The position numbers and the translations under genes were made by a program. A stretch of DNA of 64,000 bases from Robiginitomaculum sp. (GTDB lineage Bacteria > Pseudomonadota > Alphaproteobacteria > Caulobacterales > Maricaulaceae), in the NCBI GenBank assembly GCA_015485155.1, contig WFUF01000027.1, forward strand, positions 62,001-126,000. The letters run 5' to 3'. A model generated the notes under the pieces. It was not told the DNA's origin and did no database searches. It saw nothing but the letters and a program-made list of their open reading frames with translations. Shown one piece after another: positions 1 through 64,000 of this stretch; position 1 is the first letter of the stretch, and the number at the start of each line of letters is the position of its first letter.

Positions 1-1768
1 CGGTACGAATTTCAAGGATTTTTCCCGGCATCGGGGCGCTGATTGCGTTACCACCATCAATTTTTGCAAGTTCGTCATGAGCCTCAGGGCGGCAAATTTC
101 AAAAAACTGTCCCCGATAAAACACCGGGCCAAAACCATCGCTTAGCAAGGACGTTAAATTCCGGGTATCTTTCGGTAATTTAACCGGGTTTTCATCAACC
201 GATATCTGCCAGCATGATGATGAGCCAATAGCCTTGACATCAAAACATATGCCGTTGATTTGCACACGCCTGCAAACACGATTTGGCCCATTTAAGCGCC
301 AGCCATCCTGTGCGCCTTCCCACGGACTTGTGACAAAACTGTCCGCAGCACCGCTCACAAGATCAGCAATTGACAAGGCAGCAACAGTCTCCACAGGCAT
401 TGCCTTTGCCACCAGTTCGTCAAGATTTTTTTCAATAAACCCGGTATTGTGCACGCCTTCATAAAACTGTGATGCCGCAAGGATTTCCAGCACAAACCCT
501 GCATTGGTTTTAACCGGTCCAATACGGGTGTTTGCAAGAACTTCAGACAATAAGGAAATTGCCTGTTTTCTGTCCCTGCCAGTTGCAATAATTTTACCCA
601 GCATGGGATCGTAAAATGAACCTACCTCATCATCTTGTTCAAAGCCCGTATCAAGACGAACTTCATCAGACTGGACGATTGAGAACCATTTCAACCTACC
701 GGTTGATGGCATAAATCCCTTGTCCGGCTGTTCCGCATAAAGACGTGCTTCTATGGCATGACCGGATAGCTTGATATCCTCTTGTTTTGGCAATATCCCG
801 CCTGCGGCCACTTCCAATTGCAACCGAACCAGGTCAAAGCCGGTAATAGCCTCACTTACCGGATGCTCTACTTGCAAACGGGTATTCATCTCCATAAACC
901 AGAATTTTGATGGATCCAAAGCACCAGAACCATCAACAATAAATTCTACTGTGCCTGCATTTATATAATTTACCGCCTGTGCAGCCCGAACCGCCGCATC
1001 GGTCATGGCAGTACGCATTTTTGTAGTCATCCCCGGAGCAGGAGCTTCCTCGATCACCTTTTGGTGGCGCCGTTGCACTGAACAATCACGTTCAAAGAAG
1101 TGCACAACATTACCGTGAGCGTCACCAAATACCTGCACTTCAATATGTCTTGGATTTTGGATAAACTTTTCAAGCAACACCTTGTCATTACCAAAAGCCG
1201 ACAGGGATTCCCGGCGCGCCGCAATAAGTTGCTCATCAAAATCATCAGCCGTTTCAACCAGACGCATCCCACGGCCACCGCCGCCAGCTACTGCCTTGAT
1301 CAGAACCGGATAACCAATACCATCCGCAGCTTTGGCCAAAGCCTCGTCATCCTGATTATCACCGTGATAACCCGGAGTTACCGGAACTCCAGAATTTTCC
1401 ATCAGTTTTTTGGCCTGATCCTTTAGTGCCATCTGGCGCATAGAGATTGCATTTGGCCCAATAAAGGTAATACCGGCCTCAGTACATGCCTCGGCAAATT
1501 CCGGGTTTTCCGACAAAAAACCGTAACCGGGATGAATGGCTTCGGCACCGGATTTGCGTGCGGCTGCCAGTATTCTTTCTACATCAAGATAACTTTTTGC
1601 AGCCTCTGGAGGCCCAATATGCACCGCCTCATCAGCAAGACGTACATGGCGAGACAGGATGTCGGCATCTGAATAAACAGCAATGGTACGAATACCCATT
1701 TGCTTCGCCGTATCCATTATCCGGCAGGCAATTTCACCACGATTGGCAATTAGCAATGATTTGAACAA
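1..1768 (-). CDS. mccA: Methylcrotonyl-CoA carboxylase alpha subunit (biotin carboxylase + biotinyl domain), partial
   Basis: The frame is open from 1768 to the window edge; the ORF track omits it because its stop lies outside. My translation starts FKSLLIANRGEIACRI, the classic biotin carboxylase N-terminus, followed by an ATP-grasp GGGGRGM near residue 165, an EMNTRLQVEHPV segment near 290 and the start of a biotinyl domain (SAPMPGKI) near 570, so only the C-terminal biotin-lysine region is missing. The family carboxylates the biotin carried on the same chain, which a beta subunit transfers to an acyl-CoA. PGYHGDNQD fits the methylcrotonyl-CoA (leucine degradation) branch best; propionyl- or geranyl-CoA carboxylase remain possible. 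The only usable start is TTG at 1768: the NAD synthase stop lies in the same frame 3 bp upstream, and AGGA sits 8 nt before the TTG. Confidence 0.8.
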   Translation of the reverse strand, partial: MFKSLLIANRGEIACRIMDTAKQMGIRTIAVYSDADILSRHVRLADEAVHIGPPEAAKSYLDVERILAAARKSGAEAIHPGYGFLSENPEFAEACTEAGITFIGPNAISMRQMALKDQAKKLMENSGVPVTPGYHGDNQDDEALAKAADGIGYPVLIKAVAGGGGRGMRLVETADDFDEQLIAARRESLSAFGNDKVLLEKFIQNPRHIEVQVFGDAHGNVVHFFERDCSVQRRHQKVIEEAPAPGMTTKMRTAMTDAAVRAAQAVNYINAGTVEFIVDGSGALDPSKFWFMEMNTRLQVEHPVSEAITGFDLVRLQLEVAAGGILPKQEDIKLSGHAIEARLYAEQPDKGFMPSTGRLKWFSIVQSDEVRLDTGFEQDDEVGSFYDPMLGKIIATGRDRKQAISLLSEVLANTRIGPVKTNAGFVLEILAASQFYEGVHNTGFIEKNLDELVAKAMPVETVAALSIADLVSGAADSFVTSPWEGAQDGWRLNGPNRVCRRVQINGICFDVKAIGSSSCWQISVDENPVKLPKDTRNLTSLLSDGFGPVFYRGQFFEICRPEAHDELAKIDGGNAISAPMPGKILEIRT

Positions 1769-1771
1769 TTT

Positions 1772-3466
1772 TTATTCCTGTTTCTTAATGTTGGAATTGA
1801 GGTTTTCTTTACGGTCACGATATTTATTGGTTATCGGGTATCGTCGATCCCGGCCAAAATTTCTATCACCTATTTTCACCCCCGGCGGGGCCTGCCTGCG
1901 TTTATATTCAGCCAGATAAAGCAAATGCTCAATCCGACGCACATCCTCGGCGCTATGCCCCTGTAAAAGCAAAGAAGAAGTTTCTGCCTCTCCCTCAACC
2001 AAAGCCATCAGCATATTATCGAGCACATCATATGGCGGCAGGCTGTCTTCGTCTTTTTGATTATCACGCAGCTCAGCCGTTGGTGGTTTATCAATCATAT
2101 TTTGCGGAATTACTGACCCTGCCGGGCCAAGCATGCCTTTTGGGTAATGGTTATTACGCCAATTAGCCAGGGCAAAAACATCGGTCTTGTAAATATCCTT
2201 TAGCGCATTATAGCCACCACACATATCGCCATATAATGTGGCATATCCTACTGCCATTTCAGACTTATTGCCGGTAGTCAGCACCATGTGTCCAAATTTA
2301 TTGGACAAAGCCATCAATAATACTGCCCTGGCTCTTGATTGCAGGTTTTCTTCGGTGGTGTCGGTGTCCGTATCCAAAAACAGCGGAGACAATGCCTTGT
2401 GCAAGGCGTCAATTGTTTCGGTAATGTCAATGGTATCATAACGACACCCCAGATAAGAGATACATTGCTGCGCATCTTGCAAACTCTCATCAGAGGTGTG
2501 TTTTGAGGGCATCATCACACACCAGACCCGATCAGCTCCCAATGCATCAACCGCCAACGCTGCCGTTAAGCCTGAATCCACACCGCCAGATAAACCAAGC
2601 ACCACACCTGCAAAACCATTCTTGTTCACATAATCAGCAATACCAAGAACCAAAGCTCGCCAACGGCTTTCCAGCATATCCGGCAATAGGGCTAATTCCG
2701 CGCTTTTACACTGCCACTGATTTTGCTCATATTTCCAGCACGCCAAAGATAAGTCTTCACTAAAAGCTGGTAATTGCTGAACAATTTCACCAGATGCATC
2801 ATAGGAAAAACTGGCGCCATCAAATACCAACTCATCCTGGGCCCCTACCTGATTAACAAAAACCAACGGAACATTTGCAGTTTCTGACCAAGTCCGAAAG
2901 GTTTGATGGCGAATATCGGAAATTGAGTTGCGAAATGGAGATCCATTCAAACTGATCAGGATTTGTGCGCCCTGCTCTACCAGATATTGCGGTATTTCAG
3001 GAAACCATATGTCTTCGCAAACCGGCAGACCAAGCTTGACACCACGCCAAAGTACGGTCTTTGGCATGGCACCGGGGCTAAACACCCGCTTTTCATCAAA
3101 TACCCGGTAATTCGGCAGTTTAACCTTGTCATGGCGGGCAAGAATTTTACCCTCATCCAGAAGAAACACCGAATTGTAGAGCTTTTCACCTGCAAGCCAT
3201 GGCGCCCCCACCAGCAAGGCCGGGCCGCCATCTGCAGTATCAGCAGCCAATTCACGAACCTTGTTCATTGCATCGCGAACCAAAGCCGGTTTTAGAACCA
3301 GGTCCTCCGGCGGATAACCAACCACCACCATTTCCGTACACGCTATCAGGTCAGCACCACTTTTGGCGCCCACACTGCGGGCATGTCGTATTTTGGCTGT
3401 ATTTCCGTCCAGATCCCCGACAATAGGATTTAACTGGGCAGACAAAATATTGATTTCCTCACTCAT
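1772..3466 (-). CDS. nadE: Glutamine-dependent NAD+ synthase
   Basis: This is the last step of NAD synthesis: ATP-dependent amidation of deamido-NAD with ammonia taken from glutamine. The 564 residues hold an N-terminal nitrilase-type glutaminase domain (about 1-260) with a Glu/Lys/Cys triad visible at E45 (CTEMVV), K114 (KVKLPNY) and C150 (LPVCEDIW), then the synthetase domain with its pyrophosphate loop LSGGVDSG at 292-299. Length is normal for the two-domain form. The gene lies 33 bp after the oxidoreductase at 3500-4438 and ends 3 bp before the TTG start of the carboxylase, so the three are probably co-transcribed although no shared pathway is evident. Confidence 0.95.
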   Translation of the reverse strand: MSEEINILSAQLNPIVGDLDGNTAKIRHARSVGAKSGADLIACTEMVVVGYPPEDLVLKPALVRDAMNKVRELAADTADGGPALLVGAPWLAGEKLYNSVFLLDEGKILARHDKVKLPNYRVFDEKRVFSPGAMPKTVLWRGVKLGLPVCEDIWFPEIPQYLVEQGAQILISLNGSPFRNSISDIRHQTFRTWSETANVPLVFVNQVGAQDELVFDGASFSYDASGEIVQQLPAFSEDLSLACWKYEQNQWQCKSAELALLPDMLESRWRALVLGIADYVNKNGFAGVVLGLSGGVDSGLTAALAVDALGADRVWCVMMPSKHTSDESLQDAQQCISYLGCRYDTIDITETIDALHKALSPLFLDTDTDTTEENLQSRARAVLLMALSNKFGHMVLTTGNKSEMAVGYATLYGDMCGGYNALKDIYKTDVFALANWRNNHYPKGMLGPAGSVIPQNMIDKPPTAELRDNQKDEDSLPPYDVLDNMLMALVEGEAETSSLLLQGHSAEDVRRIEHLLYLAEYKRRQAPPGVKIGDRNFGRDRRYPITNKYRDRKENLNSNIKKQE

Positions 3467-3499
3467 AAGTGAGGGTGTAGCGCACTGATGATCAAATCG

Positions 3500-4438
3500 T
3501 CAAACAGCAATATCGGCAGCAACAAGCCGAGCCTGATCAACCTCAAGCGCCAAAGACAGGGCTTTGGCTCCATCAACCCCGGACACAGGAGTGCTGGTGC
3601 CATGTAGTACTGCCTCGATGAATGCATTATCCGATGCCCCAAGACTGTCAGCAGCATCTGGATGTCCGGAAAAATCAGTATTCAAGGCAAAAGGAGTGTC
3701 ATGGATTAAGCTTCGGGTTAAGAAGTCCACACGGACTATACCGCTTGGATACTGGACATCCATGGTACGAGCCGAAGCCTCAGCCATACGCGACGCCAGC
3801 AACTCGACCTCAAGCCCGCCTTCATAAACAAAGCGCACCATGGCTTCATCAATACCGCCGCTTGGTCCTGTTTTGGTTTTTGCATAAGTGTGCACCGGCA
3901 TTTGCCTTGTAATAGCTGTAACCAGCTCAAGATCATGTATCATTAAGTCGAGCGTAACGCTGACATCTGTGCCGCGCTCACTATATGCACATACCCGTTT
4001 GGCCATAATACGAACAGGCTGCTCAGGCACATCAAAAAGGCCAATTGCCCGCGAGACGAACCGCTCCTGATGGCCTACTTGCAGCACCAATTGTTTTTGC
4101 TCGGCAAGAGCAACCATCTCACGGGCTGTCTCCATATCAGTGGCAAGTGGCTTCTCCACCAGAACATGCAAATTGTTTTTTAAGGCATCAACGCCCTGAC
4201 GACCATGAGCACTGGCCGGACTGGCGATAACCAGGGCATCGGCCACATTGATCAATTCATCACGACTGCTAACGGCCTTTGCTCCATAGCGATTTGCCAG
4301 ATCAACGGCCCTCTCGGGATGCAGAGGATCATAAATACCAACAAAGTCGACCATAGGGTGCGCGACCATTTTAGAAGCATGATATCCACCGAAAATCCCA
4401 GCCCCGGCGATACCAACACGCAGTTTTTTCTTATCCAT
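3500..4438 (-). CDS. Gfo/Idh/MocA family NAD(P)-dependent oxidoreductase
   Basis: A 312-residue dehydrogenase with an N-terminal Rossmann dinucleotide site (GIAGAGIFGGYH, 9-20) and the family's EKPLAT catalytic-lysine motif at 95-100. The C-terminal half is the usual alpha/beta substrate domain; VGHQERF follows the Rossmann fold. Members oxidise or reduce sugars, cyclitols or UDP-sugars, and the substrate cannot be read from this sequence. The length and VGHQERF resemble short UDP-N-acetylglucosamine 3-dehydrogenase (GnnA)-type members, but no GnnB-like aminotransferase is adjacent, so this is only a suggestion. It is the first clear gene of a minus-strand run with nadE and mccA. Confidence 0.8.
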   Translation of the reverse strand: MDKKKLRVGIAGAGIFGGYHASKMVAHPMVDFVGIYDPLHPERAVDLANRYGAKAVSSRDELINVADALVIASPASAHGRQGVDALKNNLHVLVEKPLATDMETAREMVALAEQKQLVLQVGHQERFVSRAIGLFDVPEQPVRIMAKRVCAYSERGTDVSVTLDLMIHDLELVTAITRQMPVHTYAKTKTGPSGGIDEAMVRFVYEGGLEVELLASRMAEASARTMDVQYPSGIVRVDFLTRSLIHDTPFALNTDFSGHPDAADSLGASDNAFIEAVLHGTSTPVSGVDGAKALSLALEVDQARLVAADIAV

Positions 4439-4453
4439 TACAAATCTGCCTAA

Positions 4454-4603
4454 CTATGTCCCGCCTACTTTGTGCCAGTCATCGCCACCAAGCACAATCA
4501 CCCCAATAGTCAATAAGTATGACGGTTTCTTTCCATCCTCTGATGAAACTTTACAAATAAGCGCTTTGACAGCAGGCAGTTCGTCTATATGTTCCAATGC
4601 CAC
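4454..4603 (-). CDS. Possible small protein, 49 aa
   Basis: A GTG-initiated frame too short for the ORF track. GAGGGG lies just upstream of the GTG and the stop is 15 bp before the downstream oxidoreductase start, so a coupled leader-type small gene is conceivable. The predicted product begins VALEHIDELPAVKALICKV and contains a short hydrophobic run (LLTIGVIVL). I recognise no family. It may equally be the untranslated promoter region of the oxidoreductase operon, which here faces the divergent gene at 4635. Confidence 0.25.
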   Translation of the reverse strand: MALEHIDELPAVKALICKVSSEDGKKPSYLLTIGVIVLGGDDWHKVGGT

Positions 4604-4634
4604 AACCCCTCAATAAGCACGGAACAAAAAACCA

Positions 4635-5645
4635 ATGAGCACTACTTCCCGCGAAATCAGACTAGCCTCCCGGCCAGTTGGCCTGCCTGTAGACGAAAAC
4701 TTTGAACTGGTGGAAGTAAGCTTGCCGGATATTACAGACGGCGAACTACTGGTTCGCAATACTTGGATGTCTGTTGACCCATATATGCGCGGGCGAATGA
4801 TTGATCGCAAAAGCTATGTTCCTCCATTTCAGATCGGCCAGCCATTAGAAGGCCATGCAGTGGGGAAAGTCATTGCTTCCAACAACGACAAGTTTGCCGA
4901 AGGTGATCTGGTTCTTTCAATGATGGGTTGGCGTGAAGCTTTTGTTTCTAATGGTGAGGGCTTGCAAAAGCTGGAAACTTTTGGGCTACCCGAACAGGCT
5001 TTTCTAGGTGTAGCCGGCATGCCCGGTTTAACCGCATGGGGAGGCTTGTTACAAATAGGTCAACCAAAAGAAGGCGAAACCGTATTTGTTTCCGGTGCCG
5101 CTGGCGCGGTAGGATCACTGGTTTGCCAAATTGCCAAGATCAAAGGCTGCAAAGTGGTAGGCTCCGCCGGATCAAAAGAAAAATGCGATTGGCTAAAGTC
5201 AGTCGGCGTTGATGAAGTTATCAATTACAAGGATCACAAAACCCAGGGCGACTTGATCCGAGCCCTAAAATCAGCCGCCCCTGAAGGCGTGGATGTATAT
5301 TTTGAAAATGTCGGCGGCGATCATTTGGTGGCGGCCTTAGAGGCAATGAATGTGAATGGCCGTATTGTGGTTTGCGGTTTAATATCAGGATACAATGATA
5401 CCGAGCCAACTCCGGGCCCGTGGAATTTGTTCAATGTGATTGGCAAAAGCCTGCGTATGGAAGGCTTTGTAGTTACCAAATTCCTTGATCAGACGCCTCA
5501 GTTCACCAAAGATCTTGGCGAATGGTTCATGGCTGGTAAAATCCAAAGTCAGGAAACCGTTGAAGAAGGCATTGAAAACGCACCGTCTGCTTTCCTGAAA
5601 CTGTTTTCCGGCGGCAATAAAGGCAAAATGCTGGTGAAATTATAA
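4635..5645 (+). CDS. NADP-dependent MDR-family oxidoreductase (CurA / leukotriene B4 dehydrogenase type)
   Basis: A 336-residue zinc-independent medium-chain reductase. The N-terminus has VRNTWMSVDPYMRGRM, typical of the prostaglandin/leukotriene reductase group, and a Rossmann site GAAGAVGSLVCQ near residue 155; GSAGSKEKCDWL follows and fits NADPH preference. No structural-zinc cysteine cluster is visible. These enzymes reduce alpha,beta-unsaturated ketones or aldehydes and are commonly detoxifying; the true substrate is unknown. The gene is monocistronic, divergent from the 3500-4438 operon and convergent with the DAHP synthase. The start follows a weak GGAACAAAAAACC ribosome site. Confidence 0.88.
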   Translation: MSTTSREIRLASRPVGLPVDENFELVEVSLPDITDGELLVRNTWMSVDPYMRGRMIDRKSYVPPFQIGQPLEGHAVGKVIASNNDKFAEGDLVLSMMGWREAFVSNGEGLQKLETFGLPEQAFLGVAGMPGLTAWGGLLQIGQPKEGETVFVSGAAGAVGSLVCQIAKIKGCKVVGSAGSKEKCDWLKSVGVDEVINYKDHKTQGDLIRALKSAAPEGVDVYFENVGGDHLVAALEAMNVNGRIVVCGLISGYNDTEPTPGPWNLFNVIGKSLRMEGFVVTKFLDQTPQFTKDLGEWFMAGKIQSQETVEEGIENAPSAFLKLFSGGNKGKMLVKL

Positions 5646-5686
5646 CCGATCCCCATGCTAATCTGGTGTTCGCCAACACTTCAAGC

Positions 5687-7057
5687 TCACTCAGCAGCAA
5701 CGCTTATATCACGATGGTGTTTTAACTGCTCGGCAATTAAAAATGCCAATTCCAGTGCCTGTTCACCATTTAGTCGTGGATCGCAATGAGTATGATATCG
5801 CGAGCTTAAATCAGCCTCGGTAATGGCTTGCGCGCCGCCAATACATTCGGTTACGTCTTGGCCAGTCATTTCAAAATGCACCCCGCCCGGCCACGCGCCT
5901 TCGCCATGCACCACTTCCATAAAACTGGCTACCTCACGCAAAATCAAATCAACCGGCCGGGTTTTGTATCCTCCTTGAGCCTTGATAGTATTGCCGTGCA
6001 TAGGATCACATGACCAAACTACCGATCGCCCTTCACTTTCAACCTTTTGCACAAGCTTTGGCAGATATTTTTCCACCTGATCAGCGCCATAGCGGTTAAT
6101 TAGCACGATACGGCCAGGCTCATTATCTGGATTTAGCACGTCAAGCAAACGAAGCGCCTCATCCGTATCCAGAGTTGGCCCGCATTTTAGCCCAATCGGG
6201 TTTTCAATACCCCGGCAGAACTCCACATGCGCTCCGTCCAATTGCCGGGTACGATCACCAATCCACAGCAAATGCGCCGAAGTATCATACCAGTCGCCTG
6301 AAGTGCTATCGACCCGGGTCAATGCCTGCTCATAACCCAGTAATAATGCTTCATGAGAGGTGTAAAACGGGGTTCCAGCCAATTGCGGTGCTGTGGAAGG
6401 TGTAATGCCGCAGGCTTCCATAAACTCCATGGCTTCAGAAATTTTATCGGCAATTTTACGATATCTCGCTCCGGCAGGAGAGCGTTTCACAAATCCCAAA
6501 GTCCATTTATGCACATTCCCAAGATGTGCATAACCGCCCGCAGCAAACGCCCGCAGCAAGTTTAATGTTGCCGCCGATTGTCCATAAGCACGCAACATGC
6601 GCTTTGGTCTTGGCTGGCGGGCGGCCTGATCAAAAGCCATGCCGTTGATAATGTCGCCCCGGTAACTGGGTAAAGTCTGCCCGTCCCGCTGCTCGGTGCT
6701 GGAGGATCTTGGTTTGGCGAATTGCCCGGCAATCCTTCCCAGCTTCACCACCGGCTTGCCACCAGCAAAGGTCAATACCACCGCCATCTGCATCAATACC
6801 CGAAAGGTATCGCGCACCCCATCAGCAGAAAATTCCTTAAAACTTTCGGCGCAATCACCACCTTGTAGGACAAAGGCCCTCCCCGCAGCAACATCGGCCA
6901 GCTCAGCCTTTAAGTTACGGGCCTCTCCTGCGAATACCAGCGGGGCTGAAGCTTGCAAAATATTCTCGACCTCAGCCAATGCATCCGGATCAGGATAATC
7001 ATCGGGAATATGCTTTGCCGGTTTTTTGCGCCAGCTATCTGGAGTCCAATCTGTCAC
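5687..7057 (-). CDS. aroG: 3-deoxy-7-phosphoheptulonate (DAHP) synthase, class II
   Basis: First enzyme of the shikimate pathway, condensing phosphoenolpyruvate and erythrose 4-phosphate. The 456 residues carry plant/alphaproteobacterial class II signatures: DWTPDSWR at the start, [12 protein letters not shown] near 80, [14 protein letters not shown] near 125 (metal and PEP site), and [10 protein letters not shown] near 350. Length is standard. It stands alone, convergent with the MDR oxidoreductase and divergent from the S1/P1 nuclease, with a 154-bp divergent promoter region between them. A short inverted repeat (GTGTT..AACAC, 5666-5679) follows the gene but has no clear T-run, so I do not call it a terminator. 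Confidence 0.95.
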
Positions 7058-7211
7058 TTGCCTTATCCAATACTGTTTGAAATAGCTCTATACTGCGAAG
7101 CTAGAGCCGAGACAAACATTGTTTTCATATAAGTCTCATAACCATTTATTCATTCGCCAAACGGCCGTAATTGCCCCATAATGTTGAAAGACTCAACCTA
7201 CAGGTTTTTCC

Positions 7212-7985
7212 ATGCATAAATTCATAATATCGCTGTTATTCATATTAGTTTCGACAAATCAGGCTTTGGCCTGGGGCGCAAAGGGCCATCGGGTAACCGG
7301 CGCAATTGCTGAACAGCATCTTAGCGACAACGCCAAATCAAAAATTAAAGAAATTCTTGGCTATGAGAGCCTGGCCGAAGCCAGCACCTGGCCTGATTTC
7401 ATGCGTGCAAGCCCTGATCATTTCTGGCAGAATGTTGCTGGCCCTTATCATTATGTAACTGTGCCAAAGGGAAAGACCTATTCGGAAGTCGGCGCACCAG
7501 CAAAAGGCGATGCTTTAAGCGCTCTTGCTGATTTCTCCAAAACACTGCGCAATCAGGAATCAACAGCAAAGGACAAAGAGCTTGCTTTGCGCTTTATCAT
7601 CCACATTATTGGAGACCTGCATCAGCCATTACATGCAGGCAATGGTACTGATCGCGGTGGCAATCAGTTCAATGTAACATTCTTTAACCGTGACACCAAC
7701 TTGCATTCTGTGTGGGACAGCGGTCTGATAGAACAAGAGGGTCTGTCCTTTTCAGAGCTTACCTTGTGGCTGAACAAGAAGATAACAGCAGAACAATTAC
7801 AAGAATGGCAACAGGCAGAACCTATGGACTGGGTCAGGGAAAGCGTAGCTATCCGTGACAGTATCTACCCTGATGACCTTGATATTTCATGGGAATATCG
7901 CTTCACCCATACCCATATGGTGCATATAAGGCTAAGTCAGGCCGGCATCCGGATTGCAGCATATCTGAATGACTTGTACCAATAA
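7212..7985 (+). CDS. Exported S1/P1-type zinc nuclease
   Basis: A 257-residue secreted single-strand nuclease/phosphomonoesterase of the phospholipase C/P1 fold. A signal peptide (1-20, ending QALA) places the tryptophan of WGAKGHR at the mature N-terminus, where its amino group and carbonyl bind zinc, as in P1 nuclease. Further zinc ligands follow in IHIIGDLHQPLHAG and in DRGGNQFNV..NLHSVWD. It probably degrades RNA or single-stranded DNA in the periplasm or outside for phosphate or nucleosides. Its stop is 32 bp from the convergent thioesterase stop. Confidence 0.92.
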   Translation: MHKFIISLLFILVSTNQALAWGAKGHRVTGAIAEQHLSDNAKSKIKEILGYESLAEASTWPDFMRASPDHFWQNVAGPYHYVTVPKGKTYSEVGAPAKGDALSALADFSKTLRNQESTAKDKELALRFIIHIIGDLHQPLHAGNGTDRGGNQFNVTFFNRDTNLHSVWDSGLIEQEGLSFSELTLWLNKKITAEQLQEWQQAEPMDWVRESVAIRDSIYPDDLDISWEYRFTHTHMVHIRLSQAGIRIAAYLNDLYQ

Positions 7986-8017
7986 CTCAATATTACAGAA
8001 CTGATGAAGAGCTGCTG

Positions 8018-8458
8018 TTATGAGTGCTTTTTGTTGAGGCGCTTCAACAGTCCTGAAAAAGTGAGCAGGGTTTGCTGTTCGGTAAATAATTGCCCGCGCA
8101 CAAAAATAAGGCCCGATTTAGTAGCGCGAACAACTTCGCCAGTGGCATGAATCCATTGACCGGGCCAGCCGGGATACAGAAACTCGTTGTTCATGGTGAC
8201 AGTTACACCAAAATTGCCCTGCATTTGTTTGTGAGCAACGGCAAACATAGCTCCATCAGCAAAGGTCATTAACATGCCGCCATGAACCGCTCCACCACCA
8301 TTGCAGTGTCGTTGCTCGGCAAAAAAACAAAGCAAGCCCTGTTTTGGCGGCGGATTATAGTCCTCGTGAATAAAAATTGGGCCATTACGGTGCTCAAAGC
8401 GATCGGCATGCGACCAGGCCCGATAACCGGCAGGCGGCGAAATGGTTTCATTGTTCAT
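8018..8458 (-). CDS. PaaI-like hotdog-fold acyl-CoA thioesterase
   Basis: A 146-residue single hotdog domain. CNGGGAVHGGMLMTFADGAMF is the PaaI-type active-site helix, with the HGGMLMTFAD aspartate expected to be catalytic, followed by VTVTMNNEFLYPGWPGQWI on the following strands. Such enzymes hydrolyse small or aromatic acyl-CoA esters; the substrate is not predictable. It is convergent with the S1/P1 nuclease, and the 276 bp upstream of its start are filled by a dispersed-repeat mosaic. Confidence 0.85.
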   Translation of the reverse strand: MNNETISPPAGYRAWSHADRFEHRNGPIFIHEDYNPPPKQGLLCFFAEQRHCNGGGAVHGGMLMTFADGAMFAVAHKQMQGNFGVTVTMNNEFLYPGWPGQWIHATGEVVRATKSGLIFVRGQLFTEQQTLLTFSGLLKRLNKKHS

Positions 8459-8534
8459 GATCAGCCTCTCACACGCTGCCGGTACCGATTAAACCACCAG
8501 TTAATCTTGAATATTTCCGACTCCAATATGGGCC

Positions 8535-8735
8535 AAAATGCAAATCCTTGTCTATCGCATTTTTGACCGCAAAACCCGTCCTCAAGTAGCGAAGCGGTAG
8601 GACAAACAAAGAGTCCTCAAGTAGCCGCTAGGCGATAGGACATTAAAAGAGCTTCCCACTTTTGCTAAAAATGCAAATCTTTGTTTATCGCATTTTTGGC
8701 CGCAAAACCGGTTCCCACTTTTGCTAAAAATGCTC
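8535..8735. repeat. Intergenic repeat mosaic resembling alphaproteobacterial RIME-type repeats
   Basis: Two tandem copies of a unit reading AAAATGCAAATC(C/T)TTGT(C/T)TATCGCATTTTTG(A/G)CCGCAAAACC start near 8535 and 8667. The second continues into GGTTCCCACTTTTGCTAAAAATGCTCTAG, the same wording as the ends of rhizobial intergenic mosaic repeats. TTCCCACTTTTGCTAAAAATGC occurs twice (8653 and 8712). Between them two hairpins start GTCCTCAAGTAGC and end TAGGAC (8578-8603 and 8613-8641). It fills the gap between the peroxiredoxin 3' end and the thioesterase start; no coding potential is seen. Confidence 0.7.
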
Positions 8736-9262
8736 TAGCGACTCTTGAGATAGTTCAGCATGGTCTGCGCGTCGGATACCTCGAATGGATCAGAACCGCA
8801 ATTATCGGAAAAACCATCCTCGACGAACATTTTCTTAATCACGCCATCTTCCACATACATGGAATAGCGCCAGCTTCTCATCCCGAATCCAAGATTAGAT
8901 TTGTCTACTAACATACCCATTTTGCGGGTGAATTCCCCGCTTCCATCAGGAAGAAGAAACACATTCTTTGCACCAAGGTTTTGACCCCACTGATACATGC
9001 AAAAAGCATCATTTACCGACAGGCAAACAACTGCATCAACACCTTGCGCAACCAGATCATCAAAAGCAGCCTCATAGCCTGGCAGATGGGTACTGGAGCA
9101 TGTTGGAGTAAAGGCCCCTGGCAGGGCAAACAATACTACATTTTTACCACCAAAAAGCTCATCGGAACTAAGATCCTTCCACTCAAACGGGTTATCGCCG
9201 TCCAGAGCGTCATTGCGCACACGGGTTTTAAACACAACGTCAGGAACCTTTGAATTGATCAT
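8735..9262 (-). CDS. Peroxiredoxin, Prx5/AhpC-TSA type
   Basis: A 175-residue thiol peroxidase that reduces hydrogen peroxide and alkyl hydroperoxides in the cytoplasm. The peroxidatic cysteine is C55 in LPGAFTPTCSSTHLPG; the conserved arginine lies in MGMLVDKSNLGFGMRSWRYS. A late cysteine (SDNCGSDPFE, near 155) is in the place where atypical 2-Cys or glutaredoxin-linked members have a resolving residue. The track ORF begins at 9328, but ATG 9262 has GGAGAA six nt upstream and matches the family N-terminus. It is separated from the upstream dehydrogenase-family gene by 100 bp. Confidence 0.92.
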   Translation of the reverse strand: MINSKVPDVVFKTRVRNDALDGDNPFEWKDLSSDELFGGKNVVLFALPGAFTPTCSSTHLPGYEAAFDDLVAQGVDAVVCLSVNDAFCMYQWGQNLGAKNVFLLPDGSGEFTRKMGMLVDKSNLGFGMRSWRYSMYVEDGVIKKMFVEDGFSDNCGSDPFEVSDAQTMLNYLKSR

Positions 9263-9362
9263 AGCATTTCTCCAATTGATCTTAATTTGGGTGCAGTAAG
9301 ATGAAAAAAATCGACATTTGTCAATCAATTTTGCCAGTTTATATGCAGTGTATCAAAAGGGT

Positions 9363-10223
9363 TTAGTCCTGTCGCAATAAGGCAATCAGGCTTGAAGTAT
9401 CCCATCGCGAGCCGCCCATAGCCTGCACATCGGCATAAAACTGATCGACCATTTCTACCATAGGCAGTTTTGCACCGTTTACTTTCGCTTCCTGCATGGC
9501 CACCCTTAAATCTTTTCGCATCCAGTCAACGGCAAAACCAAAATCAAACTCATTTGCCGCCATGGTTTTGTGGCGATTATCCATTTGCCAGCTTTGCGCT
9601 GCCCCCTGCCCGATAGCTTCGACCACAGCTATTGGATCCAGCCCGGCGGCTTTTGCAAAGTTCAATCCCTCGGCCAGTCCTTGCAAAACCCCGGCAATAC
9701 AAATCTGATTGACCATTTTTGTAAGCTGCCCGGAACCGATAGCCCCCATATGTTTGATCGCCTTGGCATAAGCCTTCATAATCGGCCTTGTAGCATCAAA
9801 GTCTGGCTTTGAGCCTCCGCATATAATAGTAAGCTGCCCATTCTCCGCGCCCGCCTGCCCTCCGGATACTGGTGCATCCACAAAACCGAGGCCAAAGGAA
9901 GCTGCCATATTAGCAATTTCACGAGCCAGATCGGCAGATGTAGTGGTGTGATCAACAAAAACCGCACCTTTCTTCATATGACTAAAGACACGATCGGCAA
10001 TTGCTCGCACATCCGGATCATCGCCCAGACAGGCAAATACAAAATCTGCTTCCATAACCGCATGTTCGGCAGTATCCGCCACATGCCCCGCAAACGCTTC
10101 CCCCCATTGTTTGGCTGTAGAAGTCGTGCGGTTCCATACCCGCACATGATGACCAGCATTCACCAAGTACCCAGCCATGGGAAAACCCATAGTACCAAGG
10201 CCAAGAAAGGCAAGTTTTGTCAC
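9363..10223 (-). CDS. 3-hydroxyisobutyrate dehydrogenase family protein
   Basis: A 286-residue beta-hydroxyacid dehydrogenase: N-terminal FLGLGTMGFPMAGYL nucleotide site, substrate-binding VDAPVSGGQAGAENGQLTI near 120, and the catalytic lysine in GSGQLTKMVNQI near 170. Members oxidise 3-hydroxyisobutyrate (valine degradation) or reduce tartronate semialdehyde or succinate semialdehyde; the sequence alone does not decide. The track start (TTG 10256) is unlikely: GTG at 10223 is preceded by GGAGG with an ideal gap and begins TKLAFLGLG. The region beyond its start is the long gene-poor stretch. Confidence 0.88.
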   Translation of the reverse strand: MTKLAFLGLGTMGFPMAGYLVNAGHHVRVWNRTTSTAKQWGEAFAGHVADTAEHAVMEADFVFACLGDDPDVRAIADRVFSHMKKGAVFVDHTTTSADLAREIANMAASFGLGFVDAPVSGGQAGAENGQLTIICGGSKPDFDATRPIMKAYAKAIKHMGAIGSGQLTKMVNQICIAGVLQGLAEGLNFAKAAGLDPIAVVEAIGQGAAQSWQMDNRHKTMAANEFDFGFAVDWMRKDLRVAMQEAKVNGAKLPMVEMVDQFYADVQAMGGSRWDTSSLIALLRQD

Positions 10224-10458
10224 GCTAAAACCTCCAGATTTTATAAGGGCTGCCAACTAAATTACATAATTTGACCAAAGCACAAAGGCTAATGCGACCA
10301 AATGCTTTCAAATCAGGATCTGTTTTCATGCAAGCTAAATTGCCAAAATTAAAACTGCAAGAAAACGCTTATCTGGTTTTTCTCACGGGATAAGAGCAAG
10401 AGGCAAGGGCGCATTTTTGTGACTGCCAGCTAGAATATTGACGCGTCATGAGCGCAAA

Positions 10459-10692
10459 AAACCCTTTTGCTTTATTGGTTTTGAGAAAAATATTCACCTG
10501 TCAAAGAGCATTTGTTTGGGTGCGCAGCACCCCAACTCTTGTATTATAACAGCTCTGGCAAGTGCGGGCGCCTTTTGCACTTATCCCCACAGCCCAAGGG
10601 TCAGTTATCATCATCAAGGGCCACTTAAGGGTCATCTGGTTATCAAAAGTGCTGTTTTGGTATGATTACAGGGGATATCAAGTATCACTCAA
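10459..10692 (+). repeat. Inverted repeat arm A (~235 bp)
   Basis: This arm matches the reverse complement of 11511-11745 over its whole length with scattered differences. Near-identical blocks include ATTGGTTTTGAGAAAAATAT, CCTGTCAAAGAGC, ATTATAACAG, CACTTATCCCC and AAGTGCTGTTTTGGTATGAT. A hairpin (TTGGGTGC/GCACCCCAA near 10514-10533) occupies the same place as a differently worded GGGG/CCCC hairpin in arm B, so the pairing is kept while the bases differ. The arm holds AAGGGTCA at 10596 and 10627 and AAGGGCCA at 10616. Confidence 0.8.
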
Positions 10693-10840
10693 GAATTACG
10701 GTTACAGTTTACTAAATGCACTTAATTACTTCCTTCACCCTTCGTCCTGGGGCCACGTCTTTGATGTGGCTGGTGTATCCGTCTGCCCTGCCGGGCCTTC
10801 TACAGCTATTTTTCATCCCCCTGATCAAAAATTTGAACTG

Positions 10841-11044
10841 ATGTTCAAACTCTTCCTAAGTATCCTTGGCCCGGACGACGATTACGACCTGTCAATGGAT
10901 GCAGGCATCAAATATGGCTTTGATGAGTTTACTATTTGCGGATTCTTGTGGATTGATCCGAGGCCCAACAACATCACCGACCTGATGGAAGCCGCCTGTA
11001 ACGCTATCGAAGAAGTGTGGCTGGAGGAACCCGCAAAAGAGTAA
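10841..11044 (+). CDS. Hypothetical small protein between the inverted repeat arms
   Basis: The track frame runs 10562-11044, but its first part lies in repeat arm A and reads like noncoding sequence. From ATG 10841 the 67 residues (MFKLFLSILGPDDDYDLSMD...) look protein-like: acidic, with an amphipathic C-terminal helix (NNITDLMEAACNAIEEVW). No Shine-Dalgarno sequence is obvious and I recognise no family. It may be a remnant of a longer gene rather than an active one. Confidence 0.3.
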   Translation: MFKLFLSILGPDDDYDLSMDAGIKYGFDEFTICGFLWIDPRPNNITDLMEAACNAIEEVWLEEPAKE

Positions 11045-11510
11045 TGCGCTAAATTCACCCGCTCTGCACAGCTTTGGTGCAACTTTAGAAGGCTTTAGAA
11101 AGGGTCTGTGGGCGATTTTGGCAAAAATACGCCCCATCACCGCTTGAATGGGTACCATGAGCGCCAGTGCGGCAAAATTTCAAGTGGGTTGAGTTTTGTC
11201 CGATTACCCATTATGTTTCATGGAAGAGGCGGGAAACTATTCCCGGTGGGAGCTGCGCAAATTAAAGCGTTCAGCCTCGGACCACCACCCGCCTCTTTAT
11301 TCAAGACATGACTTCAACCTCATCGCCAATTACTTCCCCTCGCTATTCGGTCAAAATTGAACGCTACTTAATTTAGCCCTCATCATATCCCAAAAGGAGA
11401 GGCAGAAAACGTGCGCCTCGGGAAGGGATTGGACACAAACTTGTAAACCTTGTTCAGCGAAGGTTACTCTTAGGGTCAGCGCTAAGGGTCAGTGCCATTT
11501 TTCGCTGCCC

Positions 11511-11745
11511 CTTGGGTGATACTTGCACCACCCTGTAATCATACCAAAACAGCACTTGCTGGTAATAAAATGACCCTTAAATGACCCTTAGGTGTACTGG
11601 CTGACCCTTTAGGATCGGGGATAAGTGGTAAGGATGCCCGCCAACCTTAAGCCTGTTATAATGTAAGAGCTGGGGCAAAACCCCCGACAAATAAGCTCTT
11701 TGACAGGTAAATATTTTTCTCAAAACCAATAAAACAAAAGGGTTC
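11511..11745 (-). repeat. Inverted repeat arm B (~235 bp)
   Basis: Partner of arm A in opposite orientation, about 820 bp away. Read on the minus strand it carries the same order of elements: ATTGGTTTTGAGAAAAATAT, CCTGTCAAAGAGC, a GGGG..CCCC hairpin, ATTATAACAG, CACTTATCCCC and three AAGGGTCA words (TGACCCTT on the plus strand at 11571, 11582 and 11602; spacings 11 and 20). Two more plus-strand copies (11471, 11484) lie just outside. The length is far above normal IS terminal repeats and no transposase lies between the arms. Confidence 0.8.
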
Positions 11746-11934
11746 TGCCTGCTTGCACCGTGCCGGTAATTTTAACAGGTATTCGTATAAATACTCCCTG
11801 CTTCCGGCACTTATCCACCGAACAGAATAGGAAAAGTTTTTGCGGGCTATTTCACTATGACTTATATTTCTATCCTTGTTTTGATTGATCAAACCATTAT
11901 ATAAGCACTACCTAATATGCGCAGGAGAAATGCC

Positions 11935-12318
11935 ATGTCTTATTGTTTTTCTAAAACCGTATCCTACCCTTGGGCTGAGGCTTATGATCGCACTAATACC
12001 GCACTGGCCAATCATGGTTTTGGGGTGCTTACCACCATTGATGTGCAGGCCACGTTGAAGAAAAAAATTGACAAGGACATGCCCAGATACACCATTTTGG
12101 GCGCATGCAATCCGGTAATGGCTAATCAGGCAATCGAAGCTGAACCACGTATTGGAACCATGTTGCCATGCAATGTTATTTTGCGCGAGGTGGACGGGGG
12201 CATTGAAATCAGTGCTGTGGACCCCATGGCCTCAATGCAGGCGGTTGAAAATGAAACCCTTGGCGGCATTGCCGGTCAGGTGACTAAAATGCTGCAACAG
12301 GTCATGGACGAGATTTAA
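11935..12318 (+). CDS. DUF302 family protein
   Basis: A 127-residue single-domain protein. YPWAEAYDRTNTALANHGFGVLTTIDV followed by YTILGACNPVMANQAI and GTMLPCNVILREVDGG are the DUF302 pattern, including the proline-cysteine of PCNV. Function is unknown; the fold is thought to bind small ligands or metal. ATG 11935 is preceded by AGGAGA and gives the standard length, unlike the track start at 11917. Its stop overlaps the convergent modC stop by 4 bp. Confidence 0.88.
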   Translation: MSYCFSKTVSYPWAEAYDRTNTALANHGFGVLTTIDVQATLKKKIDKDMPRYTILGACNPVMANQAIEAEPRIGTMLPCNVILREVDGGIEISAVDPMASMQAVENETLGGIAGQVTKMLQQVMDEI

Positions 12319-13379
12319 TCTGGTGCCAGGGCGGCACTGGCCTTTATTTGTGCAAACACCTGATCACCTGGTTTTAAGCCCAGTTCAACCACCGAGCGTT
12401 TGGTCAGACGTGCCATCAGCTTAAAATCACCGGCATCGAGTATTGCCAATACCTGTCCGGCGGGTTGTTTGCTGTCTCTTATTTCCAGCAGTTTTACTGC
12501 TATGGAATTTTGAATACTGGAACCTGATTGCTTTTGGCAACTAATGGACACATCATTGGCACGAATACGGATACGGGTTGTTGATCCCAAATGATCCGGT
12601 CTGGCAGAAGTGCTGATAAAATGCTGTCCAATTCGCAATCTGGCCAGTGCAAAACGACTGTCATATTCGGCAAATCTTGCATTTAAGACCACGCAGGCAT
12701 TTTCCTTTTGGGCAAAGGGCAAGTCCGGATGCATCAATAGCCGGTTTAACGATCCTTGTGCACGAACTGTACCTTGCTCCAGATACAGGCCAGAATCAGC
12801 CAGGCTGACAAGGCTGGCAAATTCATGAACCACCAGCAAAACCGGGATTTTTAGCTCTTGCAATAGTCCTTGCAGGTTTACGACAACTTTGGCCCTTGAT
12901 TCTTCGTCCAGTGCTGAAAACGGCTCATCAAGCAATAACAGCTCCGGATTGGCAAGCAGGCTGCGAGCCAGACAAACCCGCTGGCGTTCACCACCAGAAA
13001 GATGACTTGTTCGATGAGACAATAAATGCTCGATCCCCAGTGCAGCACATACTGCCCCTCTTGGCACGCCCCCGGCCCGCGCCCGGCGCTCGGCAAAGCC
13101 AAGATTTTGATCTACAGATAAATGGCTAAACAGACCGCCATCCTGGGTTACATAGCCAAACTTACGGGCCTCTGCCGGCACAAAAACTGTTTCATCCTGT
13201 AAAACCCGGTCTTTGAACTGCACACTTCCCTGTCCGCGAACAAATCCGGCAATCATCCGCAAAACCGTGGTTTTACCGGCACCAGAGGGACCTGTTATTG
13301 CGGTGATGCCGGTGTCGGGAAGATCGGTTTTTAGCCGTAAATCAAATCCGGATAGCCGGTGACAAATATCCAGCTTCAT
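12315..13379 (-). CDS. modC: Molybdate ABC transporter ATP-binding protein
   Basis: The 354-residue ATPase of the molybdate importer: Walker A GPSGAGKT at 30-37, signature LSGGERQR and Walker B LLLLDEPFSALD in the N-terminal ~220 residues, then a C-terminal TOBE (molybdate-binding) domain (RIGQHFISTSARPDHLG... and a second half with AVKLLEIRDS). Its ATG overlaps the modB stop by 4 bp. It is the last gene of the ten-gene molybdenum operon and is convergent with the DUF302 gene. Confidence 0.95.
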   Translation of the reverse strand: MKLDICHRLSGFDLRLKTDLPDTGITAITGPSGAGKTTVLRMIAGFVRGQGSVQFKDRVLQDETVFVPAEARKFGYVTQDGGLFSHLSVDQNLGFAERRARAGGVPRGAVCAALGIEHLLSHRTSHLSGGERQRVCLARSLLANPELLLLDEPFSALDEESRAKVVVNLQGLLQELKIPVLLVVHEFASLVSLADSGLYLEQGTVRAQGSLNRLLMHPDLPFAQKENACVVLNARFAEYDSRFALARLRIGQHFISTSARPDHLGSTTRIRIRANDVSISCQKQSGSSIQNSIAVKLLEIRDSKQPAGQVLAILDAGDFKLMARLTKRSVVELGLKPGDQVFAQIKASAALAPD

Positions 13380-14026
13380 GATCGTCCACCCCGCAATGCC
13401 AAGGTGGAAACCAGCAGCATCGCAGCAAAAGAAAACAACACTAATGCCAACGATAGAATATGGGCTTGGGCATAATCTGCCTGTTCCACAGCATCAAAAA
13501 TCGCAATGGACAGCACACGGGTTTTATCTGGTATATTGCCTCCGACCATCAATACCACGCCAAATTCGCCCAAAGTATGAGCAAAACTGAGCATGGCGCC
13601 ACTAACAACGCCGGTTTTTGCCATAGGCAAGGCTAGGGTAATAAACCGCTGCCATGGGCCAAGACCAAGACTGGCCCCGGCTTCAAAAACAGAGGCCGGT
13701 ATGGCCTCAAAAGCACTTTGCGCCGGGCGCACCATAAATGGAAGGGAAAACAATACCGAACCGATGACCAGTCCGGGAAAGGAAAACACCAACCCCAAAG
13801 AGCCAAGCGGCCCGTTTGCCCCCAAAAGCAGCAGCAGATAAAACCCCAGCACTGTTGGTGGCAACACTAATGGCACCGCTACCAGGCTTTCCAGCAGTCC
13901 TCGTAAAACTCCGCGCATCTGTGATAAGGCAAATGCCAGCGGCACCCCTAACAGCAACAGGACAGCCGTAGTTACCGTAGCCAGTTGCAAGCTGGTTAAT
14001 ACTGGAGACAGCAGGTTGGCACTCAT
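13376..14026 (-). CDS. modB: Molybdate ABC transporter permease
   Basis: A 216-residue inner-membrane protein with about five transmembrane helices, starting with LQLATVTTAVLLLLGVPLAFAL. The cytoplasmic coupling loop (EAGASLGLGPWQRFITLALPM) that contacts ModC is clear. Together with ModA and ModC it imports molybdate for cofactor synthesis encoded upstream in the same operon. Start and stop both overlap the neighbouring genes by 4 bp. Confidence 0.95.
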   Translation of the reverse strand: MSANLLSPVLTSLQLATVTTAVLLLLGVPLAFALSQMRGVLRGLLESLVAVPLVLPPTVLGFYLLLLLGANGPLGSLGLVFSFPGLVIGSVLFSLPFMVRPAQSAFEAIPASVFEAGASLGLGPWQRFITLALPMAKTGVVSGAMLSFAHTLGEFGVVLMVGGNIPDKTRVLSIAIFDAVEQADYAQAHILSLALVLFSFAAMLLVSTLALRGGRS

Positions 14027-14694
14027 GGTAATTCATAACCAAATTCAGCCAGATGCGGCCACAGGGCCTCACCAGCAAGGCTCCGGGCGAGGCAATCTGT
14101 TTGCGGATGGTCATTCAAGCGCAAAACCTGCAGCATGACTGCAAAATAACTATCTGGATCAATCACTTCGTAATCGTCTTTGGGTATTTTGGCACCCTTT
14201 AACAAGACCAGCGGCACATAACCAGCGCTGGCAGCCCCTGACTTTACAAACGAAAAAGCCTGCGAAGCACTGTTAGCGGTAACCAGCTCAATATCAGATT
14301 TTCCTATCACCTGCATTGCAGCCCTCCCAAATGGTGCTGTTGCGGGGTTGGCAATCGCAACCGGCCCGGCACGAGAGGCTTCAGGGCGCACCCACAGAGC
14401 CAAAGGTGATCGGGCAAAGGGTGGATCAATACTGGCAGCTTTGACCAATTTGCTTAACTCAATATCTGCGCTGATCAGCAAGTCAAATGGCGCTCCCTGA
14501 TTGGCTTGAGTTATCAAAGCTCCAGTTGAGGCTGAGCTTATGCTTATTGATGTTGCACACATTTGCTGCAATTCAGATCTGATGGCTTCAAGGGCCGGGC
14601 GGAAGCTGCTGGCGGTGGCAATCAATACCGGCCGGTCATGGGCAGGAGCGCAAGCCGCAAGCCAGCCAAACAGCAGTAAAAGCCCTGCTCTCAT
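14023..14694 (-). CDS. modA: Molybdate-binding protein, probable lipoprotein
   Basis: A 223-residue solute-binding protein. The N-terminus MRAGLLLLFGWLAACAPAHD is a short signal with lipobox LAAC, so the protein is probably anchored by Cys15. IATASSF (first oxyanion loop), TGALITQANQGAPFDLLISAD and the later SASQAFSFVKSGAASAGYVPL are the ModA substrate-binding pattern. It delivers molybdate to ModB. It overlaps the preceding small gene by 4 bp. The family is usually longer (about 250), so this is a compact member. Confidence 0.93.
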   Translation of the reverse strand: MRAGLLLLFGWLAACAPAHDRPVLIATASSFRPALEAIRSELQQMCATSISISSASTGALITQANQGAPFDLLISADIELSKLVKAASIDPPFARSPLALWVRPEASRAGPVAIANPATAPFGRAAMQVIGKSDIELVTANSASQAFSFVKSGAASAGYVPLVLLKGAKIPKDDYEVIDPDSYFAVMLQVLRLNDHPQTDCLARSLAGEALWPHLAEFGYELP

Positions 14695-15020
14695 TGGTTC
14701 TTCTTTGCCCTGTCACGTATGTCATGCATATCAATGGCCAGTGAAAATACCCCGCCTTCAAAATAACCGCCAATGCCGTTTTTCGTTGGCTTGGCCAATT
14801 CCTGTTCAACTGCATCTCGTGGAAAAACAAAACCAATACTGGCTGTATTTGCATCAAATTGCATATTGGCAATCTGCTCATCAACCAAAGTAATAACCCC
14901 GCGCAAGTCGCTGCCTGAAAGAGAAATGGTTTCGCTAAAACTTCCCTTGTCTACCAGCTCCTGCATTTGATCTACAGACAGCCTGACTGCCACATGACCT
15001 GATGCAAACTTTATCTTCAT
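14691..15020 (-). CDS. Conserved small protein of the molybdenum operon (function unknown)
   Basis: A 109-residue cytoplasmic protein beginning MKIKFASGHVAVRLSVDQMQ, without signal peptide or membrane segment. The N-terminal basic 'xIRLRLS'-type strand resembles, by memory only, the small DUF7009-type proteins found beside molybdenum genes in other bacteria; I could not check this. It overlaps mobA upstream and modA downstream by 4 bp each, so it is translated with the transporter and cofactor genes and probably has a role in molybdate handling or cofactor delivery. No catalytic motif is visible. Confidence 0.75.
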   Translation of the reverse strand: MKIKFASGHVAVRLSVDQMQELVDKGSFSETISLSGSDLRGVITLVDEQIANMQFDANTASIGFVFPRDAVEQELAKPTKNGIGGYFEGGVFSLAIDMHDIRDRAKKNQ

Positions 15021-15562
15021 AACTTCCCCCCCATGGCTTCAAATTGCTCAGGTGTATTACAATTTGCAAACATGGCCTCACTGCCCTCTGGCGGAGATAT
15101 TGACATAAATTTCAGTGCCTTAAACATTGCAAATATCGAACGATCCGCAGTCTCAGATTGCAATGTGCTCTGCAAATAGTCTTGCACACTTTCACTTACC
15201 CTAAAACAAAATGGCAATGGGTTCCCTTGAAAATAAACTCCATTATGGCCATGAACATGCCCAATCAGTTTTTGCAATAAGCTGGCGGTTATATTTGGCA
15301 TATCTACCGGGATCACCAGCAAAAAAGCACCATTTGCGAGCCTCTTTGCAGCAGCATCAACACCAGACAATGGCCCCGCAGACTTAAAACGATCTGGCAA
15401 ATCATTGGGGCCGCTGATTAAGACTGGATCACAACCTGCCTGCAAAAGTTGAAGTCTTGCCCTATCAAGCAATTGCTCATTATCTAACATCAAAGTGGCC
15501 TTATCCTGGCCCATGCGCAGGGATTTACCACCTGCCAATACCAATCCGGTTACCTTAGTCAT
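15017..15562 (-). CDS. mobA: Molybdenum cofactor guanylyltransferase
   Basis: Attaches GMP to molybdopterin to give the MGD form needed by DMSO-reductase-family enzymes such as the formate dehydrogenase in this window. The 181 residues start MTKVTGLVLAGGKSLRMGQDKATL, the nucleotidyltransferase signature, and contain SGPNDLP and the metal site PVDMPNI. ATG 15562 is chosen over the track start because it begins the signature directly and overlaps the moaE stop by 8 bp (ATGACTAA). It overlaps the next gene by 4 bp. Confidence 0.93.
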   Translation of the reverse strand: MTKVTGLVLAGGKSLRMGQDKATLMLDNEQLLDRARLQLLQAGCDPVLISGPNDLPDRFKSAGPLSGVDAAAKRLANGAFLLVIPVDMPNITASLLQKLIGHVHGHNGVYFQGNPLPFCFRVSESVQDYLQSTLQSETADRSIFAMFKALKFMSISPPEGSEAMFANCNTPEQFEAMGGKL

Positions 15563-16004
15563 GACCGCACAGGGCATGGCCCTTCACCCAGTCACTATCA
15601 CCATCCATGTAATGTTCCTGCTTCCAGATAGGTGAGCGGGTTTTGATCTCTTCAATAAGATACCGGCAGGCGGCAAAGGCCTCAGCACGGTGTGGAGATC
15701 CGGCAGCCAGAACAATACTGATATCACCCACCTGTAGCCGTCCTTTGGCATGGGCTACATAAAGCCGCAAATCATCACCCCATTTTTGCTGGGCCTCACT
15801 GCATATTTCAGCAAAGCCCTGCTCGGCCAATGGCGCAAATACGTCATAGGAAACAGCACGAACCTTGCGTCCCTGATTAAGGTTGCGAACCACACCAACA
15901 AACAAGCTACCAGCACCATTTCCCGCTGCATCGACAAAACTTAAAGCTTCGGCTGCATCAAGGGGATTGCTATCAAACTCTCTTACCTCAACATGAGTAT
16001 TCAT
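15555..16004 (-). CDS. moaE: Molybdopterin synthase catalytic (large) subunit
   Basis: With MoaD, converts cyclic pyranopterin monophosphate to molybdopterin by adding two sulfurs. The 149 residues show GAGSLFVGVVRNLNQGRKV, YVAHAKGRLQVGDISIVL and the active-site segment RSPIWKQEHYMDG, whose lysine is catalytic and forms the covalent MoaD link. Length is normal. It starts 2 bp after the moaD stop. Confidence 0.96.
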   Translation of the reverse strand: MNTHVEVREFDSNPLDAAEALSFVDAAGNGAGSLFVGVVRNLNQGRKVRAVSYDVFAPLAEQGFAEICSEAQQKWGDDLRLYVAHAKGRLQVGDISIVLAAGSPHRAEAFAACRYLIEEIKTRSPIWKQEHYMDGDSDWVKGHALCGHD

Positions 16005-16006
16005 TG

Positions 16007-16252
16007 CTAACCACCTGATACTGGGGGAAGTATTGCCAAAACTTCACCTGAAGAACAAATTGCGTCTTCGCCAAGCACTGAGCTTTGGCTGGCAAATTTA
16101 CTCACGGCTAACAGATCAGACAAGTCTGCGTTTTGGGCATATTGCAGCATGGAGTCACGCAAATCAGATACTGAACCTCCTTCCCTAACCTTTACTTCTA
16201 TTTGGTCACCAAGCACCCTGAAGGCACCAAACATTTGCACTTTTACAATCAC
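16007..16252 (-). CDS. moaD: Molybdopterin synthase sulfur carrier (small) subunit
   Basis: An 81-residue ubiquitin-fold protein ending in the required Gly-Gly (ILPPVSGG), whose C-terminal thiocarboxylate donates sulfur to MoaE. FASQSSVLGEDAI and GEVLAILPPVSGG are the family C-terminal pattern. It overlaps the moeA stop by 4 bp. The adenylating enzyme MoeB, needed to charge it, is not in this window. Confidence 0.95.
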   Translation of the reverse strand: MIVKVQMFGAFRVLGDQIEVKVREGGSVSDLRDSMLQYAQNADLSDLLAVSKFASQSSVLGEDAICSSGEVLAILPPVSGG

Positions 16253-17478
16253 AACACACCTCCATAAAATCTGTGGAACCTGACCAGATCACCAGCACGC
16301 AATACAGCTTTATCCTCAGGCAATTCTGCCCAGCAATTAGCCTGCAACAATGGGGCAATACGAAATGATTGCTGACCCTTTAGGACCTCAATATGGTTTT
16401 GATTGTCTTTTGTACTTATCACAGCCTTGGCAAACAGACAGAACCCAGCGCGCTTGGTAAAGTCTGAAACCAGTCGTGCCATTTCCCTTGCCGGTTCAGC
16501 CTGTGCCAATATCTGCCTTAGGGCAGGTTTTACAAAAAAATCAAAACCAACGGCTGCTGATACCGGATTGCCGGGAAGGCCAAAAAACAGACCACCACCG
16601 GGCAGAACAGCAAATAATACTGGCTTGCCGGGGCGTATTTTGCATTTGTGAAAAATGATATCAGCGCCAATGGCGCGCAGGGCATCGGGCACAAAATCCC
16701 TGTCACCCATTGATACTGCGCCGGTAGAAATGACCAATTGCGCGCCATCATCCAAAGCACGCTCTAACAAGCGCAAGAAACCGTCCCTGTCATCGGGGTG
16801 GCCCTTTATTTGTGTGCTTTGTACCGGCCAGTTTTGCAAGGCTGCTGCCAGATATGGCTGGTTGGAATTTCTAATCTGTCCCGGCTGTAAGGACACGCTG
16901 GCATCATCAACCAATTCAGCACCGGTACTGATCAGGCTGATTTTTGGTTTTGCCAAGACATCAGCCTGTAAAATACCCAAAGCCGCCAGCATCATGATAT
17001 GTTCCGCACCAATAAACTGACCGGCAGCAAATACTGCATCGCCCTTGCATACATCCTGACCGGCGCGGCGTATATTTTGATCTGCCACAACCGGCCCCTG
17101 CAATGTGATATGGGCGGGAAGCCCATCAGACCCGGCCTGAATTTGCACATTTTCCACCGGAATCACTGTTTCACAATCTGCAGGAACTGGCGCGCCGGTC
17201 ATGATCTGAACGGCGCCTTCGCCTACTTTCAGGTGCGATACATCACCAGCGCCAATATTACCCATAACCGGCAGGCAAATCTGCCCGCTGCCGGCATTAG
17301 CTTTCATGGCAAAGCCATCCATTGCAGAATTATCAAAGCCTGGCAGGTTAGCGGCAGAGACTATTGTTCTGGCCAATACCCGCCCGGATAAATCCTCCAC
17401 AGCACATACTTCGCTGCTCAATTGGAAGTCTGCAACAGCCTGCTTAATAAGCTGCAGGCTCTTCTCATAGGAGATCAT
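16249..17478 (-). CDS. moeA: Molybdopterin molybdenumtransferase
   Basis: Inserts molybdate into adenylylated molybdopterin. The 409 residues carry [14 protein letters not shown] near 50, [20 protein letters not shown] near 105, the MPT-binding [17 protein letters not shown] near 250 and [17 protein letters not shown] near 310. The track start (17559) adds an unlikely leader; ATG 17478 overlaps the moaC-mog stop by 4 bp like the other genes of this operon and begins at the conserved domain. Confidence 0.95.
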
Positions 17479-18494
17479 TGTGCTCCTCCACCCAAATGGG
17501 ACTTGCCACTGGCAAGGCGAACAGCATGGCCAATAAAGGGAGACAAAATCTGCAAGCACTCGCCAATGGCTTTGGGAGAGCCTGGCAGAGATATAATCAG
17601 GGTTTTATTGCACACTCCGGCGATGGATCGGCTAAGCCAGGCAGTGGGGATAGTTCTTGCACTGGCACTGCGCAGCACTTCACCAAATCCGGGTGCCGGT
17701 TTTTCAATTATCGCAGATATGGCCTCAGGTGTAACATCGCGCTCAGTCAGCCCGGTGCCGCCCGTAGTCATGATGAGCTCCACCGCGTCACCTGCACACA
17801 ATTTTTTCAAAACTTCTTGCAGCATGTCCTGATCATCGGCCAGCACATCCCTCATAACCACACTGGCACCCATTTCCTGTAATGCTTCGCTCAAGGCCGG
17901 GCCAGACAAATCCCTGTAAGTTCCATCAGACGCCCGATCAGATAGGGTAATTACTGCGCAATTTACACCTTTTAGTGGTTTTGCCGCCGGACTTTTGGCA
18001 AATTCAGACACCTCTTTGGGCAAACCCTCAGGGCGAACCCATCGGCCCTTTTTGCCACCTTCTTTTAGCAGCAGGGAAACATCTGAAATAGTTAAGGCAG
18101 GCTCCACCGGCTTGGTAAGATCATAAAGGGTAAGCAGACTGGCATTTACTGCCGCCAAAGCTTCCATCTCCACTCCGGTCTTGTCAAAACAGGCCACCAG
18201 CGCATAAACCGCCACCGAATGGGTTTCAGGCTCCAGCACCAGCCGGATTGCAATATGCTCCAATGGCAAGGGGTGACAAAGCGGAATTAGATCGGCGGTT
18301 TTTTTGGCACCATTGATACCAGCTATTTCCGCAATTTTTAACACATCACCCTTGGGCAGTGTTCCGGCGGCGATATGTGCAAATGCGCGTTCTTTTACAA
18401 AAATCCGCCCCATGGCCAACGCCCGGCGTTTGCTGGCTGTTTTAGCGCCGACATCGGCCATGTGAAAGGCAGATCTTCCAAACAATGTACTCAA
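17475..18494 (-). CDS. moaCB: MoaC-MogA/MoaB fusion (cPMP synthase accessory protein + molybdopterin adenylyltransferase-type domain)
   Basis: A fusion of two cofactor enzymes in 339 residues. The N-terminal half is MoaC ([48 protein letters not shown]), which finishes cyclic pyranopterin monophosphate formation with MoaA. After a linker near 165 the second half is a MogA/MoaB domain ([50 protein letters not shown]) that adenylylates molybdopterin for MoeA. TTG 18494 is preferred over the track start: it follows GGAGGA at the right distance and gives [14 protein letters not shown], matching MoaC N-termini. That Shine-Dalgarno is made by the codons for the terminal Gly-Gly of MoaA. Confidence 0.92.
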
Positions 18495-18495
18495 C

Positions 18496-19467
18496 TTATC
18501 CTCCAATATCGGCAAGTTTTTGTGTACTGCCGCTAAAGCCTTCGTGCAAAAAATGCGAAACCTTTTTGTAACCTAAACTTTGGCGCACAAAGGCCTGCAA
18601 AGCGGGGATCTGGGAATCACATTGTAATAAATGACGCATGGATATCCCGTTCTCCGAGAACAGGCACAAATGCAAATTGCCGCGCGCTGATACCCGCAAA
18701 CGATTACAACTGGTGCAAAAATCCTTTGAGTATGGGGCAATCAGGCCAATGCGCCCGGTAAATTCTCCATGCACATATTCCTGTGCAGGCCCGGCGCCGG
18801 CTTCACGGCTTTTTTGCACCCAGCCCAAAGCCTGCAATTGATCAGAAATTTTGCTGGCCGCAAGGTGATAACGCTTAAAATATTCGGCATTATCACCAGT
18901 GCGCATCAATTCAATAAAGCGGACGCTTATCGGGCGGCTTTTGATAAAATCAAGAAACAAATCTAAATCCTGATCGTTTACCCCTTTAAGCAGAACCGCA
19001 TTGACTTTAACCGACTTGTATCCTGCTGCCAGACACGCCTCGACACCATTCATTACTTCGGCCAGGCGATCATGGCCGGTTAACTGGTGAAAGGTGCTGG
19101 CATCAAGACTATCAATGGAAATATTGATCGCATCCAGACCAGCATCACGCCAGATTTGAGCCTTTTGCTCCAGCTTGTACCCATTGGTGGTGGTGGCCAG
19201 AGTTTTTACTCCATTTACCGACTTTAGCACCTGAATGATTTTTAGAAAATCCCGGCGCAAGCTCGGCTCGCCACCTGTTATGCGAATTTTCCACATGCCA
19301 AGGGCTGCAAAAGCAGTGGCAAGGCGACGAATTTCGTCAAGACTTAAAAACCCAGGCCCGGGTTTTTTGACAAAGCCATCAGGAAGGCAATAGGAACAGG
19401 AAAAATTGCAAACGTCTGTCACCGACAAACGCAAATAACTAAAGTCACGGCCATAGGCATCGCGCAT
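18496..19467 (-). CDS. moaA: GTP 3',8-cyclase (radical SAM)
   Basis: First enzyme of molybdenum cofactor synthesis, rearranging GTP by radical SAM chemistry. N-terminal cluster C20/C24/C27 in DVCNFSCSYC, SAM-binding ITGGEPSLR, a C-terminal second cluster CTSCNRLRVSARGNLHLC, and the functionally important C-terminal Gly-Gly (LADIGG). I choose ATG 19467 (323 aa, GGAAAGGAAAG upstream) because it matches the usual length and leaves the structured leader upstream untranslated; the track ORF begins at 19560. It is the first gene of the operon. Confidence 0.93.
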   Translation of the reverse strand: MRDAYGRDFSYLRLSVTDVCNFSCSYCLPDGFVKKPGPGFLSLDEIRRLATAFAALGMWKIRITGGEPSLRRDFLKIIQVLKSVNGVKTLATTTNGYKLEQKAQIWRDAGLDAINISIDSLDASTFHQLTGHDRLAEVMNGVEACLAAGYKSVKVNAVLLKGVNDQDLDLFLDFIKSRPISVRFIELMRTGDNAEYFKRYHLAASKISDQLQALGWVQKSREAGAGPAQEYVHGEFTGRIGLIAPYSKDFCTSCNRLRVSARGNLHLCLFSENGISMRHLLQCDSQIPALQAFVRQSLGYKKVSHFLHEGFSGSTQKLADIGG

Positions 19468-19485
19468 ATCACTTTCCTTTCCAAT

Positions 19486-19595
19486 TGCGGGAGGCATTGG
19501 TGTTTCCACAAACAATACCCGGCAGCTAACATTAGCTACTGTCCTGTAATCCATGCCCACATGAGCGAAGGTTTACAGGCTTCGGAAGTAATGAG
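19486..19595 (-). promoter_or_regulatory. Structured moaA leader, candidate molybdenum-cofactor (Moco) riboswitch
   Basis: The 5' leader of the molybdenum operon. Read on the minus strand it forms GGTATTG-TTT-GTG-GAAA-CAC-CAATGCC (19493-19519), a 7-bp stem, a one-sided internal loop and a 3-bp stem closed by a GNRA tetraloop, followed by CTCCCGC. Upstream lie an AGCTAA/TTAGCT hairpin and CTTCCGAAGCC...CGCTCATGTGGGCATGG. Moco RNA motifs lie upstream of moaA-type operons and use a tetraloop-receptor contact; the resemblance is from memory, and a covariance-model search was not possible. The element ends about 20 nt before the moaA start. Confidence 0.5.
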
Positions 19596-19717
19596 ATCAA
19601 GGTTAGCCTGCCAAATCACACAGAGCAATAAAAACCGCCGCGACATTTTGAAACACAAGGCTCATCACCCTGTGTCACCACTGGCTAAATTTGAGATTTA
19701 GAAGAATTTGCAAAGAA

Positions 19718-20857
19718 TCACAGGTCTTTTTCAAACACTTTGTATTTTTTATACACTTTACCGCCAACACGTTCTATCAGGCGACGAACCGGCATATTGT
19801 CCTCCAAAATCCAGCCCATTTCCACCTGTTCCAGCGGTGAAGACTTAATATAGCTTTCGATGGAATAGATCATTCTAAATGGCAGAAACTTTCCTAACAT
19901 GCCATTGTCATATTTCTTGCGAACCCCCATAAGCATAACCCGGGCAGATTTAGGACCACGCACCTTAAGTCGCCATAATAATTTCAGCCAGCCAAAGGGC
20001 AGCAATCTACCATTTAGATCAGCAATCATCTCATTCACATCAGGCACACAGACCAAAAAACCTGCGACATCACCATCCACTTCGGCAAAGCAGGCCAGAT
20101 TTGGGTCAATTATCGGTCGCAGTTCAGCAGCCATATGTGCTATCTCAGGCTCCGTCATTGGCACAAAACCCCAGTTGGTGTGCCACCCTTCGTTAAATAT
20201 CGAGACTATTAACTCGATTTCCTGATCATAACGCTTCATATCCAGCTTGCGCAAACGCACCTTGTCTCCGGAATCCCGTTCCGCCAGCTTGCGTAAAGTA
20301 TCAGGAAACAGGGTATTTGCATCACGGATATAGGCTAGCATGTTGGTTGCTGTCTTATAGCCATTATCCAATATCAGAGCTTGTAAATATTCTAGATCAT
20401 GGGGCATCAGCATCATTGAAGGGGTATCAAAACCCTCGACCATAAGGCCAACTTCCTGATTGATGGACAGATTCATTGGCCCCTGCACCCTTGTCATACC
20501 TTTTTTGCGCAACCAATCCTCGGCTGTTTGCAATAAGAGATTTGCAATTTCAGGATCATTTTCACAGGCCAACATGCCAAAATGACCATTCTTTTCGCCC
20601 TGGGTTTTAATTGCCAACTGATCAATTTGTGCAGAAATGCGGCCCACAAATCGACCCTGCCTTTTCACCAGCCAGAATCTGGCTTCGGCATGGTCAAAAT
20701 ACGGATTCTTTTTCACATCGAGCAGAGCACGCCGTTCCATATGTAACGGCGCTATCCAGTTTGGATCATTTTTGTGCAAACGCTCCGGCAACTTAATAAA
20801 TTCATCAAGAAGCTTTGCTGACGTAACGAGGATCAATTGCAGATCTGTTTTGCTCAT
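19718..20857 (-). CDS. GNAT-fold N-acyltransferase, probable bacterial ceramide synthase (bCerS-like)
   Basis: A 379-residue soluble protein beginning SKTDLQLILVTSAKLLDEFI, with NDPNWIAPLHMERRALLD and ARFWLVKRQGRFVGRISAQID in the first 90 residues (GNAT acyl-donor fold) and a C-terminal VEMGWILEDNMPVRRLIERVGGKVYKKY segment typical of the family. In Caulobacter a GNAT-superfamily protein of similar size N-acylates the sphingoid base next to serine palmitoyltransferase and a dedicated ACP; the same neighbours here suggest the same role. That function is inference from context. ATG 20857 is preferred to the track's TTG; it starts 21 bp after the spt stop. Confidence 0.72.
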   Translation of the reverse strand: MSKTDLQLILVTSAKLLDEFIKLPERLHKNDPNWIAPLHMERRALLDVKKNPYFDHAEARFWLVKRQGRFVGRISAQIDQLAIKTQGEKNGHFGMLACENDPEIANLLLQTAEDWLRKKGMTRVQGPMNLSINQEVGLMVEGFDTPSMMLMPHDLEYLQALILDNGYKTATNMLAYIRDANTLFPDTLRKLAERDSGDKVRLRKLDMKRYDQEIELIVSIFNEGWHTNWGFVPMTEPEIAHMAAELRPIIDPNLACFAEVDGDVAGFLVCVPDVNEMIADLNGRLLPFGWLKLLWRLKVRGPKSARVMLMGVRKKYDNGMLGKFLPFRMIYSIESYIKSSPLEQVEMGWILEDNMPVRRLIERVGGKVYKKYKVFEKDL

Positions 20858-20878
20858 CAGATTATTGCACCAGGCCAA

Positions 20879-22180
20879 TCACGCCTGCGCCATGGCTTCA
20901 TCCTTGTCTATGGATGTATCTTCTGAGGCTTCTTTGCGCCGCGTGCCAACATTCATCATCTCGACACTTGCGCCCTGGGTTAACGGGCACGGTATTAAAC
21001 CAAGTTCACGTCCAATTCTGGTGCAAAGTTCCACTGCCAGCGCAATTTGCTGGGAGCTGTGCGCAGCACTGATTGATGAGCGCAACAAAAACCATCCCGA
21101 TGGTGTAGCTGGCGGCAGTGCCAGATTGGTATATAACCCGGCCTCTAGCAGGCCATTCCACAAGGCAACGGCTTTTTGCGGGTTCTGCATGCGAATAGCA
21201 ACAATCGGGCTTACCTGTGGCCCTAAATCAAAACCAGCGTTTTTAAGACCTGCGTATAATTGCGTGGCATTGTCCCATAATTTTGTTCGCAATTCCGTTG
21301 CCCCAGGAACCCGTGACAGGGCCTGACGTGCTGTGGCAACTACTGATGGCGGCAAGGATGCCGTAAACATATATGGTCTGGAAGCCAGACGAACAATATC
21401 AAGCCCCGGCACATTGGAAATTAAAAAACCGCCAATAGTACCAATGCTTTTGGAAAATGTGCCGGTCACAAATTCAATCTCATCCTCAACCCCGGCCAGT
21501 TCGCACAATCCACGCCCATTGGCACCCATAACGCCCAGCGAATGGGCTTCATCAATCAACAGGCTTGCGCCATATTTGTTTTTTACTGCAATCATTTCCT
21601 TTAACGGAGATGTATCGCCCAGCATTGAGTAAATGCTCTCAATTACTATCAGTTTTTCACCGGGCTTATCAGCAAGGCGCTCAAGTTTTTTGGCCAGATT
21701 GACCGGATCATTATGACGAAAGCGAATAACCTGTGCATCGGATAATTTGCATGCATCATGAATGGATGCATGACTATCGGCATCAATCAGCAGATAATCA
21801 TCGCGACCGGCTAATGTGCCAATAGCACCAAGATTGGCCATATAACCGGTTGAGTATAAAATAGCATCCTTCATGCCATAAAACTCAGCAAGCTCGCGCT
21901 CCAGTTCCTTATGACCATCATAACTACCATTGGCAATCCGCGAACCAGTGGTGCCGGTACCCTGCCCCCTTAAAGCCTCAATCCCCTTTTCAATACTGGC
22001 ATCATCAAAGGTAAGGCCAAGGTAGTTATTGGTGCCGAGCAAAATAGTACGCCGTCCGTTCAAAACTGCCTCGGTAGGAGAAATAATCTCATCAAACAGC
22101 AAGGAAGAAGGGCTTTGACCAACAGATTTCAGTTGTTCATGAACATCGTTTAAAGCTTTAAATTTGTCAAAAATGGCCAT
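20879..22180 (-). CDS. spt: Serine palmitoyltransferase (alpha-oxoamine synthase family)
   Basis: A 433-residue PLP enzyme condensing an acyl thioester with serine to 3-keto-sphinganine. Motifs: LGTNNYLGLTFD near 50, GTGTTGSRIANGSYDGHKELE near 85, DEAHSLGVMGANGRG, and the PLP-lysine in GTFSKSIGTIGGF near 240. The family also includes 8-amino-7-oxononanoate and aminolevulinate synthases; the dedicated ACP 4 bp upstream and the downstream GNAT protein favour sphingolipid synthesis over biotin. ATG 22180 follows GAGGGAGCC; the track start at 22219 would overlap the ACP gene. Confidence 0.88.
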   Translation of the reverse strand: MAIFDKFKALNDVHEQLKSVGQSPSSLLFDEIISPTEAVLNGRRTILLGTNNYLGLTFDDASIEKGIEALRGQGTGTTGSRIANGSYDGHKELERELAEFYGMKDAILYSTGYMANLGAIGTLAGRDDYLLIDADSHASIHDACKLSDAQVIRFRHNDPVNLAKKLERLADKPGEKLIVIESIYSMLGDTSPLKEMIAVKNKYGASLLIDEAHSLGVMGANGRGLCELAGVEDEIEFVTGTFSKSIGTIGGFLISNVPGLDIVRLASRPYMFTASLPPSVVATARQALSRVPGATELRTKLWDNATQLYAGLKNAGFDLGPQVSPIVAIRMQNPQKAVALWNGLLEAGLYTNLALPPATPSGWFLLRSSISAAHSSQQIALAVELCTRIGRELGLIPCPLTQGASVEMMNVGTRRKEASEDTSIDKDEAMAQA

Positions 22181-22184
22181 TGCT

Positions 22185-22460
22185 CTAGGCTCCCTCTTGT
22201 AACTTATATACCGCATCAACCAGATCGGAGATGGACTTTACTTCAGAAATCCGATGTTCAGGAATGGTCAGGTCAAGCGCATCTTCCAGATCAAAAACAA
22301 AATCCATGATCGCAAGGGAATCCATTCCCAAATCGGTTAATATGATGGTGTCGGGACTGATATTAGCCGTTGCCTGCGCGTGTGGACGTAACTGCTGTAC
22401 AATTTCCAGATAAACTGGATCCTCCAGCATATTACCTGCGCTGCTGCGTTTGTCGGCCAT
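22185..22460 (-). CDS. Dedicated acyl carrier protein
   Basis: A 91-residue carrier with the phosphopantetheine serine in LTDLGMDSLAIMDFVFDLED. It is distinct from AcpP (33123-33362, [12 protein letters not shown]) and lies 4 bp upstream of spt. In Caulobacter and relatives such an ACP delivers the acyl chain to serine palmitoyltransferase, which is the likely role here. It is the first gene of a three-gene operon; its start follows a GGGGGAGCAAG ribosome site. Confidence 0.9.
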   Translation of the reverse strand: MADKRSSAGNMLEDPVYLEIVQQLRPHAQATANISPDTIILTDLGMDSLAIMDFVFDLEDALDLTIPEHRISEVKSISDLVDAVYKLQEGA

Positions 22461-22637
22461 TCTTGCTCCCCCGCACCCTAACTAAAACGCCAGAACTAAC
22501 TGGCTAGAACATATTTTCTGCGGAAAAATGATACAAGAGCGGCTGCAGCACAGTCGCCCGGTGCCGCAGTACATCCTACTTCATGTTCGCAGCCCACCTA
22601 TATCCGGGTTGTTTTTGAAACTGTCTAGTCAACAAAG

Positions 22638-22672
22638 GTTTCATTTTTTGACATAATGCAGTTTAATGAAAC
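22638..22672. promoter_or_regulatory. Inverted repeat GTTTCATT..AATGAAAC with flanking direct repeats
   Basis: Two 8-bp inverted arms (22638-22645 and 22665-22672) separated by 19 bp, each bordered by ACAAAGGT (22632 and 22671). A -35-like TTGACA lies between the arms. The element sits in the 341-bp divergent region between the sphingolipid ACP gene and the exported protein at 22802; nothing else is seen in that region. It could be an operator for either side. Confidence 0.35.
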
Positions 22673-22801
22673 AAAGGTATGATAATATTTATTGGGCATT
22701 CCACCTGATGTGGTATATTTTAAGACCATCGCTGTTCAGGCTGGGGTCAGAATTGTTCGGATAACATCCGTGCTGTTCTTGCATTGTAAAGGTTTAAGCT
22801 T

Positions 22802-23512
22802 ATGCGTTTGTATCTTGTATTATCTTTAATCATATTCCTGCTAACCGGCCCTGCGTTCGCCAATTTACCCGATCGTGTAGAAACGGCTCTGCAAAAGCTA
22901 GAAGCCGCCAATAAATCGGTGCCAAGATTTGCTTTTGAGCGCCAGACTTACAAGAAAAACGTCAAGGTCGAAGTTAAATATTTTGATCCTGGACTGGATA
23001 TTCCCGGCAACTGGCAGGTATTGTTTCCCAGCAAGGAACAAGATCGCAGCCAACATGAAAAGCTGCAAAAGAAATACGAAAGCTGGGATGGTAATTCCGA
23101 CAAGGTAATGGTGATACCGGATTTGCGCAAAAGAATGAAAAATGGTGTAAAACTTATCGGCAATGCAGATGGTATGGAGATTTATGAGTTTGATATTGCT
23201 GATGAATATATTCTTGAAGGTGGTGGCCGCAGTTCCGATATACGCGAGCACATAAAAGGTGAGGTGCATATTGATACCAGCACCAATGATATTCGTAAAA
23301 TCCGGTATTATTCGCCCCACAAATTCAAGCCGATTTCGGTTGTTAGCTTAAGTGAGTATGAAATTGTTCAGCATGTGGGCCCGGCATGGCAGGGTGGGCC
23401 AATTGTCCGGCTTTATGAAACATCCAAGGTAAGAGGAAGCGCAGTAATTAAGAAAATCGATGTGGATGAGATCATGATCAACCAAAAATTCAAACCACTT
23501 CCGACGCAGTAA
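22802..23512 (+). CDS. Exported hypothetical protein
   Basis: A 236-residue protein with a clear signal peptide (LVLSLIIFLLTGPAFA, cleavage after about residue 20). The mature part is rich in charged residues and alternating strands (EVHIDTSTNDIRKIRYYSPHKFKP; VRLYETSKVRGSAVIKK), suggesting a LolA-like beta-sheet periplasmic protein, but no family is recognised. Its position opposite the sphingolipid operon may hint at envelope lipid handling; this is speculation. Its 3' end overlaps the convergent fdhD gene by 23 bp. Confidence 0.75.
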   Translation: MRLYLVLSLIIFLLTGPAFANLPDRVETALQKLEAANKSVPRFAFERQTYKKNVKVEVKYFDPGLDIPGNWQVLFPSKEQDRSQHEKLQKKYESWDGNSDKVMVIPDLRKRMKNGVKLIGNADGMEIYEFDIADEYILEGGGRSSDIREHIKGEVHIDTSTNDIRKIRYYSPHKFKPISVVSLSEYEIVQHVGPAWQGGPIVRLYETSKVRGSAVIKKIDVDEIMINQKFKPLPTQ

Positions 23513-24365
23513 ACTGCAATATTTCTACGGTTTTACGTTCAAAAATATACAATGAAATATTAGCCCGTCTGGCTGTTTCCACCGCATTTAAAGTTGGAGC
23601 TGCCAGACAGACTAATTGCCGAATTCCGGCCAGAGCGCATTTTTGTACCAACTCATAGGTGCACCGACTGGAAAGCAGAGCAAATCCACATTCTGTCTCA
23701 CCTGATTTTGCCCGGGCACCAATCATTTTATCAAGTGCATTATGCCGGCCAATGTCTTCGCGCACGACAGTAATATCCCCATCTGGCGTTGCCCAACCAG
23801 CACCATGAACTGTGCGGTTGGCTTTGCGCATTGGCTGCTGTTCTGGCAGTGCCGCAATAGCCTTGTGGATCGCTGCAGCTTTTGTTTTTTTATTATCAAA
23901 TGGCAATCTGGGTAAAGGTCGCAAGGCATCGCCCAAGCTATCAACACCGCAAATTCCGCATCCGGCGCGTCCCCGGTGCGAGCGCCTCTGTTTATGCATC
24001 AGGAGCTTTTCCATGCGATTCTTGGGAATATATATGTGCAATTCAATACCAAGTTTCTTGGGTTTTATATCAATGTGTCCAAGTTCCGCAGGCTGATGTA
24101 AAATGCCTTCGGCCAAAGAAAACCCAAGCCCGAAATCCTCAAGATCAGATGGCGTGGCCATCATTACCGCATGATCGTGACGATCATTCTTGTGGCGATA
24201 AATCAAACCGATGGGAACCTCTGCCGGTAAAACCCATTGCGTGTGCCGTCCTGAGCCATCAATGGATTTGGCACTGATAGTTGTGTCATCGGCAAAAGGT
24301 TTCACAGGCTTGCTTCGGGCTGATGAAGATGGTTTTTTACCTTGCGAGCGTGATTTTCCTGCCAT
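23490..24365 (-). CDS. fdhD: Formate dehydrogenase accessory sulfurtransferase
   Basis: Passes sulfur from a cysteine desulfurase to the molybdenum cofactor of formate dehydrogenase, essential for activity. The 291 residues carry VMMATPSDLEDFGLGFSLAEGIL, the catalytic-loop cysteines in GCGICGVDSL, VREDIGRHNALDKMIG and LLSSRCTYELVQKCA. The ATG at 24365 overlaps the end of fdsA by 64 bp. A GTG at 24305 would give a 4-bp GTGA overlap like the other joints of this operon and is a real alternative (271 aa). Confidence 0.95.
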   Translation of the reverse strand: MAGKSRSQGKKPSSSARSKPVKPFADDTTISAKSIDGSGRHTQWVLPAEVPIGLIYRHKNDRHDHAVMMATPSDLEDFGLGFSLAEGILHQPAELGHIDIKPKKLGIELHIYIPKNRMEKLLMHKQRRSHRGRAGCGICGVDSLGDALRPLPRLPFDNKKTKAAAIHKAIAALPEQQPMRKANRTVHGAGWATPDGDITVVREDIGRHNALDKMIGARAKSGETECGFALLSSRCTYELVQKCALAGIRQLVCLAAPTLNAVETARRANISLYIFERKTVEILQFTASEVV

Positions 24366-27136
24366 GCAGACAGGTGACTGGCCGGAGTAACCTGCACAGC
24401 CGTTACCTTGTATTCAGGACATGATGTGGCCCAGTCTGAAAGCTCGGTTGTAATGACATTGGCGCCGGATTCAGGATGATGAAACGTGGTATAAACCACG
24501 CCAGGCTGCACTCGCTCGCTAATTTTGGCAATCAGACAGGTTTCTCCCATTCGCGAGCGAATGGAGAGCATATCTCCAGTTTTAATGCCACGCATTTTGG
24601 CATCGCTTTCATGAATTTCCAACTCGTCACGCGCCGCCCAGCGCATGTTTTGCGTGCGCCGGGTCTGTTGTCCAACATTGTATTGTGAAAGCAGGCGGCC
24701 CGTGGTCAGCAATAAGGGGAATTTCCGGTTTGTTTTTTCTTTGGTCGGGATAAATTCGGTAGTAAGGAACCTGCCCTTGCCATGGGTAAAGCTATCCACA
24801 TGCATGATCGGGGTGCCTTTTGGAGCCTGTTCATTACAGGGCCATTGCACAGATCCATGCTCATCCAGCAGGGCAAAGCTCACCCCGGCCATGGATGGTG
24901 AAAGCCGGGCAATCTCATCCATTATCTCTGAGGCATTATGATAGTCCATTTCATAGCCCATGGCATTTGCCAGTTTTTGAGTAACTTGCCATTCAGCAAG
25001 GCCGGTAGCGGCTGTCATTGCCGGGCGCACCCTATTGATCCGCCGCTCGGCATTGGTAAATGTGCCATCTTTTTCCAAGAACGATGTGCCCGGTAAAAAT
25101 ACATGGGCAAAACTGGCAGTTTCATTCAGGAACAAGTCCTGTACGATCAGAAAATCAAGACTGGACAGGGCTGCCTCAACATGAGTGGTATTGGGGTCGC
25201 TTTGGGCAACATCCTCGCCTTGCACATACATGCCCTTAAAACTGCCTGCTATGGCTTCGTCCAGCATGTTGGGAATGCGCAAACCCGGCTCAGCACTAAG
25301 TTTTACGCCCCATTCAGTTTCAAATTGCCGGCGCGTGATCTTGTCTGTAACCGAACGGTATCCGGCAAATTCATGGGGGAATGAGCCCATATCGCACGAG
25401 CCTTGTACATTGTTCTGCCCACGCATCGGGTTTACCCCTACGCCCATGCGGCCAATATTACCCGTAGCCATGGCCAAATTCGCCATGCCGATAACCATGC
25501 TTGACCCCTGACTGTGTTCGGTAACACCAAGCCCGTAATAAATTGCTGAATTTGGTCCCTTGGCATAGATTCTTGCCATTTCCCGGATATCAGAGGCCTT
25601 TATCCCGCAAATCTTTGCAACTTCCTCCGGATCATTAATCGGATCGGCTGCAAAATCTGCCCATTCCCTAAAACTCTGCAAATCACAACGATGTTTTACA
25701 AACTCCGTATCAACAAGATTTTCAGTGACAATCACATTGGCCATGGCATTTATCAGCGCTACATTGGTGCCAGGACGCAATGGAAGATGTAAATCAGCAC
25801 GAATATGAGGCCCGCTGACCAGTTCAATTGCCCGAGGATCAGCAATAATAAGTTTTGCACCTTCGCGTACCCGCCGTTTAATGGCTGATCCGAATACCGG
25901 GTGGGCCTCGGTTGGATTGGCTCCGATCACCAAAATGACATCGGCTTCTTGCACCGAGTCAAAATGCTGTGTGCCTGCACTTTCACCAAAGGTCTGCTTT
26001 AGTCCATAGCCAGTGGGAGAGTGACAAACCCGGGCACAGGTATCCACATTATTACTGCCAAAAGCGGCGCGAATAGTCTTTTGCACCAGCCACACTTCCT
26101 CATTGGTGCAACGCGAAGATGTAATGCCGCCAATAGCTTTGGCTCCGTGTTTTTGCTTAATGGCGTTTAGTTTCTCTGCGGCAAATTGAATGGCTGTATC
26201 CCAATCAACTTCCCGCCAGTCATGTTTCGTACTTTCGCGGATCATTGGTTTTAATATCCGGTCAGGATGAGCCGCATACCCCCAGGCAAAACGACCCTTT
26301 ACGCAACTATGGCCATGATTGGCCTTGCCCTGCACATCAGGTGTCATGCGAACCACATCCTGCCCCTTCATTTCAGCTAAGAACGAGCAGCCAACCCCGC
26401 AATAAGCACAAGTGGTTTTGACCACACGATCCGGCAGGCCCTGTTCAATAACCGTATTTTCCATCAATGTGGCGGTAGGGCACGCCGATACACAAGCACC
26501 ACACGACACACACTCAGAAGCAAAAAAATCAGTATTTCCAGCCGCAATAACAGCTTCAAACCCTCGCCCGGCCACGGTCAGAGCCAATGTCCCCTGCACC
26601 TCGTCGCAGGCGCGAACACATCTGGCGCATAAGATGCATTTGGAAGGATCAAAAGTAAAATATGGATTGGATATATCTTTATCCGCAGATAAGTGATTCT
26701 CACCCTGTTCGCCATAACGAACATCCCGCAAGCCAACCCTGCCTGCCATGTCCTGAAGCTCACAATCACCATTAGCGGCACAGGTCAGACAATCTAAAGG
26801 ATGATCAGAAATATAAAGCTCCATTATGCCCTTGCGCAACATGGCCAGTTTGGAAGTTTGAGTATGTACTTTCATGCCATCACGTACCGGTGTGGTGCAT
26901 GAAGATGGCGTTCCTTTACTTCCTTCAATTTCCACCAGACACAATCTGCACGAGCCTAAGGCTTTGAGGCTTTCAGTGGCGCACAGGCTGGGAATCTCTA
27001 ATCCGGCCATACGGGCTGCCCGTAAAATACTGGTGCCGTCCGGAACACGAACCTTCATGCCATCAATAACTAGCTCCACCTCATCATCGGTGGTTGCTGG
27101 CGGTGTTCCCATATCCTTTTGCGGATCTATTTTCAT
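24302..27136 (-). CDS. fdsA: NAD-dependent formate dehydrogenase, molybdenum catalytic subunit
   Basis: Oxidises formate to CO2 at a bis-MGD molybdenum centre. The 944 residues hold an N-terminal 2Fe-2S domain (SLCATESLKALGSCRLCLVE), a His/Cys cluster (LDCLTCAANGDCELQDM), two 4Fe-4S ferredoxin motifs (CILCARCVRACDEVQ; CVSCGACVSACPT), the proximal cluster CAYCGVGC, then the molybdopterin domain with the Mo ligand in DTCARVCHSPT, where cysteine rather than selenocysteine is used, followed by the active-site histidine. Length is as for soluble FdsABG enzymes. The start overlaps the fdsB stop by 4 bp. Confidence 0.95.
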   Translation of the reverse strand: MKIDPQKDMGTPPATTDDEVELVIDGMKVRVPDGTSILRAARMAGLEIPSLCATESLKALGSCRLCLVEIEGSKGTPSSCTTPVRDGMKVHTQTSKLAMLRKGIMELYISDHPLDCLTCAANGDCELQDMAGRVGLRDVRYGEQGENHLSADKDISNPYFTFDPSKCILCARCVRACDEVQGTLALTVAGRGFEAVIAAGNTDFFASECVSCGACVSACPTATLMENTVIEQGLPDRVVKTTCAYCGVGCSFLAEMKGQDVVRMTPDVQGKANHGHSCVKGRFAWGYAAHPDRILKPMIRESTKHDWREVDWDTAIQFAAEKLNAIKQKHGAKAIGGITSSRCTNEEVWLVQKTIRAAFGSNNVDTCARVCHSPTGYGLKQTFGESAGTQHFDSVQEADVILVIGANPTEAHPVFGSAIKRRVREGAKLIIADPRAIELVSGPHIRADLHLPLRPGTNVALINAMANVIVTENLVDTEFVKHRCDLQSFREWADFAADPINDPEEVAKICGIKASDIREMARIYAKGPNSAIYYGLGVTEHSQGSSMVIGMANLAMATGNIGRMGVGVNPMRGQNNVQGSCDMGSFPHEFAGYRSVTDKITRRQFETEWGVKLSAEPGLRIPNMLDEAIAGSFKGMYVQGEDVAQSDPNTTHVEAALSSLDFLIVQDLFLNETASFAHVFLPGTSFLEKDGTFTNAERRINRVRPAMTAATGLAEWQVTQKLANAMGYEMDYHNASEIMDEIARLSPSMAGVSFALLDEHGSVQWPCNEQAPKGTPIMHVDSFTHGKGRFLTTEFIPTKEKTNRKFPLLLTTGRLLSQYNVGQQTRRTQNMRWAARDELEIHESDAKMRGIKTGDMLSIRSRMGETCLIAKISERVQPGVVYTTFHHPESGANVITTELSDWATSCPEYKVTAVQVTPASHLSAWQENHARKVKNHLHQPEASL

Positions 27137-28668
27137 TTGCCCTGACCTTCAAAATCCTGTGGCCAGTGCTTCATGGCCGATTGCACCGGTATCGGGGTCA
27201 TCGCCCCCATGGCACAGGCAGAGCCTTCGATCATGATCTGGCACAATTCATCAACCAGTTCCGTATTGATAGTATCAGCTTCCAGCAACTCCTTACCGCG
27301 GATTGAGCCAATGCGGCATGGAGTGCACTTGGCGCAACTCTCCTCGGCACAAAACTCAAATGCGTATCGGGCTTGAACTTTCATATCAGTATCGCCCCCA
27401 TATACCACAATTCCGCCATGTCCGATACCGGCCCCCAATTCGGCAAATTCCTCATACCCGGTTTTAACATCAAAATCATCAGGAGGCAGATAAGCCCCCA
27501 ATGGCCCGCCAACCTGCACAGCCTTTATTTCAGAACCGTCACCACTGCCGCCGCCAAAATCCTCGATTAAAGTGCGCAGGCTAACCCCAAAGGCCATTTC
27601 CACCAGTCCGCCCCGTGCCACATTGCCCGCAAGCTGAAATGGCAAAGTCCCTGTAGAACGATTTATTCCAAGCTCTGCATGCCATTTGGCACTTCGGGCC
27701 AGAATATCGGGAACTGCACTTAAAGTTATAACATTATTGATGACTGTGGGCTGTCCATGCAGACCCTTGACTGCAGGCAAAGGCGGCTTTGAGCGCACTA
27801 TGCCAGGCTTACCCTCAAGACTTTCCAGTAATGCAGTTTCCTCGCCGCAAACATAGGAGCCCGCACCAACGAACACACTGATATCAAAGGATTTTTCAGA
27901 GCCGTTTATGTTGTCCCCAAGCCAGTTGGCTCCCCTAGCCTTGTCAATCGCAGCCCTCATCATTTTAATTGCAAATGGATATTCGGAGCGGATGTATATG
28001 ATCCCGGTTTTTGCTCCATTTGCCAAAGCGGCAATTGTCATGCCCTCAATAACTCTAAAGGGGTCGCCTTCCATTATCAAACGATCTGAAAAAGTGCCTG
28101 CATCTCCTTCATCAGCATTACAGACAATGTATTTTGTATCGGATTCCTCCCGAGCTACAGTCTGCCATTTTATTCCGGTAGGAAAACCGGCCCCGCCGCG
28201 CCCGCGCAAACCGGAATCTATTACCTGCTCAATTATTTCATCTGCGGACATTTGCAAGGCGATAAGCAGGCCGGAGAACCCACCTGCCGCCTTGAATTCA
28301 TCAATATTAAGTGGATCAATAATCCCGCAGCGGTTAAAAATAATCCGGTTTTGCCGTGCAAGCCACGGAATTTTTCTGGTGAGACCAAGGCATTTTGCAT
28401 GATCACCTCCAGTTAAAAACCCGGCATCAAACAGTCCCTTTACATCACAGGCGCTAACATTGGCATAGGCCACTCTTCCGTTTTTTGTCTGCACCTCAAG
28501 CAAGGTTTCAGCCCAGCACATTCCCCGCGAACCATTGCGCACAATTTCAAGAGATATATTGCGGACTTTAGCTTCCTCTTTTAGGGCCAACACCAGTTCA
28601 TCAGCCCCCAAGGCAATTGCCAGCATGTCACCGGGAACAAATACACAAAAACTATCATCAGCGCTCAT
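27133..28668 (-). CDS. fdsB: Formate dehydrogenase beta subunit (FMN, NAD-binding)
   Basis: The 511-residue diaphorase subunit, related to NuoF: SGLRGRGGAGFPTGIKW (NAD), VCNADEGDAGTFSDR (FMN), GAGSYVCGEETALLESLEG, and the 4Fe-4S motif ESCAKCTPCRIGS. It passes electrons from FdsA to NAD. An N-terminal stretch of about 110 residues precedes the NuoF core, as is usual for FdsB. Start and stop overlap neighbours by 4 bp. Confidence 0.95.
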   Translation of the reverse strand: MSADDSFCVFVPGDMLAIALGADELVLALKEEAKVRNISLEIVRNGSRGMCWAETLLEVQTKNGRVAYANVSACDVKGLFDAGFLTGGDHAKCLGLTRKIPWLARQNRIIFNRCGIIDPLNIDEFKAAGGFSGLLIALQMSADEIIEQVIDSGLRGRGGAGFPTGIKWQTVAREESDTKYIVCNADEGDAGTFSDRLIMEGDPFRVIEGMTIAALANGAKTGIIYIRSEYPFAIKMMRAAIDKARGANWLGDNINGSEKSFDISVFVGAGSYVCGEETALLESLEGKPGIVRSKPPLPAVKGLHGQPTVINNVITLSAVPDILARSAKWHAELGINRSTGTLPFQLAGNVARGGLVEMAFGVSLRTLIEDFGGGSGDGSEIKAVQVGGPLGAYLPPDDFDVKTGYEEFAELGAGIGHGGIVVYGGDTDMKVQARYAFEFCAEESCAKCTPCRIGSIRGKELLEADTINTELVDELCQIMIEGSACAMGAMTPIPVQSAMKHWPQDFEGQGK

Positions 28669-29129
28669 GATTGTAACCGATCAAGCAAGGTGTTGATTTT
28701 AGTTTTGTTCAAACCGGCCATAGGTTGACCATCAAGCTCTGCTGCCGGGCCATTGGCGCATAAGCCAAGGCAATATACAGGCTCCAGGCTAAGTCTTTGG
28801 TTTTTACTGGTCTGCCCCAAAGTAATTCCTGTCTTGTCACAGATATATTCGGTAAGTTTACGGGCACCTGTTGCCTGACAGCTTTCGGCCTGGCAAATTC
28901 GTAAAACATGCCTGCCAGGTGCACAGGTGCGAAAATCACTGTAATACTGAATTACACCGTAAACCTCGGCTTTTGATCGCAAAAAATGCTTGGCTAATGG
29001 GTCAATGGCTATTTCATCAACATAACCAAAACAATCAACCAATTGCCGTATGCCGTGGGTGAGCACCTGTCCACTATCAGCCGAATTTCTGATTATTTGT
29101 AGAGCCTGTTGATCATCCCATTTTTTCAT
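28665..29129 (-). CDS. fdsG: Formate dehydrogenase gamma subunit (2Fe-2S, NuoE-like)
   Basis: A 154-residue thioredoxin-fold iron-sulfur subunit: YSDFRTCAPGRHVLRICQAESCQATGA supplies two cysteine ligands and VYCLGLCANGPAAELDG the other two. First gene of the operon fdsG-fdsB-fdsA-fdhD. ATG 29129 (after GGCGGAAAA) is preferred to the track's GTG 29156. Confidence 0.93.
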   Translation of the reverse strand: MKKWDDQQALQIIRNSADSGQVLTHGIRQLVDCFGYVDEIAIDPLAKHFLRSKAEVYGVIQYYSDFRTCAPGRHVLRICQAESCQATGARKLTEYICDKTGITLGQTSKNQRLSLEPVYCLGLCANGPAAELDGQPMAGLNKTKINTLLDRLQS

Positions 29130-29240
29130 TGCCAGTTTTCCGCCTATGCGATTCACAAATCATTTGCGTGCATAATGCCCCAAATCATCGAATCTGACAA
29201 AGTTGAACGAAGACACAGGGTTTAGGGTCTGACCTTGTGG

Positions 29241-29879
29241 CTAAAAAGGCTCTACCAGATCATGAACAAAATCATTCAACCATGGCTGGCGCTTGCGCAA
29301 ACGACGCTCGGCGGCAAGAATTGCCCGCAAATCAGCCATGGAGCTCTCAATGTCTTCATTTACGATCACATAATGATACTCAGCCCAATGACTGATTTCA
29401 TCTTTGGCCCGTTTCATGCGATCAGCAACCACCGCCTTGCTGTCCTGTCCGCGCCCACGCAAGCGACGCTCCAATTCCTCGAGGCTCGGCGGTAATATGA
29501 ATACCTTGACCAGATCATTAGCCGCAGTTTGTTTCAGTTGCTGTGCCCCTTGCCAGTCAATATCAAACAACACATCACGACCCGCCAAAAGCGCAGCCTC
29601 CACCGGGGCCTTTGGCGTGCCGTAAAAATCGCGACCAAGCACTTTGGCATATTCAAGAAACTCGCCATTCTTTGCCTTGTGCTCAAACTCCTGCTTGCTG
29701 ATGAAATGATAATCCACACCGTCCACTTCGTCTCCGCGCGGTTTTCTCGTTGTTGCCGAAACCGAAAGCTGCATGTCAGATGACTCGCTTAGTAATCTGC
29801 GGGCTAATGTGGTTTTTCCGGCACCAGAAGGGCTGGACAGGATTAGCATCAGACCTCGTCTTTGTCTTTTACTCGACAT
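29241..29879 (-). CDS. gmk: Guanylate kinase
   Basis: Phosphorylates GMP to GDP. The 212 residues start MSSKRQRRGLMLILSSPSGAGKTTLARRLL (P-loop) and carry SVSATTRKPRGDEVDGVDYHFIS (GMP binding) and the lid segment RLRGRGQDS. ATG 29879 overlaps the yicC stop by 11 bp, the usual yicC-gmk arrangement; the track start at 29906 adds an unlikely leader. Confidence 0.96.
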   Translation of the reverse strand: MSSKRQRRGLMLILSSPSGAGKTTLARRLLSESSDMQLSVSATTRKPRGDEVDGVDYHFISKQEFEHKAKNGEFLEYAKVLGRDFYGTPKAPVEAALLAGRDVLFDIDWQGAQQLKQTAANDLVKVFILPPSLEELERRLRGRGQDSKAVVADRMKRAKDEISHWAEYHYVIVNEDIESSMADLRAILAAERRLRKRQPWLNDFVHDLVEPF

Positions 29880-30741
29880 TGGCTGCCTGCTCCTTGATCT
29901 GATCAATCAGGGTTTTCAACTCTAAGCCCGCCCCGGTCAATTGTGAATTATTGGATTTTGCGCATAAGGTATTGACCTCGCGGCCTAATTCCTGACTTAA
30001 AAACTCCAGCTTTCGTCCTGTGGGGCCGGATATACCAAGCAGGCCACGCGCCGCAGATACATGCCCTTGCAGGCGTTCAAGCTCCTCATTAATATCAGCT
30101 TTTATTGCCAGCAATGCTGCCTCTTGCGCCAGACGTTCAGGAGCAATGCTCTCGTTTAACACTTTTATTTGCTTGTGTAAGTTTTCCAAAATCGCCTCTG
30201 GCCGCAATGCAGGATTATTGCGGCACTGCTCTATCAGAATCTCGATCTTGTCAAGAATTTGCACAAGGCTTTTGGCCAACTCCCGCCCCTCATTGGCGCG
30301 GGCAAGGGCAAGCTGATCAAGCAGTTCAGTAAAACTGGACAATAATGAAGGTGAAAGCTCGTCCTCATCAAAACAATGCGACTTGCCTTGTAGCACATTT
30401 TTTACGGCAATAAGGCCATCGACACTCGGACGTCGGACAAGCCCCTGCTCTATCAAAGGTGTAAATTCTTCAACTATTTGCCGCACCAGATCAATATTCA
30501 CTGAAACTGCCGATTCTGCTTCTTGATCATGATCCAACTGCAAGGATATTTGCATATTGCCCCGCTTGAAACGGCTTCGCACCTGTTTTCGCAAGCCTTC
30601 TTCCATTTGCGACAAACCAGCAGGAAGTCTAAAACGTATATCCAGCCCCCTTCCATTGACAGAGCGCACCTCCCACGTCCAGCTTATGCCTGCTTTTTGG
30701 CCCTGAGTGCGGGCAAATCCTGTCATAGAAAAAAGGCTCAT
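29869..30741 (-). CDS. yicC: YicC/YloC family endoribonuclease
   Basis: A 290-residue protein with the YicC N-terminal signature MSLFSMTGFARTQG, EVRSVNGRGLDIRFRLP, and the C-terminal DUF1732 part LEFLSQELGREVNTLCAKSNNSQLT..IKEQAANVE, which includes a HExxR-like metal region in its family. YicC-type proteins are reported endoribonucleases involved in RNA turnover. It is placed between mltG and gmk with tight spacing. Confidence 0.95.
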   Translation of the reverse strand: MSLFSMTGFARTQGQKAGISWTWEVRSVNGRGLDIRFRLPAGLSQMEEGLRKQVRSRFKRGNMQISLQLDHDQEAESAVSVNIDLVRQIVEEFTPLIEQGLVRRPSVDGLIAVKNVLQGKSHCFDEDELSPSLLSSFTELLDQLALARANEGRELAKSLVQILDKIEILIEQCRNNPALRPEAILENLHKQIKVLNESIAPERLAQEAALLAIKADINEELERLQGHVSAARGLLGISGPTGRKLEFLSQELGREVNTLCAKSNNSQLTGAGLELKTLIDQIKEQAANVE

Positions 30742-30744
30742 GGA

Positions 30745-31809
30745 TCACCGTTTTGCTTTGCGTTTTCGTTCTCGCTCAATTCTGCGCCATTTGGCGACAT
30801 TGCGCAAATGCCCCGCATAGGTGCGGGCAAAAGCATGGCCACCTGTGCCATCGGCCACAAAATAAAGATCATTGGTATCTGCCGGATGCAAGGCGGCATA
30901 AATAGAATTTCGGCCAGGATTTGCAATTGGAGTGGGTGGCAGGCCGTGAATTTTATAAGTATTCCACGGGGTTTTTTTATCAATCTCTGAACGGCGCAAG
31001 CCACGTCCCAATGGTTTACCACCAGTAAGACCATAAACAATAGTCGGGTCGCTCTCAAGACGCATGCCTTTGCGCAAGCGATTGATAAACACAGCAGCAA
31101 CCCTGTCACGCTCTGCGGCAATTGCTGTTTCTTTTTCAATAATGGAGGCTAATATCAAGGCTTCCTGCGGGGACTTTAATGGCAGATCAGGCGCTCTGCC
31201 CTCCCACAATTCAGCCAGGGTTTTTGCCTGTGCATCCTGCATACGCTTTAGCAAACCAGCGCGCGATGATCCACGCACCACATACCATGTTTCAGGTTGC
31301 AACTGCCCCTCTTCGGGCAAGCTATCAATGGTTCCACTTAATATATCATTGTCCAGCAACAGACGGACCACATCACGAACCGTCAAGCCTTCGGCAATAG
31401 TAATTCCATATTGAATTACCTGCCCCTCTTGTAATTGCTTAAAAATCTGATTGATGCTGGAGCCTGCGGGGATAAGGTATTCCCCGGCCTTTAGGGAAGC
31501 ACCCTGTGCCATGAGACGGCCCTTAACACGGAACCAGAAATCGGTTTCTATTACGCCTGCGGCATGTAATTTCCGGGCAATCATATCTACGCCGGAGCCA
31601 GGAGCTATCTCAATTTTAATGTCCCTTACTGCCGGCCCTGATTCAGCAAATTTAGCAGGTATAAACCGGTCATAAACATAAAAACCTGCGCCAAATGTCA
31701 AACCAGAAATAATCAGTAAGAACAGTAAAATACGCAGCAACAGCCCTGATGATCTGGCTTTTGGCCTATTGGAGCGGGATTCGGACTTACCTGAAGGGTC
31801 AGAGCTCAC
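30745..31809 (-). CDS. mltG: Endolytic murein transglycosylase
   Basis: Cuts nascent peptidoglycan strands at the inner membrane, setting glycan length. The 354 residues include one N-terminal transmembrane helix (LLLRILLFLLIISGLTFGAGFYV, about 23-45), a LysM-like segment, and the YceG catalytic core with the active glutamate in LILASIIEKETAIAAERD followed by GMRLESDPTIVYG. Its start overlaps the fabF stop by 4 bp. Confidence 0.95.
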   Translation of the reverse strand: MSSDPSGKSESRSNRPKARSSGLLLRILLFLLIISGLTFGAGFYVYDRFIPAKFAESGPAVRDIKIEIAPGSGVDMIARKLHAAGVIETDFWFRVKGRLMAQGASLKAGEYLIPAGSSINQIFKQLQEGQVIQYGITIAEGLTVRDVVRLLLDNDILSGTIDSLPEEGQLQPETWYVVRGSSRAGLLKRMQDAQAKTLAELWEGRAPDLPLKSPQEALILASIIEKETAIAAERDRVAAVFINRLRKGMRLESDPTIVYGLTGGKPLGRGLRRSEIDKKTPWNTYKIHGLPPTPIANPGRNSIYAALHPADTNDLYFVADGTGGHAFARTYAGHLRNVAKWRRIERERKRKAKR

Positions 31810-33092
31810 GATACTTCGCGCAACACCAAGGATGAATTGGTGCCACCAAACCCAAATGAATTGCTCAACGCCACACGTACCGGACGCTCAACTGCATTGT
31901 GCGGTGCCAGATTGATTTTGGTCTCAATAGACGGATTGTCCAGATTAAGAGTAGGTGGACAAATATTATCACGGATTGCAAGTGCTGAAAAAATAGCCTC
32001 CACCGCACCGGCAGCGCCAAGTAAGTGCCCGATAGAGGACTTGGTAGCAGACAGAACCAGCCCGTCAGCACTCTTGTCAAATAAACGCTCCACAGCCTTT
32101 AATTCAATTTCGTCTCCTAATGGGGTCGAAGTGCCGTGAGAATTTACATAATCAACATCCGATGGGTTTAATCCGGCATTTTTTAACGCCATCTGCATAG
32201 AGCGGAATCCACCATTACCATCCGGGGCCGGAGCAGTAATGTGATAGGCATCTCCAGATAACCCATAGCCGGCAACTTCAGCGTATATTCTGGCTCCTCG
32301 GGCTTTGGCAGCCTCATACTCTTCCAGAACCATAACGCCAGCGCCCTCACCCATCAAAAACCCGTCACGATCCTTGTCATAAGGGCGTGAAGCCTTCTCC
32401 GGTGTATCATTAAACCCAGTGGTTAATGCCCTGGAGGCAACAAAACAGCCGATGCCAAGACGGCAGATTGAGGCTTCTGCTCCGCCAGCCACCATCATAT
32501 CAGCATCACCACGGGCAATTATTGCACTGGCATCGCCAATAGCATGAGCGCCAGTAGAGCATGCTGTAACCACTGAATGATTTGGCCCCTTTAGGGAGTG
32601 CCTTATAGAAACCTGTCCAGAGACCAGGTTGATCAGCATGGACGGAATCACAAACGGACTTAAACGTTTTGCACCTCGTTCATGCACGGTGACAGAGGCA
32701 TCATACACAGTCTGTAATCCACCAATACCAGAGCCAATCATTACTCCGGCTCGAAGGCTATCTTCTTCAGAAGAAGGACTCCAGCCCGAATCAGCTATTG
32801 CCTCATCGGCAGCAGCAATGCCCAGCACAATAAAATCATCTACCCGGCGCTGATCCCGTTTTGACATTACATCATCAGGATTAAACGAGCCTTCCACATC
32901 AGGCCCGCCTGCACCCCTGCCGTCCACATAAGGGATTTGAGCGGCAATCTTACAACCAAGATCGCTGGTATCAAAATGGGTAATTGGCTTGGCACCGCTT
33001 TTACCGGCAATCAAATTACGCCAACTGGCACCAACACCAGCGCCCAGTGGGGTAATCAAACCAAGACCGGTTATGACAACACGCCTTTTCAC
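31806..33092 (-). CDS. fabF: Beta-ketoacyl-ACP synthase II
   Basis: Elongating condensing enzyme of fatty acid synthesis. The 428 residues show the nucleophile in VVTACSTGAHAIGDA, the two histidines in VNSHGTSTPLGD and SSIGHLLGAAGAVEA, and the C-terminal SFGFGGTNSSLV glycine loop. It lies 30 bp after acpP and is coupled to mltG. Confidence 0.96.
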   Translation of the reverse strand: MKRRVVITGLGLITPLGAGVGASWRNLIAGKSGAKPITHFDTSDLGCKIAAQIPYVDGRGAGGPDVEGSFNPDDVMSKRDQRRVDDFIVLGIAAADEAIADSGWSPSSEEDSLRAGVMIGSGIGGLQTVYDASVTVHERGAKRLSPFVIPSMLINLVSGQVSIRHSLKGPNHSVVTACSTGAHAIGDASAIIARGDADMMVAGGAEASICRLGIGCFVASRALTTGFNDTPEKASRPYDKDRDGFLMGEGAGVMVLEEYEAAKARGARIYAEVAGYGLSGDAYHITAPAPDGNGGFRSMQMALKNAGLNPSDVDYVNSHGTSTPLGDEIELKAVERLFDKSADGLVLSATKSSIGHLLGAAGAVEAIFSALAIRDNICPPTLNLDNPSIETKINLAPHNAVERPVRVALSNSFGFGGTNSSLVLREVS

Positions 33093-33122
33093 CGGCCTTA
33101 CTCCTTGTTTTTAATGATAATA

Positions 33123-33362
33123 TTAGCTGTCCAAATGTTCGGCAATGAACTTAACAGCATCACCAACTTTTTGAATATGCTCGGCGGCATCATCAGGAAT
33201 TTCGATATCAAATTCTTCTTCAAATGCCATAACAAGTTCAACATTATCGAGAGAATCAGCACCCAGATCATCGATAAAACTAGCAGTTTCAACTACCTTA
33301 TCTTCTTCTACATCAAGATGTTCAACAACGATTTTTTTAACCCGAGATAGTACGTCAGACAT
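33123..33362 (-). CDS. acpP: Acyl carrier protein
   Basis: The housekeeping 79-residue [26 protein letters not shown] with the phosphopantetheine serine near 38. It is strongly acidic, as usual. The gene sits between fabG (187 bp upstream) and fabF, so it may also have its own promoter in that gap. Confidence 0.97.
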
Positions 33363-33549
33363 TCCACAGACCTTTTGTTATGGGGGCTCATATGTTTCAA
33401 GCAGTTTGCCCCGGTTTAGCTTTTCAAGCAATTGCCCTGACGCTTAACACACTTCGTTTTCAAAAGCCAAGCAAGAAGATTATGACAGCTTGTTTCAAAT
33501 TATAGCGTGAAGGCGCTGAGCGAAATAAAGTGATTTTGTTATACCCCAC

Positions 33550-34287
33550 CTATACCATGACCATGCCCCCATTAATATGCATGGTTTGTCCCGTCATATA
33601 ACCAGCCTCATCCGAAGATAAATAGACACAAGCTGCAGCAATATCCGAACCCTGTCCAAGTCTTGCCGCTGGAATAGAGGACATGATTGCATCTTTTTGC
33701 TTATCGGTCAAAACATCAGTCATTGGGCTTTCAATAAAACCCGGAGCAATACAGTTTACCGTAATTCCCCTTTTCGCAGTTTCTGCAGCCAATGCCTTGG
33801 AAAATCCAATCATTCCAGCTTTGGAGGCTGCATAATTGGCCTGTCCGGGATTGCCGGTTACTCCGACAACTGAGGTAATGCCGATGATTCTGCCCCATCT
33901 GGCCTTCATCATTGAACGCATGGCAGCCCGGCACAGACGAAAATACGCTTCCAGATTAACCCGCATCACGAGATCCCAGTCCTCGTCCTTCATACGCATC
34001 AACAGGCCATCACGGGTGACCCCGGCATTGGAAACCAGAATATCAACACCACCAAGAGCATCAGTGGCCTGAGCAATAAGGCAATCCACGCTATCGCGAT
34101 CACCAAGATTTGCCGGAGTTACCGCAACGCGCTCGCCCAATTCGTCGGCAAGTTGATCGAGCTTTTCCCGGCGGGTTCCCGAGATAGCCACGCTGGCCCC
34201 GGCTGCGTGTAGGGATTTGGCTATGTCACCGCCAAGGCCACCGGTGGCACCAGTAACCAAAGCGCGTTTTCCTGATAGATCAAACAT
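33550..34287 (-). CDS. fabG: 3-oxoacyl-ACP reductase
   Basis: NADPH-dependent short-chain dehydrogenase, 245 residues: TGATGGLGGDIAKSL (cofactor), NAGVTRDGLL, the serine of IGITSVVGVTGNPGQANYAASKAG with the YxxxK pair, and IAPGFIESPMTD. Standard FabG length and motifs. It lies between fabD and acpP. Confidence 0.95.
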   Translation of the reverse strand: MFDLSGKRALVTGATGGLGGDIAKSLHAAGASVAISGTRREKLDQLADELGERVAVTPANLGDRDSVDCLIAQATDALGGVDILVSNAGVTRDGLLMRMKDEDWDLVMRVNLEAYFRLCRAAMRSMMKARWGRIIGITSVVGVTGNPGQANYAASKAGMIGFSKALAAETAKRGITVNCIAPGFIESPMTDVLTDKQKDAIMSSIPAARLGQGSDIAAACVYLSSDEAGYMTGQTMHINGGMVMV

Positions 34288-34329
34288 GATTATACTTTCT
34301 TGAATATGTTGGAATGTTACGTGCTGGAT

Positions 34330-35280
34330 TTATGTATTGACTTTTAGCTTTTCGACAAATTTTGCAATACTATCCGGATCATTTAGCGCCATGCCAGTGA
34401 CACCATCAGCAGTACGCCTTACCATTGATGACAGCACTTTTCCGGCACCAACTTCCGCAAATAGCTCAACACCTGTAGCAGCCAGGCACTCGATACTTTC
34501 ACGCCACCGCACCCGGCCCGTGACCTGCTCTACCAGTAATTTTCTGATTATCTGTGGGTTAATGGTTGGTTCTGCCGTAACATTGGACACCAACGGAACT
34601 TTCGGGGTTTTGATTTGCACTTCCGAAAGTGCCTCATCCATTTCCTCGGCAGCAGGCTGCATCAAAGTGCAATGAAACGGCGCAGACACGGGTAACAAGA
34701 CTGCCCGCTTTATCCCCACATCACTGGCCAGTTTTATTGCTTCGTCAATAGCTGCCTTTGCCCCGGAAATGACAATCTGTCCCGGCGAGTTATCATTGGC
34801 GATTGCAATTGTACCAAATGGTTTTCCGGCAATACATAAAGCCAGCGCCTGTTCCTCTGTGGCACCCAACAGTGCGGCCATTGCCCCTTCGCCTATCGGG
34901 ACTGCCCTTTGCATGGCCTGCCCCCGGCGTTTTAGCAGGCGGGCAGTATCAGCAAGACCAATAGCACCGGCAGCAGCAAGCGCCGAATATTCACCAAGCG
35001 AATGACCCGCAACATGACTTGCCAAGGTTACCCCCAGGCCATATTCGGCCTCAAGCACTGCCATTACTGCAAGTGAAACCGCCATAAGTGCCGGTTGGGC
35101 ATTTTCAGTTAAGGTCAATTCCTCCTCATTGCCGTCCCAGATAATTTCGGAAAGTTTCTGATTAAGGGCATCGTCAACAGCTTCAAAAACTTCGCCTGCT
35201 GCGGGAAAGTTTTCGGCCAGAGATTTGCCCATTCCTATGGATTGCGAACCCTGTCCGGGAAAAACAAAAGCGATTTTCAT
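34330..35280 (-). CDS. fabD: Malonyl-CoA:ACP transacylase
   Basis: Loads malonyl onto ACP. The 316 residues start MKIAFVFPGQGSQSIGMG and carry the nucleophile in VAGHSLGEYSALAA, the arginine-containing RRGQAMQ segment and the active histidine in VSAPFHCTLMQPA. ATG 35280 is preferred to the track's 35298; AGGGACG lies upstream. It heads the fab cluster and is divergent from rpsF. Confidence 0.96.
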   Translation of the reverse strand: MKIAFVFPGQGSQSIGMGKSLAENFPAAGEVFEAVDDALNQKLSEIIWDGNEEELTLTENAQPALMAVSLAVMAVLEAEYGLGVTLASHVAGHSLGEYSALAAAGAIGLADTARLLKRRGQAMQRAVPIGEGAMAALLGATEEQALALCIAGKPFGTIAIANDNSPGQIVISGAKAAIDEAIKLASDVGIKRAVLLPVSAPFHCTLMQPAAEEMDEALSEVQIKTPKVPLVSNVTAEPTINPQIIRKLLVEQVTGRVRWRESIECLAATGVELFAEVGAGKVLSSMVRRTADGVTGMALNDPDSIAKFVEKLKVNT

Positions 35281-35403
35281 ATATTTGCGTCCCTGCAAAA
35301 TTGATTTTTACAACAGTATCAGCAATCTGGTGGTTAAGGAAAGCCCCTGCAAGAGCCTGATACCAGGAAAAACACAAGTTCATAAATTATATGATTTTTA
35401 CGC

Positions 35404-35431
35404 TTGCTTCGCCTGATTTGGTCTTTATAGT
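35404..35431 (+). promoter_or_regulatory. Sigma-70-type promoter for rpsF operon
   Basis: TTGCTT (35404-35409) and TATAGT (35426-35431) are separated by 16 bp and face the ribosomal operon. This leaves an untranslated leader of about 130 nt before rpsF, long enough for the S6:S18 autoregulatory RNA known in many bacteria; I could not verify its conserved fold. Confidence 0.5.
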
Positions 35432-35570
35432 GCGCCACCTTGAAATCGGATGCGGTCCGGTTTGTTCTGATTACAGGCAATACTGCCAAATCAAACGAAC
35501 AGGAGCCATCGCCTGCACAGGTCGACCCTTTCATCTGTCTGGCGCCGCACGATATGGCAAAGGGAGTAAT

Positions 35571-35930
35571 ATGCCAAACTATGAACACACACTAATCGCG
35601 CGTCAGGACATCACCACGGCGCAAGTAGAAGCGATTGCAGAAGAATTGCGCACGTTCATCGAAGAGAACGGCGGCAAAGTTGACAAAATTGAACATTGGG
35701 GCTTGCGCTCAATGGCCTATAAGGTTCGCAAGAACCGCAAGGGTCATTATGTACTATTAAACATTGAGGCTGATGCGCCGGTAATGCATGAAATGGAACG
35801 AAAGCTGCGGATCAATGAAGACGTTTTACGTCACATGACCATTCGGGTTGAAGAATTTACCGAAGGGCCGTCACCCATTTTAGCCAAGCGTGAAGAACGC
35901 AAGCGCCGCACCACCCCAGCCGGTAGATAG
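35571..35930 (+). CDS. rpsF: Ribosomal protein S6
   Basis: A 119-residue small-subunit protein: [45 protein letters not shown] and an [10 protein letters not shown] tail. ATG 35571 directly follows AAGGGAGTAAT; the track's 179-aa version includes untranslated leader. First gene of rpsF-rpsR-rplI. Confidence 0.97.
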
Positions 35931-35938
35931 GAAAAGCC

Positions 35939-36196
35939 ATGTCCATGAAAGTTAATATAACCAACCTTCCGACCAAACGCCCATTTGCCCGCCGTCGCAA
36001 GGTATGCCCATTCTCCGGTGAGAATTCCCCGAAGATTGATTATAAAGATCCAAAATTACTGCAGCGCTATATGTCTGAGCGTGGAAAAATTATTCCATCC
36101 CGGATAACTGCAGTTTCAATCAAGAAACAACGTCAATTATCCCGCGCCATTAAACGCGCCCGGTTTCTGGCCCTACTGCCCTACGCAGTGAATTAG
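35939..36196 (+). CDS. rpsR: Ribosomal protein S18
   Basis: 85 residues: [44 protein letters not shown], basic, with the cysteine near residue 20 typical of zinc-site remnants in S18. It pairs with S6 in the ribosome. It begins 8 bp after rpsF. Confidence 0.97.
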
Positions 36197-36206
36197 GGAG
36201 AACACG

Positions 36207-36842
36207 ATGCAAATTGTATTACTAGAACGGGTTGAGAAACTCGGCTCCATTGGTGATGTAGTAAAGGTAAAGGACGGCTTTGCCCGTAATTTCCTGCTAC
36301 CTCAGGGCAAAGCGCTTCGCGCTAATCCGGAGAATATAGCTCGATTTGAGCGCGAGCGTGAGGCCATTGAAAAACTCAATGAAGAAAAGCGTATCGCTGC
36401 CGAAAACGCCGGAAAAGAACTGGATGGTCAGACATATCTCCTGATCCGTCAGGCTGGTGAAACCGGACATCTTTATGGCTCAGTGTCGGCCAGGGATATT
36501 GCTGATGCCGTCAGTAATGGTATTTCCCGCTCCCAGGTCAATCTAAGCAGCCCAATCAAAGAAGTAGGACTGCATGATGTACGCATTAACATGCACCCTG
36601 AGGTGTTCATAACCGTTAAAATAAATGTGGCGCGCACCCCAGAAGAAGGAGAGCGTCAGGCTAAGGGCGAGGATGTTATTTCCTCAGGACACGAGCAGGA
36701 ACGAGCTGCCAGAGCAGAGATCGCCGAGGAACAGGCTGCTGCCATGTTCGACCCCGAAGCTGAAATTGAACTGGAAAGCGCTCCTGCTGCCGAAGACGTT
36801 GCAGATGAAGATGCCGCAAAAAAAGAAGAAACAGCGGACTAA
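36207..36842 (+). CDS. rplI: Ribosomal protein L9 with acidic C-terminal extension
   Basis: The large-subunit protein L9: N-terminal domain MQIVLLERVEKLGSIGDVVKVKDGFARNFLLP, the connecting helix, and the C-terminal domain ending near residue 150 (VFITVKINVARTPEEGERQA). It then continues for about 55 residues with a very acidic Glu/Ala-rich tail (FDPEAEIELESAPAAEDVADEDAAKKEE). Total 211 aa against about 150 in E. coli; such tails occur in other alphaproteobacteria. Confidence 0.96.
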   Translation: MQIVLLERVEKLGSIGDVVKVKDGFARNFLLPQGKALRANPENIARFEREREAIEKLNEEKRIAAENAGKELDGQTYLLIRQAGETGHLYGSVSARDIADAVSNGISRSQVNLSSPIKEVGLHDVRINMHPEVFITVKINVARTPEEGERQAKGEDVISSGHEQERAARAEIAEEQAAAMFDPEAEIELESAPAAEDVADEDAAKKEETAD

Positions 36843-36890
36843 ATACCCAAAGGGATTGCCCTCGGCTGTTTTTCCGAAATAATTATCAGA

Positions 36891-36917
36891 CGGGCCCTAG
36901 AGACAGGGCCCGTTTTT
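36891..36917 (+). terminator. Rho-independent terminator after rplI
   Basis: CGGGCCC (36891-36897), an 8-nt loop, GGGCCCG (36906-36912), then TTTTT. It ends the rpsF-rpsR-rplI transcript; the T-run is followed directly by the first DnaA box. Confidence 0.88.
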
Positions 36918-36970
36918 ATGCACAACTTTATCAACAATATGAGAAATTGCCTGTGGAGCATTGTGCATAA
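36916..36970. promoter_or_regulatory. DnaA boxes in front of dnaB
   Basis: Two perfect TTATGCACA boxes (consensus TTATNCACA) face each other: plus strand 36916-36924 and minus strand 36962-36970 (TGTGCATAA). A one-mismatch copy TTATCAACA lies at 36928-36936. The outer pair is part of a longer near-perfect inverted repeat (CGTTTTTATGCACAA..TTGTGCATAAAACG). The position 75-130 bp before dnaB fits a DnaA-regulated promoter. Confidence 0.55.
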
Positions 36971-37045
36971 AACGCAAATACCCCCTACTTGGTCTTAAAA
37001 ATTATGTAAGGTGTAATTGTCAGATACGGAAAAAAGAACAAGTTG

Positions 37046-38497
37046 ATGAACGACGAAATCATACAATCAGCCCCTCATGACCTGGAGGCTGAACAAGCGG
37101 TTATCGGTGCTATATTGTTCGATAATGAAGTGCTTTTTCGTATTGGAGAAGGTCTGCAAGCCAATCATTTCTACGATAAGGTTCATGGCTGGCTATATGA
37201 TGAAATTGCCCGTCTGATCCACAAAGGATCGCTGGCTGATGGTCTGACCATGCGTGATAAAATCAAAAATCACGAAGGCATGAAAGAAATCGGCGGGGTC
37301 AAATATCTGGCGACATTGATGGCGAATGCCGGCACCTCGGCCAATGCACCGGAATACGCCCGACTGATTATTGATTTGTCCACAAGACGTGATCTGATGC
37401 GTATCGCCGAAGAAATTTCCAAAGAAGCCAAAGACCCGCCAGATGGAAAAACCGGGACAGAATTGTTAGATAATGCTGAAGAAATGATCTTTAATCTAGC
37501 AGAAACCGGAGGCATATCATCAGGGTTTTCGCCATTCTCACGTTCACTTACCAGCGCCATGGAGATGGCAGCCAGCGCCTTTAAGCGCGATGGCGGGCTA
37601 TCAGGGGTATCCACCGGCCTGATTGATCTGGATAAAAAACTAGGCGGATTACATCCTTCTGATCTGTTGATCCTGGCTGGAAGGCCAGGCATGGGTAAAT
37701 CGGCCTTAGCTACTAATATTGCCTTTCATGTCGCCAGAAATTACAAGTTTGAAGAACAAAACGGGGTGCGCAAAACCACATCTGGCGGAGTGGTTGCTTT
37801 TTTCTCGCTGGAGATGTCAGCAGACCAGCTTGCCACGCGATTGCTTTCAGAATACGCCCGCATTTCATCCTCCAGCATTCGCAAAGGTGAAATCCAAAAG
37901 GACGACTTTGACTCGCTGGTTGATGCCGCACGGGAACTCAACGAGATACCGCTGTTCATTGATGACACTGGCGGCCTGCCCGTAGCAGTTATGGCGGCCA
38001 GGGCCAGACGGTTAAAACGAACAGCAGGATCCCTTGATTTGATTGTAGTTGATTATCTGCAATTACTCACAGCAAATGCCAGACGCAATGATGGACGGGT
38101 TCAGGAAGTCAGCCAGATAACCCAGACCCTGAAAACCCTGGCCAAGGAGTTAAACGTTCCTGTTCTGGCGCTGTCACAATTGTCACGAAACGTAGAAAGC
38201 CGTAACCCACCAAAACCGCAATTGGCAGATTTGCGTGAATCAGGATCCATTGAGCAGGATGCGGATGTGGTTATGTTTGTCTATCGCCCGGCTTATTACG
38301 AAAAGGAGCCAGAACGCGGCACTCCTGAGCATGAGGACTGGCAAATCAAAATTGCCCCGATCTATAATGTAGCCGAAGTAGACATTGCCAAGCAACGTCA
38401 CGGCCCCACCGGGCGCGTGGAACTGACCTTTGAGCCTGCATTTACCAAGTTTGGCAATCGCGACACCACAGGTCGAGAAAAAGATATTCAGCAATAA
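37046..38497 (+). CDS. dnaB: Replicative DNA helicase
   Basis: A 483-residue hexameric helicase: N-terminal domain APHDLEAEQAVIGAIL, linker, then the RecA-like ATPase with LILAGRPGMGKSALATN (Walker A, near 217), FFSLEMSADQLATRLL, VVDYLQLL (Walker B) and LSQLSRNVESR. No intein is present. ATG 37046 is adjacent to the track's TTG 37043; the ribosome site is weak. Confidence 0.97.
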   Translation: MNDEIIQSAPHDLEAEQAVIGAILFDNEVLFRIGEGLQANHFYDKVHGWLYDEIARLIHKGSLADGLTMRDKIKNHEGMKEIGGVKYLATLMANAGTSANAPEYARLIIDLSTRRDLMRIAEEISKEAKDPPDGKTGTELLDNAEEMIFNLAETGGISSGFSPFSRSLTSAMEMAASAFKRDGGLSGVSTGLIDLDKKLGGLHPSDLLILAGRPGMGKSALATNIAFHVARNYKFEEQNGVRKTTSGGVVAFFSLEMSADQLATRLLSEYARISSSSIRKGEIQKDDFDSLVDAARELNEIPLFIDDTGGLPVAVMAARARRLKRTAGSLDLIVVDYLQLLTANARRNDGRVQEVSQITQTLKTLAKELNVPVLALSQLSRNVESRNPPKPQLADLRESGSIEQDADVVMFVYRPAYYEKEPERGTPEHEDWQIKIAPIYNVAEVDIAKQRHGPTGRVELTFEPAFTKFGNRDTTGREKDIQQ

Positions 38498-38553
38498 CAT
38501 CAAAATCAGAAACACTGCTTGCGAATCCTGCTGCTTTCGTTCAAGTTTTGCCC

Positions 38554-39633
38554 ATGTTGTTGCCCTTACCCAGCCAGACTGAAGTGCGCATTGATTTAAG
38601 CGCCTTGGCCAAAAACTATCAGTATTTTGCCAATCTGTCTGATGGAGTAACAACAGCAGCAGCTGTCAAAGCTGATGCTTACGGGCTGGGAATGGCAAAG
38701 ATAGCTCCTGTTTTGCGCGATCTTGGCTGTGAGCATTTCTTTGTTGCTCACCATTATGAGGGTGTGCTTTTACGCCAAAAACTGGGCAGAGGCCCGGTAA
38801 TTTATGTGCTTCATGGCCCCGGCAGATCAGTAACTGGTGATGATTTTGAGCATGATCTTGTTCCGGTCTTAAATTCCGTGGCAGACATCAGATATTGGCA
38901 AAAAAACGGCCAACGCAAACCCGCTGCCTTGCATTTTGATACAGGTATTAACCGTCTAGGCATCAATTATGAGCAGGCACAAAACATTGACACGGCAAAT
39001 TTGAACCTGTCTTTGATAATGAGCCACCTGGCCTGCGCGTCTTCACCGCAACACGCCTTGAATTCCCTGCAACTTGCGAGATTTAAGGATATTTGTACTC
39101 AATTCACAGACATACCGGCTTCTCTTGCTAATTCTGCCGGCATAGTTATGGGATCAGAATATCACTTTGACCTGACCAGGCCCGGTATTGGTCTTTATGG
39201 TGGCAATCCCCTTGACCGCGGACACGCTTCACTTGGCCTGGCCCCGGTAGCTACGATAATGGCCCCAGTATTACAGGTGCGTTCTGTGGCTGCGGGGCAA
39301 AGCATTGGCTATGGAGCCAGATTTTGCGCGCCCAAACCGATGAAAGTGGCAACAATAGCCTATGGTTATGCTGATGGCCTGTTCCGCGCTGCAAATCATG
39401 GTGGACATGGCTGGATTGATGGGCAGGCCGCGCCAATTGTTGGCCGCATCAGCATGGATATGACAACACTCGACGTTAGTGCTATTGAGCGTCCGGTAAA
39501 ACCCGGAGACAGGATAGCTTTTATGGGCGCGGACTTAAACGATCTTGCTGATACTTGCCAGACCATTGCCTATGAGCTTTTGACCAATATTGGCCCAAGA
39601 GTAAAACGCATCTATATGAAAGACGGATTATGA
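38554..39633 (+). CDS. alr: Alanine racemase
   Basis: Makes D-alanine for peptidoglycan. The 359 residues have the PLP lysine in AAAVKADAYGLG (K39), GINRLGINYEQ, and the second-base tyrosine region SIGYGARFCAP with VGRISMDMTTLDVS. The frame could also start at TTG 38548. It overlaps mlaE by 4 bp. Confidence 0.95.
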   Translation: MLLPLPSQTEVRIDLSALAKNYQYFANLSDGVTTAAAVKADAYGLGMAKIAPVLRDLGCEHFFVAHHYEGVLLRQKLGRGPVIYVLHGPGRSVTGDDFEHDLVPVLNSVADIRYWQKNGQRKPAALHFDTGINRLGINYEQAQNIDTANLNLSLIMSHLACASSPQHALNSLQLARFKDICTQFTDIPASLANSAGIVMGSEYHFDLTRPGIGLYGGNPLDRGHASLGLAPVATIMAPVLQVRSVAAGQSIGYGARFCAPKPMKVATIAYGYADGLFRAANHGGHGWIDGQAAPIVGRISMDMTTLDVSAIERPVKPGDRIAFMGADLNDLADTCQTIAYELLTNIGPRVKRIYMKDGL

Positions 39634-40397
39634 ATCCCATTGCTTCAATTGGACGGGCCAGCCTTGGCCTGCTGCGCGCCATTGGGCAGGTTACATTATT
39701 TGCCTGGCGCTGTGTGCTGGCAATAATCAGCCCGCCATGGTATTTAAGACAGATTGGCCGGCAATTACTCAGCATCGGGTATTTCTCTTTGCCGGTAGTG
39801 GGTTTAACGGCTGTCTTTACCGGGGCTGCTCTGGCTCTTAATATCTATACTGGTGGGGCGAGGTTTAATGCCGAAAGCTTCGTACCCAACATTGTTGGCA
39901 TTGGTATAACTCGTGAATTGGGGCCGGTACTGGCTTCCCTGATGCTGGCTGGCCGGGTTAGTGCTGCTATTGCGGCAGAGATCGGCGCGATGAAGGTAAC
40001 CGAGCAAATTGATGCTTTACGCACCTTGTCTACCAACCCGTTTAATTATCTTTATGCTCCACGCATTATTGCGGCCCTGATTGCAGTGCCATTACTTGTG
40101 CTTATTGCTGATATTATCGGGGTTTTTGGAGGATTTGCCGTTGCCACCCAAAGCCTCGGCTTTAACGGCCCGCTCTATGTGAAAAATACCATAGACTTCA
40201 TTACTGGCTGGGATGTAGCTTCCGGATTGATCAAAGCTGCGGTTTTTGGATTTATTATCGCCTTAATGGGCTGTTATCACGGTCACAATTCCGGTAGAGG
40301 CGCACAAGGAGTTGGCCGGGCCACTACCAATGCGGTGGTAAGCGCTGCTATTTTGATATTTGCCGCCAATTATATGCTAACTTCGTTATTCGTATGA
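39630..40397 (+). CDS. mlaE: MlaE-family ABC transporter permease
   Basis: A 255-residue inner-membrane permease of the phospholipid/organic-solvent transporter family: FVPNIVGIGITRELGPVLASLMLAGRVSAAIAAEIGAMKVTEQIDAL is the MlaE signature, with about five membrane segments. Works with MlaF; an MlaD substrate-binding gene is absent here. Overlaps alr and mlaF by 4 bp each. Confidence 0.93.
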   Translation: MNPIASIGRASLGLLRAIGQVTLFAWRCVLAIISPPWYLRQIGRQLLSIGYFSLPVVGLTAVFTGAALALNIYTGGARFNAESFVPNIVGIGITRELGPVLASLMLAGRVSAAIAAEIGAMKVTEQIDALRTLSTNPFNYLYAPRIIAALIAVPLLVLIADIIGVFGGFAVATQSLGFNGPLYVKNTIDFITGWDVASGLIKAAVFGFIIALMGCYHGHNSGRGAQGVGRATTNAVVSAAILIFAANYMLTSLFV

Positions 40398-41164
40398 GCA
40401 AGAACCCGAAAATCTCCATATCAAACCTGCACAAAAGCTTTGGCTCAAAGCATGTATTGCAAGGCGTGAACTTAAATGTTGATGCTGGAAAGTCTCTGGT
40501 GGTTATTGGTGGCTCCGGAACTGGAAAATCGGTATTGCTAAAATCCATCCTTGGCTTGTTGCGTCCTGATCAAGGCTCGATTGAAATTGATGGCACACAA
40601 ATAATCGGCCTTCCGCCGCGCAAACAGGAAAAAATAGCCAGCAAGTTTGGCATGTTGTTTCAAGGAGGAGCATTGTTCGACAGTCTTAGCATATGGGAGA
40701 ATGTTGCTTTTCGCCTGACTCATGCCGATAATATGCCGCGCAAGCGGGCAAAAGAACTGGCAATCGAGGCCATGGCCCGGGTGAACTTATCAAAGGCCAA
40801 TGCTGATTTGCGGCCGGCTGAGCTGTCTGGTGGGATGCAAAAACGGGTAGGACTGGCAAGGGCGATTGTAACCAGACCGCAAATCCTGTTTTTTGATGAA
40901 CCAACCACCGGGCTTGACCCTATCACCGCTGATGTAATTAACAGGCTGATCAGGGAACAGGTTACAGAACTTGGCGCCACAGCCATTTCAATCACCCATG
41001 ATATGCCCTCGGCACGTCATATAGGTGATGAAATTGCCATGATTTTTGAAGGTAAAATCATCTGGCGCGGCCCAGCACAGGATATTGATAATTCGCAAAA
41101 TGAATATGTTGACCAGTTCGTAAAAGGCAGCGCCACCGGCCCCATAAACCTGATGGCTGGCTGA
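40394..41164 (+). CDS. mlaF: MlaF-family ABC transporter ATP-binding protein
   Basis: A 256-residue ATPase partner of MlaE: Walker A GGSGTGKSVLLKSI, FQGGALFDSLSIWENV (MlaF-type Q-loop), signature ELSGGMQKRVGLARAI, Walker B ILFFDEPTTGLDPIT. It probably drives lipid trafficking between inner and outer membranes. The island's left junction lies 38 bp after its stop, so its ancestral downstream neighbour was the tRNA-Asp gene region. Confidence 0.93.
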   Translation: MSKNPKISISNLHKSFGSKHVLQGVNLNVDAGKSLVVIGGSGTGKSVLLKSILGLLRPDQGSIEIDGTQIIGLPPRKQEKIASKFGMLFQGGALFDSLSIWENVAFRLTHADNMPRKRAKELAIEAMARVNLSKANADLRPAELSGGMQKRVGLARAIVTRPQILFFDEPTTGLDPITADVINRLIREQVTELGATAISITHDMPSARHIGDEIAMIFEGKIIWRGPAQDIDNSQNEYVDQFVKGSATGPINLMAG

Positions 41165-41202
41165 ATGTAAGAATATTTTCGGGAAAGTATTTTGGAAAAA
41201 CG

Positions 41203-41221
41203 AAATGGCGCGAGTGACGGG
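41203..41221. repeat. Left attachment site (attL)
   Basis: AAATGGCGCGAGTGACGGG, identical to 49726-49744. After a two-base mismatch TCGAA also matches, so the copy is a fragment of tRNA-Asp 3' sequence reaching into the T arm. Confidence 0.88.
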
Positions 41222-41280
41222 CGTCGAAATAGACCATAATAACCAATAAATACAATGAGTTAGATAATTTTTCTCACCAA

Positions 41281-41313
41281 TTTGTATCCCGCTTTGTATC
41301 CAATTTGTATCCC
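41281..41313 (+). repeat. Left three-copy TTTGTATCC array (probable integrase arm sites)
   Basis: TTTGTATCCC (41281), TTTGTATCC (41293), TTTGTATCCC (41304), separated by 2-bp spacers. Word order and spacing equal the right-end array, including which copies carry the extra C. Confidence 0.8.
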
Positions 41314-41415
41314 AATTTTGCGGGTTGGTCGGGTTCGAGCCCGATTTACCGCCTCGAACCTGACTCCGAAGTCTACTATACGGGACTATCGGTTCTGGGC
41401 TTGGAGCCTGTACGA

Positions 41416-41766
41416 ATGAAACTGCAGATTTCAGATATGGAAGCCTATGAGCGCAAGCTCAAAGCCCAAAAGGATGCCATGCGGATTTACGGCGATGACC
41501 CAGGCCTGGAAACGCCGCTATGGTCAAAAAGCACTCAAATGCTCCGTGACGGCCTCGTCGCTCTAGATTGTTTGGCACTGGGTATGACGCGAAGAGAGAT
41601 TGCTGTCGTACTTTACGGAGAAGAGACTGTTCAGGCCGAGTGGGGTGGGCGGTCCATGAAAAGCGCCATGCGATATCTCGTGAACAAGGCTGAGGCCTTG
41701 CGTGATGGTGGATATCTCATCGAGCTTCTCGGGTCGCAACTGGGGCCTCAAAGATCCGCAGCGTAG
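41416..41766 (+). CDS. DUF2285-like protein, probably truncated
   Basis: From ATG 41416 the 116 residues include LWSKSTQMLRDGLVALDCLALGMTRREIAVVLYG followed by WGGRSMKSAMRYLVNKAEALRDGGYLIELL. This is the C-terminal DNA-binding-type half of DUF2285 proteins, which accompany integrative elements in alphaproteobacteria. The usual N-terminal part is missing; the track's extra 37 residues at the front run through the terminal repeat zone and do not look coding. Function is unknown, possibly transcriptional control of element genes. Confidence 0.6.
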   Translation: MKLQISDMEAYERKLKAQKDAMRIYGDDPGLETPLWSKSTQMLRDGLVALDCLALGMTRREIAVVLYGEETVQAEWGGRSMKSAMRYLVNKAEALRDGGYLIELLGSQLGPQRSAA

Positions 41767-41884
41767 TCGTATTTACGTTTGGACTAAGCTGCCCGTTTAT
41801 ATTGAAATTCGTCGGAATTGTTCGCAATTTCTGGAACGTCAGCTTCTGATTTACGAATCATAGTGGTTTGACTATACTGCGAGT

Positions 41885-42199
41885 TTGAGCTCGTTATCCC
41901 GTCGTTATGATCGTCCTGCATCAGAGGCCGAAGCGCTAGAAGAAAACGCGATCGACCTGAAAGCGTGGATCGCAGAGCGGATCGATCGAAGCATCAATTC
42001 GGCAGGATTGACCCAAACCGAAGCTGCTGAGCGCATGGGTCTTAAACAGCCCGATCTGTCGGCTGTGCTGCACGGCAGACTCAAAGGTTATTCAGTTGAG
42101 CGTTTGGCTCGGTGTCTATCGGCATTGGGAGACGAAGTTAAACTCACGGTCAAAAGCACAGATGGAGCGGAGACCTCATTTATCGTGGGAGAGAGCTGA
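41885..42199 (+). CDS. XRE-family helix-turn-helix regulator (HigA-like, no toxin beside it)
   Basis: A 104-residue protein with a HTH around 45-80 (AGLTQTEAAERMGLKQPDLSAVLHGRLKGYSVERLARCL), in the style of antitoxins of HigB/RelE-type pairs. No toxin gene is found upstream, where it usually lies, nor downstream. A -10-like TATACT at 41873-41878 lies only 6 bp before the TTG start (with TTACGA 16 bp upstream of it), so the transcript may be nearly leaderless. It overlaps nothing; the next frame begins 3 bp after its stop. Confidence 0.7.
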   Translation: MSSLSRRYDRPASEAEALEENAIDLKAWIAERIDRSINSAGLTQTEAAERMGLKQPDLSAVLHGRLKGYSVERLARCLSALGDEVKLTVKSTDGAETSFIVGES

Positions 42200-42202
42200 T
42201 CG

Positions 42203-42385
42203 ATGCTGTCTCCAGGCGAAATCTACTCTAATTTGGATGACCTAGCTGCCAATCCCCCCGAAGGCGGTGCCTTCGGTTTGGCGTTAATGGAGGCAGTTGG
42301 CGCTCCGCGTTCAACTATCACCAAGTTGAAAGACAAGGCGGCAGATGGTGCGTTTCATCGACGCAATTTGGTTTGCAAAATATAG
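42203..42385 (+). pseudogene. Fragment of an unknown gene after the XRE regulator
   Basis: A 60-residue frame beginning MLSPGEIYSNLDDLAANPPE, coupled to the XRE gene (3-bp gap, purine-rich upstream). The first ~45 residues look protein-like; the rest is antisense to the truncated inositol phosphate synthase, so the gene appears cut near 42340 by a rearrangement. No family recognised. Confidence 0.4.
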
Positions 42386-42608
42386 CTTCGGAGAGGGTGC
42401 GACCAACTTTTCGCGAATCAATATCAAAGCAGCTCACAATTTCGATGTCGCCCGGCTTGATACCTCCAACGACTGGGAGAATAAGACCCGAAGTTTCCTC
42501 CGTTCTGCCGTAGTATTGTATTCCCTGAACGAGGCTAGCCGCGCAGTTTCCAACGCCCACCAACGCAACCTTTATGGGTGCAGATACAGAATTTCGAACA
42601 TTCGGCAT
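42318..42608 (-). pseudogene. Inositol-3-phosphate synthase, N-terminal fragment
   Basis: Residues 10-80 (IKVALVGVGNCAASLVQGIQYY; GDIEIVSCFDIDSRKVGRTLSEAIF) match the N-terminal NAD-binding part of actinobacterial/archaeal-type myo-inositol-1-phosphate synthases of about 360 residues. After CKPNCV the similarity ends and a stop follows 15 codons later. A good ribosome site (TGAGGATTAACTGAA) precedes the ATG and the gene lies 47 bp after the aminotransferase, so it was the last gene of the island operon before truncation. The active site is lost. Confidence 0.75.
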
Positions 42609-42655
42609 TTCAGTTAATCCTCATAACCTCGCATCGCTCAAATAATCATGGAGCA

Positions 42656-43864
42656 TCAACTCCGAAAGACGGAGTGAAGTGCGTCACCTGCTAGCGTGAT
42701 ATTTTCGTGATTTAGGAAGACAGAATGGTGCACAAATGCTCCTGTGGCATGAACTCGTTCCGCTACCTCGCATTGCTGTTCATACCAGTCTTCAGAAACG
42801 AGATCTAAGCCACGAAATCTAGGCTGCCCCTTCGGTTCAAACTTCTTCGACTTGTATACAGGTTCATAAATTGATCCCGCAAAAAATGAACCAAAGCCGA
42901 GCGTTCTAAGCGCATCAAGGAAGTTATTTTTTTGACTTGTGTCATTAAATAGCAAAGGCAAACAATACCTGTGACAATCGTCTATATAATCAGGCTGAGG
43001 TACCGTGACACCGAATTTCCTTGCTAATTCAGAGTACTCATTCATTCTTGTCTGAACACTTATTTTCCTAGCCTTAAAGCGAGTTTGACTATCTAGAACC
43101 ATGGCAATTTGGATCTCTGACAACCCGGCATTTGTTCCAACACCAGGCCCCAAATCGAACAGCTCAACATCAAATTCACACGCCCGTTTCGTGTCTAGCA
43201 CCCTACTATTATTCTTAAACCTATGTGCATGCGCAGCAATAATTGGATCAGACGTACAAATCGCACCACCTTCGCCGGAAGTAATTTGTTTGCTCTGTTG
43301 AAAGGAAAAGACACTGCAATCCCCAAACGAGCCTAGCTTTCTCCCGTTGGCTACCCCTCCGTGGGACTGTGCACAATCTTCAATTAGCTTTATATCATTT
43401 CTATCGCATAGCTGCCTTAGTTCTGCAGGATTAGGACAATTACCATACAGATTGACCGACAGAAGCGCCTTGGTTTTAGAGGTTATTACATTTTCGACAT
43501 GGCTTAGGTTCATACAAAGCGTGCGGATATCAATATCAACGACGACTGGCTTTGCGTTGACACGTAAGACTTCGCATGTTGGCGCGATCCAAGTGCACGC
43601 TGGTACGATAACTTCGTCGTTCAATCCAACCCCGCACGCCTCGAGAGCCAATGCCAAAGCTGAACTTCCTGATGAGCAGGGAATATTGAACTCACAACCA
43701 CTGATTTCTCTGAAGCTTTTCGAAAAGCGCTGCTCAAAAGAACGGTTTTTCTCTCCCGTGTATCCGGAGATTGCTAAACGCTGTCGATCGATAGCCTCTT
43801 TGAAAAACTCTCCCTCAGCCAAGTAGTAATTAGGCCAAGAGCCCTTGAATCCGCTATTTGACAC
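42656..43864 (-). CDS. DegT/DnrJ/EryC1/StrS family PLP aminotransferase
   Basis: A 402-residue sugar/cyclitol aminotransferase. CSSGSSALALALEACGVGLNDEVIVPACTWIAP (PLP phosphate loop), LIEDCAQSHGGVANGRKLGSFGDCSVFSFQQSKQITSGEGGAICT with the PLP lysine in QQSKQIT, and a normal C-terminal domain. The group includes glutamine:scyllo-inosose aminotransferases of aminoglycoside synthesis as well as nucleotide-sugar enzymes. With an inositol-dehydrogenase-like and an inositol phosphate synthase gene in the same operon, a keto-inositol substrate is plausible. GTG start, 11-bp overlap with the membrane protein gene; AAGG lies upstream. Confidence 0.87.
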   Translation of the reverse strand: MSNSGFKGSWPNYYLAEGEFFKEAIDRQRLAISGYTGEKNRSFEQRFSKSFREISGCEFNIPCSSGSSALALALEACGVGLNDEVIVPACTWIAPTCEVLRVNAKPVVVDIDIRTLCMNLSHVENVITSKTKALLSVNLYGNCPNPAELRQLCDRNDIKLIEDCAQSHGGVANGRKLGSFGDCSVFSFQQSKQITSGEGGAICTSDPIIAAHAHRFKNNSRVLDTKRACEFDVELFDLGPGVGTNAGLSEIQIAMVLDSQTRFKARKISVQTRMNEYSELARKFGVTVPQPDYIDDCHRYCLPLLFNDTSQKNNFLDALRTLGFGSFFAGSIYEPVYKSKKFEPKGQPRFRGLDLVSEDWYEQQCEVAERVHATGAFVHHSVFLNHENITLAGDALHSVFRS

Positions 43865-44468
43865 CCATGTACCCTTTTAAATTCGAACGCATGTCAAAAA
43901 CAGTATCGACAGCAAACAAGCCGGCAACCAGCAACATCTCGAAGGTACCAATTTTTGATCCTGTGCTTGCAAAAATTGCGATTAAAAATACGACCAATAG
44001 ACCGAAACCTTGGTAAGCCCAGTCCCTCGTTGGTGCGAAATTCCCTGTCTCTGCAACGCTTCTTTTGTCGAACAAATGACAAAGAGAGAACCAAGCGAAC
44101 TCCAGAAAAAAGAGAGCTGCCAAAAAGGTAAAGAATCGAGTTTCATTCCTCACTTCGTAAGACGCAAATAGTAATAGAACGCTTTGAATAGCAACTGTAA
44201 AAAAATGAAACAGGCGAACATATTCGCCCTTCGAATCATCCGTGAAAATATCAGCGATAAAGAGATTATTCCCAAAAAAATAGCGAATAGTAATTGTCAT
44301 TGCGATAAGTCCGCAAACTGCTGATGTTACCGTAATGTCAATTGTCTCCAAACTGAATCCCGATGCCCCAGGGTTCGTTAAAAGGAGTAATGCAGTGTTA
44401 CCAAATGTGAATGTGTATATCGCGTTAATAACGAAAGAAATCGAAGAAGTAACATCATTCTTTTCCAT
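43854..44468 (-). CDS. Polytopic membrane protein of the island operon
   Basis: A 204-residue protein with about six hydrophobic segments (FVINAIYTFTFGNTALLLL; VTSAVCGLIAMTITIRYFF; LFHFFTVAIQSVLLLFASY; FFTFLAALFFLEFAWFSLC; WAYQGFGLLVVFLIAIFAS; FEMLLVAGLFAVDTVFD). No family recognised. ATG 44468 is preceded by GGGGGA and overlaps the previous gene by 14 bp. It could anchor or export the product of the neighbouring enzymes. Confidence 0.75.
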   Translation of the reverse strand: MEKNDVTSSISFVINAIYTFTFGNTALLLLTNPGASGFSLETIDITVTSAVCGLIAMTITIRYFFGNNLFIADIFTDDSKGEYVRLFHFFTVAIQSVLLLFASYEVRNETRFFTFLAALFFLEFAWFSLCHLFDKRSVAETGNFAPTRDWAYQGFGLLVVFLIAIFASTGSKIGTFEMLLVAGLFAVDTVFDMRSNLKGYMGVK

Positions 44469-46101
44469 ACGTTCCCCCAATCACCATACGAAATCCGGTC
44501 TGTTTGTCTGCACGACACGCGATCTGCGTATTTCGCACCCAAGTCCGAACGCAATCGGGATGATAAGCATAGCTACCACCCCTAATAACAATCCTCTGGA
44601 GAGAATCGACATCGCGTCCTAATCCTAGATCATTCTGCTCGCCTGGCCCAGAATAGGTGACCCCAAACACATGGACCATGGAACAAGTCCATTCTCGAAT
44701 ATTACCAGACATATCAACGCAACCGAAAACGGAGTCGCCTTGCGGCGAAAACTGTCCAACCGGCGAAGGCCCATCAAGGTTGAAAGAATGATTGCAATTA
44801 GTCTTGATAAACTCATTGCCCCACGGATATTCAGTTGCATTTTCGCCTGCAGCTGCCACTTCCCACTCAAGCTCCGTCGGTAGCCGTAAAACCTCTCGAT
44901 CTTTTATAAAGCCAAAGTGTTTTAGAGAGCGGTTGATTAGCTCGCAGAACTTGCACGCATCGAAGTAATTTACGTCAGTTATTGGCAAAAGAGCAGCTTC
45001 AGCATCAAAATTTCGATCTCTCATAAAGATATTGTATGTACTCGTCGTGAGGGGATATTTTTGAATCTTGAACGACGGTAAATTACTTTGTTGTCGCTTA
45101 CTCGGGGGTTCACTGAATTCAGAATCGGTATTACGCCCAGTGACGTAATTTCCATCAGGGATGGTGACAAAGCCCTCGATGAATTTTTCAACTACCTCGC
45201 GCTGGAAAAGGGGGTAGTCCTCCCGAATAGAACTGTTCCACCTTTTACGTTTCACGAAGGACGAGCGTATTCTTTGTGGAAGATCGATTTCTTCATACCA
45301 AGGAAAGTCAACTCCGGTCGGTTCAGACTCCATGAACCAAAGCACTGCTTGGGCGTTTTTCAATTTTTGGAACTTCAACAACGCGCCATCTCGATAAGCC
45401 AATGCGTCGGAAACTCTTTTCAGAGCGTCGTCCCGTTCTTCCCGTGTAGTCTGCTCCCTGAGGTTCACTACATCCACTTCGGGACAATAGTTGGTTTCGG
45501 CGTTGCAGTTTAGAACAGCTTTTTTTGATCCTATTAACACACGTGAAAATTGTTTTTTTTGTTGTCTGACGCTAAAAATTTCATTTAGCCGACCGCAATA
45601 GACCCCAAGCTGTTCTAAAGTAGTGGGCTCAATTGAAAGAGGCCTAGCATTGTGAATTAACCCAACCCAATGGAATTGATAAAGCAATTTCCATGGCGCG
45701 TCAGTGGACCAAATCGCTAAAAAATTTCCGCTCAAATTCAGACAACTAAGGTTCGGCTTTTCTAAACACTCAAACGCCGAACAGTCAAAGAAGATAATGC
45801 CGACCTTAAACTGCTTTCTATTTAATAGGGAAACGAGTTCCGAGAACTCAAATCTCCAGCTCTTAGGCCCAGCAAAAAGGTTGCCCTTTTCATCACTCCA
45901 CAACTTTACATACAAATAAAGCGGTCTGTCAGTGTACCTTCTAACTAGAGAATTCGTAAAGTTTCTGAAAGTGTTATCATAGAATAGCGCAGCGCTATCC
46001 CCGCCCCAAAATTTCTTCGAGACTTCAAAATATGTTGCGTCATCATTCTGTATTAATTCGTCATGTCGCGACGCTAAAATATAGTGGACTGGACTGCTCA
46101 A
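44455..46101 (-). CDS. FGE-sulfatase (SUMF1) domain protein with unknown N-terminal region
   Basis: A 548-residue cytoplasmic protein. The C-terminal ~230 residues are an FGE-sulfatase domain: VTIPDGNYVTGRN, YPLTTSTYNIFM, PITDVNYFDACKFCELIN, LRLPTELEWEVAAAG, YPWGNE, VFGCVDMSGNIREWTC, VIRGGSYAYHPDCVRTW, TGFRMVIGG. Of the two cysteines used by true formylglycine enzymes the first appears replaced (GGSYAY) and only one nearby remains, so it probably does another oxidative or binding task. The first ~310 residues, with IIFFDCSAFECLEKP near 105, match nothing I know. Start overlaps the hydrolase stop by 4 bp. Confidence 0.8.
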   Translation of the reverse strand: MSSPVHYILASRHDELIQNDDATYFEVSKKFWGGDSAALFYDNTFRNFTNSLVRRYTDRPLYLYVKLWSDEKGNLFAGPKSWRFEFSELVSLLNRKQFKVGIIFFDCSAFECLEKPNLSCLNLSGNFLAIWSTDAPWKLLYQFHWVGLIHNARPLSIEPTTLEQLGVYCGRLNEIFSVRQQKKQFSRVLIGSKKAVLNCNAETNYCPEVDVVNLREQTTREERDDALKRVSDALAYRDGALLKFQKLKNAQAVLWFMESEPTGVDFPWYEEIDLPQRIRSSFVKRKRWNSSIREDYPLFQREVVEKFIEGFVTIPDGNYVTGRNTDSEFSEPPSKRQQSNLPSFKIQKYPLTTSTYNIFMRDRNFDAEAALLPITDVNYFDACKFCELINRSLKHFGFIKDREVLRLPTELEWEVAAAGENATEYPWGNEFIKTNCNHSFNLDGPSPVGQFSPQGDSVFGCVDMSGNIREWTCSMVHVFGVTYSGPGEQNDLGLGRDVDSLQRIVIRGGSYAYHPDCVRTWVRNTQIACRADKQTGFRMVIGGTYGKE

Positions 46102-46916
46102 AGTTTTGCTATGAATTCCAATATTTGATCAGTGAGCGTTGCTCTTATATTGGGCGCACTCAAACCATGCTCGCCATGCTGGAACTTAGAAAATACGATA
46201 TCGACAGCACTTTTTTCTACAGCCTTGTATGATTGGGAGATCGGAACTTCCGCATCTGCCGCCCCATGAGCAATCATAGCTTTGGGGCTTTCGATGTTGA
46301 ATAGGTTCGAATAGTCCCATGTCCGCATTTCATTGTAGTACTTTTCACCGATTACTAAATCGCCATCAATCAAAGCGCCCTCGCTTGCTACTTTTATCTG
46401 CCATTCTTCCGTAAAATAGTCTCTCAAATCAGTATCTGTGAGATCGAAGGCTGGCCACAAAAGAACCTCAGCCAAAACATCACTTATTTTGCAGGCCCTA
46501 ACGATTGTTGCACCTAAGCTCTCACCGCACGCGATAATCGATTTATCATACTTCCGAGCCACTTCAGAACACATGAACTCAAAGTCAGATATTTGCGATG
46601 AGAGGCTACAATCAGCATTGCTCCCACCACTACCTCCGTTGCCGAAGAAATCAAAAGTCACGGTACCAACATTCAATTTGTAGAGTTCACGCCCGATCGA
46701 CGGGAATATATCTGCATTCCCACGCGCATCGCCTCCCGGCCCACCGTGAGCACAAAGTAGTACTGACTTCAGCTCGGGTGGGATCAAAGAATAAACGAGG
46801 AGCGTCCCATTCGGTCCCTCAAGTGTTTGCTTTGAAAATCCATCCATGGTTCGACTCCTAGTCTCAGTTTCAATAGACGCGTCAATGAGGTTACGTAAAA
46901 ATGCAAAAATGTTCAT
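46098..46916 (-). CDS. Alpha/beta hydrolase
   Basis: A 272-residue serine hydrolase: oxyanion motif LLCAHGGPGGDARGN, VTFDFFGNGGSGGSN, nucleophile elbow ACGESLGATIV, acid in IAHGAADAEVPIS, histidine in FQHGEHGLS. No signal peptide. The substrate is unknown; in a cyclitol-type cluster it could be an esterase or acylase. ATG 46916 gives a 4-bp overlap with the preceding gene, unlike the track's 46928. Confidence 0.87.
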   Translation of the reverse strand: MNIFAFLRNLIDASIETETRSRTMDGFSKQTLEGPNGTLLVYSLIPPELKSVLLCAHGGPGGDARGNADIFPSIGRELYKLNVGTVTFDFFGNGGSGGSNADCSLSSQISDFEFMCSEVARKYDKSIIACGESLGATIVRACKISDVLAEVLLWPAFDLTDTDLRDYFTEEWQIKVASEGALIDGDLVIGEKYYNEMRTWDYSNLFNIESPKAMIAHGAADAEVPISQSYKAVEKSAVDIVFSKFQHGEHGLSAPNIRATLTDQILEFIAKL

Positions 46917-48052
46917 ACGTCCACCCATAAGCCTCCTGATTCATTACTTGAGACGGCCGCTTGCGCCGCTCTCATTGAAACCCAGCCATCTTGAGCGGTT
47001 GGAATAACAAAAGCATCCGGTTTTTGTTCTCTATCCATAGAATCGTTTCTGATGCATGTTGCCATTCCTAAGTATATGTTTGCGAAAGCTTCAATAATCC
47101 CTTCCGCGTGCCCAACTGTAACACGATTAGAGCTTTTTGCCTCCTCTGAGAGGTAGACAGCACCGCGTTCGATGATGGTCGTTCTTTGATCAAGAGTAGA
47201 AAAAAACAACTGGTTAGGAAGTTCTTGCCTCCAGCGCATCCCGGCCAGTGTTCCATAAACCTCGACCTCCAAACCATGCTGCCTACCAATCGCGACCGAT
47301 GAGGTCCAAATGCGGCCGACGGCTCCATTTTCGAAACGGACATTTACCATTGCATCATCATCCAACTGCCGGCTAGGCACAATCGATGCGAGATCTGCAT
47401 TCACGCTCTTGGGCTCTAACCCGCTTACGAAGCTCGCCAAGTGAAGTGCGTGTATTCCACAGTCTATGAACTGACCTGATATTCCTGCATATTCTGGAGT
47501 GTATCGCCACCTCACTCTATCGTTAGCCTCTGCGTTTGCGTCGGCGTGATGCCCATGGGAAAAGTTACATTTTACCAATTTGATATCACCGAGTTTTCCT
47601 GATCGAACTAGTGATCTCATCTCGCGCACGAGCGGGTAGCCAGTATACCCGAAGTTTACTCCGCAAAGGCTTCCCGTTCTCTCCGATATTTCCATGAGCT
47701 CGGCCGCCTCAGCGACAGTGACAGTCAATGGTTTCTCACACAAAACATGGATGCCAGCCTCAAGAAACGCTTTCGTTATCTCGTAGTGAAGGTAATTCGG
47801 TGTGGCCACGGTCACCATCTGAACAGGATCGGAACACGACGCTTCATTTTCTAGCATTTGTTGCCAACTGCCATATGCTCGATCGCTCGATAATCCCAAT
47901 CCTACGCCAAATGCCACCGATTCAGTTTCTCTATGATCAAAAGCACCCGATACTAACTCAAACTGGCCGTCCAAAGCGGCTGCATACCGATGTAGAGCGC
48001 CGACTTGACTACCCTGACCACCTCCAATCATTCCCCAACGAATTGGCTTCAC
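46913..48052 (-). CDS. Gfo/Idh/MocA oxidoreductase, inositol-dehydrogenase-like
   Basis: A 379-residue dehydrogenase: Rossmann site MIGGGQGSQVGALHRYAA at 8-25, CEKPLT near 130, GQFIDCGIHALHLASF with the catalytic histidine near 200. The GGGQGSQVGALHR wording is one I associate with oxidoreductases in bacterial inositol clusters, but this is from memory. It would oxidise myo- or scyllo-inositol to inosose, the substrate of a transaminase. First gene of the island operon; 168 bp with no gene separate it from the integrase, whose 3' end faces it. Confidence 0.82.
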   Translation of the reverse strand: MKPIRWGMIGGGQGSQVGALHRYAAALDGQFELVSGAFDHRETESVAFGVGLGLSSDRAYGSWQQMLENEASCSDPVQMVTVATPNYLHYEITKAFLEAGIHVLCEKPLTVTVAEAAELMEISERTGSLCGVNFGYTGYPLVREMRSLVRSGKLGDIKLVKCNFSHGHHADANAEANDRVRWRYTPEYAGISGQFIDCGIHALHLASFVSGLEPKSVNADLASIVPSRQLDDDAMVNVRFENGAVGRIWTSSVAIGRQHGLEVEVYGTLAGMRWRQELPNQLFFSTLDQRTTIIERGAVYLSEEAKSSNRVTVGHAEGIIEAFANIYLGMATCIRNDSMDREQKPDAFVIPTAQDGWVSMRAAQAAVSSNESGGLWVDV

Positions 48053-48220
48053 TTAGACGCTCCATTTTTGATAAATAGTGCATATAAAAATGGGCTTTAG
48101 TCAACAGGCGTTCGACCTTTGTGTCGACCTCTTGTCACCGGTGCGGATCTTCATTTCTGTGTCATCATGGCTGAATCAGCGAACGCTGCTGCTCAATCTG
48201 GAGTATTCGTAGCCAAATAA

Positions 48221-49612
48221 CTAAAGGAACAACTTGGAATCAACTGGATGTGCAATCTTTAATAACTCGCTGCGACGGTAATCAAGCGATCCGCCTTGGC
48301 CGTATTCTGGACGATTGTTCTTATGCCCCATCAACGCGCATCGCAGACCATAGTCCAGACCGCCCTCCAACATGCGATCCTCGAAAGAGTGACGGAAAGA
48401 ATAAATGACGTGATCCGACGATGGTAACAGCTTTCGCTGACGGAAGGCCTTCATCAGATTGGCAGATACAAGCGTGCTTTTGTCATAGTAGTATGCAAAG
48501 CCTTCAGGGCATGATCGCATGGCAATCTCGGCCACGCCAACCAGGGGAATTTCTCGCCTCGAATCTTCAGTCTTTAGCTCTCGGTTTTGTTCCGGACGAA
48601 TTGCGATATGCGGCACTTTAGCATTCAAGCGAATGTCTTCTGACTGCAGGTTCACGAGTTCACTCAGTCTCGCACCTGTCTCAATCAACAGGTAGATCAA
48701 TACCCGCAACTCTAAACGTAAACCGTCGAATAATCCGGGGACCAAGATACGAGAGCGCACCCAATCATCTGTAAACGAGGCACGCTTCGCTTCGGTCTTC
48801 CCGGAGAAGTAAAAGTCGCGGAACGGATCTTCGAAATCGGTTTCACCAATGTGCTTGTAATATCGCTGAAGAAGTGAGCGCATATTTCCTATATGGCGAT
48901 TCGCCGTATTAGGAGCGACGGATTTTCTGGCACCATCCTGCGGCTGCATTCGTTCCACCCACCAATCCCGATACTCAAGAGCTTTATCGCGCGTGATGTC
49001 GCTGAGAGGAATGTCGCCCATCTGTTCGATAAAATAGTCTATCGAAGTACGCTTCGTTTTCTCCCAGGACCGCCTTTGTGCCTCGGACTTATTGTATTGA
49101 TCATCAAACGCAATCTTCGAAACATAGAGGTCAAAGGCCTCAGAAACTGGAATTGTCGAGGCCGGATTTGGAGCTCCTCCCAAAAGAGCTTCGCTGTCAG
49201 CTCGCTTCGGATCGCCATCAGCACTCGATTGCGCCTCAAGCGTTTTGATCCTCTCCATCAACTCGGCAATAGAACGACTCTCGGCGAGAGGCTCGGCAGG
49301 TTTGTATGAGAAGCCATAAGCCATCGCACGTGAAATAGCGGCTTTGTAGCGATGCTCTAAAGCAGCTCGCACGGTTGGGCCATTTGCGTTTTCTTCCGCC
49401 AACTCAATCGCCAGCGCCATCCAATATTCGTCATCCGCCTCGGCAAGGTGATCTCGCCTCAGGCGCACGATTTCAAGTGAATCGGTCTTGAGCGAAACCT
49501 TCGCAAAACGCCTTTGATCAAGGTGTGAAAATTGTCCGGGTACGCGCCGTTGATAGTACCAACGTTTTCCACGTTTGAGCAAAAATCTATCGGGATCGCG
49601 CATGATTGCCAT
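48221..49612 (-). CDS. int: Tyrosine recombinase / island integrase
   Basis: A 463-residue integrase with an N-terminal arm-binding-type region (DRFLLKRGKRWYYQRRVPGQFSHL), SAM-like core-binding domain, and the catalytic domain: Arg in IETGARLSELVNLQ, HxxR-type YSFRHSFEDRMLEGG, GHKNNRPEYGQGGSLDYRR with the active tyrosine at EYGQG. It lies next to tRNA-Asp with its start facing the tRNA, and its upstream region contains the right TTTGTATCC array, so arm-site binding may also repress it. No excisionase is recognised. Confidence 0.93.
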   Translation of the reverse strand: MAIMRDPDRFLLKRGKRWYYQRRVPGQFSHLDQRRFAKVSLKTDSLEIVRLRRDHLAEADDEYWMALAIELAEENANGPTVRAALEHRYKAAISRAMAYGFSYKPAEPLAESRSIAELMERIKTLEAQSSADGDPKRADSEALLGGAPNPASTIPVSEAFDLYVSKIAFDDQYNKSEAQRRSWEKTKRTSIDYFIEQMGDIPLSDITRDKALEYRDWWVERMQPQDGARKSVAPNTANRHIGNMRSLLQRYYKHIGETDFEDPFRDFYFSGKTEAKRASFTDDWVRSRILVPGLFDGLRLELRVLIYLLIETGARLSELVNLQSEDIRLNAKVPHIAIRPEQNRELKTEDSRREIPLVGVAEIAMRSCPEGFAYYYDKSTLVSANLMKAFRQRKLLPSSDHVIYSFRHSFEDRMLEGGLDYGLRCALMGHKNNRPEYGQGGSLDYRRSELLKIAHPVDSKLFL

Positions 49613-49617
49613 ACGCC

Positions 49618-49650
49618 CTTGTATCCCAGTTTGTATCCAGTTTGTATCCC
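49618..49650 (+). repeat. Right three-copy TTTGTATCC array (probable integrase arm sites)
   Basis: CTTGTATCCC (49618), TTTGTATCC (49630), TTTGTATCCC (49641), with 2-bp spacers, the same geometry and same orientation as at 41281-41313. It begins 6 bp upstream of the integrase start codon. Confidence 0.8.
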
Positions 49651-49725
49651 ACTTTTTGAAAAAAGCGCGGACGGGGCGCCATTTTCAAATCTAAGATCTT
49701 GTTTTTATTTAGAAAATAATTTTGA

Positions 49726-49744
49726 AAATGGCGCGAGTGACGGG
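49726..49744. repeat. Right attachment site (attR) in tRNA-Asp 3' end
   Basis: AAATGGCGCGAGTGACGGG, identical to attL at 41203-41221. It covers the CCA end, discriminator, acceptor 3' strand and part of the T stem; the tRNA stays intact on this side. Confidence 0.88.
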
Positions 49745-49805
49745 ACTCGAACCCGCGACCTCCGGCGTGACAGGCCGGCACTCTAACCAACTGAGCTACA
49801 CCCGC
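49729..49805 (-). tRNA. tRNA-Asp (GTC)
   Basis: Read on the minus strand: acceptor GCGGGTG pairs with CACTCGC (one G-T), D arm GCTCAGTTGGTTAGAGT, anticodon loop CTGTCAC with anticodon GTC, T arm CGGGTTCGAGTCCCG, discriminator G and encoded CCA. It is the integration target of the island. Confidence 0.97.
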
Positions 49806-50080
49806 GCATCTCGTTTATGTCCGCGAAATGATTTGCGCGGCAGAGCCGATGAAATACGGCTATGAACGCGGTTCGTCAAGGCAGATTATTCAAAGAATCT
49901 GTAAGAATATCCGCAAAACAGCAATATGCAGACACAAGTAAGCTTTTATAGAAAAACAGGCAATAAGCTGCCAATACAAATCTTAGAAATAAGAGAGTGA
50001 TTCCAGCAAAAACGTCAGAACTGAACCCAAGCCTACGCTAAAACAATGAAGCGGCAGACGAATGATAGCGTAATTAAAAT

Positions 50081-50156
50081 GGTGGGCGATGAGAGGCTCG
50101 AACTCCCGACATCCACGGTGTAAACATGGCGCTCTACCAACTGAGCTAATCGCCCG
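50081..50156 (-). tRNA. tRNA-Val (TAC)
   Basis: Minus strand: acceptor GGGCGAT/ATCGCCC, D arm GCTCAGTTGGTAGAGC, anticodon stem CCATG/CGTGG with loop TTTACAC (anticodon TAC), T arm GGGAGTTCGAGCCTCTC, then A and encoded CCA. Confidence 0.97.
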
Positions 50157-50290
50157 TACCAGTAATGACTGTCCGGTCTGCGGAATATGACCATTTTGAA
50201 CAAAACCGCAAGAGCAAAAAAGAAAAAGAGCCGACATTTGCCAGCCCTTTTACAGCGATATGTATCACCAGGGGCAACCCCCAGATAAAT

Positions 50291-50566
50291 TTAAGAGTTC
50301 ACGCAATCCTTGAATGATTTACCAGCCTTAAACTTTGGACGTTTGGAAGCCGGACGATCAATCATTTCACCTGTGCGAGGATTGCGGGCCTTGCCGGCAG
50401 CGCGATGAGCAACGGTGAAAGAACCAAATCCGGGAATGCGTACTTCACCGCCACTACCCAGTGTGTTTTGAATGGCACCAAAAACCGCATTAACCGCGTC
50501 AGCAGCCTGAGCCTTGGTCATACCACATTCAGATGCTACGGCATCTGCCAGTTCACTTTTATTCAT
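50291..50566 (-). CDS. hup: DNA-binding protein HU
   Basis: A 91-residue nucleoid protein: MNKSELADAVASECGMTK, GFGSFTVAHRAAGKARNPRTGEMI (DNA-wrapping beta arm) and KFKAGKSFKDCVN. ATG 50566 follows GAGGAAGGAC; the track start is too early. It lies downstream of lon, the usual order. Confidence 0.96.
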   Translation of the reverse strand: MNKSELADAVASECGMTKAQAADAVNAVFGAIQNTLGSGGEVRIPGFGSFTVAHRAAGKARNPRTGEMIDRPASKRPKFKAGKSFKDCVNS

Positions 50567-50685
50567 AAGAAAGTCCTTCCTCGGATGAATGCGTCGAATC
50601 GACGACGCTGACTGAGTCATTCTCGCAAAAAATGCTTATTTTGCAACGATTATCATGGAAAAAAATATCATGGCTAAAAACCAGG

Positions 50686-53091
50686 CTAATGGGTCACCAT
50701 GGTATCACCTTCTTCATCACCAGAATCAGCAGCACCAGTAGCAGCCCCCTTGGTATCCTGTTTCCACTCCACCGGCTCCGGTTTTGAGACCAAGGCATGC
50801 TCTAACACCTCATCAAGCGACGAAACAGGGATTATTTCCAGACCATTTTTCACATTGTCCGGAATTTCCTCAAGGTCTTTGGCATTATCCATTGGAATAA
50901 GTACGGTTTTCACCCCGCCGCGCAATGCTGCCAATAATTTTTCCTTTAAGCCACCGATTTCCATCGCCCTGCCGCGAAGGGAGATTTCTCCGGTCATCGC
51001 CACGTCCTTGCGCACCGCAATATTGGTCAAAACCGAGATAATTGCTGTTGCCATGGCAACTCCAGCCGATGGCCCATCCTTAGGAGTTGCACCTTCGGGC
51101 ACATGAACATGAAAATCCGATTTTTTGAACTGTTCTGCGTGAATGCCAAAACTTGCGCCACGGGAGTGGACATAGGAATTAGCCGCAGAAATAGACTCTT
51201 TCATCACATCGCGCAAATTACCAGTAACCGTCATTTTGCCACTACCTGGCATTTGTACAGCCTCAACCGTCAGCAATTCACCGCCGGTTTCTGTCCATGC
51301 CAGCCCGGTGACAATGCCCACCTGATCTTCCTTGTCGGTTTCTCCAAAGGAAAATTTGGGAACACCGGCAAATTCACTTAAATTTTTGCGGGTTACATGA
51401 ACTTCATTGCACTTGGGGCCAGCCAGCTTGCGCACAGCTTTTCTGGCAAGATTAGCCAATTCACGCTCAAGATTGCGCACCCCGGCCTCACGGGTATAAA
51501 GCCGGATTACATCTCGCAATGCCTCATCGTCAATCGACCACTCGTCTTTGCGCAAGCCGTGGTTTTTAATCTGTTTTTCAATCAAATGCCGTCTTGCAAT
51601 CTGCTCTTTTTCGTCTTCAGTATATCCGGAAATACGTATGACTTCCATGCGATCCATCAACGGGCGGGGAATATTCAGAGAATTTGCCGTCGTTACAAAG
51701 AATACATCAGAAAGATTGTAATCCACTTCCAGATAATGATCATTGAAACTGGTGTTTTGCTCTGGATCGAGTACCTCAAGCAGGGCGGCAGATGGATCTC
51801 CTCTAAAATCAGCGCCCATCTTGTCAATCTCATCCAGAAGAAACAATGGATTATTGCTTTTGGCCTTTTTCATTGACTGAATAATCCGTCCCGGCATTGA
51901 GCCAATATAGGTGCGCCGGTGACCGCGAATTTCGGACTCATCCTTGACCCCACCCAGTGAAACCCGGATAAAATTACGTCCGGTGGCTCTGGCGATTGAT
52001 TTGCCAAGAGAGGTTTTTCCCACCCCAGGCGGGCCCACCAAACAAAGAATTGGCCCCTTCACCTTTTTGGTACGGGCCTGCACTGCAAGATGTTCCAAAA
52101 TTCGGTCTTTTACCTTTTCCAGTCCAAAATGATCTTCGTCGAGTATGGATTTGGCCTTGTCCAGATCAATCCGGCTACGGGTTTTTTTGCCCCATGGCAG
52201 ACCCAGAATCCAGTCCAGATAATTGCGAACCACTGTTGATTCTGCTGACATCGGATTCATTTGCCGCAGTTTTTTCAACTCGGCCTCGGCTTTGGACTTT
52301 GCTTCTTTTGACAGCTTGGTTTTAGCAATTTTTTCAGCCAGTTCATCAGCCTCGCCGGGGCTTTCATTTCTGTCACCAAGCTCCCGTTGAATAGCCTTCA
52401 TCTGCTCATTCAAATAGTATTCGCGCTGGGATTTTTCCATTTGACGTTTAACGCGGGAGCGAATTTTCCTCTCCACCTGCAAAACACTGATTTCGCCTTC
52501 CATTTTTTGCAAAACCATCTCCAGCCGGTCGAATACGCTGGTAGTTTCGAGTAATTCCTGCTTTTCGGTCAGCTTTATTGACAAGTGGGCACATATCGAA
52601 TCTGCCAATTTGTTAGGATCAGTAATGTCCTGTATTGCAGTTAGAATATCCGGCGGGATTTTTTTATTCAGCTTTACATATCTCTCAAAGCTGCTCACAG
52701 CGCTTCGCATCATGGCCGTAGTTTCTGCTTCATTGTCGTTTTGTGCTTCAACTAGCTCTATGCCCGCTTCGATATATCCTTCAACCAGATTGAACTCAGT
52801 GGCCCTAGCGCAACCCTCTCCCTCTACCAATACCTTTAAGGTACCATCTGGAAGTTTGAGCAATTGCAGCACTTTGGCCACACAGCCAAAATGATACAAA
52901 TCATCCGACGTAGGATCATCTGTTGCCGGATCAAGCTGCGTGAGCAGTAAAATACGTTTGTCCTTGCCCATTACCTCTTCCAAAGCCTTCATGGACTTTT
53001 CACGGCCAGCGAACAGCGGCACAATCATATGTGGAAACACCACAATGTCGCGCAAGGGAAGCACTGGAAGTGTTTGGTTCTTTTCTGACAT
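50686..53091 (-). CDS. lon: ATP-dependent protease Lon
   Basis: An 801-residue AAA+ serine protease: N-terminal substrate domain TLPVLPLRDIVVFPHMIVPLF, Walker A GPPGVGKTSLGKS, SLGGVKDESEIRGHRRTYIGSMPGRI, protease domain with the Ser in KDGPSAGVAMATAI and Lys in GLKEKLLAALRGG. C-terminal tail is acidic (ADSGDEEGDTMVTH). ATG 53091 starts MSEKNQTLP, the conserved N-terminus. Confidence 0.97.
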   Translation of the reverse strand: MSEKNQTLPVLPLRDIVVFPHMIVPLFAGREKSMKALEEVMGKDKRILLLTQLDPATDDPTSDDLYHFGCVAKVLQLLKLPDGTLKVLVEGEGCARATEFNLVEGYIEAGIELVEAQNDNEAETTAMMRSAVSSFERYVKLNKKIPPDILTAIQDITDPNKLADSICAHLSIKLTEKQELLETTSVFDRLEMVLQKMEGEISVLQVERKIRSRVKRQMEKSQREYYLNEQMKAIQRELGDRNESPGEADELAEKIAKTKLSKEAKSKAEAELKKLRQMNPMSAESTVVRNYLDWILGLPWGKKTRSRIDLDKAKSILDEDHFGLEKVKDRILEHLAVQARTKKVKGPILCLVGPPGVGKTSLGKSIARATGRNFIRVSLGGVKDESEIRGHRRTYIGSMPGRIIQSMKKAKSNNPLFLLDEIDKMGADFRGDPSAALLEVLDPEQNTSFNDHYLEVDYNLSDVFFVTTANSLNIPRPLMDRMEVIRISGYTEDEKEQIARRHLIEKQIKNHGLRKDEWSIDDEALRDVIRLYTREAGVRNLERELANLARKAVRKLAGPKCNEVHVTRKNLSEFAGVPKFSFGETDKEDQVGIVTGLAWTETGGELLTVEAVQMPGSGKMTVTGNLRDVMKESISAANSYVHSRGASFGIHAEQFKKSDFHVHVPEGATPKDGPSAGVAMATAIISVLTNIAVRKDVAMTGEISLRGRAMEIGGLKEKLLAALRGGVKTVLIPMDNAKDLEEIPDNVKNGLEIIPVSSLDEVLEHALVSKPEPVEWKQDTKGAATGAADSGDEEGDTMVTH

Positions 53092-53456
53092 AAATCTACT
53101 CACTATCCTGATCCTTGCCACTATCAGGCAAGACTACGCTGAACTTTAGATCATCACCGTTTACATTGTTTATTGTCTACAATGAATACCTGATGAACTA
53201 TATCTGTTCATTTGTGAGAAGATACAAGACGCACCAATGGTATTTTACAGAGAATCCCACAGGAAAACAGAGTCACGCCCAAAATAACCGGCATATCTGT
53301 ATAAAATGCAAACTTTCAGGAAGCATGATTCATACTGCGCCAAATAGTCTGATCTCATACCCGATGCCGGACGTAAGTCACGACAAAGACAGCACGTTTT
53401 GCAAGATCTCTACTTGCAAATCAGGTTAGACCACAGCAAAACTCAGCAAAATCAGA
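53092..53456. other. Intergenic region between clpX and lon
   Basis: 365 bp without a credible gene; the plus-strand 104-aa track frame lacks protein-like composition and a ribosome site. It should contain the lon promoter, probably heat-shock controlled, but I cannot point to a convincing sigma-32 site. Confidence 0.5.
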
Positions 53457-54731
53457 TCAAGAAGCAACCTTGGGTGTGGTTTTTTTCTTCTTTTCCGCAT
53501 AAATCAGTAATGGCTTTGCCTTGCCCTCAATGACTTCGGCATTGACCACCACCTCTTCCACATCATCATGACCGGGAAGGTCAAACATGGTATCTAGCAA
53601 AACCCCTTCCATGATCGAACGCAAACCCCGTGCGCCAGTCTTGCGCTTGATGGCCTTGCGAGCAACAGCGCTAAGAGCATCTTTGGAGAATGTCAGTTTA
53701 ACGTCCTCCATGGCAAACAGGCTTTCATACTGCTTCATCAAGGCGTTTTTGGGTTCAGTCAAAATAGTGATCAGCGCATCTTCATCCAGATGCTCCAGCG
53801 TTGCAATCACTGGCAGTCGTCCGATAAATTCTGGAATAAGGCCAAACTTCATTAAATCATCTGGCTCAACCTTGCGCAGCAAATCTCCGATTTCCAATTC
53901 CTCATCGTCCTGCACATCCGCACCAAAACCAATACTGGTGCCGCGACCACGCTGGGAAATAACTTTTTCCAGACCGGCAAATGCACCGCCAACCACAAAT
54001 AAAACATCCGTAGTATCAACTTGCAGGAATTCCTGCTGCGGGTGTTTGCGTCCGCCCTGTGGAGGAACCGAAGCCACGGTACCTTCCATAATCTTCAATA
54101 GAGCCTGCTGTACGCCTTCGCCTGATACATCGCGGGTAATCGAAGGATTATCAGATTTGCGGCTGATTTTGTCGACCTCATCAATATAGACAATGCCCCG
54201 TTGTGCGCGCTCCACATTATAATCCGAAGCCTGTAACAGCTTCAGAATAATGTTCTCCACGTCCTCACCCACATATCCGGCCTCGGTCAAAGTGGTGGCA
54301 TCGGCCATAGTAAATGGCACGTCCAGAATTCGGGCCAGAGTCTGTGCCAGAAGGGTTTTTCCGCACCCGGTAGGGCCAATCAGCAAAATATTGGACTTTG
54401 CCAGTTCCACATCAGAATTCTGTGAAACATGGTTCAGGCGTTTATAATGATTGTGAACTGCCACCGACAACACCCGCTTAGCCGCTGATTGCCCGATCAC
54501 ATAATCATTCAGCACATCGCAGATATCCTGGGGGGTTGGCACGCCTTCCTGGGACTTGACCAGTGAGCCTTTGGCCTCTTCGCGGATGATATCCATGCAC
54601 AGCTCAACGCACTCATCACATATGAATACGGTTGGCCCGGCAATTAGTTTGCGCACCTCATGCTGGCTCTTGCCGCAAAAAGAGCAATAAAGCGTACTCT
54701 TTGAATCGCCGGTTTTATCAGACTTGCTCAT
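53457..54731 (-). CDS. clpX: ATP-dependent Clp protease ATP-binding subunit ClpX
   Basis: A 424-residue unfoldase: N-terminal zinc domain [26 protein letters not shown], Walker [19 protein letters not shown], Walker [12 protein letters not shown], the pore loop [13 protein letters not shown] (GYVG) and [13 protein letters not shown]. Feeds substrates to ClpP encoded upstream. 201 bp separate the two genes. Confidence 0.97.
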
Positions 54732-54932
54732 AATATTACTCCAGTTAGGCCAACATAACGGGGGTTGTAAAGCCCCGCAACTCTTTCACTTAAGAGGACA
54801 CCCTCTTAGAAGCCAATGCAAATATAATGCCGTATCAGATTGAAAAAATAATAAACAATATAGGTCAATGCTTAATTTTCAGCCATGTTACAAGGCCATT
54901 TGCATTTATATCGCCCTGTTTGCCTCCTGTTT

Positions 54933-55553
54933 TTAAGCAGCTTTGCCGCCGCGTTTTTCATATACTTCGTCGATTAAACCAAATTTCTTTGCCTCATCTG
55001 AGGACATGAAATGATCTCGATCAAGGGTTTTTTCGATCACGTCATATTTTTGCCCGGTATGTTTTACATAAATCTCATTAAGGCGTTTTTTGACTTTCTG
55101 AATATCCTCGGCATGGCGCACAATATCTGAAGCCTGCCCCTGAAACCCGCCAGATGGCTGGTGAACCATGATCCGGGCATTTGGCGTAGCAAAACGCATG
55201 CCCTTGGCACCGCCTGCGAGCAATAAGGAACCCATGCTGGCCGCCTGTCCAATACAGGCGGTTGAAACCGGAGAATTGATATATTGCATGGTATCATAAA
55301 TCGCCAGACCAGCAGTAACCACGCCACCTGGAGAATTGATATACATGGAAATTTCTTTTTTCGGATTTTCGGACTCAAGAAACAGTAATTGTGCCGTCAC
55401 CAGTGAAGCCATACCATCTTCGACCTGCCCGGTCAGAAAAATGATCCGTTCCTTTAGCAGTCGCGAAAAAATATCGTAACTACGCTCGCCCCTGCTGGTT
55501 TGATCGACCACCATGGGTACCAAATTCATCATAACTTCTTGCGGGTCTCTCAT
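54933..55553 (-). CDS. clpP: ATP-dependent Clp protease proteolytic subunit
   Basis: A 206-residue serine peptidase: nucleophile in [16 protein letters not shown], histidine in [14 protein letters not shown], aspartate in TLDRDHFMS. Short N-terminal propeptide region. [20 protein letters not shown] is the typical start; ATG codons at residues 8-9 are alternatives to 55553. Confidence 0.97.
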
Positions 55554-55802
55554 TTAGGCTTCCTGCTGCTTTATCCAATCAAATATCCAAAGACATATTG
55601 TACGCTGTCTATAGATTCGCAAGTGGAACCGCAGAAAGTGGTGAATTAGTTAAGAGACGCCAAGCAAGCCACATTTATCCACAAAAAATTGCTGTTAACA
55701 GCCTAATACGCCCCCAAAAGGCAAAAATTATGAAGCAGCCTCATTTTGCAGCGAAATGTCATGCCGGGTCCCGCCCACCTTATCCGCTTTGTCCAATTAG
55801 CT

Positions 55803-57464
55803 TCATTTAAAAATACCCGGCAAATCAAGACCAAGCTCTTTTGCGCAATCGGTGGCAATTTCATATCCTGCATCAGCATGGCGCATTACCCCAGTAGCCG
55901 GGTCATTCCACAATACCCGGCGCAGACGCTGCTCGGCTTCGGTACTACCGTCTGCCACCACTACCATTCCTGAGTGTTGTGAGTAACCAATACCAACCCC
56001 GCCACCGTGATGAATACTGACCCATGTGGCACCCGAAGCAGTATTTAGCAATGCGTTTAACAAGGGCCAGTCAGCTACCGCATCGGAGCCATCTTTCATC
56101 GCCTCGGTTTCACGATTGGGGCTGGCCACTGAACCGCTATCCAGATGATCACGCCCAATGACTACAGGTGCTGATAATTCGCCGCTGGCCACCATTTCAT
56201 TAAACGCCACGCCCAGGCGATCCCTCTGACCAAGGCCAACCCAGCAAATGCGCGCAGGCAAGCCTTGAAACTGAATGCGATCACGGGCCATGTCCAGCCA
56301 GTTATGCAAGTGCTTATCATCGGGGATAAGCTCCTTCACCTTTGCGTCGGTCTTGTAAATGTCCTGTGGATCCCCTGATAATGCCGCCCACCGGAAAGGC
56401 CCAACCCCCCTACAGAATAATGGCCGGATATAGGCCGGGACAAAGCCCGGAAAATCAAAGGCATTTTGCAAACCCTCATCCAGCGCCACCTGGCGGATAT
56501 TATTGCCATAATCAAAGGTGGGAATACCACGCTCATGAAATGCCAACATGGCTTCCACCTGTATACGCATGCTTTTTCGTGCCGCCCGTTCTACACTGGA
56601 GGGGTCATTGGCCCGCGCCTGTTCCCATTGCTTTAATGACCAACCAAGCGGCAAATAGCCATTGACCGGATCATGAGCGCTGGTCTGATCAGTTACTGCA
56701 TCAGGCCATATGCCGCGCTCTACCAGTTCCGGGAATACTTTTGCAGCATTGCCGAGCAGGCCAACTGACACCGGCTTGTCGGATTCATTGATCATTGCCA
56801 GCGCTTCATCAAGATCATTGGTAAACTCATCCAGATAACCCGATTCAATACGCATCTGAATACGCGAGGGCTGACACTCTACCGCCAACATGCTGGCCCC
56901 GGCCATGGTTGCCGCCAGCGGTTGTGCGCCCCCCATACCACCAAGCCCGCCGGTTAATATCCATTTACCGCGCAAATCGTCGCCAAAATGCTGACGGCCC
57001 ATCTCGACGAATGTCTCATAGGTTCCCTGCACGATGCCTTGTGAGCCAATATATATCCACGAGCCAGCGGTCATCTGCCCGTACATCATCAGCCCGGCCT
57101 TATCCAGCTTGTGAAAATGCTCCCAATCAGCCCATTTGCCAACAAGATTGGAGTTGGCAATCAGAACCCTAGGCGCATTCTCATGAGTACGAAATACACC
57201 CACCGGCTTGCCAGATTGCACAAGCAGGGTTTGGTCAATTTCGAGCTTTCGCAGTGAAGAAACAATCTGATCATAACTTTCCCAATTGCGCGCCGCCCGG
57301 CCAATACCACCATAAACCACTAACTCCTGAGGATTTTCCGCCACCGCCTGATCAAGATTATTCATCAACATCCGCAAGGCCGCCTCCGTAAGCCAGCTTT
57401 TTGCTGACAGCTCATTTCCTGTGGCGGCCCTGATAATTCTGGAATTGTCAATAAGTTGGCTCAT
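55803..57464 (-). CDS. hutU: Urocanate hydratase
   Basis: Second step of histidine degradation, urocanate to imidazolone propionate, using NAD as electrophile. The 553 residues carry [45 protein letters not shown], and the NAD/active-site [14 protein letters not shown] with [12 protein letters not shown]. Length is standard. Last gene of hutI-hutH-hutG-hutU, overlapping hutG by 4 bp. Confidence 0.97.
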
Positions 57465-58270
57465 CTCATTGTTTCCTTTGATTTTCCATGCCAGTTATTA
57501 AGGTTCGCTATAAGTGATTTTAATGGTTTTTGCACCGCACGGGCCTGCTTGTCATCAAAATCAAGAAACTCATCCTCATTCATATATATCTGCTGTGAGA
57601 TTTCCAGTTGCAGGGCATGAATATTATTCGATGGCCTGCCATAGTTTCTGGTAATCCAGCCCCCCTTAAAACGTTGATCCCGTACAAATGAGAACCCGGA
57701 AGAAGCCAAAATATCAACCACCATTTCCGCCAGCTCAGTCCCGCAGGATGCCCCTGAAAATGTACCAAGATTAAAATCCGGTAGCACCCCGTTAAACAGA
57801 CGCGGAACCCTGCTCTTAATTGAGTGACAATCAAGTAATATGCAAAACCCTAGCCTCGATTTTATCCGCTCAATCTGTGTGCGTAATTGTTGATGATAGG
57901 GAATAAAAAACTGTTGCTTTCGCCTGTTGATTTGCCCTGTATCCGGCCCGCACCCATCATTATAAATATCATCCCCGGCAAAGGTGCTTATGGGGCACAA
58001 TCCGGTCCCCTCCTGGCCGGGATAAAGATCAGTCCCTTCTGGATCACGGTTCAAATCCACCACATAGCGTGAATAATTGGCCTGCAACCAACTTACACTA
58101 GTCTTTGCAAATTCGTATAGCCTGGGCACATGCCAGTCCGTATCAACTAGTGATCGTCCGGTTTCATTTAGCGTGCACAGGATATTTTCGGGGATAAAAG
58201 TTCCTGAATGTGGAAAATTCAGCAATATCGGCCCGTCAAATTCCTGCAAATTATAAAGCGGTGGGCTCAT
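57461..58270 (-). CDS. hutG: N-formylglutamate deformylase
   Basis: A 269-residue N-formylglutamate amidohydrolase-family protein: [51 protein letters not shown] and [11 protein letters not shown]. This family hydrolyses N-formylglutamate to glutamate and formate, so the route should need formiminoglutamate deiminase (HutF), not seen in this window. The formate could feed the FdsGBA enzyme. ATG 58270 starts just after the hutH stop; the track start would overlap it. Confidence 0.92.
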
Positions 58271-58275
58271 ACCGG

Positions 58276-59838
58276 CTAGTCCTTGGATGTTTCCGGGCAT
58301 ATTTCTGGCAACAAGCCTTGCACCTCTGGCAGAGAAGACAAATTACCCTGAATAATCATTTGTTTAACCCGCGTAATATCCGGTGACATCAAGCGATCAT
58401 CATCAAGAACCGGGATTTGCGCACGAATGGCCGAACGAACCGCCTGTAATGGAGCTGAGGACGGGATGGCGTTGTTTTCATGCAGATCAAGTCCCTGACA
58501 GGCTGCCAGCAATTCAATGGCCACCACATGCGCAGCATTATCAGCCATTAGCGCCAATCTGCGCGCACCGTGGGTAGCCATGGAGACATGATCCTCCTGA
58601 TTGGCTGAAGTGGGGATACTGTCTACTACTGCTGGAAATGCGCTTTGCTTGTTCTCCGAGACCAGAGCAGCCGCAGTTACCTGCGCTATCATAAACCCGG
58701 AGTTCAGCCCCGGATCAGGAGTAAGGAATGCCGGTAATTCACTTAATGCCGGATCCACCAGCATTGCTGTGCGCCGCTCTGACATTGAACCTGTTTCGCA
58801 TAAGGACACCGCGATCTGTTCGGCCGCAAACCCAACCGGCTCGGCATGAAAGTTTCCTCCGGACACTGCATCCTGCTCTTCAGGAAAAATCAGCGGATTG
58901 TCGGTAACGCCATTGGATTCCCGCCCCAATACCATGGAGGCATGGGACAGGCTGTCGAGTATCGCGCCCATTACCTGCGGCTGACAGCGCAGGCAATACG
59001 GGTCTTGCACCTTGTCACAATCCTGATGACTATCTGCTATGGGACTGTTCTCAAGTAATTTGCGATATCCGTCGGCAACTTTAATCTGTCCCTCTTGCCC
59101 CCTGACTTCATGGATTCTGGCATCAAATGGCGTATGAGACCCGCGCATGGCCTCCACCGACAGCGCCCCGGCCAGCATTGCGCCATAAAATACATTTCTT
59201 GCGCCATAAAGACCATTTAGGGCAAGTGATGTTGAAACCTGAGTTCCATTTAACAGGGCCAGGCCTTCCTTGGCCTTTAATTGAACCGGATGCAGGCCAG
59301 CCTTGGACAGAGCTTCAGCCGCAGGCATTTTCACCCCGTTAATACGGGCGAAACCCTCACCAATCATGGCCGCAGCCAAATGTGAAAGCGGAGCCAGATC
59401 ACCCGAAGCACCCACTGAGCCCTGCGATGGTATAACCGGGTAAATTTCGCGATCCAACATGTCCACGAGCAGTTTCAGTGTCGGTATTTGTACACCGGAA
59501 AATCCGCGCATTAAACTGGCCAGTTTCATTACCATAACCAGTCTGGTTACCGGCTCTGACAATGAGGGGCCAACCCCTGCGCAATGGGAAAGCACGATTT
59601 TACGTTGCAGATTGTCAAGATCCTCATCACGAATACGGGTATTGGCCAATTTACCAAAGCCGGTATTCACACCGTAAACCGTCTGCCCCCTTGCCAGAAT
59701 TTCGGCAATGGAATCAGCACTTGCCTGCGCATGATCCCAGTGCTCTTTTTCAAAACTGACCTTGTGAACCCCGCCAAGAATTTTTTGCCAGTCCTGATGC
59801 TCTATGGCACCCGGTTTTAGTTTGATTGATTGTTCCAT
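58276..59838 (-). CDS. hutH: Histidine ammonia-lyase
   Basis: First step of histidine degradation. 520 residues with the MIO-forming Ala-Ser-Gly at 144-146 in [31 protein letters not shown] near 55, [13 protein letters not shown] and [17 protein letters not shown] 59838 lies 1 bp after the hutI stop and is preferred to the track's far-upstream start. Confidence 0.97.
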
Positions 59839-59839
59839 T

Positions 59840-61045
59840 TTACACTCTTTCACAATCTGGAACCTGCCCGAAGCTGTAAGCCAACTGCACCGGATGATCA
59901 AAATCCCACACCCGCAAATCAGCCACAAACCCGGGGGAAATCTGTCCGAATGTCTTGTGCAGACCCAAAGCCGCAGCCCCATGGCGGGTTACACTCAGCA
60001 AAGCCTCATCTACGGTAAGGCCAAACAAGGTGCATGCCATATTCACCATTAACACAAGGTTGGTAGTTGGCGATGATCCGGGATTGCAATCAGTTGCCAC
60101 AGCCATTGGCACCCCGTGTTCGCGTAATAAATCAACAGGCGGCTTTCTGGTTTCATTCAAAAAATAAAATGCTCCGGGCAATAATACCGCAATGGTTCCG
60201 GCATCGGCCATGGCCTTGGCACCTGCAGAATCCAGATATTCCAGATGATCGCATGACAAGGCACCAAATTCTGCAGCCATGCCCGCACCATGGCTGTTGG
60301 AAAGCTGTTCTGCATGCAGTCGCACCGGCAGAGCCAAATCAGCAGCTTTTTCAAATATCCTCCTGGTTTGCGCTAGAGAAAAACCGATATTCTCACAAAA
60401 TACATCAACCGCATCCACCAGACCAAGGCGCGCTGCCTCGGGGAGCATTTCACCAATCACCAGATCAACATAGCAATCCGCACGAGAAGCAAATTCCGGC
60501 GGCACCGCATGCGCACCCAAAAATGAGGTAACAACCTGCACCCGCAAGCGCTCGGCCAAAGTCCGTGCAACCTGCAACATCTTTATTTCAGTTTCCGTAT
60601 TTAACCCATAGCCGGACTTGATCTCGACACTTCCCACCCCCAGGGCAATCATTTGCTCAAGCCGGGTGCTGGATACTGCAAACAATTGCTCAAAATCTGC
60701 TTTGCGGGTTTCTTTGACCGTAGACAGGATACCGCCACCTGCGGCTGCTATTTGTGCGTAACTTAAGCCTTGCAGCCTTTGCTCAAATTCTTTTGAGCGA
60801 TCACCGCCATAAACAAGATGAGTATGACAATCAATAAATGCCGGTAACACCCAGCGCCCGCCAAGATCCAGATCCTGCCAGCTTGCATATTGTTGCGGAA
60901 GTTCAGACTCGACACCAACCCATTTGATGACCCGTTCCTGTATGACTATGGCGCCATCGCGTATAATTCCTATACCCGGTAAGGCATTTTGCATGCTTGC
61001 CAGATGGCAGTTCTTTAATACTTGTTTTTGCTGTGCAGCACTCAT
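59840..61045 (-). CDS. hutI: Imidazolonepropionase
   Basis: Third step of histidine degradation, an amidohydrolase of 401 residues: [18 protein letters not shown] (metal HxH), [55 protein letters not shown]. First gene of the operon; no HutC-type repressor is adjacent. Confidence 0.96.
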
Positions 61046-61334
61046 GCCCGTTGCTAACTTTGTAATTATTCATTGGCAAGCATTTTCATTCTGAACAATC
61101 TACCGATACAGTTTCTCCGGCCGAAAGTAGAGAGAAACCTACACCCTTTCTCCTGGTTCAGATAAAAATCATTGCACCATTTTCGTCATTCCGGAGGTTT
61201 TTGTTTAGTTCGAAGGCGTGATGGGTTTTACGTTTCTTACAATTTGGTCATGAATCCCCTCTTTAGGCTCAGGCTTCTTGCCGCCATGGATTTAGCTGTT
61301 TACCGTGCCGGTGATTCAAGTTGGGAGGGTTTCA

Positions 61335-62726
61335 ATGAAGGCACGTTATTTTGACGCAATGGTTATCGGGATGGGGCTGCTGCTGGCATCTTCTGCCGTG
61401 GCCAGGGCAGATAAGGATGTTTATCCTTCCACTTACAAACCAATTCCATCTTCTGATACTATCTTGCAAAATGCCACCGTATTTGATGGTATTGGCGGCA
61501 AATTCACCAAAACTGATGTTTACTTTGCCAATGGAAAAATTAAGAAAATTGGCAAGGACTTACCGGTAGCAGATGGTACAAAAGTCATTGATGCTACCGG
61601 CAAATGGGTAACACCTGGAATTATTGATATTCATTCGCATTTGGGAGTGTACCCATCACCAAGCGTTGGTGCCCATAGTGACGGCAATGAGGTTACATCG
61701 CCGATTACTTCTGAAATTTCTGCCGAACATGGTGTCTGGCCACAGGATCCCGGATTTAACCGGGCCAGAGCAGGAGGGGTAACCTCAATGTTAATCCTGC
61801 CAGGTTCTGCCAACCTGTTCGGAGGGCGTGGCGTGGTGTTAAAAAATGTTCCATCCAGAACCGTACAAGGCATGAAGTTTCCTGATGCCCCTTATGCCTT
61901 AAAAATGGCTTGTGGTGAAAATCCGAAACGGGTTTATGGGCAAAAGGGTGGCCCTGGATCACGAATGGGAAATTTTTCCGGATACCGGAAAAACTGGATC
62001 AAGGCCACAGAATATCGGGCCAAATGGGAAAAGTATGAAGCTGATCTGGCTGCGGCAAAAAAAGATGATAAAAAACTGCCATCTCCACCAGCCAGAAACC
62101 TGCAGCTTGAAACCCTGGTCGGTGTTCTTGATGATGAAATCAAAATAAACATGCATTGCTATCGCGCTGATGAAATGGCGCAAGTAATTGATATGTCAAA
62201 GGAGTTTGGCTATAAAATAACTACTTTTCACCATGCTATCGAAGCCTATAAAATAGCTGATATATTAGCTGAAAACGGTATTTGTGCTGCAATGTGGGCT
62301 GACTGGGGAGGCTTTAAGATGGAAGCCTATGACTCGGTTCGCGAAAATATTCCGATGATTGAGCGTGCAGGGGGCTGTGCCATTGTCCACTCCGACAGCG
62401 CAGCAGGTATTCAGCGACTTTATCAGGAGGCCGCCAAGGCGCTGGCTGATGGACGCAAGGCCGGGATCAATATCAGTGACGCAGATGCGTGGGCATGGCT
62501 AACCAGCAATCCGGCAAAGGCTATGGGCATTGCTGACAAGACCGGGTCGCTGGAAACAGGCAAAAACGCTGATATTGTGCTGTGGAACGCCAACCCTTTT
62601 ACAATTCGGGCTCGCCCTGAACAGGTATTTATTGATGGCGCCTTGTTATACGATATAAACGATCCGTCTCTTAGGGCGGTTTCTGATTTTGAATTGGGCC
62701 AGCCTGGTGAAGGAGATGTAAAATGA
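61335..62726 (+). CDS. Exported metal-dependent amidohydrolase
   Basis: A 463-residue periplasmic hydrolase with a signal peptide (GMGLLLASSAVARA). Metal ligands are complete: HxH in GIIDIHSHLGVYPSP, later NMHCYRADEMAQ and TTFHHAIEAYKIAD, and HSDSAAGIQR for the aspartate. C-terminal TSNPAKAMGIADKTGSLETGKNADIVLWN is the amidohydrolase composite domain. ATG 61335 follows GGGAGGG. It is coupled (4-bp overlap) to a paralogue. Such pairs probably hydrolyse dipeptides or amides outside the cytoplasm. Confidence 0.9.
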   Translation: MKARYFDAMVIGMGLLLASSAVARADKDVYPSTYKPIPSSDTILQNATVFDGIGGKFTKTDVYFANGKIKKIGKDLPVADGTKVIDATGKWVTPGIIDIHSHLGVYPSPSVGAHSDGNEVTSPITSEISAEHGVWPQDPGFNRARAGGVTSMLILPGSANLFGGRGVVLKNVPSRTVQGMKFPDAPYALKMACGENPKRVYGQKGGPGSRMGNFSGYRKNWIKATEYRAKWEKYEADLAAAKKDDKKLPSPPARNLQLETLVGVLDDEIKINMHCYRADEMAQVIDMSKEFGYKITTFHHAIEAYKIADILAENGICAAMWADWGGFKMEAYDSVRENIPMIERAGGCAIVHSDSAAGIQRLYQEAAKALADGRKAGINISDADAWAWLTSNPAKAMGIADKTGSLETGKNADIVLWNANPFTIRARPEQVFIDGALLYDINDPSLRAVSDFELGQPGEGDVK

Positions 62727-63997
62727 GTAAATTGTATTTTGCACTATTAGCAACATTATTATTTTCTTCGCCAGCAGCAATCGCCCAAGATTTTGCCATT
62801 GTTGGTGGAAAAACCATCACCAATCAGGATAATAACATTATCGAGGATGGTGTTGTTATCATTCAGGACGGAAAAATTACCTCGGTGGGATCACGGGGCA
62901 AAACCGATATTCCGGCCGGTATCAGCGTCATTGATGCCAAAGGAAAATGGGTGACACCTGGCATTTTTACCCCATTTTCAAGGGTGGGGCTGGTGGAAGT
63001 TTCTTTGGAAAAATCCACCAATGACACCCGCGCCAAGGACTCACCGTTTTCCGCCGCCTTGCAGGCTTTTGACGGATTTAATCCAAAATCTGAAAATATC
63101 GCCATTACCCGCATTGAAGGCGTTACCCGCATGGCAGTTTTGCCCGCAGCCAGCAGTACAATTTTTGCCGGTAGCGGTGCTTTGGCAGATACGTCCGGCA
63201 GCTTTTCCTCAATAAGCCGTACTCCGGCTTTTATGTATGTGCAAATGGGCGAAGCCGGAGCTTCTATTGCTGGCGGGTCACGTTCTGCTGCGTGGACATG
63301 GCTGCGTCAGGCACTTGGTGAGGCCAAAACATGGCGCCGGGGACGGGAACCTGCAGAACCTTTGCTTACTGCTGCTGATGCATTGGCCATACAAGATGCC
63401 ATGGCTGATGATCTGCCGTTTCTGATTGCCGTTGAAAGAGCCTCTGATTTAATGACCTTGATTGCATTAAAATCCGAGTTTCGCGATTTGAATGTGGTTG
63501 CTGTAGGTGCCAGTGAAGGCTGGATGGTTGCCAGTGAACTGGCCAAGGCTGATATTCCGGTAATACTGGATCCTCACAGAAACCTGCCACAGGGGTTTCA
63601 AAGTCTTGGTGCCACCATGTATAATGCAGTACGCTTGCAAAAGGCAGGAGTTCGCATTGCCATTGCCACTTTAAGTGATGAAGCATTTAACTCCCGTCTG
63701 GTGTTGCAACATGCGGGAAATACTCTGGCTACCGGAATGGACTGGAACCACGCCTTTGCCGCGATTACCTCTGAGCCTGCTCGCATTTTTGGCAAAGAAA
63801 AAACCTGGGGTAAGCTAAAACCGGGCATGATCGGGGATGTGGTGATCTGGGATGGCGACCCGCTGGAATTGATGAGCTCACCCGACATGGTTTTCATTGC
63901 TGGTGAGAAACAGGACATGACATCAAGGCAAACACGGCTTAGAGACCGCTATTTAAGTATTGGTGATGATAATCCCCTGCCCTATGGTTATCGTTAA
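62723..63997 (+). CDS. Exported amidohydrolase-like protein without HxH metal motif
   Basis: A 424-residue paralogue of the preceding gene with signal peptide (LLATLLFSSPAAIA). The domain frame is kept (VIDAKGKWVTPGIFTPFSRVGL; TSEPARIFGKEKTWGKLKPGMIGDVVIWDG), but the HxH position reads FTPFSR, and the later histidines are also not evident, so it should not bind the usual metals. The stop at 63997 lies inside the window and the length is full. It may be a structural or regulatory partner of the active subunit. Confidence 0.88.
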   Translation: MSKLYFALLATLLFSSPAAIAQDFAIVGGKTITNQDNNIIEDGVVIIQDGKITSVGSRGKTDIPAGISVIDAKGKWVTPGIFTPFSRVGLVEVSLEKSTNDTRAKDSPFSAALQAFDGFNPKSENIAITRIEGVTRMAVLPAASSTIFAGSGALADTSGSFSSISRTPAFMYVQMGEAGASIAGGSRSAAWTWLRQALGEAKTWRRGREPAEPLLTAADALAIQDAMADDLPFLIAVERASDLMTLIALKSEFRDLNVVAVGASEGWMVASELAKADIPVILDPHRNLPQGFQSLGATMYNAVRLQKAGVRIAIATLSDEAFNSRLVLQHAGNTLATGMDWNHAFAAITSEPARIFGKEKTWGKLKPGMIGDVVIWDGDPLELMSSPDMVFIAGEKQDMTSRQTRLRDRYLSIGDDNPLPYGYR

Positions 63998-64000
63998 TCT

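Follow-up and report, generated by a model that had tools for sequence, protein, structure and literature searches.

Genus-specific small RNAs in multiple copies are known in few bacteria. Repeats of the REP/BIME, ERIC and Correia types occur in dozens of intergenic copies, often at the 3' ends of genes, and are mosaic in make-up. The rrn operons are RNA genes scattered over the chromosome, which they rearrange by recombining, and their rRNA copies are homogenized. In Bartonella, the Brt RNAs are genus-specific alphaproteobacterial intergenic noncoding RNAs of 194 to 203 nt, found in up to 34 dispersed copies that are 74 to 100% alike and whose number differs by species; each gene precedes an XRE-type regulator gene (trp), and in B. 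henselae the copies lie grouped within one part of the genome (PMC5387305). The leaders of rRNA operons carry a nut region in which boxB and boxA act in Nus-factor antitermination (PMC5725501, PMC10250234), and one of these studies left noncoding RNAs out of its boxA search, by its own remark (PMC5725501).

The locus described here lies in a 64,000-nucleotide stretch of a Robiginitomaculum sp. genome, which we call the window. A preliminary description of the window, made from its letters, reported a diverged inverted duplication. Self-alignment recovered these mirror-image arms at 76% identity over 239 nt (blastn, E=2.6e-39); the arms, at 10459 to 10692 and 11511 to 11745, are collinear and keep blocks I1 to I5 in the same order at 73 to 89% identity. 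The locus returned 84 blastn matches, spread over most contigs, in the organism's own genome (G000, 2.39 Mb in 27 contigs), so the inverted duplication consists of two neighboring copies of a dispersed repeat. The arms are not a local structure; they are two copies of a dispersed element of ~400 bp. Copies were extracted with their flanks to make a profile of the unit, which spans ~384 bp and extends a few bases further on the terminator side. The profile limits exceed the arms and place the element at 10380 to 10693 and 11457 to 11822, with the terminator just beyond. The preliminary description had correctly called the arms too long for IS ends and noted that they enclose no transposase, while its suggestion of an origin or partition-like site is unlikely given so many scattered copies.

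Further copies, which the preliminary description had proposed looking for, were abundant in the genome and its relatives. For counts across the genus we used R1, a model that covers 212 positions and relies on sequence alone. It matched 59 times in the own genome, a figure that includes whole copies, contig-end halves and fragments (~40 are complete), and 34 times in the sister species, Robiginitomaculum sp. S012 (G006, here J; JALSYJ01), which is a MAG from a low-coverage metagenome assembly. An exact core pattern searched in the genome collection also matched many S012 contigs. Elsewhere in the genus, R1 gave 55 matches in G009, 50 in G014, ~30 each in G004 and G002, and fewer in others, so that diverged copies were present in 16 of 18 genomes and absent from two. 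A family-wide sample, with filters stricter than those of the genus search, had matches in 9 of its 99 genomes, all from this one of 19 genera; no copies were found in the other 18 genera sampled. Neither the phage and plasmid collections nor the viral contigs matched the element, and an IS or phage origin was dropped on these grounds; a known RNA family was dropped as well, as Rfam returned no family above its gathering cut-off. No reading frame common to most copies of the unit was found, and these results together speak against arms left over from a known IS or from duplicated protein genes, the outcome that the preliminary description had named as contrary to its reading. A literature search for an identical family found none. 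In the own assembly, many contigs (C1, C2, C4, C5, C6, C7, C9, C10, C16, C18, C19, C20, C27 and others) end inside a copy, and the repeat thus limits the assembly of this genome.

We describe the unit as it reads on the strand complementary to arm 1. A complete copy begins upstream with an array of TGACCCT-type and AAGGGTCA sites, and its upstream half holds the near-invariant blocks GCTGTCCCTTGAGTGATACTTG, CCCTGTAATCATACCAAAACAGCACTT, TGACCCTTAAATGACCCTT, ACTGACCCTT, GGGGATAAGTG and GCCCGC, between which lie spacers that are hypervariable in sequence and near-constant in length. A separate regulon of TGACCCT pairs was considered and rejected, since nearly all of the 50 matches to that pattern in the genome lie within known copies of the element. 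The extended -10 promoter-like sequence TGTTATAAT is found in 61 of 63 copies. It is followed by hairpin H1, the boxA-bearing GCTCTTTGACAGGTAAATATT, a weaker hairpin (AAACCC/GGGTTT), a variable part, and a terminal stem (CTTATCC...GGATAAG) with a T-run. The first 11 nt of GCTCTTTGACAGGTAAATATT, GCTCTTTGACA, are identical to the boxA of the own genome's 16S leader and nearly invariant across the family. The spacing of the T-run is also conserved: TTTT occurs 180 to 189 nt from the -10 in 49 of 63 copies, and a run of at least four T's occurs 172 to 208 nt from it in 60 of 63. Copies in G009 and G014, whose sequences are otherwise widely different, have a run of at least five T's at 184 to 190 nt in 11 of 14 cases. 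The T-run usually sits behind a predicted stem, which folds slightly better than shuffles (median z -0.52).

H1 is the hairpin in which the preliminary description saw different bases with preserved pairing. It is present in both arms and more stable than shuffled sequences (median z -2.25 over 53 distinct versions from two species), but in the two closest species no specific co-variation reaches significance. In an arm-swap test based on folding energy, a kind of test chosen because stem registers differ between copies, p was 0.33 for the two close species, because their arms are nearly all G-rich or C-rich, and 0.011 for the diverged G009 and G014. The pairing of H1 is therefore kept, with co-variation shown in the G009/G014 relatives only.

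Because a promoter-like box, H1, boxA and a T-run at fixed distance follow one another, we read the unit as an RNA gene of ~175 nt, and we think it probable that the arms are two divergently oriented members of a gene family, dispersed and confined to the genus, that encodes an untranslated RNA of that length. Paired small RNA genes were the best supported of the three options raised in the preliminary description, except that the pairing is incidental and the arms are two of ~40 to 60 dispersed copies. Counting against an RNA gene, no good -35 box was found in the copies analyzed, and conservation in the upstream half is strongest in DNA blocks, which would also fit a pure DNA-binding element. 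RNAalifold found no global conserved fold of the whole element, which likewise weighs against an RNA gene, as do the modest stability of the terminal stem relative to shuffles and the non-significant co-variation of H1 in the two closest species. A single large structured RNA of ~380 bp was dropped, as neither strand has a conserved fold, and for this reason we prefer the shorter unit.

The two units in the window run divergently. Predicted ncRNA 1 (arm 1, ~175 nt, minus strand) would extend leftwards from ~10536 to 10362, its ends placed by the family spacing between the -10 and the T-run (10365 to 10362). Its -10 box, TATAAT within TGTTATAAT, is at 10543 to 10548; H1 (GGGTGC/GCACCC), identified from the sequence and from folding against shuffles, is at 10518 to 10532, and the boxA-like GCTCTTTGACA is at 10499 to 10509. 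A putative upstream regulatory region at 10550 to 10693 has AAGGGTCA sites at 10596 to 10603 and 10627 to 10634; it is cut off at ~10693 and has neither the GGGACAG end nor the TGACCCT array. Predicted ncRNA 2 (arm 2, ~173 nt, plus strand) would extend rightwards from ~11669 to 11841, ending in a T-run at 11837 to 11841. Its -10 box, again TATAAT within TGTTATAAT, is at 11657 to 11662, with H1 (GGGG/CCCC, folding against shuffles) at 11672 to 11685 and GCTCTTTGACA, matching the rRNA-leader boxA, at 11695 to 11705. A predicted terminator-like stem (CTTATCC/GGAAAAG, one mismatch) followed by TTTTT occupies 11810 to 11841. The putative upstream regulatory region of ncRNA 2, at 11457 to 11655, contains the TGACCCT-type array, CCCTGTAATCATACCAAAACAGCACTT, TGACCCTTAAATGACCCTT (11571 to 11589) and GGGGATAAGTG, and here too the conserved blocks alternate with variable spacers of near-constant length.

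The preliminary description called the region gene-poor, which holds in part: an open frame of ~110 codons (10704 to 11044, plus strand), outside the RNA-gene family and without a Pfam match, lies between the units and has a second, 89%-identical copy at G000:C27:175150. Together with the sequence downstream of it (10704 to 11302), the frame is duplicated at 89% in G000:C27:175150-175739 (L009:651-1240), ~103 kb away, where only one RNA-gene copy accompanies it. Both sites have a long-range hairpin, AAGAGGCGGG ... CCCGCCTCTT (window ~11222 to 11303; L009 ~1165 to 1240), whose interior differs between the two copies and which is possibly another structured RNA or repeat.

Among described systems, the Brt RNAs appear to be the closest analogue in kind. 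Each consists of multiple homologous copies that are scattered over the genome and occur in a single genus, their sequence relation having been checked through Rfam only. The Robiginitomaculum family differs in its greater copy number, its boxA-like motif, its upstream site array and its near-free assortment of blocks, and its units are not placed immediately before a trp (XRE regulator) gene. The rRNA leader shares with the unit the order of predicted promoter, hairpin and GCTCTTTGACA, including the 11-nt identity to the boxA before the own 16S gene, but no rRNA follows the unit (Rfam matched no rRNA in the window), and the unit would stop ~185 nt past the -10. REP/BIME, ERIC and Correia-type repeats are similar in having dozens of intergenic copies, a location at gene 3' ends and a mosaic make-up; they differ from this element, which is longer (~400 bp), has a promoter-like box, a boxA-like motif and a terminator-like end at fixed places, and is limited to one genus.

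In the mechanism we propose, proteins that bind the upstream TGACCCT/AAGGGTCA sites would control RNA polymerase as it starts at the extended -10. The NusB-S10 (Nus) complex may then be recruited, as in rRNA leaders, by the boxA and 5' hairpin of the nascent transcript, and the RNA would end at the terminator. The boxA match would connect the unit to the Nus-factor pathway through putative NusB/S10 binding. The most likely use would be as an RNA that is produced in high copy and acts in trans or by titration, for example a decoy for boxA binding that is coupled to growth rate, and the copies would swap parts through frequent recombination. A fuller version of this proposal is speculative, and we would not expect all of it to hold: the ~40 to 60 rRNA-leader-like RNA genes would regulate Nus-dependent transcription or act on it as a boxA decoy, with their upstream blocks in linkage equilibrium and chromosomes rearranged at them, and so would form a dispersed, continuously recombining gene pool within one chromosome. 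If true, an rRNA-type boxA in such a family would tie genus-specific multicopy small RNAs to growth control and the Nus machinery. The near-random way in which blocks assort inside a 400-bp repeat, combined with breaks in gene order at the copies, would offer a natural measure of genome shuffling by dispersed RNA genes in bacteria.

Comparisons between the sister species show how the copies have evolved. Copies with orthologous flanks are 78.8% identical, compared with 78.1% for random between-species pairs and 79.0% and 78.9% for pairs within each species, while the flanks are ~95% identical between the two. Locus identity has been kept in at least one copy (L128/L167). In the upstream half, distances at one variable block say almost nothing about those at its neighbor, also within each genome alone, with a weak correlation for one pair (sp_-10/spA, r=0.21 in the own genome); linked blocks are those within the H1 region and those of the 3' part (terminator, H4, H3, H2). 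Several spacer alleles are common to both species. Since blocks assort almost freely and orthologous copies are no closer than random ones, exchange appears to be frequent and to proceed without homogenization. The family resembles rrn operons as dispersed RNA genes that are targets of recombination, and differs from them in that copies of the same genome exchange blocks and yet remain ~21% different.

Gene order often differs between the sister species at the copies. Of the J copies whose two flanks could both be placed in the own genome, three are joined as, or apparently as, in the own genome (L073/L169, L093/L151 and probably L128) and ~16 otherwise, although in this low-coverage MAG, with several partner sites at contig ends, individual misjoins are possible. 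The genes flanking the window units (3-hydroxyisobutyrate dehydrogenase-like and DUF302) are not neighbors in J or in the other genus members checked. Recombination between copies is probably the cause of these differences. The presence or absence of copies also differs between species, and few positions are common with G009/G014. One copy (L206 ~3031 to 3112, G000:C16 ~104.5 kb) is truncated to its upstream end and stops at an IS-like palindrome; the sister species has a full copy at this site.

Several other explanations would account for parts of this pattern. The most serious rival to an RNA gene, and already raised in the preliminary description, is a nonautonomous, MITE-like mobile element whose blocks bind an enzyme encoded elsewhere, whose promoter and T-run are incidental, and for which convergent gene ends are safe landing places. 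We consider it unlikely. High intergenic copy number, variable presence between species, the few positions held in common with G009/G014 and truncated copies such as L206 and arm 1 would all be expected of it, but no related autonomous element or transposase was noticed between close copies, terminal inverted repeats were not recognized, the two ends differ in alignments, and the few site pairs that could be compared have no target duplication at their flanks. Absence from phage, plasmid and viral collections and confinement to one genus do not favor mobility either, and an 11-nt match to the rRNA boxA directly after a promoter and hairpin, or a T-run whose distance is kept in diverged lineages, would be unexpected. 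A chromosomal site for protein binding or recombination, which organizes or shuffles the chromosome and for which exchange between copies is the function, would explain the constant-length hypervariable spacers between near-invariant blocks, their free assortment and the synteny breaks at most comparable copies. This is less probable still, as exchange points are spread all along the element with no single core, no recombinase was identified, and the promoter, boxA and T-run are left unexplained.

Genomic context bears on whether the unit is instead a leader or promoter region of adjacent protein genes. Both window units point at the start of a same-direction gene, as such a region would, but they are exceptions: in 27 of 36 own-genome copies, counted from the ORF table, the promoter-distal end faces the 3' end of an opposite-strand gene, and copies in G009/G014 have the same tendency. 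Neighboring genes vary in size and distance, are mostly on the opposite strand, and include no common neighbor that we could see, and a terminator-like end closes the unit. These observations largely refute a leader, which we regard as very improbable, and a position facing opposite-strand gene ends would suit the free-standing RNA gene that we favor. It is equally improbable that the mosaic and rearrangements are artefacts of assembling repeats from short reads. The many contig ends within the element and the low coverage of the sister genome would be in keeping with artefacts, but neighboring spacers ~25 to 40 bp apart, within single reads, are already unlinked in the own genome, and flanks align as single blocks over ~70 of 80 kb. 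The concern bears on the rearrangements more than on the mosaic.

Two further features were noted in the window. Runs of (G)TCCTCAAGTAGC..GCTAGGCGATAGGACA and GCATTTTTAGCAAAAGTGGGAACCGGTTTTGCGG units at 8540 to 8740 belong to a second set of short intergenic repeats found in this genus, which often adjoin RNA-gene copies (e.g., in the flanks of L079, L130 and L214). A molybdenum/tungsten riboswitch (RF01055, 56 bits) lies at 19458 to 19599 on the minus strand, and the ORFs around it resemble molybdate transport and molybdenum-cofactor genes.
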